From the NCBI GenBank assembly GCA_016191845.1, contig JACPVF010000013.1:124001-188000 (forward strand): 64,000 nucleotides of DNA, read 5' to 3'. Below, one piece after another: positions 1-64,000 of the stretch; position 1 is the first letter of the stretch; the number at the start of each line of letters is the position of its first letter. A program made the position numbers and the translations under genes. This stretch comes from Chloroflexota bacterium. GTDB taxonomy: Bacteria; Chloroflexota; Anaerolineae; Anaerolineales; Villigracilaceae. The notes beneath the pieces were generated by a model. The model made no database searches. It had not been told where the DNA came from and saw nothing but the letters and a program-made list of their open reading frames with translations.

Positions 1-479
1 TGGCCTATCTACAAAATGCCATCGGCGCCGTGCCTGGACCAATGGACTGCTTCCTGACCCTCAGGGGAATCAAAACCCTGCCCGTCCGCATGGATCGTCA
101 CGCCGCCAACGCGGAACGCATCGTGGCCTACCTGCGCGAGCACGCCAAGGTCGGGCGGTTGATCTACCCATTTGACGGGAACCACCCGCAGGTCCAGATC
201 GCGAAGCGGCAGATGCGCAACGGCGGCGGAATGATCTCCTTTATCTTGAAGGGCGGGCGCGAGGCCGCCGTCAAAATGGCCGAAGCGACCCGTCTGTTTA
301 CGCTGGCCGAGTCGCTGGGCGGTGTCGAATCGCTGATCGAAGTTCCCGCGGCGATGACACATCTCTCCACCCAGGGCTCGCAACTCGAAGTGGACCCTGG
401 CCTGGTGCGGCTTTCGGTGGGCATCGAGAACGTCGACGACCTGCTGGCTGACCTGGAACAGGCATTGAGCAAGGCTTAA
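1..479 (+). CDS. Cys/Met metabolism PLP enzyme (cystathionine gamma-synthase/lyase type), C-terminal part
   Basis: The window opens inside this gene; only about the last 158 residues are present. They match the C-terminal half of the trans-sulfuration PLP family: the segment QNAIGAVPGPMDCFLTLRG near the start, then TLPVRMDRHAANA, GGMISF, and the late LAESLGGVESLIEVPAAMTH segment that contacts substrate and cofactor in family members. The PLP lysine lies upstream of the window. The family includes cystathionine gamma-synthase, gamma-lyase, beta-lyase and O-acetylhomoserine sulfhydrylase. This fragment cannot separate them, although the LGG and MTH segment fits cystathionine gamma-synthase/lyase best. 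The gene ends in TAA and is followed by a strong terminator. Confidence 0.88.
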   Translation, partial: AYLQNAIGAVPGPMDCFLTLRGIKTLPVRMDRHAANAERIVAYLREHAKVGRLIYPFDGNHPQVQIAKRQMRNGGGMISFILKGGREAAVKMAEATRLFTLAESLGGVESLIEVPAAMTHLSTQGSQLEVDPGLVRLSVGIENVDDLLADLEQALSKA

Positions 480-484
480 AAGTA

Positions 485-516
485 AACCGCCGCCCGAATG
501 GGCGGCGGTTTTGTTT
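485..516. terminator. bidirectional intrinsic terminator
   Basis: An 11-bp perfect stem (485-495 with 500-510, arm AACCGCCGCCC) with loop GAAT is followed by TTGTTT. It sits between two convergent genes and should stop transcription from the left. An A-rich flank on the other side may let it work in reverse. Confidence 0.85.
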
Positions 517-1747
517 ACGCCACATGGATGGCGACAAGCGTGACGTCATCGTCCTGGCTGGCCGCCTGTTGATAGTCGCGCAGGGTTTCAAGCAGGTGAT
601 CACACACACGCTGGGCAGAGAGGCCCGCCAGGCCCGCCAACGTGGACTTGATGCGCTCGATACCAAAGGCCTCGCCTTGCGGGTTGCGGCAATCGGTGAG
701 ACCATCGGTATAGAGAAGTAACGTAGATCCAGGCGGCAGGTGGATGCTGCGCTCGTCGATAGTGATGGTGTCCCACATGCCCAACGACATGCCTGGGCCA
801 TACGACAGGCGCTCCACCTGACCGTCGGCCGTGAGTAGAAGCGGGGTCTCGTGACCCGCGCGGGCATAAGCGAACTCGCTGGTGCGGTCGTCCAGCAGAC
901 CGTATAAAGTGGTGACAAATTGCGTAGACTTCTCCAACCGCGTAATATGGCCGTTAACCAGCCGCATGACCTCACCAGGGATCAATCCCGTATCGGCCTC
1001 GGCCATGATCAGTGCATGGGTCCGTGCCATGAAAAGCGCCGACGGCACGCCCTTGTCAGAGACATCGCCGATCAGCACGCCCATTTTGTGTTCGATGACA
1101 GGGAAGATATCGTAGAAGTCACCGCCCACCTGACGCGCAGGCAGGATGCGCGCACCGAAATCATAACCCGCCAAACGCGGAAGTGCATCGGGTAGAATGC
1201 TGAACTGGATCTCGGCCGCCACCTGAAGTTCACGCTCGAGGCGTTCCTTCTCCACCAGTTGGGCCTGGGCAGCCTTGAGTTCATCATAAGCCTGCTGAAG
1301 CTGACGATTTTTCTCGGTCAGGTCGCGAAACGTGGCCGTGTTGGTGGCGTCCAGGCGCTGACTGAGGACATGCAGCATCGAAGCCGACAAAGCGGGGTAA
1401 CGCGTGGTCAGGTCTGCGAACTGGGTGCGGCTGAGCGAAAGCAGCACGGAGGGCGTCTCAGCACGCACACTGGCGGTGCGGTGTCCACCTGGGACGATGA
1501 GGCTCATCTCCCCCAGGTATTCGCCTTCGCGCAGAACATTCAAGACCAATTCATCAGGCTTACCCTCGCCCATCAAAACCTGTAGTTGGCCCTTGACCAC
1601 CACGTAAAGATGCTCGCCCGGGTCCCCTTCGCGAAACAAGAGTTCCCCCGCCTTCAGATCGCGGACATCCAGCGCGGCCACCAGTTGGTCGAGTTCCTTG
1701 TCAGGTAGATCGGCAAACAGCGGGATGCGAGCCAGCAGACTTTTCAT
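515..1747 (-). CDS. cyclic-nucleotide-binding-domain PP2C (RsbU/SpoIIE-type) serine phosphatase
   Basis: The protein is 410 residues long. Residues about 10-130 form a CNMP-binding (CAP-like) fold, with the segment GEYLGEMSLI near 75-84 and a degenerate phosphate-binding cassette. About 135-180 is a charged coiled coil. About 185-408 is a PPM/SpoIIE phosphatase with the metal-binding motifs GGDFYD (208-213) and GDVSDKG (227-233). Such proteins are soluble and dephosphorylate Ser/Thr on STAS anti-anti-sigma proteins, with the N-terminal domain as sensor. The nearest STAS-like candidate here is at 3798-4160, but no link can be shown. No anti-sigma kinase is adjacent. Domain calls are firm; the ligand and target are unknown. 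Confidence 0.9.
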   Translation of the reverse strand: MKSLLARIPLFADLPDKELDQLVAALDVRDLKAGELLFREGDPGEHLYVVVKGQLQVLMGEGKPDELVLNVLREGEYLGEMSLIVPGGHRTASVRAETPSVLLSLSRTQFADLTTRYPALSASMLHVLSQRLDATNTATFRDLTEKNRQLQQAYDELKAAQAQLVEKERLERELQVAAEIQFSILPDALPRLAGYDFGARILPARQVGGDFYDIFPVIEHKMGVLIGDVSDKGVPSALFMARTHALIMAEADTGLIPGEVMRLVNGHITRLEKSTQFVTTLYGLLDDRTSEFAYARAGHETPLLLTADGQVERLSYGPGMSLGMWDTITIDERSIHLPPGSTLLLYTDGLTDCRNPQGEAFGIERIKSTLAGLAGLSAQRVCDHLLETLRDYQQAASQDDDVTLVAIHVA

Positions 1748-1802
1748 AACGACGCTCCAGTACCAAATAAAAGGCTCAGAAGAAACGGGCGTACAGATTA
1801 GG

Positions 1803-2444
1803 TTATCCGCGCAAGTCCATTACTTCCCTGCCTGCCAGTTTGTCCTGAATACGGTTCACGACGGTTTCGAGATGTCCCGTCTGATGAACAAAGTCCAGAT
1901 CGTCGGTACGGATGGTCAGTACGGGGCACAGGTCGAAGGCGGCCAGCCACTCATCGTAGAAGGTGTCGAGCAGGGCCAGGTAGTCGGCTGAGATGCCTGT
2001 CTCCATGTTACGGGCGCGGCGTCGGATACGGTCCATCAACACGTTGACGGGGGCCTTGAGGTAGATCAACAGGTCGGGGCGCGGCAACCCTTCCACCACC
2101 TGGTCGAATAGGCGGCGGTAAGACAAGTAATCACGCTCGGAAAGATTGCCCATGTGGTGCAGTGCACGCGCGAAGATGTGCGCATCCTCGTAAATGCTGC
2201 GATCGAGGATGGAGGAACGTGCGTCGCGCGCAGCTTCCAGATATTGCTCGGCGCGATGACCGAGGAAGAAGATTTGCAAATGGAAGGCCCAGGCGTGCAT
2301 GTCCGCGTAGAAATCGGACAGGTAGGGATTGTCCATCACTGATTCGTATCCCGTCCACCAGCCGAGCCGTGCTCCGATCCGCTCTGTGAGCGAAGTCTTG
2401 CCTGCCCCGATGTTGCCTGCCACCAATACCAGATGTTTTGCCAT
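1803..2444 (-). CDS. deoxynucleoside kinase (dGK/dAK/dCK family)
   Basis: 213 residues. P-loop GNIGAGKT is at 10-17, a substrate-site segment ESVMDNPYLSDFY starts near 34, the DRS motif is at 81-83 (DRSIYED), and an arginine-rich lid (RIRRRA) lies near 138-143. This is the pattern of the deoxyadenosine/deoxyguanosine/deoxycytidine kinase family, which phosphorylates salvaged deoxynucleosides in the cytoplasm; base preference cannot be read from the sequence. The length is normal. On the minus strand a GAGGA box precedes the ATG and a TATACT hexamer lies about 30 bases upstream. Confidence 0.9.
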   Translation of the reverse strand: MAKHLVLVAGNIGAGKTSLTERIGARLGWWTGYESVMDNPYLSDFYADMHAWAFHLQIFFLGHRAEQYLEAARDARSSILDRSIYEDAHIFARALHHMGNLSERDYLSYRRLFDQVVEGLPRPDLLIYLKAPVNVLMDRIRRRARNMETGISADYLALLDTFYDEWLAAFDLCPVLTIRTDDLDFVHQTGHLETVVNRIQDKLAGREVMDLRG

Positions 2445-2504
2445 TGAGAATCCTCGGAAATTGTTTCAGTAAGTATAGCAGAAAAGCATGTCGGATGACT
2501 CAAG

Positions 2505-2532
2505 AAAAAAGCCCGATGAAATTCATCGGGCT
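2505..2532 (-). terminator. terminator of the lipoprotein gene at 2538-3275
   Basis: A 10-bp stem (2510-2519 with 2523-2532, AGCCCGATGA arm) has a run of six A on the plus strand at 2505-2510. Read on the minus strand this is a hairpin followed by a U-run. Confidence 0.8.
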
Positions 2533-2537
2533 GAGGG

Positions 2538-3275
2538 TTACTGGCAGGATATGGAAGGATCGGGCATCGTGGTGGCGGAGGTTGGCAATTCCACGGGTTC
2601 ATCCACGGCAGTAGCCAGAGACGCCAGGATGGCCTGGGCGTCGGGATAGTCCCATGCGCTGTCAGGCGTAAAAACGACTGAGAGCAGGGTATCGGGGCTG
2701 AGCGGGAAATACACCAGACGATGGGTTCCGCCGTCTGTAAGGCCATCCGTCACAGTCACAAGGACCCCATCATGGTCCCCATAGCGGACAGGCGCGATGG
2801 ATTCCACCGTCTGCTCGGAAGAGTAATTCTTGTAGATGTAGCCAATGGCCTCCTCCATGGTGAGAGATGGATCGATCCCCTCAATGGCAATCACATTGAG
2901 AGCCATCGTCCCTTCGGGCCAATTCCCGTCCACCCATTCCCCGCGGACAGAATGCGCCTGATAGAACTCCTCGCTAAAATTACGGGCGGTCATGGCGGCA
3001 AAATTCCCCTCAGGCGGCGTAGGATAGTAGCTCCAAAAACATGGCAGAGCCAGGCCATATCCAAAACGGGCGTCACGATATTCCTCCCAGAAAAGGGAGG
3101 ACGTTTGCGGCGTGGACATCTCTTGCAAAACGGGAGCAGACTCCAGGGTTGGAACCTGGGTCGGGGAGGCCGTAGCCACATCCACAGGCAGCGCGGGGGA
3201 CATCTCCGCTTGCAGACCACAGGCCATCGACAACAGGCCCAGACCGAAGAATGCGATCCATATTCGTCGTCTCAT
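2538..3275 (-). CDS. predicted lipoprotein of unknown function
   Basis: 245 residues. The start at 3275 is chosen because AGGAGAG precedes it by about 7 bases and it begins a type-II signal peptide: MRRR, a hydrophobic stretch, then lipobox LSMAC with Cys19. A Pro/Thr/Ser-rich linker (about 25-60) leads to a globular extracellular domain with aromatic segments (FWEEYRDARFGYGLALP, CFWSYYP). I do not recognise the family. Some Anaerolineae surface lipoproteins share this layout. Its promoter region is divergent from the membrane protein at 3382. Confidence 0.65.
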   Translation of the reverse strand: MRRRIWIAFFGLGLLSMACGLQAEMSPALPVDVATASPTQVPTLESAPVLQEMSTPQTSSLFWEEYRDARFGYGLALPCFWSYYPTPPEGNFAAMTARNFSEEFYQAHSVRGEWVDGNWPEGTMALNVIAIEGIDPSLTMEEAIGYIYKNYSSEQTVESIAPVRYGDHDGVLVTVTDGLTDGGTHRLVYFPLSPDTLLSVVFTPDSAWDYPDAQAILASLATAVDEPVELPTSATTMPDPSISCQ

Positions 3276-3381
3276 GTTTACTCTCCTGACTAAAGTTTTT
3301 AATGCCAGAGCAGACGAGTTCATCGTACAAAAAGTTCCCCGGTGCGTGTATAATTTGCACATCTCATTCAAGGATGACACA

Positions 3382-3792
3382 ATGCTGAAAATTCGCGACG
3401 CTTCAGGCTGGACCATGTTTATCTTCGGCGTATTGGCTCTCCTGCTTGGACTAGTTGGTCTGATCCGCCCCGAGATCCTGCTCTCCCTCCTGGGCTTTAC
3501 CGTTGTGGACCGTGCGGCACGTGTCGCGGGGGACTACACCCTGGTGTTCATGATGGCCTCTTCAATGGCCTCGTTCAATATGGGTGTGTATTACATCCTG
3601 GCCGCCCTGAATGACATCAAGAAATTCTATGGCTGGACCGTCCCATTCCGCCTGCTGACCTTCACCATCTTCACATTGGTGTCCCTCTCTGGCGTCGCCC
3701 CCATCCGCTTCATTGGTGTGGGCCTCTGGGAGGGATTGGGAGCCGTTGCAACAGGTGTAGCGCTGTACCTTGAACAGCGCGGAAAGAAGTAG
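3382..3792 (+). CDS. small integral membrane protein of unknown function
   Basis: 136 residues with about four hydrophobic segments (11-35, 50-72, 82-105, 108-128) and short charged ends, finishing EQRGKK. The start is the ATG after AAGGATGACACA; a TATAAT hexamer lies at 3349-3354. An in-frame extension further upstream runs through the promoter region and looks spurious. The fold resembles small DUF-type inner-membrane proteins, but I recognise no family. The next gene follows after 5 bases, so the two are probably co-transcribed. Confidence 0.7.
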   Translation: MLKIRDASGWTMFIFGVLALLLGLVGLIRPEILLSLLGFTVVDRAARVAGDYTLVFMMASSMASFNMGVYYILAALNDIKKFYGWTVPFRLLTFTIFTLVSLSGVAPIRFIGVGLWEGLGAVATGVALYLEQRGKK

Positions 3793-3797
3793 GGCAC

Positions 3798-4160
3798 ATG
3801 CGTTCCAAGTGGATCGAATACAAGGGCACAAAGATTTTCTACCAGGATTTTCAGGGCCTGTTCTATAACAGCGAGGCCGTCAAAGCGGAGTTGAACGAGG
3901 TTCAGGAGATCGTGGTGACCGAACCGAACAACTCGGTACTGATCCTGACCGACTTGCGCGATACCCAGATCGGTGGTGACGTGCTGGCGGCCATGAACAC
4001 TGCTTCGACCCGTACCAAGGACCACGTCCGCAAGACGGCCGTCCTCGGCGTGACAGGCGTCAAGCGGACCCTGGGCGATATGCTTTCCCGCATGACGGGC
4101 CAGCCCCTGATGTATTTCGACAACGAGATCGACGCCAAAGAATGGCTTGTGAAGGAATAG
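3798..4160 (+). CDS. SpoIIAA/STAS-like cytosolic protein
   Basis: 120 residues, no membrane segment or signal. It alternates strands and helices (IVVTEPNNSVLILTDLRDT, then VRKTAVLGVTGVKRTLGDML), which resembles the SpoIIAA-like/STAS-like family. In known members of that broad fold a single Ser can be phosphorylated; none stands out here. It starts 5 bases after the membrane protein, so the pair may act together. The family call rests on pattern recognition only. Confidence 0.55.
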   Translation: MRSKWIEYKGTKIFYQDFQGLFYNSEAVKAELNEVQEIVVTEPNNSVLILTDLRDTQIGGDVLAAMNTASTRTKDHVRKTAVLGVTGVKRTLGDMLSRMTGQPLMYFDNEIDAKEWLVKE

Positions 4161-4168
4161 AAAAAGTT

Positions 4169-4195
4169 CAGCCCGAACCAACTGGTTCGGGCTGA
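4169..4195. terminator. intrinsic terminator between convergent genes
   Basis: Arm AGCCCGAACC (4170-4179) pairs with GGTTCGGGCT (4184-4193). An AAAAAG run lies on the left and TGATTTAT on the right, so it can serve both the plus-strand gene ending at 4160 and the minus-strand ABC operon ending at 4212. Confidence 0.7.
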
Positions 4196-4211
4196 TTTAT
4201 GATTGGGACGG

Positions 4212-5012
4212 CTAGAAAACTTCCAGGGTTCCGCGTCGCTTGGCGATGAACTCGAACCACGAGAACAGGACGTAGCCGATCAGGCCGTAAACCAGGCCCA
4301 CACCCAGCTCGGTCCACAACAACGGAGCCACGTCTGCCAGGGAGGCACCGCCCACCAATGAACGAGCGGCGGCGATTCCGCGTGTGAGTGGCAGGGCGTA
4401 CGAGATGGCCTGCATCCAGTTGGGGAGTTCGGCAATGGGGACGTTCGCGCCCGAAAAGATCAGCAGCAGAAAATAGACAAAATTATTCACGAACATCACG
4501 TTGACCGTGATCAGGCTCAGGCAGCCCATCAGCAATCCCAACCCGCAGGTGCTGACGGTGGTCACGGCGATGGTCAGGGCCAGCGCGGCCAGGTCGGTGC
4601 GTGAAAGGTCCAGGCCAAGCAGGATCACGCCCCAGGCAAAGGCAATGACCACGCCCAGCATCCCGTCCAGGATGTGCATGAAGGCCCGCCCGAAGAAGGT
4701 CACCAGGCGGTTGGCGGGCGTCCCGAACAGATATGGCAGCGTGCCCGTTTCGCGCTCACCGCCCACGCTCATGGTCACACCGAAGATGCCGCTGACCGCC
4801 GTGATCTGGATGGCATTGCCGATGATGTAAAAGCCCGCGTTGGCAGCGCTAGTGGCAAAGGTGCCGAGAAAGACAAAGAAGAACATCTGCGCCAGTGGCA
4901 TGAAGACCTTGGAGGCCACGTACTGAGCAGGCCGCAGCCAGTGGAACAGCGCCCGATACGAAAGCAGGGTGCCCTGCCAAAATAACCGAAGATTGCTCGA
5001 TAAAGCCCGCAT
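4212..5012 (-). CDS. ABC-2 type transporter permease
   Basis: 266 residues with about six hydrophobic spans and the ABC-2 export-permease layout: a cytosolic N-terminus with an amphipathic start, GGERETGTLPYLFGTP in the first cytosolic loop region, and a late IFSGANVPIAELPNWMQAIS segment before the last membrane span. It is the third gene of an ATPase-permease-permease operon on the minus strand, 3 bases after the previous one. Such heteromeric exporters move lipids, antibiotics or polymers; substrate unknown. Confidence 0.88.
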   Translation of the reverse strand: MRALSSNLRLFWQGTLLSYRALFHWLRPAQYVASKVFMPLAQMFFFVFLGTFATSAANAGFYIIGNAIQITAVSGIFGVTMSVGGERETGTLPYLFGTPANRLVTFFGRAFMHILDGMLGVVIAFAWGVILLGLDLSRTDLAALALTIAVTTVSTCGLGLLMGCLSLITVNVMFVNNFVYFLLLIFSGANVPIAELPNWMQAISYALPLTRGIAAARSLVGGASLADVAPLLWTELGVGLVYGLIGYVLFSWFEFIAKRRGTLEVF

Positions 5013-5015
5013 GGA

Positions 5016-5813
5016 TTACTCCATTCCCAGGGTGGCGTCGGCGCGCGCCTTGTACAGCATTAGTTTGAACAGGCGAGAGGCAACCAGCAGGTCGATCAGC
5101 GAGAACAAGACCATCATGCCCCAGGCAAAAAAGATCTCGCTCGGGGCGGTCCCGACCGTCGTCGCGCCGTGCAGGGCCACCGCCGCCCAGTAAGGCGGGA
5201 GCAGGTACGAGATGGGCGTGGTCCAGCCAGGCAGGAGCGCGATCGGGAAGAGGAATCCGCACAACAGGTAGACGGGGAACTCCATCGCATTTTGCCAGGC
5301 GCGCACGCCAGGGTTCATCACAAAAACAGGCGCGATGATCAGGCCAAAGCTGATGAAGGCAAATATGCTGATGATCAGAGAAACGGCAAAATACCACGGC
5401 TGAACGATGGTCAGGTCATAACCGAAGAAGAAGGCTGCCACGATGTACCCCAGCACCATCGAGAGCAGCGACTGGATGACGTTGGCCAGGTTCTTGCCGA
5501 AGATGATCACCTCGAACGGCGTGGGGATCGCCACCAGCGGTTCGAGCGTCCCGCTCCAACGTTCGGCGTTGATGCTGTTGCCCGAGATGAACAGCAGGCT
5601 GGACCAGAGTCCCGTCAACCCCGAGCCGACCACCACGAAGATGGCGTAATCGGGACCTTTGCCCTTCAACATCCACAAGGCCAACAATGCGATGATGATA
5701 GGCTGGAACAGCACCGTGAAGATGATGAAGCCGTCCATCAGTTGCTGGCGGATGGTCATCTCGGCTACGATCAGGATCGTGCGCCAGTATTTGAGCAGCG
5801 TGCGGACGTTCAT
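5016..5813 (-). CDS. ABC-2 type transporter permease
   Basis: 265 residues, about six membrane spans. ERWSGTLEPLVAIPTPFEVI is the family's loop motif and FLFPIALLPGWTTPISYLLPP the conserved segment before the last spans. It overlaps the end of the ATPase gene by 4 bases and is followed by a second permease, so the working exporter is probably a heterodimer of the two membrane subunits plus an ATPase dimer. Confidence 0.88.
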   Translation of the reverse strand: MNVRTLLKYWRTILIVAEMTIRQQLMDGFIIFTVLFQPIIIALLALWMLKGKGPDYAIFVVVGSGLTGLWSSLLFISGNSINAERWSGTLEPLVAIPTPFEVIIFGKNLANVIQSLLSMVLGYIVAAFFFGYDLTIVQPWYFAVSLIISIFAFISFGLIIAPVFVMNPGVRAWQNAMEFPVYLLCGFLFPIALLPGWTTPISYLLPPYWAAVALHGATTVGTAPSEIFFAWGMMVLFSLIDLLVASRLFKLMLYKARADATLGME

Positions 5814-6781
5814 GCTTTGCCTCCCACCAGGCGGACGTAGGCGTCCTCCAAAGTTGGCTCGCGCACGATGACCCGTCCCAGGCGCTGACCGTCGAGGGCG
5901 GCCATGATATCGGGCACGGCCTCGGCCCCGCGGCGGGTCTGGACCAGCAGCATCTGTCGCTGATCGGATTCTTCCACCGCCAGCGAGTCGACGAACGGCA
6001 GCGAGCGGACCTTTGCCAGGGTCTCCTCGTGCGCGCCGAAGGTTTCCACCTCCACCACCGACAGGTCGGAGACGTGCTGCTTGAGTCCGCCCGGGGTGTC
6101 GAGGGCAATGATGCGTCCCTGGTTGATAACCGCGATACGGTCACACAGTGCATCAGCCTCGTACATGTAATGCGTGGTCAGCAGGATGGTCTTCTTCTCG
6201 GATTGCAGGTTGAGGATCACCTGTCGGAAATCGCGCGCACCCACGGGATCCAGACCCAGGGTCGGCTCGTCGAGGAAGAGCACGTCGGGGTCGTGCAACA
6301 GGGTGCGGGCCACGTGCAGGCGCTGTTTCATTCCGCGCGAATAACCACCCACATACTCGTCGCCGCGCCCGTTCAAGCCGACCATTTCCAGCAGGTACGG
6401 GATGCGCTTCTTCGACACATCGGGGTCCACGCTGTACAGGCTGGCAAAGTAACGCAGGTTATCAATGCCCGAAAGCCGCCAGTAGAGTCCGCGTTCGCCG
6501 CCGAAAATAAAGCCGATGCGCTTGCGGACCTGGTCGGCCTGCTTGACCACGTCGAACCCCATGACGGAAGCCGACCCCGAGGTCGGGATGAGGAGCGTGG
6601 TCAGCATCTTGACGGTGGTGGTCTTGCCCGCGCCGTTCGGCCCGAGCAGCCCGAACAACTCCCCTTCCTGGATCTCCAGGGAGACATCCTCCACGGCGCG
6701 GACTTCCTTGCTGGTGCGCTTGATCACGCCGGTATGCGTCTTGAAGACGCGCTGCAAATGATTGACTTCGATCGCGTTCAT
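5810..6781 (-). CDS. ABC exporter ATP-binding protein (DrrA/CcmA-like)
   Basis: 323 residues. Walker A GPNGAGKT 47-54, signature YSRGMKQRL 147-155, Walker B VLFLDEP 167-173, and an H-loop His in the segment ILLTTHYMYEAD. After about residue 220 comes the C-terminal domain typical of DrrA-like ATPases (LSVVEVETFG). An insert with Lys/Arg (KTHTGVIKRTSKEVRAVEDV) precedes the nucleotide domain. First gene of the exporter operon; it drives the two permeases that follow. Confidence 0.93.
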   Translation of the reverse strand: MNAIEVNHLQRVFKTHTGVIKRTSKEVRAVEDVSLEIQEGELFGLLGPNGAGKTTTVKMLTTLLIPTSGSASVMGFDVVKQADQVRKRIGFIFGGERGLYWRLSGIDNLRYFASLYSVDPDVSKKRIPYLLEMVGLNGRGDEYVGGYSRGMKQRLHVARTLLHDPDVLFLDEPTLGLDPVGARDFRQVILNLQSEKKTILLTTHYMYEADALCDRIAVINQGRIIALDTPGGLKQHVSDLSVVEVETFGAHEETLAKVRSLPFVDSLAVEESDQRQMLLVQTRRGAEAVPDIMAALDGQRLGRVIVREPTLEDAYVRLVGGKA

Positions 6782-6956
6782 TCATCCTCGCGAATTAAGG
6801 TTGTGTACACAGGGGCAAGCGGTAAGTCTATCATAATTTGCCGCCCTGCCAGGAAACAACTCCGCGTAGGAGAGTTGTCGGGTAGTTGCCCAGGAATTTT
6901 CGGGTAAAATGGGACGCCTAGCCAGGAATTATATATTGGCTACGCGAAAGGAAAAT

Positions 6957-7628
6957 ATGAAAACCAAATCCCTTCCCTTAATTCTGATCCTGCTGACTGC
7001 CCTGACGCTGAGCGCCTGCGGAAGCAGCCAGGCCGAGGAAACCCCCACCCTGAGCGTGGAGGACCTGCAAACTGCTGCCGTCGGGACCTTCCAGGCGGTC
7101 CAGACCCAAACAGCGCTGGCCGCCCCAACAATGACCCCGCCTCCCTCACCGACCGTTACTCCCACCTTTGCCCTGCTCCCCACCCTGCCGCTCAACACCC
7201 AGGCGGTCAACACGCCTGTGGTGGCTACCACGGCCTCGTGCAACAAGTTGCTCTACATCTCGGATGTGACCATCCCCGACAACACCGCGGTCAATCCCGG
7301 GCAGACCTTCACCAAGACCTGGCGCGTGCAGAACTCGGGCAGCTGCGCCTGGGCCGCGGGCTACAAGTTCAGCCTGGTCGGCGGGGACGCCATGGGCGGC
7401 CAGACCGTGACCCTGACCGCCTCCGTTGCGCCTGGCTCCAGCTACGACATCTCGGTCCCGATGACGGCCCCCTCCAAGGCAGGCAAGCTGACGGGCAGCT
7501 GGCGCATGTCCGACGCGTCGGGCGTCTATTTCGGTGATATGCTGACCGTGGTCGTCGTCGTGGGCAGCACCACGGGCACCGCCGCTCCCACCGCCACAAA
7601 TACCCCCGTCACTCCCGCGTATCCGTAA
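6957..7628 (+). CDS. lipoprotein with NBR1-type Ig-like domain
   Basis: 223 residues. The start is the ATG after AAAGGAAAAT, which gives a type-II signal peptide with lipobox LSAC (Cys21). A Thr/Pro linker (about 60-95) leads to a domain with CNKLLYISDVTIPDNT, FTKTWRVQNSGSCAWAAGYK and GSWRMSDASGVYFGD. This is the pattern of the NBR1-like Ig (four-tryptophan) domain, which is frequent in Chloroflexota surface proteins. The Thr/Pro-rich tail may be disordered. The function is probably adhesion or protein contact at the cell surface, by analogy only. Confidence 0.82.
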   Translation: MKTKSLPLILILLTALTLSACGSSQAEETPTLSVEDLQTAAVGTFQAVQTQTALAAPTMTPPPSPTVTPTFALLPTLPLNTQAVNTPVVATTASCNKLLYISDVTIPDNTAVNPGQTFTKTWRVQNSGSCAWAAGYKFSLVGGDAMGGQTVTLTASVAPGSSYDISVPMTAPSKAGKLTGSWRMSDASGVYFGDMLTVVVVVGSTTGTAAPTATNTPVTPAYP

Positions 7629-7650
7629 TCGCCTTCCTGAACAAACAAAA

Positions 7651-7688
7651 AAAACAACGGATGAGAAAAATCTCATCCGTTGTTTTTT
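7651..7688. terminator. strong bidirectional intrinsic terminator
   Basis: A 16-bp perfect stem (7651-7666 with 7671-7686), loop AAAA, ends in an eight-T run, with an A-run on the opposite flank. It closes the lipoprotein gene. Confidence 0.9.
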
Positions 7689-7737
7689 TTGTCATTGCAA
7701 GGTGGTTTTCAGTTCGCAGTAATTCCGTCTATTAAAT

Positions 7738-7774
7738 GCTTCAGCCAGGGTGAGGGGGGCACCCTGGCTGAAGC
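7738..7774. repeat. 15-bp perfect inverted repeat, REP-like
   Basis: GCTTCAGCCAGGGTG (7738-7752) and its exact complement (7760-7774) flank a 7-base G-rich loop. It lies in a 276-base gap (7629-7904) that holds no convincing gene. No T-run follows, so it is more likely a REP-type palindrome than a terminator. Confidence 0.6.
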
Positions 7775-7904
7775 GTCTATATTTTCGCACAGGTCCCTGG
7801 TTTTGGCAAGGGTTTTGAGGGGCCAATTTAAAACTCAGCGGTTTTTTCCTGCAAAGCCAGCTGGAATCCTAAACAAGAGGACATCAGAAAATCGGGGCCG
7901 TATG

Positions 7905-8501
7905 TTAATGCACGAGCAGGAATAGAAACGCGCCCATCCAGACTGCGCAGAAGGCAAACAGAGGAAGAGTCACCGTGAGACCCCAATTGGCAGCATGAAC
8001 ACCCAACCGTTCGAGCAGAAACAGTGCAATGAATACAACACAGCCCAAATAGACGACCAGCGTAGCCGCCTGGGCAATTTGCGCCAGCAGGATTTCATCC
8101 CTGGCGCGTTGACGCAGTTCATCGCTGGGTGCCCGTGCCGCCACTTCCCGCAGGTCGGCTATGCCTGCCTCCACACCTCCCCGGGACAGGTACAGGATGC
8201 CACGGAAATAATGTGCCGTGACAAAATCGGGATATTCCTGGATGGCCTGGGACAGATCGCGCAGCGCGGCATCCTCTTGCCCCATCAGGTGATCCATGTC
8301 CGCCTGGAGCAGGAGTTCGAGGAGCGGCCGGTCTTGCGGACGCTGGACCAGAGCGGCAAAATCCTGGTCCAGCGCGATGTAGCCAGAGAAGGGCCGCTGA
8401 CGATATTGGAACACACCCGCCGAAGAAAGCAGACTGACGATTCCCAGGATGGAAAAAAACAACCCAACCCATTCCAGGATGAAGAAGGCTGTTTTTTTCA
8501 T
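7905..8501 (-). CDS. membrane protein with TPR-like central region
   Basis: 198 residues when started at the ATG at 8501 (MKKTAFF), which begins an N-terminal membrane anchor (6-30). About residues 60-125 resemble tetratricopeptide repeats (ALRDLSQAIQEYPDFVTAHY, then FRGILYLSRGGVEAGIADL). Two further hydrophobic spans (138-160 and 172-196) close the protein. The start lies in the 17-base gap after the Roco gene's stop, which suggests co-transcription. No known family was recognised. Confidence 0.65.
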   Translation of the reverse strand: MKKTAFFILEWVGLFFSILGIVSLLSSAGVFQYRQRPFSGYIALDQDFAALVQRPQDRPLLELLLQADMDHLMGQEDAALRDLSQAIQEYPDFVTAHYFRGILYLSRGGVEAGIADLREVAARAPSDELRQRARDEILLAQIAQAATLVVYLGCVVFIALFLLERLGVHAANWGLTVTLPLFAFCAVWMGAFLFLLVH

Positions 8502-8518
8502 AGTCTGCCTGCTTGAAA

Positions 8519-11500
8519 TCAATGGGACAGGATCACATCGGGGATGTTCGGCTGCCAGGCCTCGTAATGATGTTTGCACAGCCAGCGGTAATCGCCCGTG
8601 TAGGTGGTGACGCGGTGGAGGCCGAGTTTGGCCTGGGTGGGATCTTCCTCGTTCAAGAAACGATGTAAGGTCAAGATTCCCGAGCGTTCGGGTTCGCTTA
8701 GTATTTTGCCTAGGGTCATGTCATGGTCAGAGACTTTCATCTCGTCGGGCAGCGAACCAATGACAGCATTTGCAAAATCCAAATGACGGTCAATATCCAA
8801 GGTTTTGGTTTTATCGCGCCCAAAGAAAAGATCGATGGCAGGAGCAGCGATAGGTGCAACAGTGGCAAGAATTTTCAACACAGTATTGGCATACGGCGCA
8901 ACTTGTTTGACCCATTCATACGGCTGGTCAATGGCATAAACGCCCTTACCTGATTCAATGACAGGATGCTGACATCCTTCGGCTTCACACCAGAGTTGCA
9001 ATTCCATCGGACGGAAAAGGATTTGCTTGGGTGAAAGCCCTGCTTCCCGCGAGCGGAGCGTGAACAAGCGTGGACCGCTTTTGGCTTCATCTGCAATCGC
9101 TCGCATGGTTGCCATGAAGTAATTGGCGATGCGGCTGTCCATGCCTGATAGTTGTTCTTTGATCTCGCGCAGTTGAACGCTCATGTCGCGTTCTTCAAAT
9201 CCTAATAACAACTCGGCAATGGACAGTTTGCACGAACATTCCTGACAGCGGACATGCGTGTCGCCTTCCGTCAAAAACTGACGCAGAGCATGAATGTTGA
9301 ATCGTCCTTTGCAGGGTTCACCGTCTTTCGTCTCAGGGCAGGGAACGGCGAAACGATAACGGTCTTTCAAGCCAGGCCAGTTGTCAGTAATTAACTTCTC
9401 CAAAGTGTTTTGGAGGATATTCATGAAATACTCAGGCCATTGACCCTGTGTGTAGACGTGGAATTCGCGCCCGCGCTTTTCGAGCATGGCGGTGCCATGT
9501 TTGCCGTGACTGAGGAACATACCCTTTTGCCAGTGCAGGCTGTGCGCGCTGACAGGATAAGCATAATCATGCGTGCGGACGATCATCCACGGCACCAAGC
9601 CAGGTGGGTCTTCTTCCATCGAGCAGACCATGGCGATGCGGCGCAAGTTTTTGGGCGCGTCTTGCTCAGGTAGCCATGGCAATTCAGGGCGGATTTGCGG
9701 TACGTGCTGCGCGACGAGACTGGCTTTGCCATCCGTCAGGCGGTAGCAGACGTCATACTTTTCCATGAGACGGAGGAAGAACGGATAAATTTCGGGGTCG
9801 TAGCACGGTTCGTTCGGGAAAGCGTGGTCATGCCAGACTTGGTACAACTCGCCGTCGGGCAGGAGGCCTTCGCGTTCGGCGGTGGCGCGGTTTTCGAGCA
9901 CGAAGCCGATGGCTTTGGTGAGCCATTCGGGTTTGAGCACCACATCGTCGCGCAGTTTTTCATCGTCGGCGTAGTGGACGATGTAGCCGAGGTCGTGCAT
10001 CAGGTGGGCGAGGGTCTCGGTGTCGATCCCGCTCAAGCCGCGTGCGGCGCAGATTCCGCTAAAAGTCCCGAAAGAGATGCGCGGTTCGGGGAGGGCCAGC
10101 AGTTCATCGCGGGCAGCTTTCCAGTCGAGATTGAATCCCATCCCCATTTGTTCGAGTTGGGCGGCTTCGGCGGCGATGAGTTTTTTCAATTCGGCGATGC
10201 CCGTCATCTCGCCTGTGGCTTCGTCGGGGACGAGGCTGTCCACTTCGTGAAAGCCGACGATCATGTCGCCGTATTGTCCTTTGAAGACGGGCTGGTCAAT
10301 GCGCGCGATGCGCTCGCCCGTTTTGCAATGTGTGGAGACGATGATGACGCGCGCTTCGTCGCCGACCCGCAGGCGGATCATGTTCAGCCAGTCTTCGACC
10401 TGACCCTGCTGGACGCCGCGGCGCGGCTCCCAGACCAGCAGGTAGAGCGAGCGGCGGCTGAAGAAGAACTGGTGTGTGACGCGGTAGACATCCTGCCCGC
10501 CGAAATCCCAGGCGTTGAGTTGGATTTCGACGCCATCTCTCTCAGGGTGCGGCAATTTCAACCCGTTAATATCAATCTCAACCCCATGCGTCGTTCTCTC
10601 CTCTTTCTTCGGCGCACCTTCACCCTTATCTCCTTTGAGCGCCTTTAATAATGTGGTCTTCCCGACGTTGCCTTCGCCGACCAGCACGAGTTTGGCTTCG
10701 TAGAGCGGCTCGGCGTTTTGCTCGAGGCTGCGGAGGTATGCCCAGAGTGGTGCATAATCTCCATACTTTCCACCGAGTTTATTACAAGCGTCATATACGC
10801 TTTGCAGGGCGGGGTTGAGGGGGTTACCGTCGAGGTCGAGTTCTGTCAAATACTCAAGTTGTGCGAGGGAGGGAGGAATATCAGTGAACTGATTCCTATA
10901 AACTTTGAGTTCTTTGAGTTTCTTCAAACGACCTAATGAATTTGGTAATAATGTTAATCGATTCCCAGAAACCCATAATACTTCAAGGTTGGCAAGTAGT
11001 CCTAACCACTCAGGTAATGTTGTTAATTCATTATTGTAAAGATAAAGACCCTGTAATTCTTTCATTTGGACGAGCCACTCAGGCAAGGATGTTAATTGAT
11101 TGTCAGATACAAGGAGGCTTTGCAATGAAACCAAATTACTTAAAATATCAGGCAATTTCTTGAGTTGAAACTTAGAAATATAAAGTTTCTTGATTTGACT
11201 AAAATTGCCAAACCATTCTGGAATGTCTGTGAACTGGTTCTCGCTAAGAATGAGATCATTTAACTGTGTGAGTTGCCCCAGAGAGTTTGGCAGATATGTT
11301 AGTTTGTTTGATGCAAGATTCAGGGATGTCAACAGCGTGAGTTGCCCGAGCAAGTCTGGCAGGGCGGTCAGTTGGTTGCGGGAGAGATTCAGGGAGGTCA
11401 ACTGCGTGAGTTGACCGATTGATTCTGGTAATTCGGTTAACTGCATGTCACTGAGGTCAAGTTCCGTCGCGCCTGTTTTCAGGGCTTCGGCGATTTTTTG

Positions 11501-11533
11501 TTCGGCGAGTTTATATACTTTATCTTTTGCCAT
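8519..11533 (-). CDS. Roco-family protein: leucine-rich repeats, Roc GTPase and COR
   Basis: 1004 residues from the ATG at 11533, which has AAGGCGG upstream; a start ten codons earlier would lie inside a palindrome. Residues 32-240 hold nine leucine-rich repeats with an exact 23-residue period (LTELP 32, LTALP 55, LTYLP 78, then 101, 124, 147, 170, 193, 216). The Roc GTPase follows, with P-loop GEGNVGKT at 286-293, switch segment WDFGGQDVYRVTHQ and a later STHC, then a COR dimerisation region. After COR there is a four-Cys, zinc-ribbon-like segment (CPETKDGEPC, then CQECSC) and a hydrophobic stretch (TVLKILATVAPIAAPAIDLFF). Roco proteins cycle as GTP-dependent dimers; the bacterial role is mostly unknown. 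Confidence 0.92.
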   Translation of the reverse strand: MAKDKVYKLAEQKIAEALKTGATELDLSDMQLTELPESIGQLTQLTSLNLSRNQLTALPDLLGQLTLLTSLNLASNKLTYLPNSLGQLTQLNDLILSENQFTDIPEWFGNFSQIKKLYISKFQLKKLPDILSNLVSLQSLLVSDNQLTSLPEWLVQMKELQGLYLYNNELTTLPEWLGLLANLEVLWVSGNRLTLLPNSLGRLKKLKELKVYRNQFTDIPPSLAQLEYLTELDLDGNPLNPALQSVYDACNKLGGKYGDYAPLWAYLRSLEQNAEPLYEAKLVLVGEGNVGKTTLLKALKGDKGEGAPKKEERTTHGVEIDINGLKLPHPERDGVEIQLNAWDFGGQDVYRVTHQFFFSRRSLYLLVWEPRRGVQQGQVEDWLNMIRLRVGDEARVIIVSTHCKTGERIARIDQPVFKGQYGDMIVGFHEVDSLVPDEATGEMTGIAELKKLIAAEAAQLEQMGMGFNLDWKAARDELLALPEPRISFGTFSGICAARGLSGIDTETLAHLMHDLGYIVHYADDEKLRDDVVLKPEWLTKAIGFVLENRATAEREGLLPDGELYQVWHDHAFPNEPCYDPEIYPFFLRLMEKYDVCYRLTDGKASLVAQHVPQIRPELPWLPEQDAPKNLRRIAMVCSMEEDPPGLVPWMIVRTHDYAYPVSAHSLHWQKGMFLSHGKHGTAMLEKRGREFHVYTQGQWPEYFMNILQNTLEKLITDNWPGLKDRYRFAVPCPETKDGEPCKGRFNIHALRQFLTEGDTHVRCQECSCKLSIAELLLGFEERDMSVQLREIKEQLSGMDSRIANYFMATMRAIADEAKSGPRLFTLRSREAGLSPKQILFRPMELQLWCEAEGCQHPVIESGKGVYAIDQPYEWVKQVAPYANTVLKILATVAPIAAPAIDLFFGRDKTKTLDIDRHLDFANAVIGSLPDEMKVSDHDMTLGKILSEPERSGILTLHRFLNEEDPTQAKLGLHRVTTYTGDYRWLCKHHYEAWQPNIPDVILSH

Positions 11534-11552
11534 GAGTTCCGCCTTTGAGTTG

Positions 11553-11572
11553 GGGCGACGCATGCGTCGCCC
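11553..11572. repeat. 20-bp perfect palindrome (REP-like)
   Basis: GGGCGACG, CATG, CGTCGCCC: a perfect palindrome just upstream of the Roco start. The core is shared with the copy at 11795-11822. Confidence 0.75.
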
Positions 11573-11794
11573 TTACAGGGTTTTCGTCATCCTCATCCCA
11601 TCGGGACGGGTTCGCCTCGATGTAATCCGTGATGCATTGCAGGTCTTTCTCGTCCCGAATTATATGCGCATAATAATTCCGCTGCCAGATGCCAGTGGCG
11701 TTGTGTTCGCGGCCAATGCGGTGGGTTACGGCCGATTTGAACGATCCCACAATTGCGCCCAACGAACGAGGCGCGGGTCCGCGGGGTTGTTTGG

Positions 11795-11822
11795 GTAGGG
11801 GCGACGCATGCGTCGCCCCTAC
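11795..11822. repeat. 28-bp perfect palindrome (REP-like)
   Basis: Same GGCGACGCATGCGTCGCC core as at 11553, extended on both sides by GTAG and CTAC. In the transposase frame both copies encode ATHASP. Confidence 0.8.
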
Positions 11823-11985
11823 ATGTTGCGGCACAATGCCGTTGGACGCGGATTCGTCCGCGCGAATCACGATAATCCCATGCACATGATTTGGCATGAT
11901 CACATGCGCGCCCAATTCAACGAACGGGAAATGCTCGGGGATGGCGCGCATATTCCTTGATACGGATCGATTTGCGATGGTGGCT

Positions 11986-12016
11986 GCCCTGAGCACCCTG
12001 AGCATCGTCGAAGGGC
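11986..12016. repeat. REP-like element with GCCCT and AGGGC arms
   Basis: GCCCTGAGC, then CCCTGAGC, then ATCGTCGAAGGGC. The CCTGAGC plus GTCGAAGG combination recurs at 48970-49012 and, degraded, near 40945. It is read as FDDAQGAQGS in the N-terminal fragment of the RAYT. Confidence 0.55.
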
Positions 12017-12230
12017 TTTTGCGGGTCGAGTTTGGGACGCAGGTCACGCGCCATGATTGTCCGCCTTTTGGGATAGTGGCTATTGAAGATATTTTATATC
12101 CAAAGCAAATCTACAAAAAGCGGCATTCATGGTTTCGAGAGATGTACAGCATTTGTAAAGCGGGCCTTTTTCTTTCGATATCAATCTAATGTATAATGAC
12201 CGAAATTTTTCGAGGACTGGTGGAGGTTGT

Positions 12231-12830
12231 ATGGCGGCTGCTGACGTTCCATGCCCATTCTGCGGCGAGATGATCAAGGCCACGGCCAAGAAATGCCGTT
12301 TTTGCAATGAATTTCTGGAGCCTGGCCTGACGCGCGAAGCCATCCTCGAACAGCGCGCCGCCGAGACGGCCGCCCAGGCCGCCGCCGCGCCCACCGTGCA
12401 GGTGCAGGTCACGACCCAGGTGGCGACTCCCATCCCCGCGGCGGAGACTCCCGCCCCTGCGCCTGTTCCTGCTGAGGCCCAGCCCACCGCCCCCGCACCT
12501 GCTCCCGTGGCGGAGGCGCAAGTCCCCGCCCCCGCCGAGTCAACGCCCGAAGCGGCCGCCAACACCCTGGCCAGCCTGTACCAGATGGTCTCGCAGCTGC
12601 CCGACTCGGATGAGAAGTCCAAGCTGCTGGAGAACCTCAAGGCCCTGGAAGGTAAGACCGAAACCGACGATGAGTCGGGCGTGGAGGAGATCGTCAAGAA
12701 CGTGGCGGGCCTGGTCCCCGACGTAGCCGAGGTCGCCATCAACACCATGATCAACCCCGCCAGCGGGCTGACCACCCTGGTCCAGAAGGTGGCCGTCCGC
12801 ATCGCGGAGAATCAGAAGAACAAGGAATAG
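12231..12830 (+). CDS. zinc-ribbon protein with Ala/Pro-rich linker
   Basis: 199 residues from the ATG preceded by GGAGGTTGT. Residues 8-28 form a zinc ribbon (CPFCGEMIKATAKKCRFC), followed by an Ala/Pro/Val low-complexity linker (about 50-115) and a mostly helical C-terminal domain (SDEKSKLLENLKALEGK, VEEIVKNVAGLVPDVAEVAI). A TATAAT hexamer lies about 35 bases upstream. The N-terminal ribbon resembles those on many uncharacterised cytosolic proteins. No function can be given. Confidence 0.7.
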   Translation: MAAADVPCPFCGEMIKATAKKCRFCNEFLEPGLTREAILEQRAAETAAQAAAAPTVQVQVTTQVATPIPAAETPAPAPVPAEAQPTAPAPAPVAEAQVPAPAESTPEAAANTLASLYQMVSQLPDSDEKSKLLENLKALEGKTETDDESGVEEIVKNVAGLVPDVAEVAINTMINPASGLTTLVQKVAVRIAENQKNKE

Positions 12831-12844
12831 GTCCACGAAAGCGA

Positions 12845-12877
12845 AACGCCTCTCGAATCTTCGAGAGGCGTTTTTTG
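12845..12877. terminator. intrinsic terminator
   Basis: A 13-bp stem, AACGCCTCTCGAA (12845-12857) with its complement (12860-12872), has loop TC and a six-T run. It separates the zinc-ribbon gene from a convergent gene. Confidence 0.85.
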
Positions 12878-12944
12878 TTGGGGAGTTGCTTGTATATGGG
12901 ATGTTGCGTCGGGCGGGAGAACCCCGTCCTCGCAACGATGTAAA

Positions 12945-13619
12945 TTATTCGTACAGATCCTTCAACCGCTGGCGCTCGTAGACGATGGTCAGCGCCACGC
13001 TGGGCAGGAGCAGCTTCTCGTCCGCATCGGTGAAGGACTCCACGGCTTGCAGGGTGTAGGTATCCACCAGGAAAGTGCGCTCCTTCTTGAGTTTCATCAC
13101 CAGTTTTCCGCCCAACTGCACCACGTAGAAGGGCGTGATCAGGCGCGAGGCAAACGGCAACTGACGGGTGAACTGGTAGAGCGGAATCTGCTCGATCGCC
13201 AGCGATTTCTGGTCGGGGGCGATGAAGCCCAGCTTGATGCCCGAGTTGTCCTTGATCCAGTACATCGGGGCGGCGCGCATGCCCAGGCTGCGGTGGACAC
13301 TGCCCGCCAGGAAGTCGCTCAGGGCGGGGTTGTCGGCGAACTTGACCCCGTCCAGCGCGGTGACGAAATCGTCGTCGATCACGCCGATGGTCTGGCCGTC
13401 GGGGGTGATGATGTCCCAATTGCTGGGGATGTCGGTGATACGGTTCTCCTGGCTGATGACCTTGAAGGTCCCCCCCGTGGTGTTGAGACTGATCTCGTCC
13501 TTGGAGGACATCAGCTTCTTGGCGGCCGTGAAGACGGGCCACCCCGCCGCGTCCGTCACCTGGATGGTGGGTGAGACAGCGAAGGCTGAAAAACTGAACT
13601 TAAGCGGATACTGGAACAT
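12945..13619 (-). CDS. LURP-one/Tubby C-terminal-like protein
   Basis: 224 residues from the ATG at 13619, preceded by AGGAGAATGC. The open frame extends 57 codons further but without a ribosome site. The protein is strand-rich with repeats of the type KVISQENRI, QTIGVIDDDF and KLGFIAPDQ, and ends with YVVQLGGKLVMKLKKER. This is the pattern of the LURP-one-related/Tubby C-terminal fold, thought to act as a lipid-binding or scramblase-like barrel. The family call is from pattern only; the closest alternative is an unnamed DUF of the same fold. Confidence 0.6.
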   Translation of the reverse strand: MFQYPLKFSFSAFAVSPTIQVTDAAGWPVFTAAKKLMSSKDEISLNTTGGTFKVISQENRITDIPSNWDIITPDGQTIGVIDDDFVTALDGVKFADNPALSDFLAGSVHRSLGMRAAPMYWIKDNSGIKLGFIAPDQKSLAIEQIPLYQFTRQLPFASRLITPFYVVQLGGKLVMKLKKERTFLVDTYTLQAVESFTDADEKLLLPSVALTIVYERQRLKDLYE

Positions 13620-13810
13620 GGCATTCTCCTGTTTTCGTTGGATGTCCGCAGTATAGGGGAAAGCCCGTTGAAAAAGTTGACTTTTGTTGACAGTTTTCCA
13701 CAGTCTGCCCTTGCAACTTTCCCCCGTTTCGCGCATCTGATACAATGCGGCAGTAAGTCCACTGCTGCATAAAACGTCCATACAACGCAAACTACAATTG
13801 GTGAGGCAAC

Positions 13811-14785
13811 ATGTTCAATCTGGGAAGTGTATCCACTCCTTCAAGCAACAATAATGAAACGAAACACGTCAAAGTGCTGGTGCTGGGCTCGGGCCCCGCA
13901 GGCTATTCCGCGGCCCTGTACGCCGCGCGCGCCGAGTTGCAGCCCGTGGTGTTGACAGGCATGCAGTTGGGCGGTCAGGCCGCGCTGACCTACACCATCG
14001 AGAACTACCCTGGCTTTCCCGAAGGCGTGGGCGGGGCACAGTTGGGCGAGTTGTTCCAGAAGCAGGCCGAGCACTTCGGCGCGGTGACGGAATTCGACCT
14101 GGCCAATGCTGTGGATTTCAGCCAGCGCCCGTTCAAGGTCACCACCGACAACGGCCAATACACCGCCGACGCCGTCATCATCTCGACGGGGGCCAGTTCG
14201 GTGGAACTGAAGGTCCCTGGCGAGAAGGAATTGACAGGCAGGGGCGTCTCGTACTGCGCCACCTGCGACGGCTGGTTCTTCAAGGACAAGAAGGTTGTGG
14301 TGGTGGGCGGCGGCGACTCCGCGCTGGAAGAGGGCCTGTTCCTCACCCGCTACGCCTCCGAGGTGACCATCATCCACCGCCGCGAGGAACTGCGCGCAGG
14401 CGCTATTTTGCAGAAGCGTGCCAGGGAACACGAGAAGATCAAGTTCATCTGGAACACCGTGATCACCGAGGTGGTCGGCAAGGATAAGGTGGAATCGCTC
14501 AAGCTGAAGAACGTCAAGACGGGCGAGGAAAGCACCTTCCCCGCCGACGGTGTGTTCATCTTCATCGGCCACACACCCAATACCCAAATCTTCAAAGGCC
14601 AGCTCGACATGAATGACCTGGGTTTCATCAAGGTCAACGAAAAAATGGAAACCAGCGTCCACGGCGTGTTCGCGGCGGGCGAGGCGGCCGATCCGCACTT
14701 CCGCCAGGTGGTGACCTCGGCGGGCATGGGCGCGGCGGCGGCCATCCAGGCCACGCGCTACCTCGAAGAAACGGAAGCAGGCTAG
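13811..14785 (+). CDS. trxB: thioredoxin reductase
   Basis: 324 residues. FAD-binding GSGPAGYSAALYAAR is at 26-40, redox-active CATC at 149-152, NADPH-binding GGGDSA at 166-171 with the phosphate-binding HRREELRA segment, and the final FAD motif GVFAAGEAAD (family consensus GVFAAGDV.D). About 18 extra residues precede the FAD domain. It reduces thioredoxin with NADPH in the cytoplasm. A GTGAGG box precedes the ATG, and a strong terminator follows, so it is probably monocistronic. Confidence 0.96.
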   Translation: MFNLGSVSTPSSNNNETKHVKVLVLGSGPAGYSAALYAARAELQPVVLTGMQLGGQAALTYTIENYPGFPEGVGGAQLGELFQKQAEHFGAVTEFDLANAVDFSQRPFKVTTDNGQYTADAVIISTGASSVELKVPGEKELTGRGVSYCATCDGWFFKDKKVVVVGGGDSALEEGLFLTRYASEVTIIHRREELRAGAILQKRAREHEKIKFIWNTVITEVVGKDKVESLKLKNVKTGEESTFPADGVFIFIGHTPNTQIFKGQLDMNDLGFIKVNEKMETSVHGVFAAGEAADPHFRQVVTSAGMGAAAAIQATRYLEETEAG

Positions 14786-14804
14786 AGGTCCAGGAACGAA
14801 ACAG

Positions 14805-14847
14805 ACAGGATTTTGACACCGAATCGGCGGTCAAAATCCTGTTTTTT
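14805..14847 (+). terminator. intrinsic terminator after trxB
   Basis: A 13-bp perfect stem (14805-14817 with 14830-14842, ACAGGATTTTGAC arm), 12-base loop, then six T. Confidence 0.9.
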
Positions 14848-14938
14848 GTCGAAAAATCGTCGATTTGTCAGGTCAACACGTGACAAATTGAACTTTTTGC
14901 AGGCACAACTTTCGGATACAATCAAACTACATCGCTAA

Positions 14939-15886
<948 letters not shown>

Positions 15887-15950
15887 TTCGCCATCAGACA
15901 CGGCCTGACCCACACACAACAGGCCGTGTTCTATTTTTGGAGGAGGTCCT

Positions 15951-17273
15951 ATGATTCTGCACGATAAGATCGAAGCCCAACTGCCTGCCTGGCGCGACCG
16001 CATCAAATCCCTCAGCAAGGAGCATGCCGAGGTCGTGGTGGATCACGTCACCGTCGGACAGATCGTGGGCGGGATGCGTGACATCAAATCCCTGTTGACC
16101 GACGTCTCCTTCGTGGATCCCGCGGAGGGCATCCGCTTCCGTGGCATGTCCATCCCCGAACTGCTCAAGGCCCTGCCCAAGGGGCGCGGCAACAAGATGC
16201 CGCTGGTCGGCGGCCTGTATTACCTGTTGATGATCGGTGAAGTTCCCAGCCGCGACCAGGCCATGGAAGTGGAAGCTGAGTGGGCCAAACGCGCCGCCGT
16301 GCCCGATTATGTCTACAAGATGCTCAAGTCCATGCCGAAGGAAACGCACCCGATGACGCTGTTCTCGCAGGCTGTGCTGGCCCTGCAGAACAATTCGGCC
16401 TTTGCGCACATGTACCACGAGGGCATGAAGAAGGACCATTACTGGGAGCCCGCCCTTGAAGACAGCCTCGACCTGACCGCCAAGCTGCCCGTTATTGCGG
16501 CTTTCATCTACCGCATGAAATATTTCGGCGAGACCAAGAAGCCGAAATACAATCCCAAGTTCGATTACGGCGCCAACTTCGCCCGCATGCTCAAGGTCGA
16601 CGACAAGAAGGGCTACGCCGAACTGGCCCGCCTGTATTTCATCCTGCACAGCGACCACGAGTCTGGCAATGTCTCGGCTCACACCATGCACCTGGTCGGC
16701 TCGGCACTCTCGGACCCGTTCCTGTCCTTCTCGGCCTCCCTCAACGGCCTGGCTGGACCTCTGCATGGCCTCGCCAACCAGGAATGCCTCGGCTGGCTGC
16801 TGGAAGTCCACAAGCAGTTTGGCGGCGTCCCCACCCGCGATGAGTTGTACAAGTTCGCCTGGGAAACGCTCAACGGCGGCAAGGTCATTCCTGGCTACGG
16901 TCACGCCGTGCTGCGCGTGCCCGATCCGCGCTTCACCGCCCAGTTGGATTTTGCCAAGAAGCGCTTCCCCGATGATGACCTGGTCCGCCTGGCGGACATG
17001 GTCTTCGATGTGGTACCGACCGTGCTCAAGGAGCAGGGCAAGGCCAAGAATCCCGCCCCGAACGTGGACGCGATCAGCGGCACGCTCCAGTACTACTATG
17101 GAGTGCGCGAATTCGACTTCTACACCGTGCTGTTCGGCATTGGCCGCGCCCTGGGCGTGACCGCCAACTACGTGTGGGCCCGCGCCCTGGGCATGCCCAT
17201 CGAGCGCCCCAAGTCACTGACCACCAAGATGCTGGAAGATGCCGTCGCCAAGGCGGCGCAGACTCCTGCGTAA
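15951..17273 (+). CDS. gltA: citrate synthase
   Basis: 440 residues. Family segments: IRFRGMSIPELLKALP; the first catalytic His region SDHESGNVSAHTMHLVGSAL; GLAGPLHGLANQECLGWL; the second catalytic His in PGYGHAVLRVPDPRF; and a final ALGMPIERPKSLTT. It condenses oxaloacetate with acetyl-CoA at the entry to the TCA cycle. The length and the long N-terminal helical region resemble the larger, eukaryote-like citrate synthases. It is preceded by GGAGGAGGTCCT and probably shares a transcript with mdh. Confidence 0.95.
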   Translation: MILHDKIEAQLPAWRDRIKSLSKEHAEVVVDHVTVGQIVGGMRDIKSLLTDVSFVDPAEGIRFRGMSIPELLKALPKGRGNKMPLVGGLYYLLMIGEVPSRDQAMEVEAEWAKRAAVPDYVYKMLKSMPKETHPMTLFSQAVLALQNNSAFAHMYHEGMKKDHYWEPALEDSLDLTAKLPVIAAFIYRMKYFGETKKPKYNPKFDYGANFARMLKVDDKKGYAELARLYFILHSDHESGNVSAHTMHLVGSALSDPFLSFSASLNGLAGPLHGLANQECLGWLLEVHKQFGGVPTRDELYKFAWETLNGGKVIPGYGHAVLRVPDPRFTAQLDFAKKRFPDDDLVRLADMVFDVVPTVLKEQGKAKNPAPNVDAISGTLQYYYGVREFDFYTVLFGIGRALGVTANYVWARALGMPIERPKSLTTKMLEDAVAKAAQTPA

Positions 17274-17291
17274 CCAAACAACAATGAATCA

Positions 17292-17326
17292 AAAACGCCC
17301 CCGAGAAACTCGGGGGCGTTTTTTTA
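17292..17326. terminator. intrinsic terminator after citrate synthase
   Basis: A 14-bp stem, AAAACGCCCCCGAG (17292-17305) with its complement (17309-17322), has a 3-base loop and a T-run. Confidence 0.9.
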
Positions 17327-17803
17327 TTCAAACTCAGAAGGGGCTTCGGAATCTTCGTAGCTGTAAGAGAACTCCACCCCTGCATATCGGGTCAGCAAAT
17401 GGCCCAGTGAGATCAACCTGCCGTTCTGATCCAGGAATGGATCATCCGCTTTGACCAGCAAATATTTGGCCGCATCGACAATCACCTGCGCCGCACCCTT
17501 GCAAGCAAGAATATCGGCAGGCTGGGAACGCTCCAAATAGCCCAACAACAATTCGCTATTGAACAACATCTGCGACGTCGCCTCGTCCGAGTCATCGCGA
17601 GTTTGTGTCAGGGAGGCGGCCAGCCCGATCATGTCGGCATAGGCATCCATACACTCGCGCAATTGTTGGGGAGTTGGATAAAAACTGCATTTGTTCTGGA
17701 AATCAAAATACAACTCCGAACTGCCGAACTCCTCGATGGAAGGCGCAAACCTTTCTTCGAACGTACGACTCTTTTCGATCAGGACGGAAAACTTTGGCTG
17801 CAT
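17324..17803 (-). CDS. small helical protein of unknown function
   Basis: 159 residues from the ATG at 17803, which has AAGGATCG upstream. It is acidic and helical with no signal or membrane segment. Segments such as FGSSELYFDFQNKCSFYPTP and LLVKADDPFLDQNGRLISLGHLL match no family I know. It lies 13 bases after the membrane protein gene, so it is probably its operon partner. Alternative starts further upstream would overlap that gene. Confidence 0.6.
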   Translation of the reverse strand: MQPKFSVLIEKSRTFEERFAPSIEEFGSSELYFDFQNKCSFYPTPQQLRECMDAYADMIGLAASLTQTRDDSDEATSQMLFNSELLLGYLERSQPADILACKGAAQVIVDAAKYLLVKADDPFLDQNGRLISLGHLLTRYAGVEFSYSYEDSEAPSEFE

Positions 17804-17816
17804 GTTGGTTCGATCC

Positions 17817-19337
17817 TTACTTGTAATCTGAGCCCAATTTCTTGACATCCACCTGGGTAGTGTCCACGCGGACATAGATTCCGTTGGGCAGGCGGAGGTA
17901 CTCAGGGTGATCCGCCATAAAAGTAGCCAGCTTGTTGAAGTTGTCAGCAATGACGTCTGGCTTCAGTTCGAGGATGCTGTAGGCATAATTCCATTTGTTG
18001 TGACCAGGAGCAAAATCCGTGGCGGGTGCTCCCTTGGCGATGAAGGCATCACTCTTGCCGAGAAGGTCGATGGCCGTCCGCTCGGAGAAATAGGGAATCT
18101 GTCCCGCCGCATGGACGGCGATGACCGCAGCTGCGCTGGTGGACTCCTGAATATGCAGCCCGAGCCTGACACGTTGGATGTCCGTCCGCAACATGGGCGC
18201 ATTGGACAGGGTCCACGTAGCCCAGGGTTCACCGCTGATCACGAGCAGGGCCCCAAGTCCGATGGCGAGAGAAATGCCAATCCTCACCCTGGCCCGCTCC
18301 CATAAGGTGAGTGGACGCAATAACCTGTCCATGCTGAGCGCAAACAGGATGAACAACGCGGGCATGCCTTGAGCAATAAAGCGGTTGGCCGAGTCGACCA
18401 GGTCTTCGGCGTAGTCACCACCCACCCATACCGAGTAGCCGACCTGAGCCCCAAAAAGCAACAGCAAGGCAAGTACCTCGCGCGTACGCAATTCTTTGAA
18501 AAGCGCGATGCCCAGCAGGCTGAACATCAGGGGCATGAGAAAATCACGGGCAGCGTAGTGATTCAGCGCCAACAACCCCACACGGACCCGCTCCCAGGCG
18601 GTCACGCCGTTGACCTTGAGGTAGTATGTATTCGGAAGAAAGTCGCCAAAGTAGGTTTTCTGAAAGAGGAGAATGACCACCAATACAAGCGCCGAGACGA
18701 TGGCAGGCAGAATCGCCTTGCGCGGATTCTGGCTGGCAATGTAGAGAATGAGGATGCTGACAGGCAACGCCGCGTCCATGCGGATGAGCAAGGCCAGGCC
18801 GAGGACGAGAGTCAGCCAGAAAATGGAAGCAGGTTGAGGGTCCCGAATGGTTTTGAGGGTGAGCAGGATTCCCAGGCTGACGGCTAGTGTCAGGGCGCCG
18901 ACTTCCAGTCCACGTAGCGTCCAAAAGACAAGCGGAAAATAAAAAGCAGTGATGGTCGCAGCAATCAGCGACGCAAACTGGGCAGACGGGTCGAGATACT
19001 CGACGATCCGATAAACAATAAAAGTATTGGCAAGCAAAATTGCCGCGGCCAGGATCATCACGGCCAACGAAATATGCAATGGCGAAAATGGGACAAGGTG
19101 GAAAAGCGCGAGGACAAGAGTCCAGCCCAGGTTGGTGAATCCTTCGATGGGCGGTTGGCCCACGTTCCAGACCAGGCCGTGCCCTTCGGCCAGGTTGCGC
19201 GCATAACGCATCGAGATCATGGCGTCGTCCACTAGCGTGAAGGCTTTCTGGCCGTGGACGTCGAAGGCGGTGCGAGCGATGAAGACGACATAGAAAACAG
19301 CAGCCGCAAGCAACAGAATTTTGAGGGATGATTTCAT
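17817..19337 (-). CDS. GT-C-like polytopic membrane glycosyltransferase (predicted)
   Basis: 506 residues with roughly ten to twelve hydrophobic spans. After the first span there is an acidic pair in TLVDDAMISMRYARNLAEG, followed by GQPPIEGFTNLGWTL. A DD or DE motif in the first periplasmic loop is the hallmark of GT-C transferases that use polyprenyl-linked sugars. The C-terminal 130 residues form a soluble domain with a predicted periplasmic location. The layout resembles actinobacterial arabinofuranosyltransferase-like proteins. Donor and acceptor are unknown. Bases 18283-18311 carry a small ctcacc/ggtgag inverted repeat read as LTLWERARVR, which may be an inserted repeat. Confidence 0.72.
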   Translation of the reverse strand: MKSSLKILLLAAAVFYVVFIARTAFDVHGQKAFTLVDDAMISMRYARNLAEGHGLVWNVGQPPIEGFTNLGWTLVLALFHLVPFSPLHISLAVMILAAAILLANTFIVYRIVEYLDPSAQFASLIAATITAFYFPLVFWTLRGLEVGALTLAVSLGILLTLKTIRDPQPASIFWLTLVLGLALLIRMDAALPVSILILYIASQNPRKAILPAIVSALVLVVILLFQKTYFGDFLPNTYYLKVNGVTAWERVRVGLLALNHYAARDFLMPLMFSLLGIALFKELRTREVLALLLLFGAQVGYSVWVGGDYAEDLVDSANRFIAQGMPALFILFALSMDRLLRPLTLWERARVRIGISLAIGLGALLVISGEPWATWTLSNAPMLRTDIQRVRLGLHIQESTSAAAVIAVHAAGQIPYFSERTAIDLLGKSDAFIAKGAPATDFAPGHNKWNYAYSILELKPDVIADNFNKLATFMADHPEYLRLPNGIYVRVDTTQVDVKKLGSDYK

Positions 19338-19374
19338 GGGTTGCGGCGATTATATCGCACTCCCTTCACCTCCC

Positions 19375-19402
19375 TTGACAGGCAAAAGAAAAGGCATAAA
19401 AT
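19375..19402 (+). promoter_or_regulatory. sigma-70-like promoter of the membrane protein gene
   Basis: TTGACA (19375-19380), 16 bases, TAAAAT (19397-19402). Confidence 0.7.
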
Positions 19403-19403
19403 A

Positions 19404-19434
19404 TGACTAATCAGTCACATGACCAAGTAGTCAT
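19404..19434. promoter_or_regulatory. tandem palindromic operator, TetR-type
   Basis: Two adjacent inverted repeats, TGACT-AATC-AGTCA (19404-19417) and ATGAC-6 nt-GTCAT (19419-19434), lie immediately after the -10 box and before the ribosome site. A TetR-family gene is two genes downstream (19990), which makes it the natural candidate for binding. Confidence 0.6.
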
Positions 19435-19452
19435 ATTTTATCGGAGGCAAAA

Positions 19453-19968
19453 ATGGAATTTCTCAACGATTTCCTGACATGGGCCTGGGCCCGTCATCAC
19501 AACATCCTGAGTTGGTATATCCGCCCACTCTTCATCATCCCATTCGTGTATTTCGCCTACAAACGCAGTTGGAAGGGTATGTTGCTGACCATCATCGCGT
19601 TGATCACCAGCATGTTCTGGTTCCCCGCCCCCGCCAGTGTAGACCCAACCGTGGCACAATTCCTCGAAGTGGAAAAACAATATTTGCTCGGCCCCTGGAC
19701 GGTGCAAAAGATCTTTCTCTCGCTGACGGTGCCCGCCTTCTTCTTCCTGTTGGGCCTGGCGTTCTGGAAACGCTCCTGGACCTGGGGCTTGGTCGTCATC
19801 AATGTAGCGGCGTTGGGGAAGATCGCCTGGAGCGTTTTCGAGGGCGGCGAGTCGGGTTGGGCCATCCTCCTTCCCGCCGTGCTGGGGATGGTCCTCTGTG
19901 ACCTGGCCGTTTATTTCGGCGTACGCTGGCTAAGTCACCGCAAAGGACCGCAGGCACAAACTGCATGA
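19453..19968 (+). CDS. inner-membrane protein of unknown function, TetR-linked
   Basis: 171 residues with about five hydrophobic spans (20-38, 41-55, 74-98, 101-118, 127-150), rich in Trp and Phe, with a positively charged end. TCGGAGG precedes the ATG. It lies between a palindromic operator and a TetR regulator. That arrangement usually means a stress- or ligand-induced membrane function such as export, but nothing in the protein shows a transport motif. Confidence 0.7.
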   Translation: MEFLNDFLTWAWARHHNILSWYIRPLFIIPFVYFAYKRSWKGMLLTIIALITSMFWFPAPASVDPTVAQFLEVEKQYLLGPWTVQKIFLSLTVPAFFFLLGLAFWKRSWTWGLVVINVAALGKIAWSVFEGGESGWAILLPAVLGMVLCDLAVYFGVRWLSHRKGPQAQTA

Positions 19969-19989
19969 GCAGGGATTTATAATAGGCGC

Positions 19990-20616
19990 ATGCCAAAACA
20001 GACTTTTCTGAATCTTCCCGAAGAAAAACGGGCGGCCTTTCTAAATATTGCATTGGAAGAATTCGCCGGCAACGAATACAACAGCGCCTCGATCACGAAG
20101 ATCGTGGAAAAGGCTGGCATCGCCAAAGGGAGCGTCTACCAGTATTTTCGAGACAAACAGGACCTCTTCCTGTATCTGGTAGACGTCTCCAATCAGGCTA
20201 TGATGGGTTTCATCCAACAGACGCCGCCGCCCGACTCCAGCGCGGATTTCTTCCAGACCCTGCGCTGGCAGATGTCGGCCACGGTACTGGCGGCACAGCA
20301 ATTCCCCGTCCATGCCAGGCTGTTACGCCGAGCCTACTCTTCACCGCTTCCCTTTCAGGATGAAGTCTTCGAAAAAGCCAGGCAGGTCCGCGACCAGCAT
20401 TTTCAGGCCCTGGTCGCCCAGGCGCAGTCAGCGGGTCAGTTGGATTCACGCTATCGCCCTGAGATGGTCGTGTTCGTGGTGCAAAGCCTGATGGGAGAGC
20501 TGGGAAATTTCCTGCAAAATAAATTCAAGGACCACCCTGGAGACTGGGTCGGTTCCCCTGAAGTGGATGCCACCTTTGATGAAGTAATCGAGATTTTGAA
20601 GAGCGGCCTGGCATGA
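19990..20616 (+). CDS. TetR/AcrR-family regulator
   Basis: 208 residues. The N-terminal helix-turn-helix covers about 10-56 (IALEEFAGNEYNSASITKIV, then AGIAKGSVYQYFRDKQDLF). The rest is the helical ligand-binding domain. A TATAAT hexamer (19978-19983) ends 6 bases before the ATG and no Shine-Dalgarno is visible, so it may also be expressed as a leaderless mRNA. It probably represses the 19453 gene through the palindromes at 19404-19434. It overlaps the Pth2 gene by 4 bases. Confidence 0.88.
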   Translation: MPKQTFLNLPEEKRAAFLNIALEEFAGNEYNSASITKIVEKAGIAKGSVYQYFRDKQDLFLYLVDVSNQAMMGFIQQTPPPDSSADFFQTLRWQMSATVLAAQQFPVHARLLRRAYSSPLPFQDEVFEKARQVRDQHFQALVAQAQSAGQLDSRYRPEMVVFVVQSLMGELGNFLQNKFKDHPGDWVGSPEVDATFDEVIEILKSGLA

Positions 20617-20951
20617 AGCAAGTCATCGTGGTTAACGAGGCCCTGAAATTACCCCGCGGAAAGCTGGCAGCGCAGGTGGCGCACGCCTCGGTGGCCGCCC
20701 TGCTCGAAACGGACTCTCGCGATCAGATCGCCTGGCTGGAAGAGGGCATGCCCAAGGTGGTGCTCAAAGGCGAGGATGAAGCGACCCTGCGTGATCTCGA
20801 ACAAAAAGCCGCTTCTCTGGGCCTACCCGTCAGCCTGATCGAAGACGCGGGACGGACGGTTGTCCCCGAGGGGACGATCACCTGCCTGGGGATTGGCCCC
20901 GCTGAAGATGCGCGGATCGATGAAGTGACGGGTGGATTGAAACTATTGTAA
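20613..20951 (+). CDS. peptidyl-tRNA hydrolase 2 (archaeal/eukaryotic type)
   Basis: 112 residues, the normal size. Conserved Pth2 segments: QVIVVNEALKLPRGKLAAQVAHAS with the catalytic Lys/Asn region, GMPKVVLKGEDE, LPVSLIEDAGRTVVPEGT and TCLGIGPAEDARID. It releases tRNA from peptidyl-tRNA in the cytoplasm. This type is usual in archaea and eukaryotes and sporadic in bacteria, where the unrelated Pth is standard. Start overlaps the TetR stop (ATGA), so translation is coupled. Confidence 0.93.
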   Translation: MKQVIVVNEALKLPRGKLAAQVAHASVAALLETDSRDQIAWLEEGMPKVVLKGEDEATLRDLEQKAASLGLPVSLIEDAGRTVVPEGTITCLGIGPAEDARIDEVTGGLKLL

Positions 20952-20985
20952 ATACCATTGCGAGCCGCTATTCTTTGGCGGCAGA

Positions 20986-21519
20986 TTAGACTCCAGGCAA
21001 ATATTTCTCATGGATGCAGGCCATGTGGTGTTCGACGTGGCCGACCAGCATGTAGATCAAGGCCCGCGCGCTGATGGTTGCTCCGCTGGCAGCGCCGAGG
21101 CGGGATACGGCTTCATCGTTCAAGTGGGAGATCATCAGGATATTGGCACGGCGCAACAGTTCGAATTCGTTCAGCAGCTCCGTCAACGGGACGTTGTCGT
21201 AGCCAGCGGCGCGGATGTAATCTTCCTGCTCGAAGCCAGGCAGCGGCGTCTGGTCACCGCGAGCAATGCGCAACAGACGATACGAGAAGACGCGCTCCAC
21301 GTCATTGAGGTGGCCGACCACTTCCTTGATCGACCACTCAGCGGGTCCGAACTTGTAAAGGGCCTGCTGGTCACTGAGATGGCCCAGGGCCGAGCAAATT
21401 TCGTCGATCTGCTTCGGCAGGGCTGCCAGCACATCCTCGCGGGCAATGGCGCGCTGGACGTAGTCCGCGTAGAACGAGGCGTATTCTTCAGGGGTGGGGT
21501 GATTCAATTTAAGGGTCAT
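20986..21519 (-). CDS. DinB-like (YfiT/DinB_2) four-helix metalloprotein
   Basis: 177 residues. The DinB superfamily binds a divalent metal with three His from a four-helix bundle. Here they are probably the His in KEVVGHLNDVERVF and the pair in LVGHVEHHMACI. FGPAEWSIKEVVGHLND is the family hallmark. Many members are thiol-dependent transferases or hydrolases; the reaction cannot be read here. The ATG is preceded by AAGGAAACCC. Confidence 0.85.
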   Translation of the reverse strand: MTLKLNHPTPEEYASFYADYVQRAIAREDVLAALPKQIDEICSALGHLSDQQALYKFGPAEWSIKEVVGHLNDVERVFSYRLLRIARGDQTPLPGFEQEDYIRAAGYDNVPLTELLNEFELLRRANILMISHLNDEAVSRLGAASGATISARALIYMLVGHVEHHMACIHEKYLPGV

Positions 21520-21592
21520 GAGTTGGGTTTCCTTGGGGAAAGTATAGCATGCAGAAATTAAACCTTCAATCGCTTATAATGTCTGACAAAGC

Positions 21593-22171
21593 ATGGTCAA
21601 ATCACCTGAACTGCCTATCATAAGTTTTGCGTCCCAGGCCGAGTGGACCGATTGGCTGGCGCAACACCACGACCAGTCGACAGGCCTGTGGATGAAACTC
21701 GCCAAAAAGGAATCGGGCATTCCTTCGGTGACGTATGATCAGGCGGTCGAATCCGCTCTGTGTTATGGCTGGATCGATGGCTTGAAGAAGAGTTTCGATC
21801 AGCAGTTCTGGCTGCAAAAGTTCACACCGCGCGGACCGAAGAGCATCTGGTCCAAGATCAACGTGGAGAAGGTTGAGAAGCTGATCGCCAGCGGACAGAT
21901 GCGTCCCGCAGGCCTAAAAACCGTCGAGGCCGCGAAACTGGACGGTCACTGGGAGCAGGCTTACGAATCACAGAAAAATAGCGGCATCCCCGAGGATTTC
22001 CAGCGCGCGCTGGATGCCAACCCGAAGGCCAGAGAGTTCTTTGCCACGCTCAAAAGCGCCAGCCGTTACTCGTTCCTGTTCCGCATTCAGACTGCCCAAA
22101 AAGTCGAGACGCGCGCCAGACGCATCGAACAGTTCATCGCCATGCTCGAGCGCGGCGAGAAATTCAACTAA
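21593..22171 (+). CDS. YdeI/OmpD-associated family protein
   Basis: 192 residues with family segments: FASQAEWTDWLAQHHDQSTGLWMK, YDQAVESALCYGWIDG, QKFTPRGPKSIWSKIN, and a C-terminal SRYSFLFRIQTAQKVETRARRI-type helix. Members are often called bacteriocin-protection proteins, but their biochemical role is not established. A TATAAT lies about 12 bases before the ATG with no clear Shine-Dalgarno. It appears monocistronic; the microcompartment operon begins 71 bases later with its own promoter. Confidence 0.85.
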   Translation: MVKSPELPIISFASQAEWTDWLAQHHDQSTGLWMKLAKKESGIPSVTYDQAVESALCYGWIDGLKKSFDQQFWLQKFTPRGPKSIWSKINVEKVEKLIASGQMRPAGLKTVEAAKLDGHWEQAYESQKNSGIPEDFQRALDANPKAREFFATLKSASRYSFLFRIQTAQKVETRARRIEQFIAMLERGEKFN

Positions 22172-22194
22172 AAACTCCGCACTCATGATAATGC

Positions 22195-22223
22195 TTGACG
22201 CATCTCCTGAATGATACGATAAT
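22195..22223 (+). promoter_or_regulatory. promoter of the microcompartment operon
   Basis: TTGACG (22195-22200), a 17-base spacer, GATAAT (22218-22223), 19 bases before the rpiB-like ATG. No operator-like palindrome was seen nearby. Confidence 0.65.
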
Positions 22224-22242
22224 CACTCTCTGAGCTAATTCC

Positions 22243-22839
22243 ATGAACAAAATCGACGACGCAGAACTTCATCAAATTGTCCAACGTGTGGTCCGTCAGG
22301 TGCTGGAGCCCACTCCCGCTCCCGTTAAAGCCGCCCCTGCTCCCACTTCGACACCAGCACCCGCCAAGATCCCCGAGGCCCCGATGGGCAAGGTGGTCGC
22401 CATCGGCGCGGACCACGGCGGGTTCGAGCTGAAGGAAATGCTCAAGGTGGAACTCCGCATCTGGGGCTACGAATTCCTCGATGTGGGCACCAACAGCAAG
22501 GATGCCGTGGATTATCCCGATTTCGCTCACGCTGTGGCGAAGCAGGTCAGCACGGGCAAGGCTTGGCGCGGGATCATGATTGACGGTGCGGGCATCGGCA
22601 GCTGCATCGTCGCCAACAAGGTCCCAGGCGTGCGCGCGGGCATGGCCTATGACCTATCCTCGGCCAACAACAGCCGCGAGCACAACGACACCAATGTCCT
22701 CACCCTGGGCGCGGGCCTGATCGGACAAAACCTCGCCAAACAGATCGTCAAAACCTGGCTGACCACCGCTTTCGGCGGCGACCGTCACCAGAAACGCATC
22801 GACAAGATCACTTCCGTAGAGAAGCAATATTTGAAATAG
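22243..22839 (+). CDS. rpiB: RpiB/LacAB-type sugar-phosphate isomerase with microcompartment targeting helix
   Basis: 198 residues. Residues 5-20 ([16 protein letters not shown]) form an amphipathic helix, joined by a Pro/Ala linker (21-45) to a full RpiB domain: [46 protein letters not shown] and [14 protein letters not shown]. RpiB interconverts ribose-5-P and ribulose-5-P; LacAB acts on galactose-6-P. Ordinary RpiB lacks the N-terminal helix and linker, which look like an encapsulation peptide. First gene of a six-gene operon with DeoC and three pentamer shell proteins, as in sugar-phosphate (SPU) microcompartments. Substrate within that pathway is inferred. Confidence 0.9.
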
Positions 22840-22849
22840 AAGGCATGCA

Positions 22850-23770
<921 letters not shown>

Positions 23771-23779
23771 GAGCACATT

Positions 23780-24070
23780 ATGTTGATCGCAAAAGTCATC
23801 GGCACCACCGTCTCTACCATCAAGGACGAAAAGCTCCACGGCCGCAAACTGCTCATCCTGCGCCAGACCGACGAAAAGGGCGAAACCTTCGGCAAGCCCT
23901 ACGTGGCCGTCGACACCGTCGACGCGGGCATCGGCGACCTGGTGCTGACCGCTGCGGGCTCGTCCGCGCGCCAGACCAATATCACCAAAGACACGCCCGT
24001 CGACTCGGTCATCATGTCGATCATCGACTCGCTCGAAGTCGATGGCCAGGTCGTCTTCCGCAAGTCCTGA
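23780..24070 (+). CDS. microcompartment pentameric shell protein (BMC-P, EutN/CcmL) 1
   Basis: 96 residues, single EutN/CcmL domain: MLIAKVIGTTVSTIKDEKL, GRKLLILRQ, AVDTVDAGIGDLVLTAAGSSARQ, and a closing DSVIMSIIDSLEV. Five copies form the truncated pyramid that caps a shell vertex. It lies 9 bases after deoC and is one of three paralogues in the operon. Family and size are clear; which paralogue fills which vertex is unknown. Confidence 0.95.
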   Translation: MLIAKVIGTTVSTIKDEKLHGRKLLILRQTDEKGETFGKPYVAVDTVDAGIGDLVLTAAGSSARQTNITKDTPVDSVIMSIIDSLEVDGQVVFRKS

Positions 24071-24077
24071 GGCACGC

Positions 24078-24464
24078 ATGGTCAAGAAGTTCTACACCGA
24101 AAAAGACGTCGAAGAACTGTATGAGTCGGGCGTCCGCTCGCTGCAACTGGGTGACAATATCCAGATGACCGAGATGGCTTACGAAAAAGCCACGCGCCTG
24201 GGAATGTCGCTGTTGACGAATGCCCCCGACCAGCCGCCCAGCGCCCCAGTGCGCCCCTACCTCTCCAGCGTGGGGACCTCGTCCGCTCCGAAGCCTGCTT
24301 CCGTCATGGGCAAAGCTCCCGCCCCGCAAGCCGACCCGTTAAAGGACTCCGCGCTGGCGCAGCGCATCCGCACAGCGGTCAATGCCCGCCTCAGCAACCA
24401 GATCGACCCGCAATTGCTGGACACGATCATTCGGCGCGTCCTCATCAGCACAGGATTGAAATAA
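24078..24464 (+). CDS. unknown microcompartment-associated protein with C-terminal targeting-like helix
   Basis: 128 residues, started at the ATG at 24078, since an earlier in-frame ATG lies inside the previous gene. Residues 1-50 form a helical domain (KKFYTEKDVEELYESGVR, then TEMAYEKATRLGMSLL). Similar short helical segments occur in other microcompartment enzymes, but I cannot name a family. A Pro/Ser/Ala linker (50-85) follows, then ALAQRIRTAVNARL and an amphipathic end, DPQLLDTIIRRVLIST, very like the N-terminal helix of the RpiB-like protein. There is no catalytic motif. It may be a scaffold or adaptor linking cargo to shell. Confidence 0.75.
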   Translation: MVKKFYTEKDVEELYESGVRSLQLGDNIQMTEMAYEKATRLGMSLLTNAPDQPPSAPVRPYLSSVGTSSAPKPASVMGKAPAPQADPLKDSALAQRIRTAVNARLSNQIDPQLLDTIIRRVLISTGLK

Positions 24465-24784
24465 TGCTATTCGGCAGAGTCAAAGGCAGCGCGATCTGCA
24501 CGTTGAAGTACCCTGGCACCGAAGGCCTCAAACTGCTCGTCGTCCAGCCGTTGAACAAGAAGCTCGAGCCGCTCGGCGCCCTGCAAGTCGCCGCCGACGT
24601 GGTGGACGCGGGCATCGGCGACCTGTGCGTCATGGTCCGCTCCCGCGAGGCCGCCCTGGCCATGCCCATCGAGAAATTCGTGCCCATCGACCTGGCCTTG
24701 GTCGGCATCGTGGACGAGCTCGAGGTCCGCGCGGACGGCGAATACGACGTCACCCTGCGGCGCGGAAGGAATCAGTTCTCATGA
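24464..24784 (+). CDS. microcompartment pentameric shell protein (BMC-P, EutN/CcmL) 2
   Basis: 106 residues, with MLFGRVKGSAICTLKYPGTE, LKLLVVQPLNKKL, AADVVDAGIGDLCVMV, and VGIVDELEV. It is slightly longer than the other two, with a charged C-terminal tail (DVTLRRGRNQ). Its start codon shares one base with the stop of the unknown protein, so the two are translationally coupled. Confidence 0.93.
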   Translation: MLFGRVKGSAICTLKYPGTEGLKLLVVQPLNKKLEPLGALQVAADVVDAGIGDLCVMVRSREAALAMPIEKFVPIDLALVGIVDELEVRADGEYDVTLRRGRNQFS

Positions 24785-25059
24785 TCCTCGCTAAAGTTGT
24801 CGGCACCATCGTCACCACCATCAGCCATCCTGACTACAAGAACCGCCGCCTGCTGGTTGTCCAGCCATTGACACTGGAAGGCGAAACCTCCGCGCCCGAA
24901 GATGACTTCATCGCACTCGACAACACCCACGCTGGCATCGGCGACACCGTGCTGGTCAACCGCGAAGGCAACGGCGCACGTCAGGCTCTCAAGAACCCCA
25001 ACGCCTGTGTGATCTCCGTCATCGTGGGCATTGTCGACTCGGTGTACGCGGAATACTAG
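24781..25059 (+). CDS. microcompartment pentameric shell protein (BMC-P, EutN/CcmL) 3
   Basis: 92 residues from the ATG that overlaps the previous stop by 4 bases; an in-frame upstream extension is a shadow of that gene. MILAKVVGTIVTTISHPDYK, RRLLVVQPL, ALDNTHAGIGDTVLVN and VIVGIVDSV fit the domain. It is the last gene of the operon, followed by a terminator. No hexameric (BMC-H) or trimeric (BMC-T) shell gene occurs anywhere in the window. Confidence 0.94.
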   Translation: MILAKVVGTIVTTISHPDYKNRRLLVVQPLTLEGETSAPEDDFIALDNTHAGIGDTVLVNREGNGARQALKNPNACVISVIVGIVDSVYAEY

Positions 25060-25087
25060 CCGAAATCAATGATCGTCCTTTGCAAAG

Positions 25088-25110
25088 AGCCTCCTTTCAG
25101 AGGCTTTTTG
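25088..25110 (+). terminator. intrinsic terminator of the microcompartment operon
   Basis: Arms AGCCTC (25088-25093) and GAGGCT (25100-25105) with a 6-base loop, then a T-run. Confidence 0.8.
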
Positions 25111-25170
25111 ATTCCCTGTATTTGAGCAAGCGCAAAGACAGAGACAGGCATTCCGCATAAAATCACGTCT

Positions 25171-26232
25171 ATGAAATTTCAAACTCGCTTACTACCCTTT
25201 TTAGCTTTAGCCATCCTGGCTTTATTCTTCGCCCTGTGGGCGGGACTCTCCCGCCTGGGCTGGAGCCTGCCTGTTTTCCCGACTCTGGCCCTGGCACATG
25301 GTCCGCTGATGGTGGCGGGCTTCCTCGGGGTGCTCATCCCGCTGGAACGCGCGGTCGCCATCCGTCAGCGCTGGATGTTCGCCGTTCCTGTCGTCACAGG
25401 CCTGGGATGGATCAGTCTGTTGTTCGCGCCGTTTATCGGCGGTGTCCTGATCACCATTGGGAGCATCGGCACACTGGCTATTCTGCTCGTGATGACCCAT
25501 CGCGAGCCACACATCCACACGATCACAATGGCTGTCGGCGCGCTGGCCTGGGTGGTTGGCAACCTGCTTTGGCTCTCGGGCCTGTCCATCTTCCAGATTA
25601 TCTTCTGGTGGATGGCATTCCTGATCCTGACCATCGGCGGCGAACGCCTAGAACTGAGTCGCGTCCTGAAGCCCAAACCTGGCCAGGTACGTGTCTTCAT
25701 TGTGATCGTTGTCGTTCTGCTGGCAGGTGCCGTCTTGTCCATGTTCGACCTAGGCTGGGGCACGCGTCTAAGCGGACTGTCGATGCTGTCTCTCGCGATA
25801 TGGTTCCTGCGCAATGACCTGACCACGCGTAACATCCGTCACGCCAATTCGCTCACACGCTATATTGCCATTTGTCTGTTCAGCGGATTCATCTGGCTGG
25901 GTGTTAGCGGCGCACTGCAACTGACACTGGGAGCCGCGTACGCGGGTCCGTTTTACGATGCGGCGCTGCATACTGTTTTCGTGGGATTCGTCATCTCGAT
26001 GATCTTCGGACATATGCCCATTATCTTCCCTGCCATCCTGGGCACGCCTGTCAGGTTTTATTCTGCTTTTTATGCCCAGCTCATCCTGCTGCACCTGTCA
26101 CTGGCGCTGCGCATTTTTGGCGACCTGATGAGTCTGGTCGAGATCCGCAAATGGGGTGGATTGCTGAACGAGGTCGCCATTCTGCTCTTCCTGGGTATGA
26201 CCATTACCTCCATCATCAGGAACAGGGAATAA
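25171..26232 (+). CDS. NnrS-like polytopic membrane protein
   Basis: 353 residues with about ten to twelve hydrophobic spans. His residues lie in spans (FPTLALAHGPLMVAGFLG, ALHTVFVGFVISMIFGHMPII), and PAILGTPVRFY follows, as in the NnrS family of haem-copper-binding membrane proteins linked to nitric-oxide stress. A TAAAAT hexamer (25158-25163) ends 7 bases before the ATG and there is no Shine-Dalgarno, so it may be leaderless. The gene that normally accompanies it survives only as a pseudogene just downstream. Confidence 0.78.
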   Translation: MKFQTRLLPFLALAILALFFALWAGLSRLGWSLPVFPTLALAHGPLMVAGFLGVLIPLERAVAIRQRWMFAVPVVTGLGWISLLFAPFIGGVLITIGSIGTLAILLVMTHREPHIHTITMAVGALAWVVGNLLWLSGLSIFQIIFWWMAFLILTIGGERLELSRVLKPKPGQVRVFIVIVVVLLAGAVLSMFDLGWGTRLSGLSMLSLAIWFLRNDLTTRNIRHANSLTRYIAICLFSGFIWLGVSGALQLTLGAAYAGPFYDAALHTVFVGFVISMIFGHMPIIFPAILGTPVRFYSAFYAQLILLHLSLALRIFGDLMSLVEIRKWGGLLNEVAILLFLGMTITSIIRNRE

Positions 26233-26234
26233 CA

Positions 26235-26506
26235 TTCCAAGGCTGGTTCGCTGGTTTCCCTAAGCCGCCCTCGTGTACCTGCTTCTGGCTTTATGCTCAG
26301 GGATTCTGCTGGCCCTGCCTAAGCCTCTCTCAGGCCTGTTCCCTGTCTATATTCACACACTGGCGTTCGGTTGACTGACACAATTGATCTTCGGCGTGGC
26401 CCTATGGATGTTCCCAAAATATAGCAACACCAAACCGCGCGGACATGAATGGCTGGGCTGGGTCGCCTTTGCGCTACTCAACCCGGGACTGGTGTTGCGC
26501 GCCAGG
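26235..26506 (+). pseudogene. remnant of the membrane protein gene usually next to NnrS
   Basis: Translated from about 26235 it reads RLVRWFP, stop, AALVYLLLALCSGILLALP, then IHTLAFG, stop (TGA), LTQLIFGVALWMFPKYS and GHEWLGWVAFALLNPGLVLRA. The family has Trp where the TGA stands (GWLTQLIFGVA). Two in-frame stops and an abrupt loss of similarity near 26505 show it is dead. It is truncated where the convergent dehydrogenase gene ends. Confidence 0.8.
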
Positions 26507-27196
26507 CACAAAGCTGGGAGTCTTGCCCAGCGCCTCCAACGTTTCTCGGACGGTGTCCGCAGCAGACATGACGGGTGGCCAGGTCTTGGCCTCGGGGTTG
26601 GGATTCTCAGTCCGCCAGCCCGGTGTATCTGCTGCATCGACAATCATTGTCAACACATCCACACCGCAGGGGCGCAATTCCTGCCAAAGGGCCTCGCCCA
26701 ACACCAGGTCATATGCTTTGGTGGCGGAATACTCGCTGAAGTCACTCGTCCCAGATAGGGCGGATATGGATGATACAAAGATGATGCCGCCACGTTTGCG
26801 AGCGCGCATCAACCCGCCGAAGTGATGAGCCAGGATCAGCGGAGCACGCACATTGACCGCCAGCATGGACAGGTGTCTTTCGAGTGGCAAGTCTAAAAAA
26901 TGGCCGATCGCTGAACCCCCCACAATGTTGACCAACAATCCAATCTGCTCATCAAGATCGCTCGAAACATTGCGCAAAAAGTCAGGCTGGGCCAGGTCCA
27001 CCACAATGGGACGTATGCCCACGTTGAACTCCTTCGAAACCGACTTGGAGACTTCTGTCAGTACCTCTGCATTTATATCCAACAGGAGCAGATTCAACCT
27101 GCGTGCCGCCAATTGACGGGCAAACTCAGCGCCCAACCCCATCGCCGCACCTGTCACCAGCGCCCAGGGTCCATACTTCTCAGAGAATACAGACAT
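26474..27196 (-). CDS. short-chain dehydrogenase/reductase, C-terminally truncated
   Basis: 240 residues from the ATG at 27196, preceded by AGGAGGCAGGA. Rossmann motif TGAAMGLGAEFA near the N-terminus, NIVGG, catalytic Ser in VSSISAL and the YSATK active site (Tyr and Lys present). The last nine residues, GAQHQSRVE, are antisense to the NnrS-neighbour remnant, and relatives normally run on for a helical tail of about 20-40 residues. So the natural C-terminus seems to be lost to a deletion. The core is intact and may still be active. Substrate unknown. Confidence 0.85.
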   Translation of the reverse strand: MSVFSEKYGPWALVTGAAMGLGAEFARQLAARRLNLLLLDINAEVLTEVSKSVSKEFNVGIRPIVVDLAQPDFLRNVSSDLDEQIGLLVNIVGGSAIGHFLDLPLERHLSMLAVNVRAPLILAHHFGGLMRARKRGGIIFVSSISALSGTSDFSEYSATKAYDLVLGEALWQELRPCGVDVLTMIVDAADTPGWRTENPNPEAKTWPPVMSAADTVRETLEALGKTPSFVPGAQHQSRVE

Positions 27197-27277
27197 TCCT
27201 GCCTCCTGTCCATGAAGATGACTTGGAGGCAATTGTACATCTCTTCATGCCCTCTTCGACCTCACCGCCGATCACAG

Positions 27278-27712
27278 TTAGTTGGGGTGGATCAGCATCA
27301 CAGGGATCGGTGAAATGTGCACCAGGTCGTCGGCCACGCTGCCCAGCAAAAAGTGCTGCAAACCCGAACGCGCATGTGTGGACATGGCGATCACGTCCGC
27401 ATGGGTTTCGCGGGCAACCGAGACAATGGTTTCGAGAACCGCGCCGTCCCGCGCAATCCCCGTGACTTGATTCCCATCATCTCGCAGCCTTTGAACCTCG
27501 ACCTCGACGTATTGCCGTGCCTCCTGTTCCATTTCCTCGACCAGCCGCGCGCCCGTTTTGACGTCACGGGCGAGGAACTCGGGCGCAGGGGGCTGCGAAA
27601 CTCGCAGGAGCACGATCTCAGCACCTTCAGATTTCGCAAGAGCCTGGGCATGCGGCAGGATCGCCTCTGCCAGGGGGGAGCCATCCAAAGGGACCAGAAT
27701 TTTCTTATACAT
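27278..27712 (-). CDS. universal stress protein (UspA family)
   Basis: 144 residues, single Usp domain: KKILVPLDGSPLAEAILPHA at the start and the ATP-binding G-2x-G-9x-G-S pattern in HARSGLQHFLLGSVADDLV. Such proteins bind ATP and form dimers during stress. AAGGAG precedes the ATG. Monocistronic as far as can be seen. Confidence 0.92.
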   Translation of the reverse strand: MYKKILVPLDGSPLAEAILPHAQALAKSEGAEIVLLRVSQPPAPEFLARDVKTGARLVEEMEQEARQYVEVEVQRLRDDGNQVTGIARDGAVLETIVSVARETHADVIAMSTHARSGLQHFLLGSVADDLVHISPIPVMLIHPN

Positions 27713-27850
27713 ACTACATCTCCTTCTTGACGAAAGATGGTAATGATAAAAAATTCTGAGGATTGCTCACTTTCACTCTAGCACGCAGCGGCGCGTAATT
27801 CAAGTGTCTGCCGCATGTTTTCCACCACATAAACCCTGTATAATATTTTC

Positions 27851-28729
27851 ATGACCATCTACCTCGGCTGTCCCATCTGGTCGTTCAAGGGCTGGGTTGG
27901 GAACTTCTACCCGAAAGGCACCAAATCGACGGAGTTTCTGCGCGAGTATGCACGCCGTCTGACGACCATCGAGGGCAATACCACCTTCTACGCCATCCCC
28001 GCGCCCAAGACGCTCGAAGCCTGGGCTGCCGAAACGCCCGAGACCTTCCGCTTCTGCCCGAAGATTCCAAAGGCGATCAGCCACGAAGGCAGCCTGACCG
28101 AGAATCTCCCGCGCGCGCTGCAATTTGCCGATCTGCTGCGCGGACTGGGCGTCCGCCTCGGACCGATGTTCCTGCAACTGCCTCCGCGCTTTTCCCCCAA
28201 GCAACTCGATGAGCTGCGTGCCTTCCTGGACGGTTGGCCGTCCGAGGTGCGGCTGGCTGTGGAAGTCCGCCACCTGGACTGGTTCGACACACCGCATGAC
28301 GAGGTGCTGAACCGCCTCCTCACAGACCACAACATGGCACGCGTCACCATCGACACGCGGCCGATTCGGGACCTGGCGGGCGACTCCATTTTGGCGGGCT
28401 CCAGTTACGAAAGCCTGCTCGAAGCGCGTGAACGCAAGCCCGATATACCCGTCCTGCCTCAGCGCACGACTGACTTTATTTTCGTGCGCTACATTGGCCA
28501 TCCGCACCTGGAGATGAATCTTCCGCTGCTCGACGAGTGGAGCCAGTATTTCGCCGCGCAGATGAAAACAGGCGCAGACGTTTATACCTTCTGTCACTCA
28601 CCCGACAATTTGATTGCACCCGAGATCTGCCGAGAGTTGCATCGCCGCGTGGATGCGCTTACCCCCATCCCGCCGCTGCCCTGGGATGAGATTCCGCCCG
28701 AGGTGCCGCTACAGCCCAGCCTGTTCTGA
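27851..28729 (+). CDS. DUF72 family TIM-barrel protein
   Basis: 292 residues: IYLGCPIWSFKGWVGNFYP, EGNTTFYAIP, FRFCPKIPKAISHE and RLAVEVRHLDWFD are the conserved DUF72 segments. The family has a TIM-barrel-like fold and no settled function. TATAAT at 27839-27844 ends 6 bases before the ATG and no Shine-Dalgarno is present, suggesting a leaderless transcript. The 3' end overlaps the convergent ACT-domain gene by 21 bases. Confidence 0.9.
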   Translation: MTIYLGCPIWSFKGWVGNFYPKGTKSTEFLREYARRLTTIEGNTTFYAIPAPKTLEAWAAETPETFRFCPKIPKAISHEGSLTENLPRALQFADLLRGLGVRLGPMFLQLPPRFSPKQLDELRAFLDGWPSEVRLAVEVRHLDWFDTPHDEVLNRLLTDHNMARVTIDTRPIRDLAGDSILAGSSYESLLEARERKPDIPVLPQRTTDFIFVRYIGHPHLEMNLPLLDEWSQYFAAQMKTGADVYTFCHSPDNLIAPEICRELHRRVDALTPIPPLPWDEIPPEVPLQPSLF

Positions 28730-29113
28730 CAAGGCGCGCAACACGGTCAGCGCCCGCTCAACATCAGGAACAGGCACGAAGATATGGTCGTGATGAAAAG
28801 CCGCCACCACATTACAACTGATACCCGCTTCGCTCAGAGCGTGCGAAAAGGCCGCCGTCAGGCCGACCGCTTCGAGCGACGAATGCACGGTCAGCGTGAG
28901 CCAGGCAAAGCTCCCAGCGTAGGACAACCCCGCTTGATCGGCATCCGCTCGCGGCAAAATGACCGTCACCCCTTCCCTCTCGCGAAAAAAGCCTAAGGGA
29001 GTCACATCCGCTAATCGCATGGGTGAATCCAATACACAAAAGACATATTCGCCCGCGTTACGCTCAGGCTGCATACTTTGCAAAAGTTTTTTTAGATCCG
29101 TTTCACCGCTCAT
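28709..29113 (-). CDS. tandem ACT-domain protein
   Basis: 134 residues holding two ACT-like units: DLKKLLQSMQPERNAGEYVF through the first, then FAWLTLTVHSSLEAVGLTAA and ISCNVVAAFHHDHIFVPV. This matches the small ACT_3/ACT_7 (DUF2241) proteins, thought to sense amino acids. GAAAGGAGGC precedes the ATG. Its promoter region faces the his leader promoter, and divergent placement next to hisD may be meaningful, but no ligand can be assigned. Confidence 0.82.
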   Translation of the reverse strand: MSGETDLKKLLQSMQPERNAGEYVFCVLDSPMRLADVTPLGFFREREGVTVILPRADADQAGLSYAGSFAWLTLTVHSSLEAVGLTAAFSHALSEAGISCNVVAAFHHDHIFVPVPDVERALTVLRALSEQAGL

Positions 29114-29141
29114 TTTTCAGCCTCCTTTCTAAAATTGTACC

Positions 29142-29170
29142 TTGACAATCGACCGTGTTTTCCATAGAAT
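29142..29170 (+). promoter_or_regulatory. his attenuator promoter
   Basis: TTGACA (29142-29147), 17 bases, TAGAAT (29165-29170), only 8 bases before the leader ATG. The same boxes and spacing occur at the aro attenuator (47259-47287). Confidence 0.8.
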
Positions 29171-29178
29171 ACGGCCCA

Positions 29179-29241
29179 ATGCGCAACCAGATGCATCCCC
29201 GTCATCATGCCAACACCCTCCTCCCTGGACGGGCGGCTTAG
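29179..29241 (+). CDS. his leader peptide (putative attenuator peptide)
   Basis: A 20-residue reading frame, MRNQMHPRHHANTLLPGRAA, ending in TAG. Three of residues 6-10 are His (codons CAT, CAT, CAT). It lies 8 bases after a consensus -10 box, has no Shine-Dalgarno, and is followed by a strong terminator and hisD. This is the classical arrangement for ribosome-mediated attenuation: stalling at His codons when charged tRNA-His is scarce would favour an antiterminator. The antiterminator fold was not computed. Confidence 0.72.
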   Translation: MRNQMHPRHHANTLLPGRAA

Positions 29242-29275
29242 ACGCGCATCTTACCCCAGCGTATCGAATCCCAGG

Positions 29276-29300
29276 CTCCCGCTCCAGCGGGAGTTTTTTT
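29276..29300 (+). terminator. his attenuator terminator
   Basis: Arms CTCCCGC (29276-29282) and GCGGGAG (29287-29293) with loop TCCA, then seven T (29294-29300). It lies inside the leader, upstream of hisD. Confidence 0.88.
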
Positions 29301-29311
29301 ATATACCCACG

Positions 29312-29357
29312 GGTGAAAATTGCGCTTTCTGCCCTCTAAAAGAGCGCAATTTTCACC
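29312..29357 (+). other. 15-bp hairpin between his terminator and hisD
   Basis: GGTGAAAATTGCGCT (29312-29326) and its exact complement (29343-29357) enclose a 16-base loop. There is no T-run; it ends 26 bases before the hisD ATG. It could protect or stabilise the transcript. The aro leader has a hairpin in the same place. Confidence 0.7.
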
Positions 29358-29383
29358 GAGTGCGGTATGTTTTCCGAGGTGAC

Positions 29384-30712
29384 ATGATCTCCATTCTAGA
29401 CTCTACCATTGCCCGCAAGACCATCCTGCGCCGCATGCCTTTGGGCGACGAGGATGTACCCGCTTCTGTATTGGACCGCATCGAATCGACTTTTGGCGAG
29501 CGGATCACCCCGAACGAGGCCGTGACCCGCATCCTGCGCGACATCCGCACCCAGGGCGATTCCGCGCTTCGCGTCTGGACCGAGAAGCTGGACGGCAAAT
29601 CCCCGAGCCTTTTCCGCGTCTCAGGCGATGCTTTGCAGGCCGCGCTGGCTTCCATCAGCAAGGAAGAGCGCGCCGCATTGGAACTGGCTGCCGAACGCAT
29701 TGCGGCCTTCTACAAAAAACAGCCACTGATCTCCTGGCTGACGCAGGATATGGGCGGCGTGCTCGGGCATCTCATCCGCCCCATCCGCCGCGTGGGAGTC
29801 TACGTGCCTGGTGGCACAGCGCCTCTTCCTTCCAGCGTGTTGATGTCGGCAGTCCCCGCTCAGGTGGCAGGCGTGAAGGAGATCGCGCTGGCCGTCCCGC
29901 CCCAGCGCGGGACGGGTGAGATCGCCCCGATCATCCTGGCCGCCGCCGCCCTGATCGGCGTGGACGAGGTTTACGCCATGGGCGGCGCACAGGCCATCGC
30001 CGCGCTGGCCTACGGCACCGAATCCATCCCCGCCGTGGATAAGATCTTCGGCCCTGGCAACCTGTTCGTCACGCTGGCCAAGAAACAGGTCTTCGGCGTG
30101 GTCGGCATCGACGGGCTGGCGGGTCCCACCGAAACCGTGGTCGTCGCCGATGAGTTTGCCAAACCTGCCTGGGTCGCCTCCGATCTGCTCGCTCAGGCCG
30201 AACATGATGTGCTGGCCTCTGCCATTTTGCTCACGCCCTCGCAACAACTGGCCGAAGCCGTGCAGGTGGAAGTCGGCAGGCAAATGGAAACCCTGCCGCG
30301 CGCCGAAATCGTGGCTCAATCGCTTAAAGATCGCAGCGGCATCGTGGTGACCAAAGACCTGGCCGAAGCCGTGGAACTCTCGAACGCGTACGGCCCCGAG
30401 CACCTGTGCCTAGCCGTTCAGAACCCGTGGGCCTGGAGCGAGAAGGTCATGTCGGCGGGCGGCATCTTCATGGGCGAGTATTCGTTCGAAGTGCTGGGCG
30501 ATTACGTGGCAGGGCCGAGTCACGTCATGCCCACCAGCGGCACGGCGCGCTTCGCCTCCCCGCTTAACGTGTGGGACTTCGTCCACATCATCAGCCTGAT
30601 CGGCCTGGACCAGACGGTTGGACAGGAACTGTCAAAATCCGCCGCGGTCATCGCCCGCTCCGAAGGACTCGAAGCCCACGCGCGTTCGGCCGATCAACGC
30701 ATTGTGCCATAG
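29384..30712 (+). CDS. hisD: histidinol dehydrogenase
   Basis: 442 residues from the ATG after CCGAGGTGAC; a longer frame from 29207 runs through the terminator and hairpins and is rejected. Family segments: VYVPGGTAPLPSSVLM, AYGTESIPAVDKIFGPGN, DGLAGPTETVVVADE (zinc/substrate region), AEHDVLAS, AYGPEHLCL and GPSHVMPTSGTARF. It carries out the last two oxidations to histidine with NAD and zinc. No other his genes follow, so the rest of the pathway is elsewhere. Confidence 0.97.
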   Translation: MISILDSTIARKTILRRMPLGDEDVPASVLDRIESTFGERITPNEAVTRILRDIRTQGDSALRVWTEKLDGKSPSLFRVSGDALQAALASISKEERAALELAAERIAAFYKKQPLISWLTQDMGGVLGHLIRPIRRVGVYVPGGTAPLPSSVLMSAVPAQVAGVKEIALAVPPQRGTGEIAPIILAAAALIGVDEVYAMGGAQAIAALAYGTESIPAVDKIFGPGNLFVTLAKKQVFGVVGIDGLAGPTETVVVADEFAKPAWVASDLLAQAEHDVLASAILLTPSQQLAEAVQVEVGRQMETLPRAEIVAQSLKDRSGIVVTKDLAEAVELSNAYGPEHLCLAVQNPWAWSEKVMSAGGIFMGEYSFEVLGDYVAGPSHVMPTSGTARFASPLNVWDFVHIISLIGLDQTVGQELSKSAAVIARSEGLEAHARSADQRIVP

Positions 30713-30742
30713 AAGAATCCGCAAGCTCTACTTGCAGCTAAA

Positions 30743-30773
30743 AGAAGTCCCGAGGTTCTACTTCGGGACTTCT
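30743..30773. terminator. intrinsic terminator after hisD
   Basis: An 11-bp stem, AGAAGTCCCGA (30743-30753) with TCGGGACTTCT (30763-30773). The T-run is weak but the flank is A-rich on the other side. It may serve the convergent gene too. Confidence 0.65.
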
Positions 30774-30778
30774 GGCTT

Positions 30779-31777
30779 CTATTTGCGTTTCACGTCTAAA
30801 ATAGCGATCTTGGTCGAGTGATTGAACGGCGTAGGATCGGTGATCGGGTTGCCCACAGGGTGATAACCGGTAAAATCTTCGGGCACGGGGATCAACTCGC
30901 GAAGCTTAAGATAGCCATCAGCACACAGGGCTTCGAGCGTGTCCATGTACTCACGTCCACTGACGTAGAGCGCATTGTTGATGGCGACCAGCGTGCCACC
31001 GTCGTTGATCAGCGGGCGGACCTTGTTGATCAGCCGCGCACTCTCGTGGACCTGGTCCACGCGGCCGCGGGCGGTGGAGGAAAAGAATGGCGGGTCGATC
31101 AACACGCAGTCGAAGGTTTGATTCACGCTTTTGAACTTGCTGACCGCGGGGAAAAAATCCTGCGCGATGAAGTCGCTCTTATGAATGGGAAATCCGTTGA
31201 GCGAATACGAGTCTTTGGCCAGGTTGAGGAATTGGCGGTTCAGGTCCAGTTGCACCACACGCGCTGCGCCGCCCGCCATGGCGGCAACACCGAGACTGCC
31301 CGTGTAGGCGAAGGTGTTCAGCACCGACTTGCTCTGTGAATTTTCGACCAGCCATTTGCGCAGATATCGTGTGTCGAGGTACAGGCTGGCATCGCGGTTC
31401 ATGCTCAAGTCCACGGCGTACCAGACGTCGTGCTCTTTCACCTTGCGATCGGGCTCGCCGCCAAAGAGCGGCACACCGCGCCGCTCCTCGGGTAAAGGAC
31501 TATTGCGATACTTTGCAATGCCTGCCCGCAGCCAGCCCGCGAAGCGCGGATATCCCTGAACAAACTCGGCGGCCTCACGTACCAGCGCGCGCCCCGTGGA
31601 CTCGTCAGGGGCGTAGTCGTGAAAAATAACGGTGCCAGCATACAGGTCCAGGCTGAGATGCAGCTGGCCTTCGCTGAATCCGTTGAAGAGGCGGAAGGCC
31701 GTCTCGTGTCGTAAATCGAACAGGTCCGCGCGGGCAGCGATGGCTCGGTCGAGCAAAGTGGAAAGTGATTCGGGCAT
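30779..31777 (-). CDS. class I SAM-dependent methyltransferase, RlmI/RlmK-like
   Basis: 332 residues from the ATG at 31777; a TTG two codons earlier is less likely. Family segments: SMNRDASLYLDTRYLRKWL, the SAM-binding NTFAYTGSLGVAAMAGGA, VVQLDLNRQFLNLAKD and the active-site VLIDPPFFSS, followed by LVAINNA. This matches 23S rRNA (cytosine-5 or guanine) methyltransferases of the RlmI/RlmK type. An N-terminal PUA domain is not obvious, so the exact target is uncertain. Confidence 0.82.
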   Translation of the reverse strand: MPESLSTLLDRAIAARADLFDLRHETAFRLFNGFSEGQLHLSLDLYAGTVIFHDYAPDESTGRALVREAAEFVQGYPRFAGWLRAGIAKYRNSPLPEERRGVPLFGGEPDRKVKEHDVWYAVDLSMNRDASLYLDTRYLRKWLVENSQSKSVLNTFAYTGSLGVAAMAGGAARVVQLDLNRQFLNLAKDSYSLNGFPIHKSDFIAQDFFPAVSKFKSVNQTFDCVLIDPPFFSSTARGRVDQVHESARLINKVRPLINDGGTLVAINNALYVSGREYMDTLEALCADGYLKLRELIPVPEDFTGYHPVGNPITDPTPFNHSTKIAILDVKRK

Positions 31778-31788
31778 ATTCAAAAGTC

Positions 31789-31814
31789 AGCCTCCGAGTT
31801 GTGGCTCGGAGGCT
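31789..31814 (-). terminator. terminator of the cyclophilin gene
   Basis: Stem AGCCTCCGAG (31789-31798) with CTCGGAGGCT (31805-31814); on the minus strand it is followed by CTTTT. Confidence 0.7.
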
Positions 31815-31820
31815 TGTGAA

Positions 31821-32510
31821 CTATTTCTCGGTGATGGTGATACTCTCGATGGCATCACCCGTAAAGGTCGGGTTCTGCTCGGGGTCGCGGCGTGTGATAC
31901 CGTTGACCACGTCCATCCCCTCAATGACCTGACCAAAAATGGTGTAACCGCCGTTGAGAAATTCGGCAGGGCCAAAGGTGATGAAGAACTGGCTGCCGTT
32001 GGTGTCGCGGCCTGCATTGGCCATGGCAACCACGCCCGCCTTGTCGAAGGTCAGGTCACTGTCTTCGTTGGGGAACTGGTAGCCAGGTCCGCCCATGCCC
32101 GTGCCCGTGGGGTCGCCGCCCTGGGCCATGAATCCCTCCAGCACACGGTGGAAAGTGGTGCCGTTAAAGTAGCCTTCGCGCGCGAGGAACACAAAGCTGT
32201 TAACGGTGCGCGGAGCCTTGTCGGGGTAGAGTTGGATGACGAACTCGCCGCCCTTGGCCATCTTGACCGTGGCAAAATACTGTTTATTGACATCGATAGT
32301 CATAGACGGCTCCGCATCATACTGCAGACTTGCGACGGTCGGAACTGCAGCATTCGGGTTCGTCTGTGCAGATGAACCCGAGAGGTTCATCCATAATGCT
32401 ACAGCAATCACTACCAGGACCAGTCCACCCAGGACAATCATAATCTGGGTGTTACGAGCCTGCTGCTGCAGGCGCTTCTCCCGCAACTGGACACGTTTCG
32501 ATTGAGTCAT
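31821..32510 (-). CDS. membrane-anchored cyclophilin-type peptidyl-prolyl isomerase
   Basis: 229 residues. A basic N-terminus (RVQLREKRLQQQARN) and one membrane span (24-42) lead to a periplasmic or extracellular cyclophilin domain: GGEFVIQLYPDKAPRTVNSFVFLAREGYF, TFHRVLEGFMAQGGDPTG (catalytic Arg), FPNED, ANAGRDTNGSQFFITF. It catalyses cis-trans proline isomerisation outside the membrane. The basic start keeps the N-terminus inside. Confidence 0.93.
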   Translation of the reverse strand: MTQSKRVQLREKRLQQQARNTQIMIVLGGLVLVVIAVALWMNLSGSSAQTNPNAAVPTVASLQYDAEPSMTIDVNKQYFATVKMAKGGEFVIQLYPDKAPRTVNSFVFLAREGYFNGTTFHRVLEGFMAQGGDPTGTGMGGPGYQFPNEDSDLTFDKAGVVAMANAGRDTNGSQFFITFGPAEFLNGGYTIFGQVIEGMDVVNGITRRDPEQNPTFTGDAIESITITEK

Positions 32511-32589
32511 AAGGGATTTCTCCTTAATTGGATTTCAGCCGCCAATTGTAGCAGATACCAAGTGGATTCACCCCTTGAAGTGAGATATC

Positions 32590-34620
32590 TCAAGAAGAAG
32601 GGGGAACAGGATCGTAGAAACGATAGCAATTTCGAGTGCGTTTGGCCTGGTACATTGCGATGTCGGCCTTGCGCAGAAGCGTCGTGGCATCGTCGCTATC
32701 AGTCAGATACAAGCTGATACCTATGCTCGCTGAAATCGTAAAGGTGTGACCCTCGATTTGCATCGGTTCCGAAATAGCGCTCAGTACCTTTTGAGCAACC
32801 AGTTCACAGGCATGGGAGTCGGACATATCTTCGTTGATCAAGGTAAACTCATCGCCACCCATGCGCGCCGCCGTATCCGATTTGCGCAGGCAATTGCGCA
32901 AGCGTTCAGCTACAAGCCGCAACAAATGATCACCGTAGGCATGCCCGTAGGTATCATTGACTTCCTTGAAATTGTCCAGGTCGAGCAACATGACAGCCAA
33001 CATACTGCGTTCTTCGCGGCGGGCGCGTTCGATCGCAAAGGACAGGCGGTCCTGGAAGAGTTGTCGATTTGGCAATCCCGTCAGGCTATCGTGCATGGCC
33101 ATGTGCTCCAGACGCTTTTCCACCTGTTTGCGCTCCGTAATATCCCGTGCGATGCTGCCCACACGATAGCCAAGGTCTGTTTTGTAGGTATACATGACAA
33201 CTTCTGCGTCACAGCGCGATCCATCGGGGCGCAGGATAGCCGTCTCACGTGGCAGGTTCAGCCCACCCCCCAGGCCAGTTTCCAAAGTCTGTCGGGTGTA
33301 CTCCTTAACACGCTCAGTAAAACCAACGGGGCGCATCTCGAGCGGAAGTAATCTATATTGAATTTCCCAAATAGGTAGACCCAAAACCTCCTCGCGTTTC
33401 AAACCAGAAAGCAATTCCTGGCCACGATTCCACTCGACTACCATCCCCTCCTCGTCCACGATGATGATCCCATCGGGAGATTGCTCCACTAAACTGCGAA
33501 ATTTGGCTTCGCTTTCCATTAAAGCCTGCTCAGCTTTGATGCGTTCAGAAATATCACGAATGGCAGCAATATGTGCAGGCCGTCCTTTGTAACTGATGTG
33601 CGATGCCGTAATTTCAACAGGAAAGATTGTACCGTCCTTCTTGCGATGGTAACGAACTGGGATATTGGTTATGCCTGTCTGGGTGGCTTTGCGCGTCTCG
33701 TGAGGCTGGGCCGAAAGGTCCACATTGCGAAGCAGCAATAGTTCCTCGCGCGTAAATCCATACATCTCAGAGGCAATTCGGTTCACATCCTGGATCTGAC
33801 CTGTCTCGTTATCGATCAAGAAGATGGCATCCGCGCCGAGGTCAAAGATCTGGCGATACTTTTCCTCGCTTTCCTGCACGGCCTGCACCATTTGCCGTTT
33901 TTCAGTTATGTCACGGATGACGTGAATAGCAGCCAGAAGCACCCCATCGCGACCAAAGACGGGATCCACAGTCACCTCCAGCATACGTCCATTCCGTTCG
34001 AATTCCTCACTTTCACGGCGAAGGGTCCGTATCATGCGGCAGGTCGGACAATTAACGATGGACGAATCAGTATTATGCACGACCTGCCAGCAAAATTTCC
34101 CCGTCAGTTCAGCAGCGGTCTTGCCAAAGAGCTCCTGCATTGCTCGGTTACTGCGCAGGATGTGCTGCTCTTTATTCAAGAGCATGATCGCGTCGTTGGT
34201 GGCGTCGAACGTAGCTTGCCATTGATCGGCCAACTCACGCATGCTTTGTTCAGCCAACTTGCGTCCACTAATATTCCGTATCACCACCAGAAATCGCCCA
34301 TTGGATAGACGGCTTCCGTTGAACTCGATCTCAAGGATTTCGCCATTCTTTTTGACAAAGGCGGTAGCGCCGATGATCGCTTCCCCCGATTCAAGAACCT
34401 GATCCACGTGAACTCGCACCTGGTCACGTTCCCCTTCGAGGACCAGGTCAAACAGAGAGACACCAGCCAACTCTTCCCGAAGGAAGCCCAGCATCTCGCA
34501 TCCGTGCAGATTGACATCAATGCACACCCCCTGGGAATCCGTCAAAAAAACACCTTCACCCACCTGAGAAAGGATTTCCCATAACAACTCTTCGTTGATT
34601 TCCCAGCTTCGGTTAGACAT
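32590..34620 (-). CDS. multi-PAS diguanylate cyclase (GGDEF)
   Basis: 676 residues from the ATG at 34620 (MSNRSWEINEEL); a start 30 codons earlier is possible. It has four PAS domains, beginning near ILSQVGEGVFLTD, TFDATNDAIMLLN, IFDLGADAIFLID and LVEQSPDGIIIVD. The second has a Cys pair (CPTC) that may bind a ligand. A C-terminal GGDEF domain follows, with LPNRQLFQDRL and an intact MGGDEFTLI. It has no EAL domain and no membrane segment, so it is a soluble c-di-GMP synthase controlled by the PAS array. Signal unknown. Confidence 0.92.
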   Translation of the reverse strand: MSNRSWEINEELLWEILSQVGEGVFLTDSQGVCIDVNLHGCEMLGFLREELAGVSLFDLVLEGERDQVRVHVDQVLESGEAIIGATAFVKKNGEILEIEFNGSRLSNGRFLVVIRNISGRKLAEQSMRELADQWQATFDATNDAIMLLNKEQHILRSNRAMQELFGKTAAELTGKFCWQVVHNTDSSIVNCPTCRMIRTLRRESEEFERNGRMLEVTVDPVFGRDGVLLAAIHVIRDITEKRQMVQAVQESEEKYRQIFDLGADAIFLIDNETGQIQDVNRIASEMYGFTREELLLLRNVDLSAQPHETRKATQTGITNIPVRYHRKKDGTIFPVEITASHISYKGRPAHIAAIRDISERIKAEQALMESEAKFRSLVEQSPDGIIIVDEEGMVVEWNRGQELLSGLKREEVLGLPIWEIQYRLLPLEMRPVGFTERVKEYTRQTLETGLGGGLNLPRETAILRPDGSRCDAEVVMYTYKTDLGYRVGSIARDITERKQVEKRLEHMAMHDSLTGLPNRQLFQDRLSFAIERARREERSMLAVMLLDLDNFKEVNDTYGHAYGDHLLRLVAERLRNCLRKSDTAARMGGDEFTLINEDMSDSHACELVAQKVLSAISEPMQIEGHTFTISASIGISLYLTDSDDATTLLRKADIAMYQAKRTRNCYRFYDPVPPSS

Positions 34621-34821
34621 GCCGTTTTGCACGACTCCTAAACCTTTATAAAAGTTTGGGCAATTTACATCGGAAGTAGCTAGAACACCCGTCCATGTCA
34701 ATATTAGCACAAGTCCAGGATTCCTAGATTAATCGCACCTTGGTTTCATTCTACTCTCACCGCGTCTTTTTCGTTTTCCTTTAGACATACATTTTTGAAA
34801 ACTTTTCAAACCTGATAAATG

Positions 34822-34851
34822 ACAGCCGCCTCACAAACAAGAGGCGGCTGT
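34822..34851 (-). terminator. hairpin after the class III aminotransferase gene
   Basis: An 11-bp perfect stem, ACAGCCGCCTC (34822-34832) with its complement (34841-34851), 8-base loop. The U-run on the minus strand is poor. Confidence 0.6.
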
Positions 34852-34861
34852 CGTGACTTTT

Positions 34862-36211
34862 CTATTTTAATGCTTTGTCAGCAAACTCCAGTGCCTTATC
34901 CAGCACGTCAAAGCCTTCTTTCAACTGCGCCTCGCTGATGGGCAGTGGCGGGATGATCAAGAGGGTGTGCCAGTGCGTGTACAGGAACAGGCCGTTATCG
35001 GTGCAATATTTCTTGACCGCGGCCATCTCGGGCGAAGACCCGTTCCAGGGGGCCATCGGCTCTTTCGTCCCTCGGTCCCGAACCAGCTCGACGATGCTGA
35101 ACAGGCCAATATTGCGGACCTCCCCCACAGACGGGTGAGCCTCACCCAGGTCGGTCAACATGCGATTGAGGATGGGTCCCATTTCGGCGGCGTGTTCCAC
35201 AAGTTTATCTTCCCTCATCACCTGGATGTTCGCCACCGCTGCCGCCAGCGAAATGGGATGCGAGGTGTAGGTCAGGCCGCTCTCAAAGACGTGCTCATCG
35301 AAGGCCGCTGCAATCTGCGGCTTCATCGCCACTGCGCCCAACGGCGCATACGCGGACGTCAGCCCTTTGGCCATGGTCATGATGTCGGGCACCACGTTCC
35401 AGTTATCCACGGCGAACCATTTGCCCGTGCGGCCAAATCCGCTCATCACTTCGTCCGCGATCATGACAATGCCGTATTTGTCACACAACGCGCGTACGCC
35501 CTGCATGTAGCCTTCGGGCGGGATGATGATACCGTTCGTGCCCGTGACTGATTCCATCAAAATGGCAGCAATGGTCTCAGGCCCTTCGTAGCGGATGATC
35601 TCTTCGAGGTGGTTGAGGTAATCTTGCGCGAAGTCCGCTTCGGAGATATTCGGGTTGGTACGGTGGAAGGTGGAGCGATAGCGGTATGGGTCAAGGAAAT
35701 GCACCACACCTGGCATCGTGCCTGGTTCCCACATTTGACGGCGCGGGTCACCCGTGGCGGCCATCGCACCCATCGTCGCGCCGTGATAGGAACGATAGCG
35801 CGTAAGGATCTTGAAGCGTTTGGTATAGCCGCGCGCCAGTTTGATGGCGTTCTCGTTCGAGTCCGCCCCGCCCAAGGTGAAGAGCACCTTGCTCAGCGCC
35901 TTCTGCGGGGTGATGTCGGCCACAGCCTTGCTGGCCAGCGCGCGGATGCGGGTGGTCATGCCAGGCGCGGCGTACGGCAGGTCAGCGGCTTGTTCCTGCA
36001 TGGCGCGGATCACGCGCTCGTCGCCATGACCGATATTGACGCACATGGTCATCGAGTTGAAGTCAAGGTAGCGTTTGTCGTTCACATCCCAGAAGTAGAC
36101 GCCTTTGGCGCGCTTGACCGCAATCGGGTTGACCTTGGCCTGCGCAGACCAGGTCCAGAAGACATGCTCTTTGGAAAGCGAAACAATTTCATCATCGGGG
36201 AGATCGAACAT
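34862..36211 (-). CDS. class III (omega) aminotransferase
   Basis: 449 residues from the ATG at 36211 (AAAGAGG upstream). The frame continues 60 codons further only by reading through a palindromic repeat. Family segments: GVYFWDVNDKRYLDFNSM, YRSYHGATMGAMA, the Asp motif IVMIADEVMSGFGRTGKWFA, PLIN-Lys segment MTMAKGLTSAYAPLGAVAM (PLP Lys), and FESGLTYTSHPISLAA. Such enzymes transfer amino groups from taurine, beta-alanine or omega-amino acids to pyruvate; the substrate is not decided. It reads away from the MFS gene. Confidence 0.9.
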   Translation of the reverse strand: MFDLPDDEIVSLSKEHVFWTWSAQAKVNPIAVKRAKGVYFWDVNDKRYLDFNSMTMCVNIGHGDERVIRAMQEQAADLPYAAPGMTTRIRALASKAVADITPQKALSKVLFTLGGADSNENAIKLARGYTKRFKILTRYRSYHGATMGAMAATGDPRRQMWEPGTMPGVVHFLDPYRYRSTFHRTNPNISEADFAQDYLNHLEEIIRYEGPETIAAILMESVTGTNGIIIPPEGYMQGVRALCDKYGIVMIADEVMSGFGRTGKWFAVDNWNVVPDIMTMAKGLTSAYAPLGAVAMKPQIAAAFDEHVFESGLTYTSHPISLAAAVANIQVMREDKLVEHAAEMGPILNRMLTDLGEAHPSVGEVRNIGLFSIVELVRDRGTKEPMAPWNGSSPEMAAVKKYCTDNGLFLYTHWHTLLIIPPLPISEAQLKEGFDVLDKALEFADKALK

Positions 36212-36292
36212 GAAAGCCTCTTTGGATTTACGATTTTTTGATTGACGATTGACGATTGTGGCTTGCAGGCGAATCGTAACACAAAACCCCAG

Positions 36293-36377
36293 GTCATTGC
36301 GAGGAGCGCAGCGACGAAGCAATCTCCCCCAACAAGGAGGAGATTGCTTCGCGGCAAAAATCGCCGCTCGCAATGAC
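36293..36377. repeat. 85-bp imperfect palindromic element
   Basis: Outer arms GTCATTGCGAG (36293-36303) and CTCGCAATGAC (36367-36377), inner arms GAAGCAATCTCC and GGAGATTGCTTC around a short C-rich loop. Degraded pieces recur at 20955, 47086-47110 and 47240. It looks like a mobile REP or MITE-like repeat between two divergent genes. Confidence 0.7.
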
Positions 36378-36408
36378 ATGCGTTTATACAACTCTTATAC
36401 CCTCCACC

Positions 36409-36437
36409 TTGACAGGGCATCCTCCTATTGTTATCAT
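36409..36437 (+). promoter_or_regulatory. promoter of the MFS transporter gene
   Basis: TTGACA (36409-36414), 17 bases, TATCAT (36432-36437). Confidence 0.7.
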
Positions 36438-36440
36438 AAA

Positions 36441-36460
36441 CTTACCGAGCGGTCAGTAAG
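36441..36460. promoter_or_regulatory. TetR-type operator
   Basis: CTTACCGAGCGGTCAGTAAG: arms match at 8 of 10 positions, close to the known TetR/AcrR-like pattern CTTACTGACC. It sits directly after the -10 box, with a TetR gene following the transporter. Confidence 0.65.
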
Positions 36461-36487
36461 TTAAATTCGCTTACTCATAGGAGAAAC

Positions 36488-37894
36488 ATGAACGACAAAA
36501 CCCGTAATCAAATTCTGTTGGTGCTGTTTCTGGGGGTGTTGATGGGTGCGCTGGACATCGCCATTGTGGCGCCTGCCTTGCCCTCGATCCAGAAATTCTT
36601 CGGCGTGGGTGACCGCGCCCTGACGTGGACCTTCACCATCTACGTACTACTTAACCTGATCGGCACACCGCTGATGGCCAAACTCTCGGATATGTTCGGG
36701 CGTCGCTCCATTTACGTGTTGGACGTGACGCTCTTTGCCATCGGCTCGCTGGTGGTAGCGCTTTCGCCCTCGAACCTGTTCGCCGTTTTACTGGCGGGCC
36801 GCGCCCTGCAGGGACTCGGCGCGGGTGGCATCTTCCCTGTGGCCAGCGCCGTGATTGGTGATACCTTCCCGCCCGAGAAGCGCGGAAGCGCACTAGGGTT
36901 GATTGGTGCAGTCTTTGGACTGGCCTTTTTGGTGGGCCCCATCCTGGGCGGGATCATCCTCAGCTTCACAGGCTGGGAGTGGCTGTTCATTATCAACCTG
37001 CCCATCGCATTGGCCGTCATCATCATGGGATTCAAATTGTTACCTGCCACGCGACCTGAGACTCAACGTCCGTTCGACACGCTGGGGATGCTCACGCTGG
37101 GCATCCTGCTGGCTTCGCTGGCTTATGGCCTGAACCAGATCGACACGCAGAATTTCGTCGGCAGCCTGACTTCGCTCAACGTCTGGCCGTTCCTGGTGGG
37201 AGCAGTTGCCTTGATCTTCGTCTTTGTGCAGTTCGAGCAGAACGCCGAGGACCCAATCCTGAACCTGCGCCTGTTCAAGAGTCGCCAAACGGTGCTGGCC
37301 AGCTTCCTTTCCGCGGGAGCAGGCCTGGGCGAGGTCGGGATGGTGTTCATCCCGTCGCTGGCGGTGGCGGCCATGCCGACCATCATCAACAAGCACACGG
37401 CCAGCTATCTGCTGATGCCTGTGGTGCTGGCGATGGCGGTCGGGTCGCCGCTGGTCGGCCGCCTGCTGGACAAGTTCGGGTCAAAGGTCGTCGTGCTGGC
37501 TGGGACGGTTCTGCTGGCGATCGGCATGCTGATGCTCAGTAATTCGAGCTGGACCTCAGTGTTGTGGATCTTTATCACGGCTGCCACCGTGATCGGCCTG
37601 GGACTCTCGTCTCTGCTGGGCGCGCCTGTGCGCTACATCATGCTGAACGAAGCCTCCGCCGCGGACCGCACCTCGGCGCAGGGACTGATCGCGCTGTTCA
37701 CCAGCGTCGGCCAACTGACCAGCAGCGCGCTGGTGGGCGCGGTAGCCGCGTCGATGGGCGGCGGCGTGACGGGATACGGCACCGCCTACCTGGTCATCGG
37801 CGTGATCGCCGCGGTCATGGTGGTACTTTCATTCGGATTGAAAAGCCGCGAGCAGGAAGTGGCTCACCGTGCCAGCGTCACAGCAGAAGCGTAA
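36488..37894 (+). CDS. MFS drug/proton antiporter (DHA2, EmrB/QacA type)
   Basis: 468 residues with about 14 hydrophobic spans. MFS motif A is LMAKLSDMFGRRSIYV; the LDIAIVAPALPSIQ motif of the DHA2 group lies in span 1, and the antiporter motif C region is GAVFGLAFLVGPILGG. It probably exports hydrophobic compounds using the proton gradient. AGGAGAAAC precedes the ATG. The TetR repressor gene follows and an operator overlaps the promoter, so it is probably ligand-induced. Confidence 0.93.
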   Translation: MNDKTRNQILLVLFLGVLMGALDIAIVAPALPSIQKFFGVGDRALTWTFTIYVLLNLIGTPLMAKLSDMFGRRSIYVLDVTLFAIGSLVVALSPSNLFAVLLAGRALQGLGAGGIFPVASAVIGDTFPPEKRGSALGLIGAVFGLAFLVGPILGGIILSFTGWEWLFIINLPIALAVIIMGFKLLPATRPETQRPFDTLGMLTLGILLASLAYGLNQIDTQNFVGSLTSLNVWPFLVGAVALIFVFVQFEQNAEDPILNLRLFKSRQTVLASFLSAGAGLGEVGMVFIPSLAVAAMPTIINKHTASYLLMPVVLAMAVGSPLVGRLLDKFGSKVVVLAGTVLLAIGMLMLSNSSWTSVLWIFITAATVIGLGLSSLLGAPVRYIMLNEASAADRTSAQGLIALFTSVGQLTSSALVGAVAASMGGGVTGYGTAYLVIGVIAAVMVVLSFGLKSREQEVAHRASVTAEA

Positions 37895-37937
37895 GGGTCT
37901 CATTGACCCGCATCCGAAAAGGAATACAATAGGCTGT

Positions 37938-38519
37938 ATGACCTCAGAAAACGACCTGCGCGAACAGATCCTGGCGACCGCCAAAAGCATGTTCATCCAA
38001 CAAGGCTACCATGGACTGGCCATGCGCCAGATCTCCGAGGCGCTGGGCGTGTCGAAAGCCGCGTTGTATTATCACTTCAAGGACAAGGAAGAATTATTCC
38101 TTGCCATCCTGACCAGTTATCTGGACGATATCGAAAGCCTGCTCGACCGCATCCTGGCCGAGCAGGCTTCGAACCGTGATCGCATCGGGATGTTCGTCGC
38201 CGAGGTGCTCCGTCAGCCCGCCGAACAGCGGGCGGTCATCCGCCTGGCCAGCCAGGAAATGGCGCAATTGAGCGCCGCCGCGCGCAAGGATTTCGATAAA
38301 CTCTATCGCCAGAAATTCATCGGCAAACTGGCGCAGATATTCCAACAAGGCGTGGACGCGGGCGAATTCCGCCCGCTGCAAACGGAGGTCGCCACCTGGG
38401 CGCTGATGGGGATCATGTATCCCTACTTTTATCCCGCCCACACAGGCGACAAACCGCTGCCTGCCGAGACCATCCAAACGATCGTGGATATTTACCTAAA
38501 CGGCGTGACCCAAGCCTGA
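37938..38519 (+). CDS. TetR-family repressor of the MFS exporter
   Basis: 193 residues. HTH: ILATAKSMFIQQGYHGLAMRQ and EALGVSKAALYYHFKDKEELF. The rest is the helical ligand domain. TACAAT (37925-37930) ends 7 bases before the ATG with no Shine-Dalgarno; a start 23 codons earlier would overlap the transporter gene. Likely to repress 36488 through the operator at 36441-36460. Confidence 0.9.
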   Translation: MTSENDLREQILATAKSMFIQQGYHGLAMRQISEALGVSKAALYYHFKDKEELFLAILTSYLDDIESLLDRILAEQASNRDRIGMFVAEVLRQPAEQRAVIRLASQEMAQLSAAARKDFDKLYRQKFIGKLAQIFQQGVDAGEFRPLQTEVATWALMGIMYPYFYPAHTGDKPLPAETIQTIVDIYLNGVTQA

Positions 38520-38522
38520 GTC

Positions 38523-39104
38523 ATGTCCATGCCTGGCTTTCCCCATCGTCGTCTGGCGGTGATTGGTACCACCAGTTCTGGCAAGTCCACGCTGGCAGAG
38601 GAACTCGCCAGGCGCCTTGACCTCGATTTTGTCGAACTGGATGCGCTCTACTGGGAACCCAACTGGAAGGGCGTGGATGACGAGACCTTCAGCCGCCGAG
38701 TCCAAACAGCCATCAGCGCGGAGCGTTGGGTTGTGGCAGGGAATTACAGCAGGGTGCGACCTCTGATCTGGCCCCGTGCCGAAGCGATTGTCTGGCTCGA
38801 CTATCCACTGTGGACGGTCTTCTGGCGGCTGACACGCCGCACCTTCCAGCGCTGGTGGACTCAGGAATTATTGTGGGGCACGAACCGGGAGAACTTGTGG
38901 AATCACTTTAAGCTTTGGTCGGATGAATCGTTATTTCATTGGTTGTTCAAAACCTACGGGCGGCGCAAACGAGAAATTCCCCAGTTATTGACCTTGCCTG
39001 AGCACAAACACCTGACCGTCTTCCATTTCACCACCCCAAAAGAGACCGACGATTGGCTGAAAAGTATCCGCTGCACTTCACCGCAAAACGCAAAAGACTT
39101 TTAA
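38523..39104 (+). CDS. P-loop adenylate-kinase-like protein (FlaR/topology-modulation type)
   Basis: 193 residues. P-loop GTTSSGKSTLAEELA, then LDFVELDALYWEPNWKG, WVVAGNYSRV and IVWLDYPLWTVFWRL, which is the pattern of proteins annotated as AAA or 'DNA topology modulation' kinases. Real function unknown. It starts 3 bases after the TetR stop. The last residues (SPQNAKDF) are encoded in a CACCGCAAAACGCAAAAGAC repeat, so the C-terminus may have been changed by that repeat. Confidence 0.82.
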   Translation: MSMPGFPHRRLAVIGTTSSGKSTLAEELARRLDLDFVELDALYWEPNWKGVDDETFSRRVQTAISAERWVVAGNYSRVRPLIWPRAEAIVWLDYPLWTVFWRLTRRTFQRWWTQELLWGTNRENLWNHFKLWSDESLFHWLFKTYGRRKREIPQLLTLPEHKHLTVFHFTTPKETDDWLKSIRCTSPQNAKDF

Positions 39105-39144
39105 TTTTTGCGACCTTCGCGGTTCAAGTCTTCTCCTCAAACGA

Positions 39145-39648
39145 TCATTCCCCTCGCCGTTGCAACCACGAGACCACCTGTGTCAACCCGATTCCCGCCA
39201 GCAGAACCAACGCCACAGCCAACTCGAACGACAGTCTGATCCGTATCACGGACGCCACCCCCGCAAGGACCAATCCCAATGCGCTGACTACGGCCACGCG
39301 CGCCATGTGCATTTGCTCGATCTTCTTCACATCGTCCGTGGACGAGGCCAGGCGTAGGCGATGCGACACCCCCGCCAGATCCCAACCCAGCAAACCACCG
39401 ACCGCCGCCAGCGTCATCAGGCTGGCGGGCAGACCAGCCCACAGTCCATAGGCCGCCGCGCCAACAAAGACCAGCAACCCTAGAGAAGCCGCCCAATGCA
39501 GGCGTTGCCATTGTGCAAATAGCCAGGCCGCACCCGCCGCCAACAACCAGCGCGCAGGTCCATCCAGGCTAGCCAGGGAATAACCCCAAAATAACGCACC
39601 CGTTCCAACCACAATACTCGCGTACATGACAATCGTCGTCACACTCAT
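39145..39648 (-). CDS. small integral membrane protein
   Basis: 167 residues with about five to six hydrophobic spans and little else, ending VVSWLQRRGE. It overlaps the DUF58 gene by 4 bases, so it is the last gene of the MoxR/DUF58/DUF4129 operon. No family recognised. Confidence 0.7.
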   Translation of the reverse strand: MSVTTIVMYASIVVGTGALFWGYSLASLDGPARWLLAAGAAWLFAQWQRLHWAASLGLLVFVGAAAYGLWAGLPASLMTLAAVGGLLGWDLAGVSHRLRLASSTDDVKKIEQMHMARVAVVSALGLVLAGVASVIRIRLSFELAVALVLLAGIGLTQVVSWLQRRGE

Positions 39649-40922
39649 CTCCCTGTCCGCAGCCAGCCCAGCGGACGGTGAAGCTGCCGCGCCACCACCT
39701 GATCAAAAGGCTGACTTACATCCCAATTTAAAGTCTGCACGCCCGAATGCTGCAACTTACGCAGCAACAGGCCGCGTTCCATTCGCACCACCCGCGACGC
39801 CATCTGCACCGACGGATCCTTCGCGGGCAGATAGGACATCTCGAACGAAATCGGGTCAGGGCTGACGGCCATGACTTGATAGCCCAATCCGCGCAGTTGC
39901 ACCAGCGGAGCAACATCATCTTCGGTCAACGGACTGACCACCACGATTTGCGACTCAGGCGGGAACAGCCGTGTGGGGATATGCTCCAGCGCCGAAAACA
40001 CCTGGCTGTCGCCTGTCTTCGCGCGGGCCAGAGCTTGCAGAATGCGCTCGCGCTGTACCTTTCCATAAGCAGGCAGAGTCCAACCAAGATAATTGGCATA
40101 CAACAACAGCCCCACGCGATTGCCCTGAGTGAGGAAGGCATCCGCCAGGGCCGCCGCCGCCATGACCGAATACTCGAACAGCGAATGTCCACGCCCGAAG
40201 GCGTTGGTGCGCAGGCGGCCGTCCAGCACGATACCCACGTCCGAGACGCGCTCCTGTTGGAACTCGTTCGAATACAGCTCTTCATGGCGCGCCGAGGCGT
40301 GCCAATTGATGGAACGCGGCGAGTCACCTGGCTGATAATCACGCACGCCAAAGAACTCGGAGCCTGCTCCGCCCGCGCGCGCGGGGATACTGCCCGCATA
40401 GACGCGCGTCCGCCTCGGGCGGATGGGAATATGTCGAAGATGGGTCAGCGGCGGGAAGATAAACAACTGGTTCGCAGATTTAAACTGGACCTCGGAGCCT
40501 GCCACCGCCAAATGATCGTTGACTTTCACCTTGAGCGACTCGAAGGCATATCCACCGCGCGGCCCTGAAACGGAATAGGTCAGGGTGTGAACTCCGCCCT
40601 TGGGTAACGTGACCAGGCTGCGGGGCGAACCATCCAGCACCTTGAGCTGCGACGGGACCACATCCTCGAATTGAGCCTCCTCCAGGGCGGCGCCCAGGTT
40701 GGTCACCGTCACGGTCACTTCCACCGAGGTGTCGGGTGTGGCGCGTTCGGCGCTGAGATGACGGGACACCTCCAGTTGCACCTCGCCAGGCGCAAAGAGG
40801 AATCCTGCCATCAGGTACACGGCGAAAGGGATCGCCAGAATGAGAAATTCACCGCGCAAGGTGAACAGCGTGGCGATCAACAACGTGTATACGATCAGGC
40901 CGAGGAAATTGAAACGGGACAT
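39645..40922 (-). CDS. DUF58 family protein
   Basis: 425 residues. Two N-terminal membrane spans (8-45), a strand-rich domain with a CARDB-like feel (VEVTVTVTNLGAALEEAQFE), then the conserved DUF58 core GVRDYQPGDSPRSINWHASARHEEL and a von Willebrand A-like region (VGIVLDGRLR). DUF58 proteins occur with MoxR ATPases and transglutaminase-like membrane proteins; the assembly's job is unknown, perhaps cofactor insertion or envelope work. Confidence 0.92.
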   Translation of the reverse strand: MSRFNFLGLIVYTLLIATLFTLRGEFLILAIPFAVYLMAGFLFAPGEVQLEVSRHLSAERATPDTSVEVTVTVTNLGAALEEAQFEDVVPSQLKVLDGSPRSLVTLPKGGVHTLTYSVSGPRGGYAFESLKVKVNDHLAVAGSEVQFKSANQLFIFPPLTHLRHIPIRPRRTRVYAGSIPARAGGAGSEFFGVRDYQPGDSPRSINWHASARHEELYSNEFQQERVSDVGIVLDGRLRTNAFGRGHSLFEYSVMAAAALADAFLTQGNRVGLLLYANYLGWTLPAYGKVQRERILQALARAKTGDSQVFSALEHIPTRLFPPESQIVVVSPLTEDDVAPLVQLRGLGYQVMAVSPDPISFEMSYLPAKDPSVQMASRVVRMERGLLLRKLQHSGVQTLNWDVSQPFDQVVARQLHRPLGWLRTGR

Positions 40923-40984
40923 CGTGATTTCGCGTTAAGCGGAGGCCCTGAACTCGCCGAAGGGTCGCAGCCGAGGCGCATCCA

Positions 40985-41938
40985 CTATTTGATAACGGGC
41001 ACCGCCACCTTGCCAAACACATCGCGGATGACCTCGCCCGTGATCTGATGCGACATCCAATATTCGGGTTGGAGGATCAGGCGATGGCTGAGCACGGGCG
41101 CAGCAAAGTGCTTGATGTCGTCGGGAAGGACGTAATCGCGGCCCGAGAGCGCGGCGTGCGCGCGGGCGATCTTGAGGAAAGCCAGCGACCCGCGCGGGCT
41201 GGAGCCGACGGCCACGCGACGGTCAACACGGGTGGCATGGACCAACTCGGCAATGTAAGTTTCCAGGTCGCCATCCACATGGACGGTTTCCACCACGGCA
41301 CGCATCTCAAGCAACTGCTCGACGTTGGTCACCTGCCGCAATGTGACTTCCTCCTGGCGGCGTTCGCGGCGGCGTTTGAGAATTTCGCGCTCCTCTTCCA
41401 CGGAAGGGTGACCCACCGTCAGCTTGAGCAGGAAACGGTCGAGCTGGGCTTCGGGCAGAGGGAACGTGCCTTCGTATTCAATGGGATTCTGTGTGGCCAG
41501 CACGAGAAACGGCTCGGGCAGGGTCAACGTCTCGCCCTCGAGCGTGACCTGCCCCTCCTGCATGGCCTCCAACAACGCGGACTGCGTCTTAGGTGAGGCG
41601 CGGTTGATCTCGTCGGCCAGCACGATATTGGCGAAGATCGGACCCTGTCGCAACTCGAATTTGTTGCTGGTGCGATTGAAGATGTAGCCACCCGTGATGT
41701 CGCCTGGCAGCAGGTCTGGCGTAAACTGGATGCGCTTGAAGTCCAGGCCTAACACTGATGCAAAACTGCGTGCGATGAGCGTCTTGCCCAGGCCAGGATA
41801 ATCCTCGAACAGCACATGCCCACCTGCCAGCACCGACGCCATGACCATGTCGAGCAGGTCGCGCTTGCCGACCACGGCGCGTTCCACTTCGTTGACGATC
41901 TGCTTGCCCAGATTGGATACAGTTGTGATGTCTGCCAC
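40985..41938 (-). CDS. MoxR-family AAA+ ATPase
   Basis: 317 residues. Walker A YPGLGKTLIARS; Walker B in NIVLADEINRASPKTQSALLEAMQE; sensor 1 VLATQNPIEYEGTFPLPEAQLDRFL; C-terminal lid with RGSLAFLKIARAHAALSGR. MoxR proteins act as chaperone-like ATPases with a DUF58 partner, present next in the operon. The 62 bases between them hold a degraded CCCTGA/CGAAGGG element. Confidence 0.94.
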   Translation of the reverse strand: MADITTVSNLGKQIVNEVERAVVGKRDLLDMVMASVLAGGHVLFEDYPGLGKTLIARSFASVLGLDFKRIQFTPDLLPGDITGGYIFNRTSNKFELRQGPIFANIVLADEINRASPKTQSALLEAMQEGQVTLEGETLTLPEPFLVLATQNPIEYEGTFPLPEAQLDRFLLKLTVGHPSVEEEREILKRRRERRQEEVTLRQVTNVEQLLEMRAVVETVHVDGDLETYIAELVHATRVDRRVAVGSSPRGSLAFLKIARAHAALSGRDYVLPDDIKHFAAPVLSHRLILQPEYWMSHQITGEVIRDVFGKVAVPVIK

Positions 41939-41955
41939 GGTTATTCTCCATTATG

Positions 41956-41988
41956 AAACCCTAAAGGTTTCGAAAACCTTTAGGGTTT
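41956..41988. repeat. intra-operon palindrome
   Basis: A 15-bp stem, AAACCCTAAAGGTTT (41956-41970) and its complement (41974-41988), has loop CGA. It overlaps the 3' end of the preceding gene and sits before the moxR start, so it could reduce read-through or be a REP-type repeat. Confidence 0.65.
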
Positions 41989-42576
41989 GATCTCCGAATG
42001 TCCTTCCAAAAACTCCACCGCCTCGTGGATCTCCACATCCAGCGGTGAGCCATTGATGCGGATCACGCGCTCCGAGTCGGGATACTCGGCAAATGAGCCA
42101 TGCAAGCCGACCTCGAGATATTTCTGCAATTGCGGAGAGGGAGACCAGTCCGCGCCGACCAGCGGGGCAAAGACCGAACGCTTGCCGTCGCCCTCGCGCT
42201 GGATCAATATCTGGTAGGCCAGTTTACCCAGGCGGTTGGCCACCATCCACTTGAAGTAGGCCCCGTCGCGCGTTTTCTGAATGGACAGGGCCAGATTCTC
42301 CACGGGTCCCTGCGGCGGCTTGGACGGGTTGCGATCACGGGGAGTGAAAATCTCGGGCGGGGCCAGGCTGCCAATCAGCATCACCAGCACGACCATCACG
42401 TCCAACACCCACCAGAGGAGTTGCGGCATGGAACGGTAGAACAGGCTCAAGGTCCAGAGGATGACCGCCAACGGAGTGATGAACGTCCGCTGGGTCCAAT
42501 CGCGCAGCGGGAAAGCCATCACCAGCGCCAACCCGAGTACGGCCCCTGCGATCCACCACAGACGACGGTTCTTCAT
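41980..42576 (-). CDS. membrane protein of the MoxR cluster
   Basis: 198 residues from the ATG at 42576 (overlapping the previous stop by 4 bases). Two or three N-terminal hydrophobic spans (8-22, 36-50, 56-75), then a cytosolic-looking domain (LALSIQKTRDGAYFKWMVANR, YLEVGLHGSFAEYPDSERVI). No family recognised; position suggests a role with DUF58 and MoxR. Confidence 0.72.
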   Translation of the reverse strand: MKNRRLWWIAGAVLGLALVMAFPLRDWTQRTFITPLAVILWTLSLFYRSMPQLLWWVLDVMVVLVMLIGSLAPPEIFTPRDRNPSKPPQGPVENLALSIQKTRDGAYFKWMVANRLGKLAYQILIQREGDGKRSVFAPLVGADWSPSPQLQKYLEVGLHGSFAEYPDSERVIRINGSPLDVEIHEAVEFLEGHSEIKP

Positions 42577-43466
42577 GCGGCCTCTCCGCAGTAATGCAGG
42601 ATGGCGGTCAGGCATTGAGTTGCTTCCTGAATCTCCTGATCAGTGGAGGCACGCGCCCCATAACGGACATGCTCGAACAGACGCGTCAAACGGCGGACGG
42701 CGTCGCCTGGCAGGCCCGCCTGCTCGAGCCGCGCCGCAAACTCAGACGGGGTCATGGCACTATCACGAAAGAGTCCACGCCGCTTCTCCACCGCGCGCGA
42801 CATGCGATCATAGCTTTCGAGGATCACATCGTCCCAGGCGCGGCCCGCAGAGAGGTCCTCCAGCGAGGTGCGCGCGATCTGGGCGATATCCTCCAACGGA
42901 CGCTGCAACTCCAGGAAACGTTTGCGCCGCTCCCACCAGCGGACGGTGCCCCAAACCAGAGCGATCAGCACCACCAGCACCCCTACGCTGACAACGAACG
43001 ACAACCAAGGCGAAGCAGGCGGCGGCTCGAACACAGGCACGGTCACCTCGCCCTGCGGACCCTGGTTGACGGCGGCCGCAGGATCGGGGATCGGCAAATT
43101 GGAAAAGGCATCGCGAAAATAGCGGAACAGCAAAAACAAAAGAAAGCCCACAGCCGACAACCGAAGAAAGATGATCACCATCTGACGGCGCAGCCCGGGC
43201 GAAAGCAATAGACTCAACAACACAAAGATCAGGAGCAGGATCGCCCAGATCAGCAGAGCCTTCCACAACGGCATACCTTCGAGGCTGTTGATGAACTGCA
43301 CCACGGGTTGGCCCGTGGCCTGCACCTCCTGCACTCCCAAAGCCTCGCCACTATGAAAGGACACGTCACGCAGGCCGCCCGCCAGCGCCACCAGCGCCAG
43401 CATACCAACAACGGCCAACACCATGATCCACGCCCTGGATTTCAGGAAGGTACGCATCGAGAGCAT
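42573..43466 (-). CDS. DUF4129-domain membrane protein
   Basis: 297 residues from the ATG at 43466 (a second ATG is three codons later). Spans at about 10-28, 60-80, 85-110 and 148-170, the C-terminal half being the DUF4129 region: WDDVILESYDRMSRAVEKRRG, TPSEFAARLEQAGLPGDAVR, LTRLFEHVRYGARAS. DUF4129 often sits at the end of transglutaminase-like proteins in MoxR/DUF58 clusters; the transglutaminase domain itself is absent here. First gene of the operon. Confidence 0.85.
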   Translation of the reverse strand: MLSMRTFLKSRAWIMVLAVVGMLALVALAGGLRDVSFHSGEALGVQEVQATGQPVVQFINSLEGMPLWKALLIWAILLLIFVLLSLLLSPGLRRQMVIIFLRLSAVGFLLFLLFRYFRDAFSNLPIPDPAAAVNQGPQGEVTVPVFEPPPASPWLSFVVSVGVLVVLIALVWGTVRWWERRKRFLELQRPLEDIAQIARTSLEDLSAGRAWDDVILESYDRMSRAVEKRRGLFRDSAMTPSEFAARLEQAGLPGDAVRRLTRLFEHVRYGARASTDQEIQEATQCLTAILHYCGEAA

Positions 43467-43494
43467 TTTACCACCCGCGTGATATACTGCGCGC

Positions 43495-43881
43495 ATGACC
43501 GATTGTGAAGGCCTCCTGCACCCCGCCGCCATCGAAGGCATCCGTCTCTTCAACCAGGGCAAATTCTTCGAGGCTCACGAGGAACTCGAAACCGCCTGGC
43601 GCGCCGAGCCTGGCCCCATCCGCAGTTTATATCAGGGCATCCTGCAAATTGCGGTAGCCTATTTTCATCTCACGCGGGAGAATTATGTCGGCGCCGTCAA
43701 AGTGTATGGACGCGCCCTCAAGTGGCTACGCGCATACCCAGATTCCTGTCGGGGCGTGGATGTTGGCCAGCTCAAACGCGATGCGGAAATTGTCTTCGCC
43801 GAGGTGGAACGACTGGGACCCGAGCGTCTTTCCACCTTCAACCTCGCCCTCTTCCGCCCCATCCACTGGACCCATGACTGA
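43495..43881 (+). CDS. DUF309 family protein
   Basis: 128 residues: GIRLFNQGKFFEAHEELETAW, SLYQGILQIAVAYFHL and NYVGAVKVYGRALKWL are the DUF309 pattern. The family is helical and of unknown function. TATACT (43483-43488) ends 6 bases before the ATG, with no Shine-Dalgarno, suggesting a leaderless transcript. Its last codons overlap the next small gene. Confidence 0.88.
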   Translation: MTDCEGLLHPAAIEGIRLFNQGKFFEAHEELETAWRAEPGPIRSLYQGILQIAVAYFHLTRENYVGAVKVYGRALKWLRAYPDSCRGVDVGQLKRDAEIVFAEVERLGPERLSTFNLALFRPIHWTHD

Positions 43882-44059
43882 TCCTGCTCCCTCAGACATT
43901 CACCCCGCCTCGAGCGATGCCGACGAATCCTCACCCAAGAAGCGCATCTTACTCTGCGACCGTTGTGGCGCGGAGATGTACGAGAGAAACTGCAAGGTCA
44001 TCTGTCCCAATTGCGGGAATCGCTTCGATTGTTCGGATCTGAACATTTATTTTGATTAA
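43874..44059 (+). CDS. small zinc-ribbon protein
   Basis: 61 residues: a disordered Pro/Ser/Asp start, then CDRCGAEMYERNCKVICPNC and CGNRFDCSD, a four-Cys zinc ribbon. The ATG overlaps the DUF309 stop by 8 bases, so it is translationally coupled. An in-frame upstream extension is a shadow of DUF309. Function unknown. Confidence 0.68.
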   Translation: MTDPAPSDIHPASSDADESSPKKRILLCDRCGAEMYERNCKVICPNCGNRFDCSDLNIYFD

Positions 44060-44061
44060 TT

Positions 44062-44090
44062 GTAGAGGCGACCCGGCGGGTCGCCTCTAC
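44062..44090. repeat. 13-bp stem palindrome (REP-like)
   Basis: GTAGAGGCGACCC (44062-44074), loop GGC, exact complement (44078-44090). Outer sequence GTAG.GGCGAC matches the palindrome at 11795-11822. It lies just before the fabL ribosome site. Confidence 0.75.
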
Positions 44091-44099
44091 GGAGGCCAT

Positions 44100-44870
44100 A
44101 TGGACTTCCAAAACAAACTTGCGCTGATCACAGGTTCAGGTCGCGGAATTGGCCGTGCCATTGCGCTCCATTTTGCCCAACGCGGCGCGGATGTGGCGGT
44201 CAACTTCTTCCGCAACCGTGCACCTGCCGAAGAGACCGCCCACGAGGTCGAGGACTTGGGACGCCGCGCTCTGTTGGTCAAGGCAGACGTAGGTGACCTG
44301 GATGATCTCAACCGTATGTTCGACGAGGTCGCCAGTCAGTTTGGCGGGTTGGATATTTTCATCCACAACGCGGCCTCGGGTTACAACCGTCCCGCCATGG
44401 AACAGAAGCCCAAAGGCTGGGACTGGACCATGAACATCAATGCACGCTCGCTCTTGTTCGCCGCACAACACGCCGTTCCATTGATGGAGAAGCGCGGCGG
44501 CGGGCACATCGTCAGCGTGAGCAGCGCAGGGTCCACGCGAGTACTACCAGATTACGTGGTGGTCGGCGCAAGCAAGGCCGCGCTCGAATCCATCACCCGC
44601 TATCTGGGCGTGGAACTCGCCCCAAAGAACATCCACGTCAACGCGGTATCGCCTGGTGTGGTCGAGACCGAGGCGCTGCATCATTTTGCCTCGATGGGCG
44701 GCCGCGAGAACATCCTGCAAGCCTTTATCGACAAGGTCCCCGCGGGACGGTTGGTCTCGCTGGAAGACGTGGCGGGCGTGGTGGCTTTTCTATGCTCCCC
44801 CGCCTCGGCCATGATCGTCGGCCAGACCATCCACGTGGATGGCGGCTACCTTTTACCCGTAGAAAAATAG
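44100..44870 (+). CDS. fabL: enoyl-ACP reductase III-like short-chain dehydrogenase
   Basis: 256 residues from the ATG at 44100 with GGAGG 5 bases before. Cofactor motif TGSGRGIGRAI near 11-21, HNAASGYNRPAM, SSAGS, and the active site Tyr152 and Lys159 spaced Y-x6-K (DYVVVGASKAALE) rather than the usual Y-x3-K. Y-x6-K is the mark of FabL, the NADPH enoyl-ACP reductase of Bacillus, and the C-terminal half (RYLGVELAPKNIHVNAVSPG, GQTIHVDGG) matches it well. It would perform the last step of fatty-acid elongation. A generic dehydrogenase is the alternative. Confidence 0.82.
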   Translation: MDFQNKLALITGSGRGIGRAIALHFAQRGADVAVNFFRNRAPAEETAHEVEDLGRRALLVKADVGDLDDLNRMFDEVASQFGGLDIFIHNAASGYNRPAMEQKPKGWDWTMNINARSLLFAAQHAVPLMEKRGGGHIVSVSSAGSTRVLPDYVVVGASKAALESITRYLGVELAPKNIHVNAVSPGVVETEALHHFASMGGRENILQAFIDKVPAGRLVSLEDVAGVVAFLCSPASAMIVGQTIHVDGGYLLPVEK

Positions 44871-44884
44871 TTCATCGAAATCAC

Positions 44885-44913
44885 TTGCCAAAGAATCATG
44901 TCTCGGCTATAAT
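44885..44913 (+). promoter_or_regulatory. tRNA promoter
   Basis: TTGCCA (44885-44890), 17 bases, TATAAT (44908-44913), 16 bases before the tRNA. Confidence 0.8.
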
Positions 44914-44929
44914 ACCGCTCGCTCGATTT

Positions 44930-45003
44930 GGGCGCGTAGCTCAGTTGGTTAGAGCGCTACTATCACACAGTAGAAGTCGGGGGTTCGAGTCCCTCCGCGC
45001 CCA
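44930..45003 (+). tRNA. tRNA-Val (anticodon CAC)
   Basis: A complete 74-base cloverleaf: acceptor GGGCGCG with CGCGCCC, D-arm GCTC/GAGC, anticodon stem CTACT/AGTAG with loop ATCACAC (anticodon CAC, reading GTG), TTCGAGT T-loop, discriminator A. CCA is not encoded. Confidence 0.93.
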
Positions 45004-45004
45004 C

Positions 45005-45035
45005 AAGACCGCCGTCACTGGCGGTCTTTGTTTTT
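45005..45035 (+). terminator. terminator after tRNA-Val
   Basis: Stem AAGACCGCC (45005-45013) with GGCGGTCTT (45020-45028), then TGTTTTT. Confidence 0.85.
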
Positions 45036-45079
45036 AAAGCTTGGGAGTATAATGCGGAAATTTAATCGCTGGACAAGTC

Positions 45080-46267
45080 ATGGAACTCAATACTCAATTC
45101 GATAAGATTCGACAATCCGCCACGGTCGCGATGAACGACCGCATTCTGGCCGTCAAAGCCTCGGGCCGACAGGTGATCCAGCTTCAGGTGGGCGACCCTG
45201 ATTTCGCGACGCCCCAGTCCGTGTTGGATGCCGCCAATGCAGCGCTCAGCAGCGGACTGACACACTACGGCCCCAGCCGCGGCTCGCTTGAGCTGCGGAC
45301 GGCTGCCGCCGTTAAACTGGCCCGCGACAACGGCCTGAGCTACGACCACGCCTCCGAGATCCTCGTCACGCACGGCGGCATCCATGCCTATTACCTGGCC
45401 ATGCAATCCATCCTCAACCCTGGTAATGAGGTGCTGATCCCCGACCCCACCTGGGCCACGCATGCCAACATGGCCTCCATGCTGCGAGCGGACGTGGTCC
45501 GCGTGCCCGCGCCCGCCGAGAACGGATTCATCCCCCGCTTCGAATCCTGGGAAAAGGCGCTGACCGCAAAGACGCGCGTCATCGTGCTAAACTATCCGTC
45601 CAACCCGACGGGCATGTACCCCACTCGTGAGTATCTGGCGAAGCTGCAGGAATTTGCCGCCGCGCACAACCTGTGGGTCGTCAGCGATGAAGTGTACGAA
45701 AATCTATACTATGAAGAAAAGCCCACCAGTGCAGGCGCCTTCCCTGGCGCAAAGGAACGCACACTACTGGTCCACAGCCTGTCCAAGACCTATGCGATGA
45801 CGGGCTGGCGTGTCGGCTATCTGGCCGCGCCGTCCAGTGTCATCGAGAATGCGCTCAAGGCCAGCCAGAACTCGATCACCTGCGTGGCACCCTTCGTGCA
45901 GAAGGCCGCCGCCTTCGCGTTGACTGACGCGGGCGTGCAACAGTCCGCCACAGACATGCGTGCCGCGTATGCCCACCGCCGCGATCTGGCCATCCGCGTC
46001 GCTGCCGAATATGAAAGCGAGAAGGTGCTCGTTCAGCCGTCGAAGGGTGCCTTCTACTTCTTCCTCGACTTCCGCCCGCTGGGCATGAGCTCGGTCGAGA
46101 TCTGCGAGCATCTACTCGACGAGGCAGGCGTGGGACTCGTGCCTGGGTCCGCCTTCGGCGACCAGGGAGAGGGCTTCGTCCGCATGACGATCGCCGCTTC
46201 GGATGCAGACGTCGAGACGGGGCTGAGAAGGATCATCGAATGGGCAGAGAGGCAGGGGGTCCGATGA
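45080..46267 (+). CDS. class I PLP aminotransferase (aspartate/aromatic type)
   Basis: 395 residues. ILAVKASGRQVIQLQVGDPDF, LVTHGGIHAYYLAMQS, NYPSNPTGMYPTREYL, WVVSDEVYENLYYEE, and the PLP Lys in HSLSKTYAMTGWRVGYLAAP. This is the I-gamma (AspC-like) group, which in many bacteria also aminates phenylpyruvate or prephenate. Placed directly before pheA with a 4-base overlap, it is probably the last transaminase of Phe/Tyr synthesis. A TATAAT at 45048-45053 is a likely -10. Confidence 0.9.
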   Translation: MELNTQFDKIRQSATVAMNDRILAVKASGRQVIQLQVGDPDFATPQSVLDAANAALSSGLTHYGPSRGSLELRTAAAVKLARDNGLSYDHASEILVTHGGIHAYYLAMQSILNPGNEVLIPDPTWATHANMASMLRADVVRVPAPAENGFIPRFESWEKALTAKTRVIVLNYPSNPTGMYPTREYLAKLQEFAAAHNLWVVSDEVYENLYYEEKPTSAGAFPGAKERTLLVHSLSKTYAMTGWRVGYLAAPSSVIENALKASQNSITCVAPFVQKAAAFALTDAGVQQSATDMRAAYAHRRDLAIRVAAEYESEKVLVQPSKGAFYFFLDFRPLGMSSVEICEHLLDEAGVGLVPGSAFGDQGEGFVRMTIAASDADVETGLRRIIEWAERQGVR

Positions 46268-47076
46268 AAATTGCATTCCAGGGCGAGCCAGGCGCGTACA
46301 GCGAGCAGGCCACCTTTAACTACTTCGGCGAGGTTGAGACTCTCCCGTGCGAAACCTTCGATGATGTGTTCGCCGCCGTGCCCTCGGGCGCCTGTGACAT
46401 GGGCCTGATCCCCATCGAGAATTCGCTGGCGGGCAGCATCCACCAAAATTACGATCTGCTGCTGCGCCATGACCTGCACATCGTCGGCGAGTATTTCCTG
46501 CGCGTGAGGCATTGCCTGATCGCATTCGAGGATGTTGAGAAGAAAGATATTCAGCGTGTCATCAGCCACCCGCAGGCGCTGGGACAATGCGCGGGCTACC
46601 TGCGCAGCCTGGGCGTCAAGACCGAACCCGTCTATGACACGGCGGGTAGCGTGAAGATGCTCAAGGCCAGCGGAGAACGCACCACCGCGGCCATCGCGTC
46701 GAAGCGCGCAGCGCAACTGTACGGCATGAGAATCCTCGAAGAAGGCATTGAAGACAATCAGGAAAATTACACGCGCTTCCTGGCCATCTCACGCGCGGAC
46801 AAACAGCCCGAAGGTGAAGCAAAGACATCCATCGTGTTCACGCTCAAGAATCAGCCTGGTGCGCTCTTCAAGGCACTGAGCGTCTTCGCCCTGCGCGACA
46901 TCGACCTGACCAAGATCGAATCCCGTCCACTGGCGGGCAAGCCCTGGGAATATCTCTTCTACGTGGACTTCATCGGAGCGGTCAACGAGGATGCATCCAA
47001 ACGCGCGCTCGATCATCTCAACGAGTACGCCGTCATGCTGCGCGTGCTGGGATGTTATCAAAGGTATAAAGTCTGA
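46264..47076 (+). CDS. pheA: prephenate dehydratase with ACT domain
   Basis: 270 residues, monofunctional (no chorismate mutase domain). FQGEPGAYSEQATFNYFG, GLIPIENSLAGSIHQNYDLLL, HPQALGQCAGYL and the signature TRF at 170-172 (ENYTRFLAIS). The ACT domain covers about 187-265 (TLKNQPGALFKALSVFALRD, TKIESRP) and should give Phe feedback inhibition. It converts prephenate to phenylpyruvate. Coupled to the upstream aminotransferase by a 4-base overlap. Confidence 0.95.
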   Translation: MKIAFQGEPGAYSEQATFNYFGEVETLPCETFDDVFAAVPSGACDMGLIPIENSLAGSIHQNYDLLLRHDLHIVGEYFLRVRHCLIAFEDVEKKDIQRVISHPQALGQCAGYLRSLGVKTEPVYDTAGSVKMLKASGERTTAAIASKRAAQLYGMRILEEGIEDNQENYTRFLAISRADKQPEGEAKTSIVFTLKNQPGALFKALSVFALRDIDLTKIESRPLAGKPWEYLFYVDFIGAVNEDASKRALDHLNEYAVMLRVLGCYQRYKV

Positions 47077-47258
47077 TGTCGTTGCGAGCCGCTGCACTTG
47101 TTCTTTGGCGGCGCGGCAACCCCATTGTTACTGCGAGCATCCATAAAACATGAGATTGCTCACCTGCACTGCACCTGCGGTTTGTGCAGGTGCAAGTGTC
47201 GTCGGATTTCGATGCTTTGCATCTCAACCCTCCTTGCAATGACGGGAAATTTTGCTTC
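47077..47258. other. repeat-derived spacer between pheA and the aro attenuator
   Basis: No gene. It holds degraded pieces of the GTCATTGCGAG-type palindrome (near 47086-47110 and 47240-47250) and a clean 9-bp hairpin, TGCACCTGC (47170-47178) with GCAGGTGCA (47186-47194). A similar TGCACTGCGTGCGGCGCAAG stretch sits at about 51030-51050. Confidence 0.55.
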
Positions 47259-47287
47259 TTGACACATTCTCTCTTGATGCGTAGAAT
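47259..47287 (+). promoter_or_regulatory. aro attenuator promoter
   Basis: TTGACA (47259-47264), 17 bases, TAGAAT (47282-47287), 10 bases before the leader ATG. Identical hexamers and spacing to the his promoter at 29142-29170. Confidence 0.82.
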
Positions 47288-47297
47288 AGCGCCCAAT

Positions 47298-47375
47298 ATG
47301 AACCTGTCTCACCGCTATTATTTTGCGTGGTATTTTTACGGCTTCCAGAAATCGGTTGCCGTTGGTGGCGCTTAA
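47298..47375 (+). CDS. aromatic leader peptide (putative attenuator peptide)
   Basis: A 25-residue frame, MNLSHRYYFAWYFYGFQ plus eight more residues (ending VGGA), stop TAA. Eight of residues 7-16 are aromatic (Tyr-Tyr-Phe, then Trp-Tyr-Phe-Tyr, then Phe), far above chance. No Shine-Dalgarno; the predicted transcription start is within a few bases of the ATG. It precedes a 12-bp terminator and aroH/aroF, so stalling at Tyr, Phe or Trp codons is expected to control read-through. It would sense all three aromatic amino acids at once. Confidence 0.85.
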   Translation: MNLSHRYYFAWYFYGFQKSVAVGGA

Positions 47376-47406
47376 GCGGTAGGCAGAAGAACACGCATAC
47401 CCAGGA

Positions 47407-47440
47407 AAAGAGCGAGCCAAACGGCTCGCTCTTTTTGTTT
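47407..47440 (+). terminator. aro attenuator terminator
   Basis: A 12-bp perfect stem, AAAGAGCGAGCC (47407-47418) with GGCTCGCTCTTT (47423-47434), loop AAAC, U-rich tail to 47440. It begins 31 bases after the leader stop. Confidence 0.9.
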
Positions 47441-47447
47441 CCCCTCT

Positions 47448-47485
47448 CCCCCCATTTTGAACGGTTCTTTGTTCCAAATGGGGGG
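47448..47485 (+). other. hairpin between aro terminator and aroH
   Basis: CCCCCCATTT (47448-47457) pairs with AAATGGGGGG (47476-47485), extended inward by GAAC/GTTC. It precedes the AGGAGG box of aroH by about 15 bases and mirrors the post-terminator hairpin in the his leader. Confidence 0.6.
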
Positions 47486-47510
47486 ACCCAGGGGGGCCAC
47501 AGGAGGCTCC

Positions 47511-47882
47511 ATGACTACTCGCGGCATCCGCGGCGCGACCACTGTCACCGCAGACAACAAGGAACAGATCCACTCGGCCACTCAGGAATTGCTGACGTCC
47601 ATTCTGGAAGCCAACCCCGCGCTGCGGACGGACGACATCGCCTCGGCGGTCTTCACCGTCACCGACGACATCGCTGCGACCCACCCCGCACTGGCCGCCC
47701 GTCAGATCGGCTGGGACCTCGTCCCGATGCTGTGTGCCCGCGAGATCCCCGTGCCCAATAGTTTGCCACTGTGCATTCGCGTGTTGATCCACTGGAACAC
47801 GGAGTTGCCGCAGTCTGCCGTTCAACATGTCTACCTGCGCGACGCCGTCAAATTGCGGCCCGACCTGGCCGCCCGCGCTTAA
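47511..47882 (+). CDS. aroH: chorismate mutase, AroH class
   Basis: 123 residues from the ATG after AGGAGGCTCC; an earlier in-frame ATG would start inside a hairpin. AroH-fold segments: RGIRGATTVTADNKEQIHSAT, IASAVFTVTDDI, RQIGWDLVPMLCAREIPVP (Arg and Cys of the trimeric active site) and LCIRVLIHWNT. It turns chorismate into prephenate in the cytoplasm. First structural gene after the aromatic attenuator. Confidence 0.94.
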   Translation: MTTRGIRGATTVTADNKEQIHSATQELLTSILEANPALRTDDIASAVFTVTDDIAATHPALAARQIGWDLVPMLCAREIPVPNSLPLCIRVLIHWNTELPQSAVQHVYLRDAVKLRPDLAARA

Positions 47883-47909
47883 AAATCAGAGTTCGAAGGA
47901 GAAACCACC

Positions 47910-48962
47910 ATGATGATCATAATGAAAACCAGCGCCACCCCGCAGGAAGTCGAGCGGGTGGTCGACAGGATCAAATCACTGGGACTGGCTGCCCACCTCT
48001 CGCAAGGCATCGAAGCCACCATCATCGGCGCCATCGGCGAGACCCACAGCATCCCCACCGACCAGTTCGAGGTCATGGACGGGGTCGAAGTCGTCCAGCG
48101 CATCACCCAGCCGTATAAACTTGCCTCGCGGCAGTTCCATCCCGAAAACTCAATATTCTCCATAGACGGATTCACCGTCGGCGGGGACGAGATCGCCGTC
48201 ATCGCAGGACCCTGCTCGGTCGAGAGCCGCTCGCAGATCCTCGAAACGGCACAGGCTGTCAAGGAAGCGGGTGCCAGCGCGCTGCGTGGCGGAGTCTTCA
48301 AGCCGCGCACGTCGCCGTATGCCTTCCAGGGATTAGGCGAGGAAGGGCTGGAACTGCTGGCCGAGGCGCGCGAAGCCACGGGGCTGCCCATCGTGGTCGA
48401 GATCATGTCGCAGGTGCAGCTCGATTTGATGGTCAAGTACGTGGACGTGCTGCAGATCGGCGCGCGCAATATGCAGAACTTCAACCTGCTGCGCGCCGTG
48501 GGCGAGACGCGCACGCCTGTCCTGCTCAAACGCGGACTCTCCGCCACCATCGAAGAACTGCTCATGTCTGCCGAATACATTCTGGCGGGAGGAAACAAAC
48601 AGGTCATGCTGTGCGAACGCGGCATCCGTACCTTCGAAACTTCCACCCGCAACACCACCGACATCAATGCCATCCCCGTCCTCAAGGGACTCACCCACCT
48701 GCCCGTCATCCTCGACCCCAGCCACTCGACGGGACATTATGATTATGTAGCCGCCGTGGCTCGCGCTGCCGTAGCCGCTGGTGCCGACGGCATCATCGTG
48801 GAGGTCCACCCCGACCCCGCGCACGCCGTCTCCGATGGACGCCAGTCGCTCAAGCCCGAGAAGTTCGCTGCGATGGTCAAGCAGCTTGGACAGATCGCGC
48901 AGATCATGGACCGCAGGCTGGCTTCAGCGCACGGCTCGTACTCGCCGCAGGGTTGGGCGTGA
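47910..48962 (+). CDS. aroF: DAHP synthase, type I-beta, copy 1
   Basis: 350 residues. An N-terminal ferredoxin-like regulatory domain (about 1-75; [36 protein letters not shown]) precedes the (beta-alpha)8 barrel: [55 protein letters not shown] and DPSHSTGH. This domain order is that of the Thermotoga-type enzyme, whose N-terminal domain gives Tyr/Phe feedback. It joins PEP and erythrose-4-P, the first step. GAAGGAGAAACCACC precedes it. Confidence 0.95.
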
Positions 48963-48969
48963 TACATCC

Positions 48970-49012
48970 GTCCTGAGCAGAGCGAGCCGATAGGCAAGCG
49001 CAGTCGAAGGAC
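48970..49012. repeat. REP-like GTCCTGAGC/GTCGAAGGAC element
   Basis: Outer arms GTCCT and AGGAC with CCTGAGC and GTCGAAGG cores, related to 11986-12016. A degraded second copy (GCTTCGACTGCAGGACGG) follows at about 49045-49062. It separates the two aroF genes. Confidence 0.55.
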
Positions 49013-49113
49013 AAGGTTACCAAAATCTCATCAGTTACAAAAGCGCTTCGACTGCAGGACGGAAGAACACCGTCCCTCCGCTCAGCGCGAAAATAGAAAA
49101 GGACTCTTTCACT

Positions 49114-50154
49114 ATGATGATCATCATGCACCCAGGCGCGACAAAGGAACAGGTCGCACACGTCATCTCGCACATCGAAGAGAATCACCTCTCGGCGCAC
49201 GTCATCGAAGGCGCAGAACAAACCGTCATCGGCGCGGTGGGCGAAAGCCACAGCGTGCCCACCAGCGTCTTCGAGACGCTGCCAGGCGTGATGCTCGTGC
49301 AGCGTATCTCGCAGCCGTATAAATTAGCCTCACGCCAATTCCACCCCGAAGATTCGGTCTTCCCCATTGACGGGTTCAGCGTGGGGGGCGAGGAGATCGC
49401 CGTGATAGCGGGACCCTGCTCGGTCGAGGGCCGCTCGCAACTCCTCGAAATTGCGCAGGCTGTCAAAGAGGCAGGCGCAAATGCGTTGCGCGGTGGAGCC
49501 TTCAAGCCGCGTTCGTCACCGTACGCCTTCCAGGGATTGGGAGAAGAAGGCCTCGAATATCTGGCCGAAGCCCGCGAAGTGACAGGCCTGCCCGTGGTGG
49601 CTGAGATCATGGCCATCTCGCAGATCGAGGTCATGACCCAATACGTCGACGTGATGCAGGTCGGCGCGCGCAACATGCAGAACTTCAACCTGCTGCGCGC
49701 CATCGGTGAGACGCGCACGCCCGTGCTGCTCAAGCGTGGATTGTCCGCCACCATCGAAGAGCTGCTCATGGCGGCGGAATACATCCTCTCGGGCGGCAAC
49801 AAAAAGGTCATGTTGTGCGAGCGCGGCATCCGCACCTTCGAGACCGCCACGCGCAACACCACCGACATCAACGCCATCCCCGTACTCAAGTCGCTTACAC
49901 ATCTGCCCATCATCCTCGACCCCAGCCACTCGACGGGCCACGCTGCCTTCGTCTCGTCTGTCGCCAGGGGCGCCATCGCCGCGGGCGCTGACGGCCTGAT
50001 CATCGAAGTGCATCAGGACCCCGCGCACGCTCTCTCGGACGGTAAGCAATCGCTCACGCCCGAGACCTTCGCGAAGCTCGTCAAACAGGTCAAGTCTGTA
50101 GCCGAGGCCGTCGACCGTCGGCTGGCGGTCGCGTCGACACACGAGGCGGCATGA
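49114..50154 (+). CDS. aroF: DAHP synthase, type I-beta, copy 2
   Basis: 346 residues, same domain order as copy 1 (ferredoxin-like domain, then barrel) with the same motifs ([49 protein letters not shown]). By eye the barrels are about 80% alike and the N-terminal domains less so, which fits isoenzymes with different feedback. It overlaps tyrA by 4 bases. Confidence 0.95.
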
Positions 50155-51005
50155 GCGAGGATGGCTTTCGCCTGAGAGATGCGAAGGTCGCCATCGTGGG
50201 ATTGGGCCTGATGGGCGGCTCGCTGGCATTGGCGTTGAAAGGACAATGCGCCGCGCTGTTGGGAATCGGCCCCGACCCTGCCGCCCTGTCGCTGGCTCTC
50301 CGTCAAAACATCGTCGACCAGGCTGAGAGCGACCCCGCCAATCTGCTCCCGCAGGCGGACCTCGTGATCCTGGCCGCGCCCGTGCCTGTGATCCTTGCGT
50401 TGTTGCAGAAGTTGCCTGAGTACACATCCAATGTATGCATCGTGCTCGACCTGGGCTCGACCAAGCGCGCCATCGTCGAACAAATGGACAAGTTGCCTGC
50501 GCGCTTCGACCCACTCGGCGGACATCCCATCTGCGGCAAGGAAAAGCTGAGCCTGGCCAACGCGGAACGCACGCTCTACTACGGCGCGCCCTTCATCCTC
50601 ACGCCGCTGGCACGCACCACGCCACGCGCGCTGAGCGCTGCACAGCAACTCATTGCCACCGTTGGAGCAAAGGCCATTACATTAGATGCCGCCGAACATG
50701 ACCGCATCCTGGCTGCCACAAGTCACCTGCCGTTCCTGCTCTCGTCCGCGTTGGCGTTGGCCACCCCCGAAGAATGCGCGCCACTGGTCGGCCCAGGCTT
50801 CCGCTCCACGAGCCGACTGGCGGGCACCCCGTCGAGTATGATGATGGGTGTCATGCAGACCAATCGCGAGAACATCCTGACCGCTATTCATCGCGTGCAA
50901 GCACAACTCGACACGCTCGAAATGCACCTCGCCTCAAACGACTTCGCCAGCCTCGAAGCCACCCTCGACCAGGCACAAACCCATTATCGCCGCTTTATAT
51001 CCTGA
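50151..51005 (+). CDS. tyrA: prephenate dehydrogenase
   Basis: 284 residues. Rossmann motif [17 protein letters not shown] near 12-28, [48 protein letters not shown] (catalytic His and substrate region), [19 protein letters not shown]. It oxidises prephenate to 4-hydroxyphenylpyruvate. No ACT domain follows, so Tyr control may rest on the DAHP synthase and the attenuator. Start overlaps aroF copy 2 (ATGA). Confidence 0.93.
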
Positions 51006-51200
51006 GATACGAATTCACCAGAGACACCTGCACTGCGTGCGGCGCAAGTGTAAACAAAGATGAACAAAGATTCTTCAGCACTCATAAAACCGACTCGGTT
51101 TTCCGCTCCTCCCATCTCCGTCCATCACCGTTCATCTCTGGTTATATTGTTTTGAGTCCTCAAGCATTCCACAATAATTACCATTTACCAATTACAGCTT

Positions 51201-52463
51201 ATGCAAATCATACCCATCCCCCACCTCCTCAACGCCACCGTCCACGTGCCTGGCTCCAAGTCGCTGACCAACCGTGCGCTGCTGATCGCCGCTCTCGCCA
51301 ACGGGGCCACTCGTCTGACGAACGCGCTCTTCAGCGACGACTCACGCTACTTCGCCAGGACTTTGCAAACCCTGGGCTTCGACGTGGTCCTCGACGAGAT
51401 CAACCATGAGATGGCGGTTACAGGTTTGGGTGGAAGAATCCCCGCGCAGAAAGCAGAGTTGTTCATCGGCAATGCGGGCACGGCGGCGCGTTTCCTTTCC
51501 GCATTCCTGACTCTGGGGGATGGCGAATACATCCTCGACGGCGATGCCCGCATGCGCGAACGCCCCATCGGCGACCTAGTTCAATCGCTGACCCAACTCG
51601 GCGCCACCGTCCACGGTCAGCGGTCCACCGTCCCGTTAAAAATTATTGCGCATGGCCTGCCAGGTGGGAAGACTCAAATCGCGGGCAATATATCCTCGCA
51701 ATTCTTATCTGCATTATTGATGGTCACTCCCTATGCACAAGCCCCGATCGAGATCGAACTCAGCACCGACCTCAATTCCAAACCCTACGTGGACATGACC
51801 CTGGCCATCATGTCTGACTTCGGCGTGGACATCAAACGCAACGGCTATTCACGCTTCATCATCCATCCCACTCACTACTCTCCGCTTTCCACCTACGCCA
51901 TCGAATCAGACGCCTCCGCCGCCTCCTACTTCTTCGCTGCGCCCGCCATTCTCGGCGGAACTGTGCGCGTGGAAAACATCTCGCGCCGCTCGAAGCAAGG
52001 CGACATCGCCTTCCTCGATGTACTGCAACGCATGGGCTGCGCCGTGGAAGAAACTGATCATTGTGTGCTGGTCACTGGTCACTCTCCCCTCGTCGGCCTC
52101 GACGTGGACATGCGCGACATCCCCGACACGGCCCAGACGCTGGCGGCCATCGCGCCCTTTGCGTCCACGCCCACGCGCATCCGCGGCATCGCCTCAGCCC
52201 GCGTCAAGGAAACGGACCGCGTGTCCGCCGTCTGCACGGAATTGGCCCGCCTCGGCGTCCATGTCGAGGAACACGACGACGGCATGACCATTTATCCCTG
52301 TGATACATTCCAACCTGCCACCGTCCACACCTACAATGATCACCGCATGGCTATGTCCTTCGCGCTGATCGGTCTGCGCATGGACGGCGTCAGCATCGAA
52401 AATCCTGGCTGTGTCTCCAAGACCTTCCCCAACTACTTCGACGTGCTGGAGACGCTGCGATGA
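51201..52463 (+). CDS. aroA: EPSP synthase (3-phosphoshikimate 1-carboxyvinyltransferase)
   Basis: 420 residues. VPGSKSLTNRALLIAALA (substrate Lys), LFIGNAGTAARFLSAFLTL, GDARMRERPIGDLVQSL, SSQFLSALLMV, ESDASAASYFFAA, and KETDRVSAVCTELARLG followed by YNDHRMAMSFAL. It attaches PEP to shikimate-3-P. A 195-base gap after tyrA holds only degraded repeats and no clear terminator, so one transcript is possible. No Shine-Dalgarno is obvious. It overlaps aroE by 4 bases. Confidence 0.96.
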   Translation: MQIIPIPHLLNATVHVPGSKSLTNRALLIAALANGATRLTNALFSDDSRYFARTLQTLGFDVVLDEINHEMAVTGLGGRIPAQKAELFIGNAGTAARFLSAFLTLGDGEYILDGDARMRERPIGDLVQSLTQLGATVHGQRSTVPLKIIAHGLPGGKTQIAGNISSQFLSALLMVTPYAQAPIEIELSTDLNSKPYVDMTLAIMSDFGVDIKRNGYSRFIIHPTHYSPLSTYAIESDASAASYFFAAPAILGGTVRVENISRRSKQGDIAFLDVLQRMGCAVEETDHCVLVTGHSPLVGLDVDMRDIPDTAQTLAAIAPFASTPTRIRGIASARVKETDRVSAVCTELARLGVHVEEHDDGMTIYPCDTFQPATVHTYNDHRMAMSFALIGLRMDGVSIENPGCVSKTFPNYFDVLETLR

Positions 52464-53299
52464 TTCATCTTGGTCTGATCGGCTATCCGCTGGGACACAG
52501 CCTCTCGCCCAAGATTCATCATGCCGCATTGGAAGCCTGCGGCCTGCAAGGCGAGTACTCGCTCTTCCCCATCGCACCTGATGATCTGCAAGGACTGCGT
52601 AACTTATTGACCCACATGCGCAATGGCGAGATCCACGGCCTGAACGTGACCATCCCGCACAAGCAGAACGTCATCCCGCTGCTGGATGAGTTGACGCCCA
52701 CCGCACAGGCCATTGGCGCGGTCAACACGATCTCGATGCGCGATGGAAAACTCACAGGCGATAACACCGATGCGCCTGGGTTCCTAACAGACCTCGGAGG
52801 TCTCACAGGGAGTCGTCCTGACCGAAAGACTGCGCATCAGACCTCCGAGGTCTCGAAAGCGTTGGTCGTAGGCGCAGGCGGATCCGCACGTGCCGTGGTC
52901 TATGCCCTCACCCACGCTGGCTGGGACGTGACCCTCTCCGCCCGCCGCCCTGAACAGGCCCAGGCCCTCGCATCCGAGTATCATTTACCAATTTATCAAT
53001 TCCCGATTCCCGATTCCCAACCGCCAACCTTCGACCTTCTGGTAAACACCACCCCCCTCGGCATGTCCCCCAACGTCGGCGCCTCACCGTGGCCTGAGCA
53101 TCTCGCCTTCCCAAAGGATGCCGCCGTGTACGATCTGGTCTACAATCCACGCGAGACCAAACTCGTCCGCGACGCGCGCGCGGCGGGATTGCCCGCCAGG
53201 ACGGGGCTGGGGATGCTCATCGAGCAGGCGGCGCTGGCGTTTGAGATATGGACAGGGCATCGTCCACCACGCGAACCATTATCCGCTGCTATTTACTGA
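52460..53299 (+). CDS. aroE: shikimate dehydrogenase with inserted palindrome
   Basis: 279 residues. LIGYPLGHSLSPKIHHAAL, GLNVTIPHKQNVIPLLD (catalytic Lys), GAVNTI, GDNTDAPGFL, the NADP fold VVGAGGSARAVVYAL and DLVYNPRETKLV. Between GFLTDL and KALVVGAGG there is an extra stretch of about 25 residues encoded by an inverted repeat (52789-52853), where relatives have a short loop. Both domains are otherwise intact. It reduces 3-dehydroshikimate to shikimate. Confidence 0.94.
   Translation: MIHLGLIGYPLGHSLSPKIHHAALEACGLQGEYSLFPIAPDDLQGLRNLLTHMRNGEIHGLNVTIPHKQNVIPLLDELTPTAQAIGAVNTISMRDGKLTGDNTDAPGFLTDLGGLTGSRPDRKTAHQTSEVSKALVVGAGGSARAVVYALTHAGWDVTLSARRPEQAQALASEYHLPIYQFPIPDSQPPTFDLLVNTTPLGMSPNVGASPWPEHLAFPKDAAVYDLVYNPRETKLVRDARAAGLPARTGLGMLIEQAALAFEIWTGHRPPREPLSAAIY
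52789..52853. repeat. palindromic element inside aroE
   Basis: AGACCTCGGAGGTCT (52789-52803) and its exact complement (52839-52853) flank 35 bases; each arm is itself nearly palindromic. The length keeps the aroE frame open. Confidence 0.75.
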
Positions 53300-53313
53300 T
53301 CACTGGAGTTAAC

Positions 53314-54483
53314 ATGCTACGTTTCCTCACTGCTGGAGAATCCCACGGTCCTGCGCTGACCGCCATCCTGGATGGCGTCCCTGCGGGGCTGCCGCTCGCC
53401 CCGTCTGTCATCGACCTCGAACTGGCGCGCCGCCAGAAGGGCTATGGCTCGGGTGGACGCATGAAGATCGAGAAAGATACCGTTCAAATCTTGAGCGGCG
53501 TGATGGCAGGCGAGACGACGGGCGCGCCCATCGCGCTGCTGGTCGTCAACGATGACCACGTCAAGTGGAAGGGCAAGGCGGTCGAGGCTTTGACCACGCC
53601 ACGCCCTGGTCATGCGGACCTGACGGGTGCGGTCAAGTATGGCTATCGCGACCTGCGTCCCACGCTCGAACGCTCGTCGGCACGCGAGACGACCATGCGC
53701 GTGGCGGCGGGCGCAGTCTGCAAGCACCTGCTGGTGCAGTTCGGCATCCGCGTGGGCGGGTATGTCAAAGCCATCGGCGAGGTCGAAGCTGATTTTGGCG
53801 GGACCAGCTATGAGGTCCGCTTTGAAGAGGCTGAGGCCAGCGACGTACGTTGTCCCGATCCCGTCGCAGCCGCGAAGATGCGCGCGCGCATCGAAGAGAT
53901 CATCCATGGCAAGGACACGCTGGGCGGCATCCTCGAGATCGTCGCGCTGAACCTGCCTATCGGCCTCGGCTCGTACGCGCAATGGGACCGCCGCCTCGAG
54001 GCGCGGTTGGCGCAGGCGGTGCTATCGGTGCAGGCCATGAAGGGCGTGGAGATCGGCGACGCGTTCGAGAACGCGCGCCGCCCTGGCACGCAGGCGCACG
54101 ACGCCATTCACCTGGGCGCGGACGGGAACCTGCTGCGTCCCTCCGATCATGCGGGCGGCACGGAGGGCGGCGTGACGAACGGCCAGCCGCTGGTCATCCG
54201 CGCGGCGATGAAGCCCATCGCCACCACGCTCAATCCGCAGCACACCGTCGACCTCGCCACGGGCGAGGAAGGCCCCACTACCTACGAGCGCTCCGACTTC
54301 TGCCCCGTGCCGCGCGCCGTGCCAATCCTCGAAGCGATGGTGGCTTTCGTGCTGGCCGATGCCCTGCTCGAAAAACTCGGCGGTGATTCGATCGCAGAGA
54401 TGAAGCCGCGCTTCGAGACATTGCGGCGGGCGAACTTGCAGGATTTGCCGATGGATAACACGGCGCATGTATGGTGGCCGTAG
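53314..54483 (+). CDS. aroC: chorismate synthase
   Basis: 389 residues from the ATG after GGAGTTAAC; an earlier in-frame ATG lies inside aroE. LRFLTAGESHGPALTAILDGVPAG, GRMKIEKDTVQILSGVMAGETTGAP, RPGHADLTGAVKYGYRDLRPTLERSSARETTMRVAAG (shown in parts), GGTEGGVTNGQPLVIRAAMKPI and the two conserved His. It uses reduced FMN to make chorismate. Confidence 0.97.
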   Translation: MLRFLTAGESHGPALTAILDGVPAGLPLAPSVIDLELARRQKGYGSGGRMKIEKDTVQILSGVMAGETTGAPIALLVVNDDHVKWKGKAVEALTTPRPGHADLTGAVKYGYRDLRPTLERSSARETTMRVAAGAVCKHLLVQFGIRVGGYVKAIGEVEADFGGTSYEVRFEEAEASDVRCPDPVAAAKMRARIEEIIHGKDTLGGILEIVALNLPIGLGSYAQWDRRLEARLAQAVLSVQAMKGVEIGDAFENARRPGTQAHDAIHLGADGNLLRPSDHAGGTEGGVTNGQPLVIRAAMKPIATTLNPQHTVDLATGEEGPTTYERSDFCPVPRAVPILEAMVAFVLADALLEKLGGDSIAEMKPRFETLRRANLQDLPMDNTAHVWWP

Positions 54484-54663
54484 AATGGTAATTGGTACAT
54501 GGTGCGTGGTAATTGTTGAAGCTCCAACCTGCAAAATTTCTCACCGCAGAGTCGCAGAGACTCTTAAAACACCTCAGCGTCTCAGCAGTTCAAATTACCA
54601 ATTACCACTTACCGCTTCCCCATTCCCGATCCCCAATTTCCGACTCCCCACAACAAGGACCTT

Positions 54664-56205
54664 ATGACTCACATCTTTCTCTACGGCCCGTCGGGTTCGG
54701 GCAAAAGCACGGTGGGCAGGCTGCTGGCTGAGAACCTCGATCTGCCTTTCCTGGACCTGGACGCACATATCGAACGCATGGCGGGACAGGACATCCCGTC
54801 GATTATGGCCGCAGGCGGCGAGCCTGCCTTTCGAGACCTCGAAGCGGATTCCCTTAAAGCGGCAGTCGCTGGCCCCGAAGCGGTCGTCGCGCTGGGCGGC
54901 GGCGCCTTGCTGCGAACGGAGAATCGCGCGCTGGCCGAATCGTCGGGGCAGGTGATCCTGCTCGAAGCGGACCTCCCCACGCTGGTGACACGGCTCGCGC
55001 AGGACTCGAATCAACGTCCGCTGCTGGCGGGCGAATTGGAGAGCAAACTATCAGCTTTGCTCGAACGCCGACGTGAGCATTACGACTCATTCGCCCTGCG
55101 CGTGGACGCACCCGCCGCCGCCGAGGATGTGGCCTGGGACATCCAGCGCCTGCTGGGACGCTATCACGTGCGCAGCATGGGTGCGGGCTATGACATCCTC
55201 GCGCAGGAAGGCGCGCTGGATTCCATTGGCGAGATGCTCAAGGCACGTAACCTGGGCGGACCGACGCTGGTCGTCAGCGACACGAACATCGCGCCGTTGT
55301 ACGCCGAGCAGATCATGGACTCCTTGCGCGCGGCAGGTTACCTGACCAGTTCCATCGTCATCCCTGCGGGCGAGGCGTACAAGAATCTCGAAACGGTGGC
55401 CGCCTTATGGCGAGGATTCCTCGAAGCGGGGTTGGACCGCAAGAGCACGGTCATCGCGCTGGGCGGCGGCGTGGTCGGCGACATGGCAGGCTTCGTGGCC
55501 GCCACGTTCATGCGTGGCTGCAACTGGGTGGCCGTGCCCACTACCCTGCTGGCGATGGTCGATGCGTCGATGGGCGGCAAGACGGGCTTCGACCTGCCCG
55601 AAGGCAAGAACCTGGTTGGCGCATTCCATTCGCCGCGCCTGGTGCTGGCGGACCCGCAGGCTCTCGTCACGTTGCCCGAGCGCGAGTTGCGCGCAGGGCT
55701 GGCGGAGGTGGTCAAGCACGGCATCATCGCAGACACCGAGTTGTTCGAGCTGTGCGCGCAGGGCTGGGACGTTGTCCACGCGCGGCTGGCCGAAGTGGTG
55801 CGGCGCGCCATGGCGGTCAAGGTGCGCGTCATCGAAGAGGACCCGTACGAGCAGGGCATGCGCGCGGCGCTGAATCTGGGTCACACCATCGGGCACGCGG
55901 TGGAGTTGGTCAGCGGGTTCAAGCTGTTACACGGCGAGGCCATTGCCATCGGCACGGTGGCCGAGGCGCGGCTGGCGGAACGTTTAACGGTATCCAGCCC
56001 AGGCGTCGTCGAGCGGATCGCGGATACTTTATCAGCGTTGGGGCTGCCCATCGAAATTCCCGCAGAAATGGACCGCGCGCAACTCATCCGCGCCATGCGC
56101 ATGGACAAGAAGAAGGCGGCGGGCGTGGTGCGCTTTGCACTGCCCGTGCGCATCGGCGAAGTAAAGGTCGGCGTGGAAGTGAAGGATCTGGAGGAGGCGT
56201 TATGA
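54664..56205 (+). CDS. aroKB: fused shikimate kinase and 3-dehydroquinate synthase (AroK-AroB)
   Basis: 513 residues. Residues 1-165 are shikimate kinase (P-loop GPSGSGKS 8-15, DLDAHIE 31-37, GGGALLR 78-84). From about 167 comes dehydroquinate synthase: VIPAGEAYKNLETVAALW, ALGGGVVGDMAGFVAATFMR, VPTTLLAMVDASMGGKTGFD, GLAEVVKHG, NLGHTIGHAVE (zinc ligands) and MDKKKAAG. So one protein does step 2 and step 5. Such KB fusions are known, for instance in Thermotoga. The 180-base gap before it carries a CACCGCAGAG-type repeat. Overlaps aroQ by 4 bases. Confidence 0.96.
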   Translation: MTHIFLYGPSGSGKSTVGRLLAENLDLPFLDLDAHIERMAGQDIPSIMAAGGEPAFRDLEADSLKAAVAGPEAVVALGGGALLRTENRALAESSGQVILLEADLPTLVTRLAQDSNQRPLLAGELESKLSALLERRREHYDSFALRVDAPAAAEDVAWDIQRLLGRYHVRSMGAGYDILAQEGALDSIGEMLKARNLGGPTLVVSDTNIAPLYAEQIMDSLRAAGYLTSSIVIPAGEAYKNLETVAALWRGFLEAGLDRKSTVIALGGGVVGDMAGFVAATFMRGCNWVAVPTTLLAMVDASMGGKTGFDLPEGKNLVGAFHSPRLVLADPQALVTLPERELRAGLAEVVKHGIIADTELFELCAQGWDVVHARLAEVVRRAMAVKVRVIEEDPYEQGMRAALNLGHTIGHAVELVSGFKLLHGEAIAIGTVAEARLAERLTVSSPGVVERIADTLSALGLPIEIPAEMDRAQLIRAMRMDKKKAAGVVRFALPVRIGEVKVGVEVKDLEEAL

Positions 56206-56630
56206 AAATCCTGGTATTGCATGGACCCAACTTGAACCTGCTCGGCACGCGCGAGCCTGGCGTGTACGGCAGCCTGACGATGGATGACATCAATGCGCGA
56301 CTAGTGGAACTGGGCAAGACACTGGGCGCGGAGGTGATCTGTCAGCAGTCGAACCACGAAGGTGTATTGATCGATGCACTGCACGACGCGCGGACCTGGG
56401 CGGCGGGCGTGGTCTTCAACCCCGGGGCGTACACGCACACGTCAGTGGCCTTACGCGATGCAGTAGCAGCCATCGGCATCCCCGTGGTGGAGGTGCATCT
56501 CTCGAACGTCTACGCGCGCGAGGAGTTTCGTCATAAGTCGCTGCTCTCGGCGGTGTGCAAGGGGAAGATCAGCGGGTTCGGGTGGATGTCGTATGCGTTG
56601 GGGTTGAGAGCGTTGATGGAGGCCAACTGA
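56202..56630 (+). CDS. aroQ: type II 3-dehydroquinate dehydratase
   Basis: 142 residues, normal length. VLHGPNLNLLGTREPGVYGS (catalytic Tyr), ICQQSNHEGVLIDALHDA, VVFNPGAYTHTSVALRDAV (catalytic His), PVVEVHLSNVYAREEFR. It dehydrates 3-dehydroquinate. GGAGG precedes the start, which overlaps the AroKB stop. Last gene of the aromatic run. Confidence 0.96.
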   Translation: MKILVLHGPNLNLLGTREPGVYGSLTMDDINARLVELGKTLGAEVICQQSNHEGVLIDALHDARTWAAGVVFNPGAYTHTSVALRDAVAAIGIPVVEVHLSNVYAREEFRHKSLLSAVCKGKISGFGWMSYALGLRALMEAN

Positions 56631-56636
56631 CTTTTC

Positions 56637-56665
56637 TTGACAGCGGACTGGTTCTCCCCTACACT
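56637..56665 (+). promoter_or_regulatory. promoter of the SUI1 gene
   Basis: TTGACA (56637-56642), 17 bases, TACACT (56660-56665), 27 bases before the ATG and 6 bases after the aroQ stop. Confidence 0.7.
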
Positions 56666-56692
56666 GGAGACAATCCACATCGAGAGAATAGC

Positions 56693-57028
56693 ATGCCAAA
56701 CGACAAGAATCGCACCGTCTGGTCCTCTGATCATGGAGACCAGCGCAAGGCGGGGCCAACCAGGTTCATTAGATCCCTGCCGCCACAACAACAGACCATT
56801 TACCTGCACCGCGAGTCAAAGGGCCGTGGCGGGAAGACGGTCACACTGGTCAAGGGTCTCGTGCTTTCGGACGATGATCTCAAGTCGCTGGCCAAGCAGT
56901 TGAAACAGGTCTGCGGCACGGGCGGAACCTTCAAAGACGGTATCATCGAGATTCAGGGCGAGCACCGCGAGAAAATTGCGGAGTTTCTGAAGCAGCTTGG
57001 GTACAAAGTCAAGATCGCGGGCGGATAA
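56693..57028 (+). CDS. SUI1/YciH-family translation factor homologue
   Basis: 111 residues from the ATG at 56693. Residues 1-40 are basic and loose; about 45-110 form the SUI1 fold: YLHRESKGRGGKTVTLVKGL, LKSLAKQLKQVCGTGGTFKD, IEIQGEHREKIAEFLKQLGY. SUI1 is eukaryotic and archaeal (a)IF1; bacterial YciH proteins are sporadic and may affect start-site choice. That is worth noting beside the many apparently leaderless genes here. Own promoter. Confidence 0.92.
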   Translation: MPNDKNRTVWSSDHGDQRKAGPTRFIRSLPPQQQTIYLHRESKGRGGKTVTLVKGLVLSDDDLKSLAKQLKQVCGTGGTFKDGIIEIQGEHREKIAEFLKQLGYKVKIAGG

Positions 57029-57050
57029 TCCACTTCGAAAAGAGGAAAAC

Positions 57051-57674
57051 ATGAATAGTCCCGAAGTCACCCAAATGGCATTGAGCATCCTGCGCAAAGG
57101 GGATAACTTCCAGTGGTATGTGATTACCCTGCTGGCACTGGTCGTTTATGTGTACACAAACGAGGTCGCCAAGAAGAATTGGAAGGGCATCGCGGCGGGA
57201 CTTGCACTGTATTCCGTGCACTGGTTCTATGAGATCCTCAACGCGTTGATCCAACACTTCAGCGGCCACGCCCTATGGACCGTCCCGACTGGCACGGCAT
57301 TTTTACTATTGATCGGTGTGGGCATCGAATTGAGTTTCATGTTTTCCATCGCAGGCCTGGTGATGAGCAAACTTTTACCTGCGGATCCCAGTCTGAAAAT
57401 TCTGGGCATCAACAATCGCCTGCTCTTTGCGGTCGGTAACGCGGCTTTTTTCTCTATTGTGGAAATCTTCCTGGCTAAAACACCCGCCTTCGTTTGGGTC
57501 TATCCGTGGTGGGGTGCTTTCCCCGTTTTCGTCACCGTGTATATCCCCTTTTTCCTGGCGGCCTTCTATTGCCATGACTGGAAGCCGAGGGCGCAGATCA
57601 CTTTTATCAGTTCGGTTGCCGCCGTGGACATCCTTGCAGTGATTGTTTTTGCTGGCATCCTGAAGTGGATCTAG
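57051..57674 (+). CDS. polytopic membrane protein of unknown function
   Basis: 207 residues from the ATG after AGAGGAAAAC. About six hydrophobic spans (20-36, 44-62, 78-104, 120-140, 150-175, 180-204) with aromatic-rich sequence (YSVHWFYEILNALIQHF, WVYPWWGAFPVFV). I recognise no family. It follows the SUI1 gene by 22 bases; the 3' end overlaps the convergent diguanylate cyclase by 4 bases. Confidence 0.7.
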   Translation: MNSPEVTQMALSILRKGDNFQWYVITLLALVVYVYTNEVAKKNWKGIAAGLALYSVHWFYEILNALIQHFSGHALWTVPTGTAFLLLIGVGIELSFMFSIAGLVMSKLLPADPSLKILGINNRLLFAVGNAAFFSIVEIFLAKTPAFVWVYPWWGAFPVFVTVYIPFFLAAFYCHDWKPRAQITFISSVAAVDILAVIVFAGILKWI

Positions 57675-58891
57675 GCCGACGCCTGCTCCATTCCCTCATC
57701 CCAAATCGTTACACAGTTGCGTCCTGCGGCCTTCGAACGATACAAGGCCTGGTCCGCTTTGAGGATTACCTCCTCGGCAGTGCCCCCATGTGTCGGATAC
57801 GCAGCTACCCCGAAAGACATGGTTACTTGCAGATTCGCCCCATTGTACTGAATGAACAACTCGGCGCACTTCTCTCGGATGATCTCCGCCCGCTTACAGG
57901 CAGAAGTGGCATCTGCCCCAGGCAGTACCAGTAGGAATTCTTCACCGCCGTAGCGACAAACTACGTCATAACCACGCACGTAAGCCTTCAGAAGACTGGC
58001 AATCTGAACCAGGAATCGGTCTCCAACCTGGTGCCCGTAAAGATCATTGACCTTCTTGAAATAGTCGATATCTGAAATGATGACACTCAAATGCCTGCCC
58101 TCACGCTCACTGCGGGCGATTTCGCGCGTCACGGCCTCATCCAGATAGCGGCGGTTGTACAGACCCGTCAGCGGGTCACGCAGTACCTGTTCACGCAATT
58201 CTGACTGGAGTTGTTCAATCTCGGCTAGGTGAATGCGCAACTGTTGATTCGCATCCTTGAGCGCCTCCTCAGCCCGTTTGCGCTCCGTTTCAACTCGCTC
58301 GCGCTCTGCAATCTCTTTTTCCGCGCGGGACAGGGCCCGCTGCATAACACGCATCGCATACAGGGATAGGCCGCCCGTCACAGCGAACAGACCCGTATAT
58401 GTAAACCATTGCGTCAGATTGACCGTGTAATCAGGCGTGGGCAACAAGCCTGCGTTTTCTGCTACGATCAACCCCAAGACTGCCATCGAACTTGCCAAAG
58501 TAGAGAACAGAAAACCTTTCCAACCGAAAAGCACTCCTGCAACGATCACTATCACGATATAGTTTCCTGTAGTGGGAGTTCGAATGGTACCCAGATTTAT
58601 GGCGGCCAGGGTTATCCAAACAAATGCGAGGATTTCCAGAATTCCACCTACCAATATGAGGTTTCCTCGTTGCAACCACTTGCGCAACAATAGCAGGAAT
58701 GCTGAACCAAATACATTTAAGAGGATCAAATTGATGGAAAAATTTTCCCCGAAAAATTCAATGAGGATCAGAATCACGCTATAAAACCAAACAGCTGTCA
58801 AAATGGCGGTGAGCAGGGCAGCCTGCCTCGTCTTCTCGCCATCGCCTTCGAACATGGGCGGATCAAACCACTGCTTGATCATGTTCAACAT
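57671..58891 (-). CDS. membrane-bound diguanylate cyclase (GGDEF)
   Basis: 406 residues. Six N-terminal membrane spans (about 22-190), then a coiled coil (SRAEKEIAERERVETERKRA, then about 40 residues), then a GGDEF domain with DPLTGLYNRRYLDEAV and active-site YGGEEFLLVLPG (GGEEF is an active variant). It has no EAL. The membrane part resembles sensor modules of the MASE type. It makes c-di-GMP from GTP; the signal is unknown. Confidence 0.9.
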   Translation of the reverse strand: MLNMIKQWFDPPMFEGDGEKTRQAALLTAILTAVWFYSVILILIEFFGENFSINLILLNVFGSAFLLLLRKWLQRGNLILVGGILEILAFVWITLAAINLGTIRTPTTGNYIVIVIVAGVLFGWKGFLFSTLASSMAVLGLIVAENAGLLPTPDYTVNLTQWFTYTGLFAVTGGLSLYAMRVMQRALSRAEKEIAERERVETERKRAEEALKDANQQLRIHLAEIEQLQSELREQVLRDPLTGLYNRRYLDEAVTREIARSEREGRHLSVIISDIDYFKKVNDLYGHQVGDRFLVQIASLLKAYVRGYDVVCRYGGEEFLLVLPGADATSACKRAEIIREKCAELFIQYNGANLQVTMSFGVAAYPTHGGTAEEVILKADQALYRSKAAGRNCVTIWDEGMEQASA

Positions 58892-59001
58892 GAGCGGACT
58901 CTTTCGTTTTGAAGGGCGCGGATCGATTAAAGTATATCCGTTTAAGGTTTGATTTCCCCTTACAAAAATGACTGGCAGGTGGTCAATTATTATGGAAACG
59001 T

Positions 59002-59649
59002 TTATTCTTCCAATAATCCCTTTTGTGCAGCAATCGCCACAGCAGCAGCGCGTGAGTCCACGCCAAATTTCTGGTAGATACTTTGCAGATGTGCCTTGAC
59101 CGTCCGCTCGGTGATGCCGAGGCGGTAGGCAATCTCCTTGCTGCGCTCCCCGCGCGCGGCGGCACCCAATACCTCCAATTCACGCTCTGTCAGAGGAGAC
59201 TCAGCCAAGGGCGCAGAAACAGGCTTCGGGTCCGGACGAGGAGCGGAGAGCACGCGGGCCAGGATCTCGGGCTTGAGCAATGTCTCGCCTTTGGCGGCGG
59301 CCTGGATCGCGTCCAATAAGTTTTCGCGGCTCGAATCCTTCAGCAGATATCCGCGCGCGCCCGCCTGCAGGCCGCTCACCATCAAATCATCTTCGTTGTA
59401 GGTGGTCAGGATGACAATGGCGATCTCGGGGTGATCACGGCGCAGATGGCCGATAGCGGTGATGCCATCCATGCGCGGCATTTGCAAATCCATCAGGATG
59501 ACCTCGGGCCGCATCTCCGAGACAAGGCGCAGACAGTCCGCCCCATCGACGGCTTCGCCTACGATCTCGATCATTTCCGCTGTTTCGAGGATCAGCCGCA
59601 GCCCTTCGCGGACGATAAGGTGGTCGTCGACGATCATCACGCGGATCAT
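59002..59649 (-). CDS. NarL/FixJ-type response regulator
   Basis: 215 residues from the ATG at 59649 (GGGAGGAATTC upstream). The receiver domain has the DD pair at 8-9 and phosphoacceptor Asp54 in VILMDLQMPRMDG. The C-terminal LuxR HTH is ESPLTERELEVLGAAARGER, then GITERTVKAHLQSIYQKFGV. It overlaps the histidine kinase stop by 4 bases and is its partner. Confidence 0.93.
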   Translation of the reverse strand: MIRVMIVDDHLIVREGLRLILETAEMIEIVGEAVDGADCLRLVSEMRPEVILMDLQMPRMDGITAIGHLRRDHPEIAIVILTTYNEDDLMVSGLQAGARGYLLKDSSRENLLDAIQAAAKGETLLKPEILARVLSAPRPDPKPVSAPLAESPLTERELEVLGAAARGERSKEIAYRLGITERTVKAHLQSIYQKFGVDSRAAAVAIAAQKGLLEE

Positions 59650-60836
59650 GAATTCCTCCCCACCCAAAAATGGACTCGCGTCCCATCACTGGGTCTCGAC
59701 TCAATGGTGAGTTGCCCATCCGCCAAGCGGGCACGTTCGCGCATCCCCAGCAGGCCATAGCGGCCACTCGCTTCCTGGTCTACATCGAAACCTTTTCCAT
59801 CGTCATGGACTTCTACTTCCACTATGTCTCCCTGCACAATAAATCTGACCTTTGCCTTCGTCGCCTGGGCGTGGCGGGCAACGTTTGCCAGCGCCTCGCC
59901 AAGGATGCTCAAGGCATGAGTCGTAACTTCAAGGGGAAGTTCGTGCGTTTTCACTGAAATATCCTCTTCACAAGGAATCCCCGTCGCCTGTATGAAACGC
60001 TCGACCTTTTCGTGCGCCGCATCCGACAGGTTTGCAGGCGCAGCGCGCAGGTCATCAATGACGGCACGGGACTCGGCCAGGGTGCTGCGGGCGCGGGTAA
60101 TGGCTTGCTCGACAATGGTCAAGGCACGTTCGGTCCGCTCGGCCGCGAGATGCGCCTTGACCGCCTCGAGTTGCAAGACCAGTCCTGCCACACCCTGGGC
60201 AAGCGTATCGTGGAGTTCACGCGCCATGCGTTGGCGCTCATTTTGCAGCGTCAGTGACTCGATCTTCGCAGCAGAGGCGGCCAGTTTGGCGTTGGCACTT
60301 TCGAGTGATTCGGCCAGGTCCATCGCCTTCTGTCGCTCGGCCAGTTGCTGGTTCAACACCACCATGAACAGCACAATGAATCCACCATTGACCAGCACGG
60401 TGGTCAGGGCAACTCCCAGGTCCCCTGGCGCCACCGTGCGCAGCATGACGACCAGGGTGATCGCAAAATAATACAGGCCCAGGATCAAAGCGCGGCGCGT
60501 GTTCCCCCACAACCCCAATGCCTCCCCAATGATCGAAATAACCGCCGACCCGAGGATAGTCAGCCGAATCTGAGGCCCGTATGGGATGCTCACTAGCGCA
60601 ATGATTAACAGGGTCTGGGCGGCGTAGTAGAACATCCACCAACGCTCACTCTGGAACTGCTTCATATTGAGCCAGTACAGGGCGATGTGCACCGCAAACA
60701 ACAGGGCGCACAGGATGGCATAAGGGGTTGCACCCACAGCCAACAAGTCCCGCAGACTGATAGCCGCGATCACTCCCAGCAAGAGAGTGATGAAGACATA
60801 AAAGGGGAAACCGATGAACTGATTCTTGTTCTGCAT
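59646..60836 (-). CDS. NarL-type sensor histidine kinase (HisKA_3)
   Basis: 396 residues. Six membrane spans (8-28, 36-58, 68-85, 92-110, 116-132, 142-162), a coiled coil, phosphoacceptor His209 in ERQRMARELHDTLAQG, and an HATPase with IVEVEVHDDGKGFD and GRYGLLGMRERA. The periplasmic part is nearly absent, so it may sense a membrane or intramembrane signal. Operon with the response regulator. Confidence 0.93.
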   Translation of the reverse strand: MQNKNQFIGFPFYVFITLLLGVIAAISLRDLLAVGATPYAILCALLFAVHIALYWLNMKQFQSERWWMFYYAAQTLLIIALVSIPYGPQIRLTILGSAVISIIGEALGLWGNTRRALILGLYYFAITLVVMLRTVAPGDLGVALTTVLVNGGFIVLFMVVLNQQLAERQKAMDLAESLESANAKLAASAAKIESLTLQNERQRMARELHDTLAQGVAGLVLQLEAVKAHLAAERTERALTIVEQAITRARSTLAESRAVIDDLRAAPANLSDAAHEKVERFIQATGIPCEEDISVKTHELPLEVTTHALSILGEALANVARHAQATKAKVRFIVQGDIVEVEVHDDGKGFDVDQEASGRYGLLGMRERARLADGQLTIESRPSDGTRVHFWVGRNS

Positions 60837-60972
60837 TTACCCTGATTGTACTGTACCTCGTCGCGGGGCCGTATTGTCCGAACGGACAATGTCCACTCTT
60901 GCACTGAACGGACGATGTGGAAGCGGAAGAAAATCTATAAACTATCCAAAATATTTCATTCAGGAGAGTCAC

Positions 60973-62445
60973 ATGAACAAAACCTTGCGTTATCTCTGGC
61001 TTATACCGATCTTCATCCTCGGCCTCTTTATGGGCGGTAAATGGAATCTTCCGCTCGCAGCCTGGCTGACCCCCATCTTCGTCATTCGCTTCTTCCGCAG
61101 CAGCGACAAGGCAGGACGCGATTTTCTCCTGCTTTGGGTCGCCTCCGCCATCTCAACCATCCTCTCATGGAGTGGTGCAACTTTCATGTCCAAAATTCAT
61201 CCCGCCGCTGAAGCAGGCTTCTTCCTGCTCATGGCCCCGCTTGGCTTGCTGCCTTATGTGGTGGACCGCCTTTACTTCCGCCGCTTTGGTTCGTCCGCCT
61301 GGCTGACGCTGGTTTACCCTGTGGCGGCCACCGCCATGGATTTCTTCTCCTCCAATGGCAGCCCGTTTGGGACGTTCGGTGCGGCGGCATATAATCAACG
61401 AGATTTTCTACCCGTTATGCAGATTGTCGCCGTCACGGGATTATGGGGAATCACCTTCGCCGCCAGTTGGACCGCCAGCCTGGTCAATCATTTCTGGGAG
61501 ACGAAACCCACCCGCCTCTCCTGGACTTTTGCTGGGCTGCTGGCCTTGATCCTGACTCTCAGCTTTGGGCGGATTCTGCTCCCGCTCCAACCCAAAGAGA
61601 CTGCCCAAGTCGCGGGCTTCTCCCTGCCAGCAGGGAAATTGTCCGAGTTGCTGAGTCAACTCCAGGCGGGGAATGAAGCAGGCTTCCGTCAGGCCGTGGA
61701 TGAACTCCACGCGCAGGAACTGGATCAAATCCGCATGATGGCACAGGATGGCGCAGACATCGTCGTTTTGCAAGAAGGCGCAGGAATTGGGTATTCCGAT
61801 CAGGTGGAAGCATTGACGACTCAAGCATCGATTCTTGCCCAAGCCGAGGGTATCTACATTGTCCTGCCAGTTTTCGACCTGGGAAAATCACCCGTCGAAA
61901 ATAAGATCCATATCATCGACCCGAACGGTGCGATTGTGTTGACCCATGTCAAGTACGGTGGCAACGATTTCGAAGGTTCACTCAAGGGCGATGGCATCCT
62001 CCAAACCGTGGACACACCCTTCGGAAAACTGAGCGCGGTCATCTGTTGGGATGCCGACTTTCCGACCGTTATCAAACAGGCAGGGCAGCAGCATGTTGAC
62101 CTGCTCTTCGTCCCCTCAAACGACTGGCTGGAAGTGAAAGACATTCATGCGGGCATGGCCTCCTTCCGCGCTGTGGAAAATGGCCTGGTGATCTTCCGCC
62201 AGACAGGGGAAGGTGTCTCGTCGGTAGTAGATGCTTACGGTCACGAACTCAACCGAGTGGATCGCTTCGAAGAAAATGCCTCTGGCTTCACGGGCATCCA
62301 AAATATTCAGGTCCCTCTTAGCACGCTGAACACTCTGTACCCGTCAGTTGGCGACCTGCTCGGAAATGCCACGCTGGTTGGGTTGGCGGGTCTGTTGATC
62401 GCGTTCTGGTTGACCAGAAAAAAGAAATCCCAGCCTGCCATATAG
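60973..62445 (+). CDS. apolipoprotein N-acyltransferase-like (Lnt-type) membrane amidase
   Basis: 490 residues from the ATG after AGGAGAGTCAC; a longer upstream frame lacks a ribosome site. Seven or so N-terminal spans, then a nitrilase domain with the Glu-Lys-Cys triad in VVLQEGAG, LTHVKYGGNDFEG and AVICWDADFP, then a last C-terminal membrane span (TLVGLAGLLIAFWLT). This is the Lnt layout, adding the third acyl chain to lipoproteins. The family is less expected in a Gram-positive-like envelope, and the core is divergent, so the role may differ. Confidence 0.85.
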   Translation: MNKTLRYLWLIPIFILGLFMGGKWNLPLAAWLTPIFVIRFFRSSDKAGRDFLLLWVASAISTILSWSGATFMSKIHPAAEAGFFLLMAPLGLLPYVVDRLYFRRFGSSAWLTLVYPVAATAMDFFSSNGSPFGTFGAAAYNQRDFLPVMQIVAVTGLWGITFAASWTASLVNHFWETKPTRLSWTFAGLLALILTLSFGRILLPLQPKETAQVAGFSLPAGKLSELLSQLQAGNEAGFRQAVDELHAQELDQIRMMAQDGADIVVLQEGAGIGYSDQVEALTTQASILAQAEGIYIVLPVFDLGKSPVENKIHIIDPNGAIVLTHVKYGGNDFEGSLKGDGILQTVDTPFGKLSAVICWDADFPTVIKQAGQQHVDLLFVPSNDWLEVKDIHAGMASFRAVENGLVIFRQTGEGVSSVVDAYGHELNRVDRFEENASGFTGIQNIQVPLSTLNTLYPSVGDLLGNATLVGLAGLLIAFWLTRKKKSQPAI

Positions 62446-62489
62446 AAATAGGCTTACAAAGCCATCCAATATCCTGCTTTTGTATCGAT

Positions 62490-62517
62490 TTGACCAATGG
62501 ATTTTATTGTGTATAAT
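62490..62517 (+). promoter_or_regulatory. promoter of the small protein gene
   Basis: TTGACC (62490-62495), 16 bases, TATAAT (62512-62517). Confidence 0.75.
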
Positions 62518-62566
62518 AAAAAACAATTTAAATTTCCAACAATATCAATAAGCAGGAGTGATGAAT

Positions 62567-62791
62567 ATGCCCAGTCGAATCCAAACCCTGGCCAAACGAA
62601 TCAACATGTCCTACGACGAGTTCGTGGGTGAAATGCGAAAGCGTGGTTGCAGTGAGCCTACAGCCGAAAAGTTGTGGAATGGTGTGTACGAACAGTTCGA
62701 AGCCTACAATGACAACGACATTTATCTGAGCAACCTGCGCAAGGCCGCCGATGTGCTCAAGGTTCGCACGGGTCGTCTTCTGGACGACTAG
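62567..62791 (+). CDS. small helical protein, HTH-like, unknown
   Basis: 74 residues from the ATG with GCAGGAG 8 bases before. SRIQTLAKRINMSYDEFV, RKRGCSEPTAEKLWNG, YLSNLRKAADVLKVRTGRLL looks like a small helix-turn-helix (Cro/C1-like) fold ending LLDD. It has its own good promoter and a terminator, so it seems to be real. The role may be regulatory; no target is visible. Confidence 0.75.
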   Translation: MPSRIQTLAKRINMSYDEFVGEMRKRGCSEPTAEKLWNGVYEQFEAYNDNDIYLSNLRKAADVLKVRTGRLLDD

Positions 62792-62810
62792 ATGCCCCTT
62801 CCACGAGTTC

Positions 62811-62840
62811 AAGAGACCGTCCCTGCGACGGTCTCTTTTC
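62811..62840 (+). terminator. terminator after the small protein gene
   Basis: Stem AAGAGACCGTC (62811-62821) with its complement (62827-62837), 5-base loop, TTC tail. Confidence 0.85.
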
Positions 62841-62870
62841 ATTCATCCCATCGGGTATAATTCGGCGCAC

Positions 62871-63509
62871 ATGAACGCACGCACTAACGAATCCTGGCTG
62901 GAGGACCTGCGCACACCGGGCCCAGTCCGTGACGCGGCGCTGGACGACCTGCACGCCATCGTCAGCAAGGGACTGCCTTACGCCCTGTCGCGCTGGCTCT
63001 CGCCCGACGATCCCCTTTTCACGCCCCTGGTGGAGGAAGTCTCCCAGGAGACTCTTCTGCGCGTCCTCGACCAACTGGATACGTTCGAGGGCCGCTCGAT
63101 GTTCACCACCTGGGTGCACAAGATCGCCATCCGCATCGCGCTGACCGAACTCCGCCGCAAACGTTGGCAGGATTCCTCCCTCGACGAATTGGTGGACAAC
63201 GAGGAGAATCCCGCCCCTGAGCGATTGATGGCTGACCCCCAGGCTGGTCCCGAAACCTCCACGGAGCGCGCCGATATGCTGACCCGCATCCGCCGCATTC
63301 TCGACGAGGAGTTGACCGAGAAACAACGGCAGGCTCTTGTCCTGCTCGGCTTGCAGGATCTGCCCATGGAGGAGGCTGCGCGCATCATGAAAACCAACCG
63401 CAACGCTCTCTACAAACTTCTGCACGATGCGCGTCTGCGTCTCAAGCGGCGCCTGGCTGCCGAAGACTTGAATGCACAGGAAGTTCTTTCCGCGTTCGAG
63501 AGCAGGTAA
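62871..63509 (+). CDS. ECF-type sigma factor
   Basis: 212 residues. Region 2 contains EVSQETLLRVLDQLDTFEGR and TWVHKIAIRIALTELRRKRW. Region 4 contains LTEKQRQALVLLGLQDLPMEEAARIM and RNALYKLLHDARLRLKRRL. TATAAT (62856-62861) ends 9 bases before the ATG with no Shine-Dalgarno. An anti-sigma gene follows, so the pair is a signal-responsive unit; the target promoters are unknown. Confidence 0.92.
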   Translation: MNARTNESWLEDLRTPGPVRDAALDDLHAIVSKGLPYALSRWLSPDDPLFTPLVEEVSQETLLRVLDQLDTFEGRSMFTTWVHKIAIRIALTELRRKRWQDSSLDELVDNEENPAPERLMADPQAGPETSTERADMLTRIRRILDEELTEKQRQALVLLGLQDLPMEEAARIMKTNRNALYKLLHDARLRLKRRLAAEDLNAQEVLSAFESR

Positions 63510-63572
63510 GATTAAACTGACATTAATCGTCCAGGTTGCAGATTATCAACAAAAAGAAATCTGGAACAAAAA

Positions 63573-63836
63573 ATGACCCAACCGCAAAATGACACAGACC
63601 GACTTCCCGATGAGCTGATCGAAAACCTGATCCGCTCCCTCGAGCATACCAAGGAAGAGGAGTGCACCTGCGACGAGGTGTATGCTGTGGTGGACCAGTA
63701 TGTCGAGGCCGAATTCCGCGGCGAGGATGTGCAACGTCTCATGCCGCTGATCAAGCAGCACATGGAATTATGTCACAACTGCTGCGAAGAATACGAAGCC
63801 TTGCTCGATATTCTCGAAAAAAACGATCCCGCCTAA
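63573..63836 (+). CDS. anti-sigma factor-like zinc-finger protein
   Basis: 87 residues. C-terminal QHMELCHNCCEEYEALLDIL carries a HxxxCxxC-type (zf-HC2) motif, the mark of ZAS anti-sigma domains, with CTCDEVYAVVDQYVEAE before it. There is no membrane span, so it is a soluble anti-sigma factor. It lies 63 bases after the sigma gene, its likely partner. Confidence 0.85.
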   Translation: MTQPQNDTDRLPDELIENLIRSLEHTKEEECTCDEVYAVVDQYVEAEFRGEDVQRLMPLIKQHMELCHNCCEEYEALLDILEKNDPA

Positions 63837-63840
63837 AAAT

Positions 63841-63865
63841 CAGGGTCTCCGTCTCGGAGACCCTG
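63841..63865 (-). terminator. terminator of the DUF1684 gene
   Basis: Stem CAGGGTCTCCG (63841-63851) with CGGAGACCCTG (63855-63865), 3-base loop; an A-run on the plus-strand left side gives a U-run on the minus strand. Confidence 0.8.
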
Positions 63866-63870
63866 TTCAC

Positions 63871-64000
63871 TTAATGCTCGGGGTGAAAGATTTTTTCTCC
63901 CGCACGGATGGGGATCTTGAGCCGATTCTCGAACGGGGTGATCGGGCAGGACCACATCTCATTGTAGGCGCAGTAAGGGTTGTAGGCCAGGTTGAAGTCC
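63871..64000 (-). CDS. DUF1684 family protein, C-terminal end
   Basis: Only the last 42 residues lie in the window: DFNLAYNPYCAYNEMWSC, PITPFENRLKIPIRAGE, then KIFHPEH and stop. This is the conserved end of DUF1684, a family of unknown function whose members often carry a FHA- or YkgG-like neighbour. The gene continues past 64000. Confidence 0.85.
   Translation of the reverse strand, partial: DFNLAYNPYCAYNEMWSCPITPFENRLKIPIRAGEKIFHPEH

Follow-up and report, generated by a model that had tools for sequence, protein, structure and literature searches.

A probable ribosome-mediated transcription attenuator with an aromatic leader peptide ahead of the shikimate operon in Chloroflexota

Several described leader-peptide systems resemble the locus reported here. 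As summarized in a passage of a review (Neshat et al. 2014, via PMC11802643), the attenuator of aroR-aroF in C. glutamicum has a leader peptide containing Phe-Tyr-Phe, and Tyr availability had no effect on it; the review also states that pheL controls pheA. The uORFC-13-1 motif of Acholeplasma, as outlined in part of PMC8632094, consists of a predicted upstream ORF (uORF) with a ribosome-binding site and at least one Phe codon, and has 24 representatives from one genus and environmental sequences. The trpL leader mRNA of S. meliloti starts at the leader ATG and is thus leaderless, according to sections of PMC7298713. For the four Rfam attenuator motifs, parts of PMC3766115 put forward a possible gamma-proteobacterial origin of amino acid attenuators, with few transfers. 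Our literature search, which covered few subscription papers, found no attenuator described in Chloroflexota, in line with the preliminary description of the locus, which knew of none in this group.

We report a locus of a Chloroflexota bacterium that, judging from its sequence and from modeling of its RNA, very probably represents a classical ribosome-mediated transcription attenuator for a whole shikimate operon. It is new for the phylum as far as the literature could be searched, its mixed sensor is unusual and its target is unusually broad. As in the C. glutamicum aroR system, a leader peptide precedes a DAHP-synthase operon and stalling would raise transcription; unlike in that system, as far as the review passage describes it (PMC11802643), the Chloroflexota leaders carry 4 to 9 aromatic residues in 10, the operon of many genomes covers the complete route to chorismate together with tyrA, and the phylum is another one. 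The likeness is one of logic, the two systems being set side by side by description. Also compared by description, the uORFC-13-1 motif resembles our locus in that a predicted uORF coding for Phe and a terminator lie upstream of aroF, whereas the Chloroflexota leader is apparently near-leaderless in the order, mixes Phe, Tyr and Trp codons and occurs in several classes (part of PMC8632094). A leaderless or nearly leaderless start would be shared with S. meliloti trpL, a Trp sensor of trpE(G) in the sections of PMC7298713 that describe it.

A permissive Rfam search at the leader yielded subthreshold matches only, the relevant one being Phe_leader (RF01859), the family of proteobacterial pheL. 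Its covariance model aligned end to end over positions 47303 to 47438 but scored 21.2 bits versus a threshold of 55, and by that model the leader is no member of the family. pheL is built as a 1-2-3-4 switch, and the elements described below are numbered in the same manner.

The window, i.e., the whole 64,000-nucleotide stretch that was analyzed, contains a sigma-70-type promoter, TTGACA-17-TAGAAT, at positions 47259 to 47287 of the plus strand, on which all features of the locus lie. Direct reading gives a −35 box at 47259 to 47264 and a −10 box at 47282 to 47287, separated by 17 nucleotides (nt), with 11 of 12 matches to the consensus. The leader ATG follows 10 nt past the −10 box, at 47298, a gap that recurs in relatives, and opens an ORF of 25 codons (47298 to 47375) coding for MNLSHRYYFAWYFYGFQKSVAVGGA. 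Its codons 7 to 16 (47316 to 47345) read YYFAWYFYGF, eight aromatic residues in ten. In the 64 kb, on both strands, this is the one ORF of 12 to 45 codons with at least six aromatic residues in ten; 60 dinucleotide-preserving shuffles gave a mean of 0.12 and a maximum of 2 such ORFs, and none with at least seven in ten.

Four RNA segments can be delineated between the aromatic run and the first gene. Segment 1, UACGGC (47337 to 47342), lies at the end of the run and can pair with GCCGU in the 5′ part of segment 2. Segment 2, GCCGUUGGUGGCGCUU (47358 to 47373), enters the leader stop codon UAA (47373 to 47375), which marks its 3′ end. Segment 3, AAAAGAGCGAGCCAAAC (47406 to 47422), forms the 5′ arm and loop of the terminator and is common to terminator and antiterminator, and segment 4 (47423 to 47436) provides the 3′ arm and U-run. 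The resulting U-tailed intrinsic terminator, AAAAGAGCGAGCC-AAAC-GGCTCGCTCTTTTT (47406 to 47436), is part of a hairpin of −23.0 kcal/mol when folded alone. A simple scan of 44900 to 57800 did not list it, probably because the U-run is drawn into the stem. The region from 47280 to 47520 folds with a z score of −5.4, a value that also includes a second strong hairpin at 47441 to 47495. That additional hairpin, CCCCCCATTTTGAAC / GTTCCAAATGGGGGG, lies between the terminator and the ribosome-binding site of aroH. The other genome of the genus has a similar one, and other relatives have different hairpins at this place; we considered a dispersed repeat, but in its own genome the hairpin matches only itself, as a single copy. 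The promoter, the leader with its 8 aromatic residues, the terminator and the aroH and aroF genes behind it were all found where the preliminary description had placed them.

Nine same-strand genes follow between 47511 and 56630, which bears out the run of eight or nine proposed earlier. They begin with aroH for chorismate mutase, the first gene of the controlled operon (47511 to 47882, TIGR01796), followed by two copies of aroF for DAHP synthase (47910 to 48962 and 49114 to 50154, both TIGR01361) and by tyrA for a prephenate/arogenate dehydrogenase (50151 to 51005), whose assignment is below the curated cutoffs of the models. Next come aroA for EPSP synthase (51201 to 52463, TIGR01356), aroE for shikimate dehydrogenase (52460 to 53299, TIGR00507), aroC for chorismate synthase (53317 to 54483, TIGR00033), aroKB for a shikimate kinase/dehydroquinate synthase fusion (54664 to 56205), and aroQ for type II dehydroquinase (56202 to 56630). 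In the scan of 44900 to 57800, no further forward promoter-like site was found between 47259 and 56637, and no plus-strand terminator-like site of more than 5 pairs from aroH to the end of aroQ. Directly past aroQ, a promoter-like TTGACA-17-TACACT (56637 to 56665) precedes a SUI1/YciH-type gene (56693 to 57028), and the run may therefore end at aroQ. An aminotransferase gene (aspC) and pheA lie immediately upstream of the leader, pheA ending about 220 nt before it. The order aroH-(pheA)-aroF-tyrA-aroA-aroE-aroC-aroKB-aroQ recurs at many of the named loci, and aroH-aroF alone was seen at L061, L064, L065, L068 and L070. The same-genus genome (L047), L063 and L074 likewise have two adjacent DAHP synthase paralogues; elsewhere, most named loci with the operon have a single one.

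Comparison with relatives was made in 61 genomes covering the organism itself and its genus, family and order, in 46 of which aroH was found. An aromatic-run ORF followed by a terminator precedes aroH at 44 of these 46 loci, so that in related genomes the aromatic codon cluster has been kept together with the terminator. The run has at least six aromatic residues in ten in 41 of the 44 leaders, five at L005 and L034, and only four at L026, which was accepted nonetheless. All 44 loci have the terminator between the leader and the first structural gene. The two aroH loci of the order that lack the leader are L036 and L043. In the L043 genome, a covariance model places the leader directly before aroF-tyrA, and aroH adjoins pheA; in the L036 genome, aroH lies downstream of a T-box and a Trp/Tyr-class aminoacyl-tRNA synthetase gene (L203). 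This model, built from 17 leaders and run on the 61 genomes, gave matches with E values below 1e-6 in 40 of them and in none of the 15 genomes without aroH. Eight more genomes had weaker matches only (E, 7.7e-5 to 0.054), among which two are the aroH leader (G021 and G058) and two are a Thr leader before lysC (G038 and G045).

Records from a further three classes of the phylum also contain similar leaders followed by a terminator. Among 34 named loci, 28 are from Chloroflexota by title, and the leader was identified at 22 of those 28 and at none of the 6 from other phyla. The leader-bearing records include Chloroflexales, Chloroflexaceae, Ardenticatenia, Ardenticatenaceae, Caldilineaceae and Thermoflexales. 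At 24 of the 34 loci there was an ORF with at least five aromatic residues in ten, and L058 and L079 were left out of the count to give 22. A search of the phylum found aroH in 158 of 301 genomes; 59 further loci were examined (L081 to L139), 26 of which had an ORF with at least five aromatic residues in ten, and 25 of these, 8 of them from the same order, were counted as leaders, L137 being left out. The ORFs at L058, L079 and L137 lack the attenuator architecture, were judged chance ORFs and were dropped. With the duplicates L047, L049, L071 and L081 also removed, the phylum-level set went from 94 to 87 loci. After this removal of seven, a terminator was found at 85 of the 87; it was not found at the leader loci L068 and L114. 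L072 and L076 have weak, mutually similar YYY-containing ORFs, MIKRGLARATAFDYYYPNCIDRSG and MIERSLARAIALDYYYCPNCIDRSG, about 95 to 180 nt upstream of aroH, which could be a reduced Tyr leader.

An antiterminator pairing that excludes the terminator, on the possibility of which the preliminary description had made its proposal depend, does exist. The partner of segment 2 (GCCGUUGGUGGCGCUU) is AAGAGCG.AGCCAAACGG, which comprises the 5′ arm of the terminator and its loop. Over the 44 loci of the order, the duplex of segments 2 and 3 had a mean energy of −21.2 kcal/mol, compared with −16.1 kcal/mol for shuffled segment 2. Half of these duplexes (22/44) were in the lowest 5% of their own shuffles, and nine were outside the lowest 20% (L005, L015, L023, L029, L030, L032, L038, L040 and L044). 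When segments were swapped between families within the order, the foreign combinations were often as good as the native ones because both segments are conserved there; six loci (L021, L022, L027, L039, L041 and L045) outperformed every swap. A stronger test used 34 diverged representatives whose segments 2 are less than 60% alike. Their own pairs averaged −22.16 kcal/mol versus −17.76 for swapped pairs, a difference not equaled in any of 100,000 permutations, and −16.46 for shuffled segment 2. The native pair was better than the shuffled mean at 31 of the 34 loci and in the lowest 5% at 20. The effect persisted after row/column centering (−4.3 kcal/mol) and after matching for GC content and length (−5.0 kcal/mol; own pair better at 27 of 29). 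The pairing was weak at L056, L091, L101 and L106.

At 70 of 85 loci, the duplex of segments 2 and 3 reaches to within 6 nt of the stop codon, to the stop itself or beyond it. Of the 44 leader ends in the order, 25 are in an AVGGA-type frame, at least 5 read the same segment 2 RNA in another frame, and 14 fit neither. Because a MAFFT alignment of all 44 leaders misregisters the terminator, covariation of the helices was counted on a subset of 17 of the 44 sequences, and the 2:3 pairing was tested by the duplex swaps. In the 17-row alignment, one pair of the helix of segment 1 with segment 2 occurs as C-G, U-G or U-A, and 6 of the 12 pairs of the terminator helix have changed on both sides. RNAalifold predicted a further hairpin of the 3′ half of segment 2 with bases following the stop, in which 3 of 6 pairs have changed on both sides; this hairpin, although dispensable to the four-segment model, would likewise sequester segment 2 in the absence of a ribosome. 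Together, the three helices surpassed all 500 shuffles in percentage paired, in pairs and cells changed on both sides and in covariation score, and all but 9 of 500 in further pair types. On sequence grounds, a mutually exclusive antiterminator pairing is supported by covariation among diverged lineages, with variation among individual loci.

The effect of ribosome position was modeled by masking the nucleotides that a ribosome would cover and folding the RNA as far as the loop of the terminator. For the window leader, the predicted antiterminator occupancy was 0.58 for a ribosome stalled in mid-run, 0.26 for one at the last aromatic codon, 0.01 for one at the stop and 0.00 for ribosome-free RNA; the means over 85 loci, in this order, were 0.60, 0.48, 0.08 and 0.24. 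Occupancies of at least 0.5 upon stalling and at most 0.2 at the stop were obtained jointly at 61 of the 85 loci, including that of the window, and not at the other 24. With shuffled segment 2 the mid-run occupancy was still 0.37, and the real value was above the control at 77 of 85 loci. At 23 of 85 loci, including L061, L064, L065 and L070, the antiterminator was predicted also without ribosome. For the complete leader at equilibrium, the terminator prevails on average in every ribosome state (0.93 to 0.96), with L010, L089 and L102 as exceptions, and the switch must therefore be kinetic and decided during transcription. The attenuator of the E. coli trp operon is thought to be likewise decided in the course of transcription. 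Folding thus predicts antitermination upon stalling at the aromatic codons, and termination with the ribosome at the stop or in its absence.

The following sequence of events can be envisaged, which agrees with the logic of ribosome-mediated attenuation proposed in the preliminary description. RNA polymerase would start just 5′ of the leader ATG, and a ribosome would begin on an almost leaderless mRNA. When tRNA charged with Phe or Tyr, and here also Trp, is short, the ribosome would stall in codons 7 to 16 and cover segment 1, leaving segment 2 (47358 to 47373) free to pair with segment 3; transcription would then proceed into the nine aro genes before the terminator can form. With plentiful charged aromatic tRNAs, the ribosome would reach the stop at the end of segment 2 and mask that segment, and segments 3 and 4 would form the terminator. 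If no ribosome has been loaded, segment 1, and perhaps also the bases after the stop, would hold segment 2 and the terminator would likewise form. We infer translation, stalling and the effect on transcription from the sequence elements, their conservation, the covariation of the alternative pairings at the 34 diverged loci and the modeled switching.

As regards initiation, a scan of 94 leader ORFs, with chance ORFs and duplicates still included, found a recognizable promoter for 71. The gap between the end of its −10 box and the ATG is exactly 10 nt in 33 cases and 6 to 11 nt in 52; some promoters were missed where an ATG too far upstream had been taken, including the window's own, whose true gap is 10 nt. 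Transcription usually starts 6 to 8 nt past the −10 box, and the Anaerolineales leader mRNA would thus have just a few untranslated bases. A Shine-Dalgarno-like stretch was found before few of these ORFs. At L064, L065, L068, L070, L109 and L110, the gap is 35 to 41 nt and a purine-rich stretch lies ahead of the ATG.

The nature of the codons indicates which amino acids may be sensed. In the densest ten-codon windows of the 44 order leaders, 316 of 440 codons are for Phe, Tyr or Trp, a proportion inflated by choosing these windows for their density, and Leu, Cys and Ile codons, which are one base from aromatic codons, number 1, 1 and 2, a contrast between neighboring codons that this choice does not inflate; reading in frame +2 would give 203 Leu. 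These sequence data argue that selection acts on the reading frame, that the codons matter as codons, and that the three aromatic residues are largely interchangeable. Phe and Tyr are both present in the densest window of all 85 leaders with a terminator, and Trp in 37; within the order, Trp occurs in the run of 20 of 44 leaders. The window leader has one Trp codon, W11, and the leader of the other genome of the genus (L002) has none. The earlier proposal that the leader reads all three aromatic amino acids thus holds for the window leader, literally, as codon content, and is not general among the leaders; the conserved sensor, as far as codons tell, is Phe/Tyr. T-boxes before some trp genes suggest that Trp supply is in part under a control of its own, and this would account for the optional nature of Trp codons in the aro leader.

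Other explanations of the conserved ORF were weighed against this evidence. TnaC is a leader peptide of the nascent-peptide arrest type, and the aromatic leader might similarly stall the ribosome on a free aromatic amino acid, rather than through starvation at the codons. A Tyr-Gly (YG) after the run, common in the order, would fit such a peptide; however, YG is absent, e.g., from L034, L039, L045, L064 and L070, F, Y and W replace one another freely within the run, and the residues that follow are encoded in two different frames across species, which makes arrest by the peptide improbable. The in-frame conservation of aromatic residues might also denote a small hydrophobic protein with a function of its own next to an ordinary terminator, and leader peptides can act in trans, as peTrpL does in the sections of PMC7298713 that deal with it. 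Yet what is conserved, in peptides of 20 to 29 amino acids in the order, is a residue class and not one sequence; the DNA beyond the run is retained whichever frame is read, and the terminator follows with its pairing to the end of the ORF. We consider this explanation highly improbable; the leader peptide might act in trans in addition to attenuation.

Control by a riboswitch or T-box, with the ORF incidental, derives some plausibility from the T-boxes that occur in the phylum, before an aminoacyl-tRNA synthetase gene just upstream of aroH (L203) and before trp genes (L072 and L076). At the window leader, though, no Rfam family, the T-box family RF00230 included, reaches its threshold, and at the gathering threshold 12 other leader loci matched only two 6S RNAs located elsewhere in the locus; there is very little probability that this explanation is correct. 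Finally, since pheA ends only about 220 nt upstream, the ORF could have arisen by chance beside the terminator of the aspC-pheA pair. The promoter in between, the chance statistics and the conservation at 44 of 46 loci speak against it, and we deem it extremely unlikely. Ribosome-mediated attenuation remains our preferred explanation.

Other leaders of amino acid genes were sought in the same genomes. In the genome of the window, a leader with Thr and Met codons, MNHFFGMTMTMTTPRRLRRDSLVGPA, followed by a terminator, lies before an aspartate kinase gene (L217, G000:C7, locus positions 1313 to 1393), with a promoter, identified by eye, at like spacing. Its alternative pairing, computed for this locus alone, has an energy of −24.0 kcal/mol, and 1 of 500 shuffles was as low. 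The Thr threshold was passed at 14 of 22 lysC loci of the order, among which L225 looks like chance; L209, just below, looks real. Among 22 ilvB loci, one ILV leader was plausible: at L257 (G045:C325), MSISIIVVLVVLIELLIVKG..., 288 to 186 nt upstream of ilvB, is followed by a terminator-like hairpin and is likely a branched-chain attenuator. L248 was over the threshold and was judged chance. No convincing Trp-rich leader was found before trpE at 12 loci; the candidate at L152 reached the threshold but has a TTG start and resembles a piece of coding sequence. T-boxes were present at 3 of the 12 trpE loci of the order, in two cases directly before trpE (L143, positions 2071 to 2395, and L147, positions 2985 to 3278), and absent from the trpE locus of the window's own genome (L148). 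Further T-boxes lie at positions 2830 to 3065 of L203, linked through the Trp/Tyr-class synthetase gene to aroH, and at 288 to 537 of L072 and 311 to 561 of L076, associated with trp genes.

These observations raise the idea, for and against which we see the chances evenly balanced, that Chloroflexota possess an attenuation regulon of their own, anciently established, in which one RNA build would serve with Phe, Tyr and Trp codons for the whole shikimate pathway and with Thr and Met codons for aspartate kinase, at least some trp genes being under T-boxes. The shared build would consist of a near-leaderless ORF, an antiterminator arm located at the stop codon of this ORF or close to it, and a terminator loop included in the antiterminator. 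If true, this would contradict the gamma-proteobacterial origin suggested in parts of PMC3766115.

Classical attenuation would extend to a further phylum, here through a mixed Phe/Tyr(/Trp) sensor that would govern the common aromatic pathway rather than a single terminal branch. The attenuator also represents a covariation-supported RNA element beyond the reach of any Rfam model. It opens to experiment the questions of how several amino acids are integrated by a single leader, whether the position of a codon in the run sets its weight, and whether attenuation originated repeatedly. The variable presence of Trp in the run, and the placement of aroH behind T-box-linked genes in relatives, provide natural experiments.
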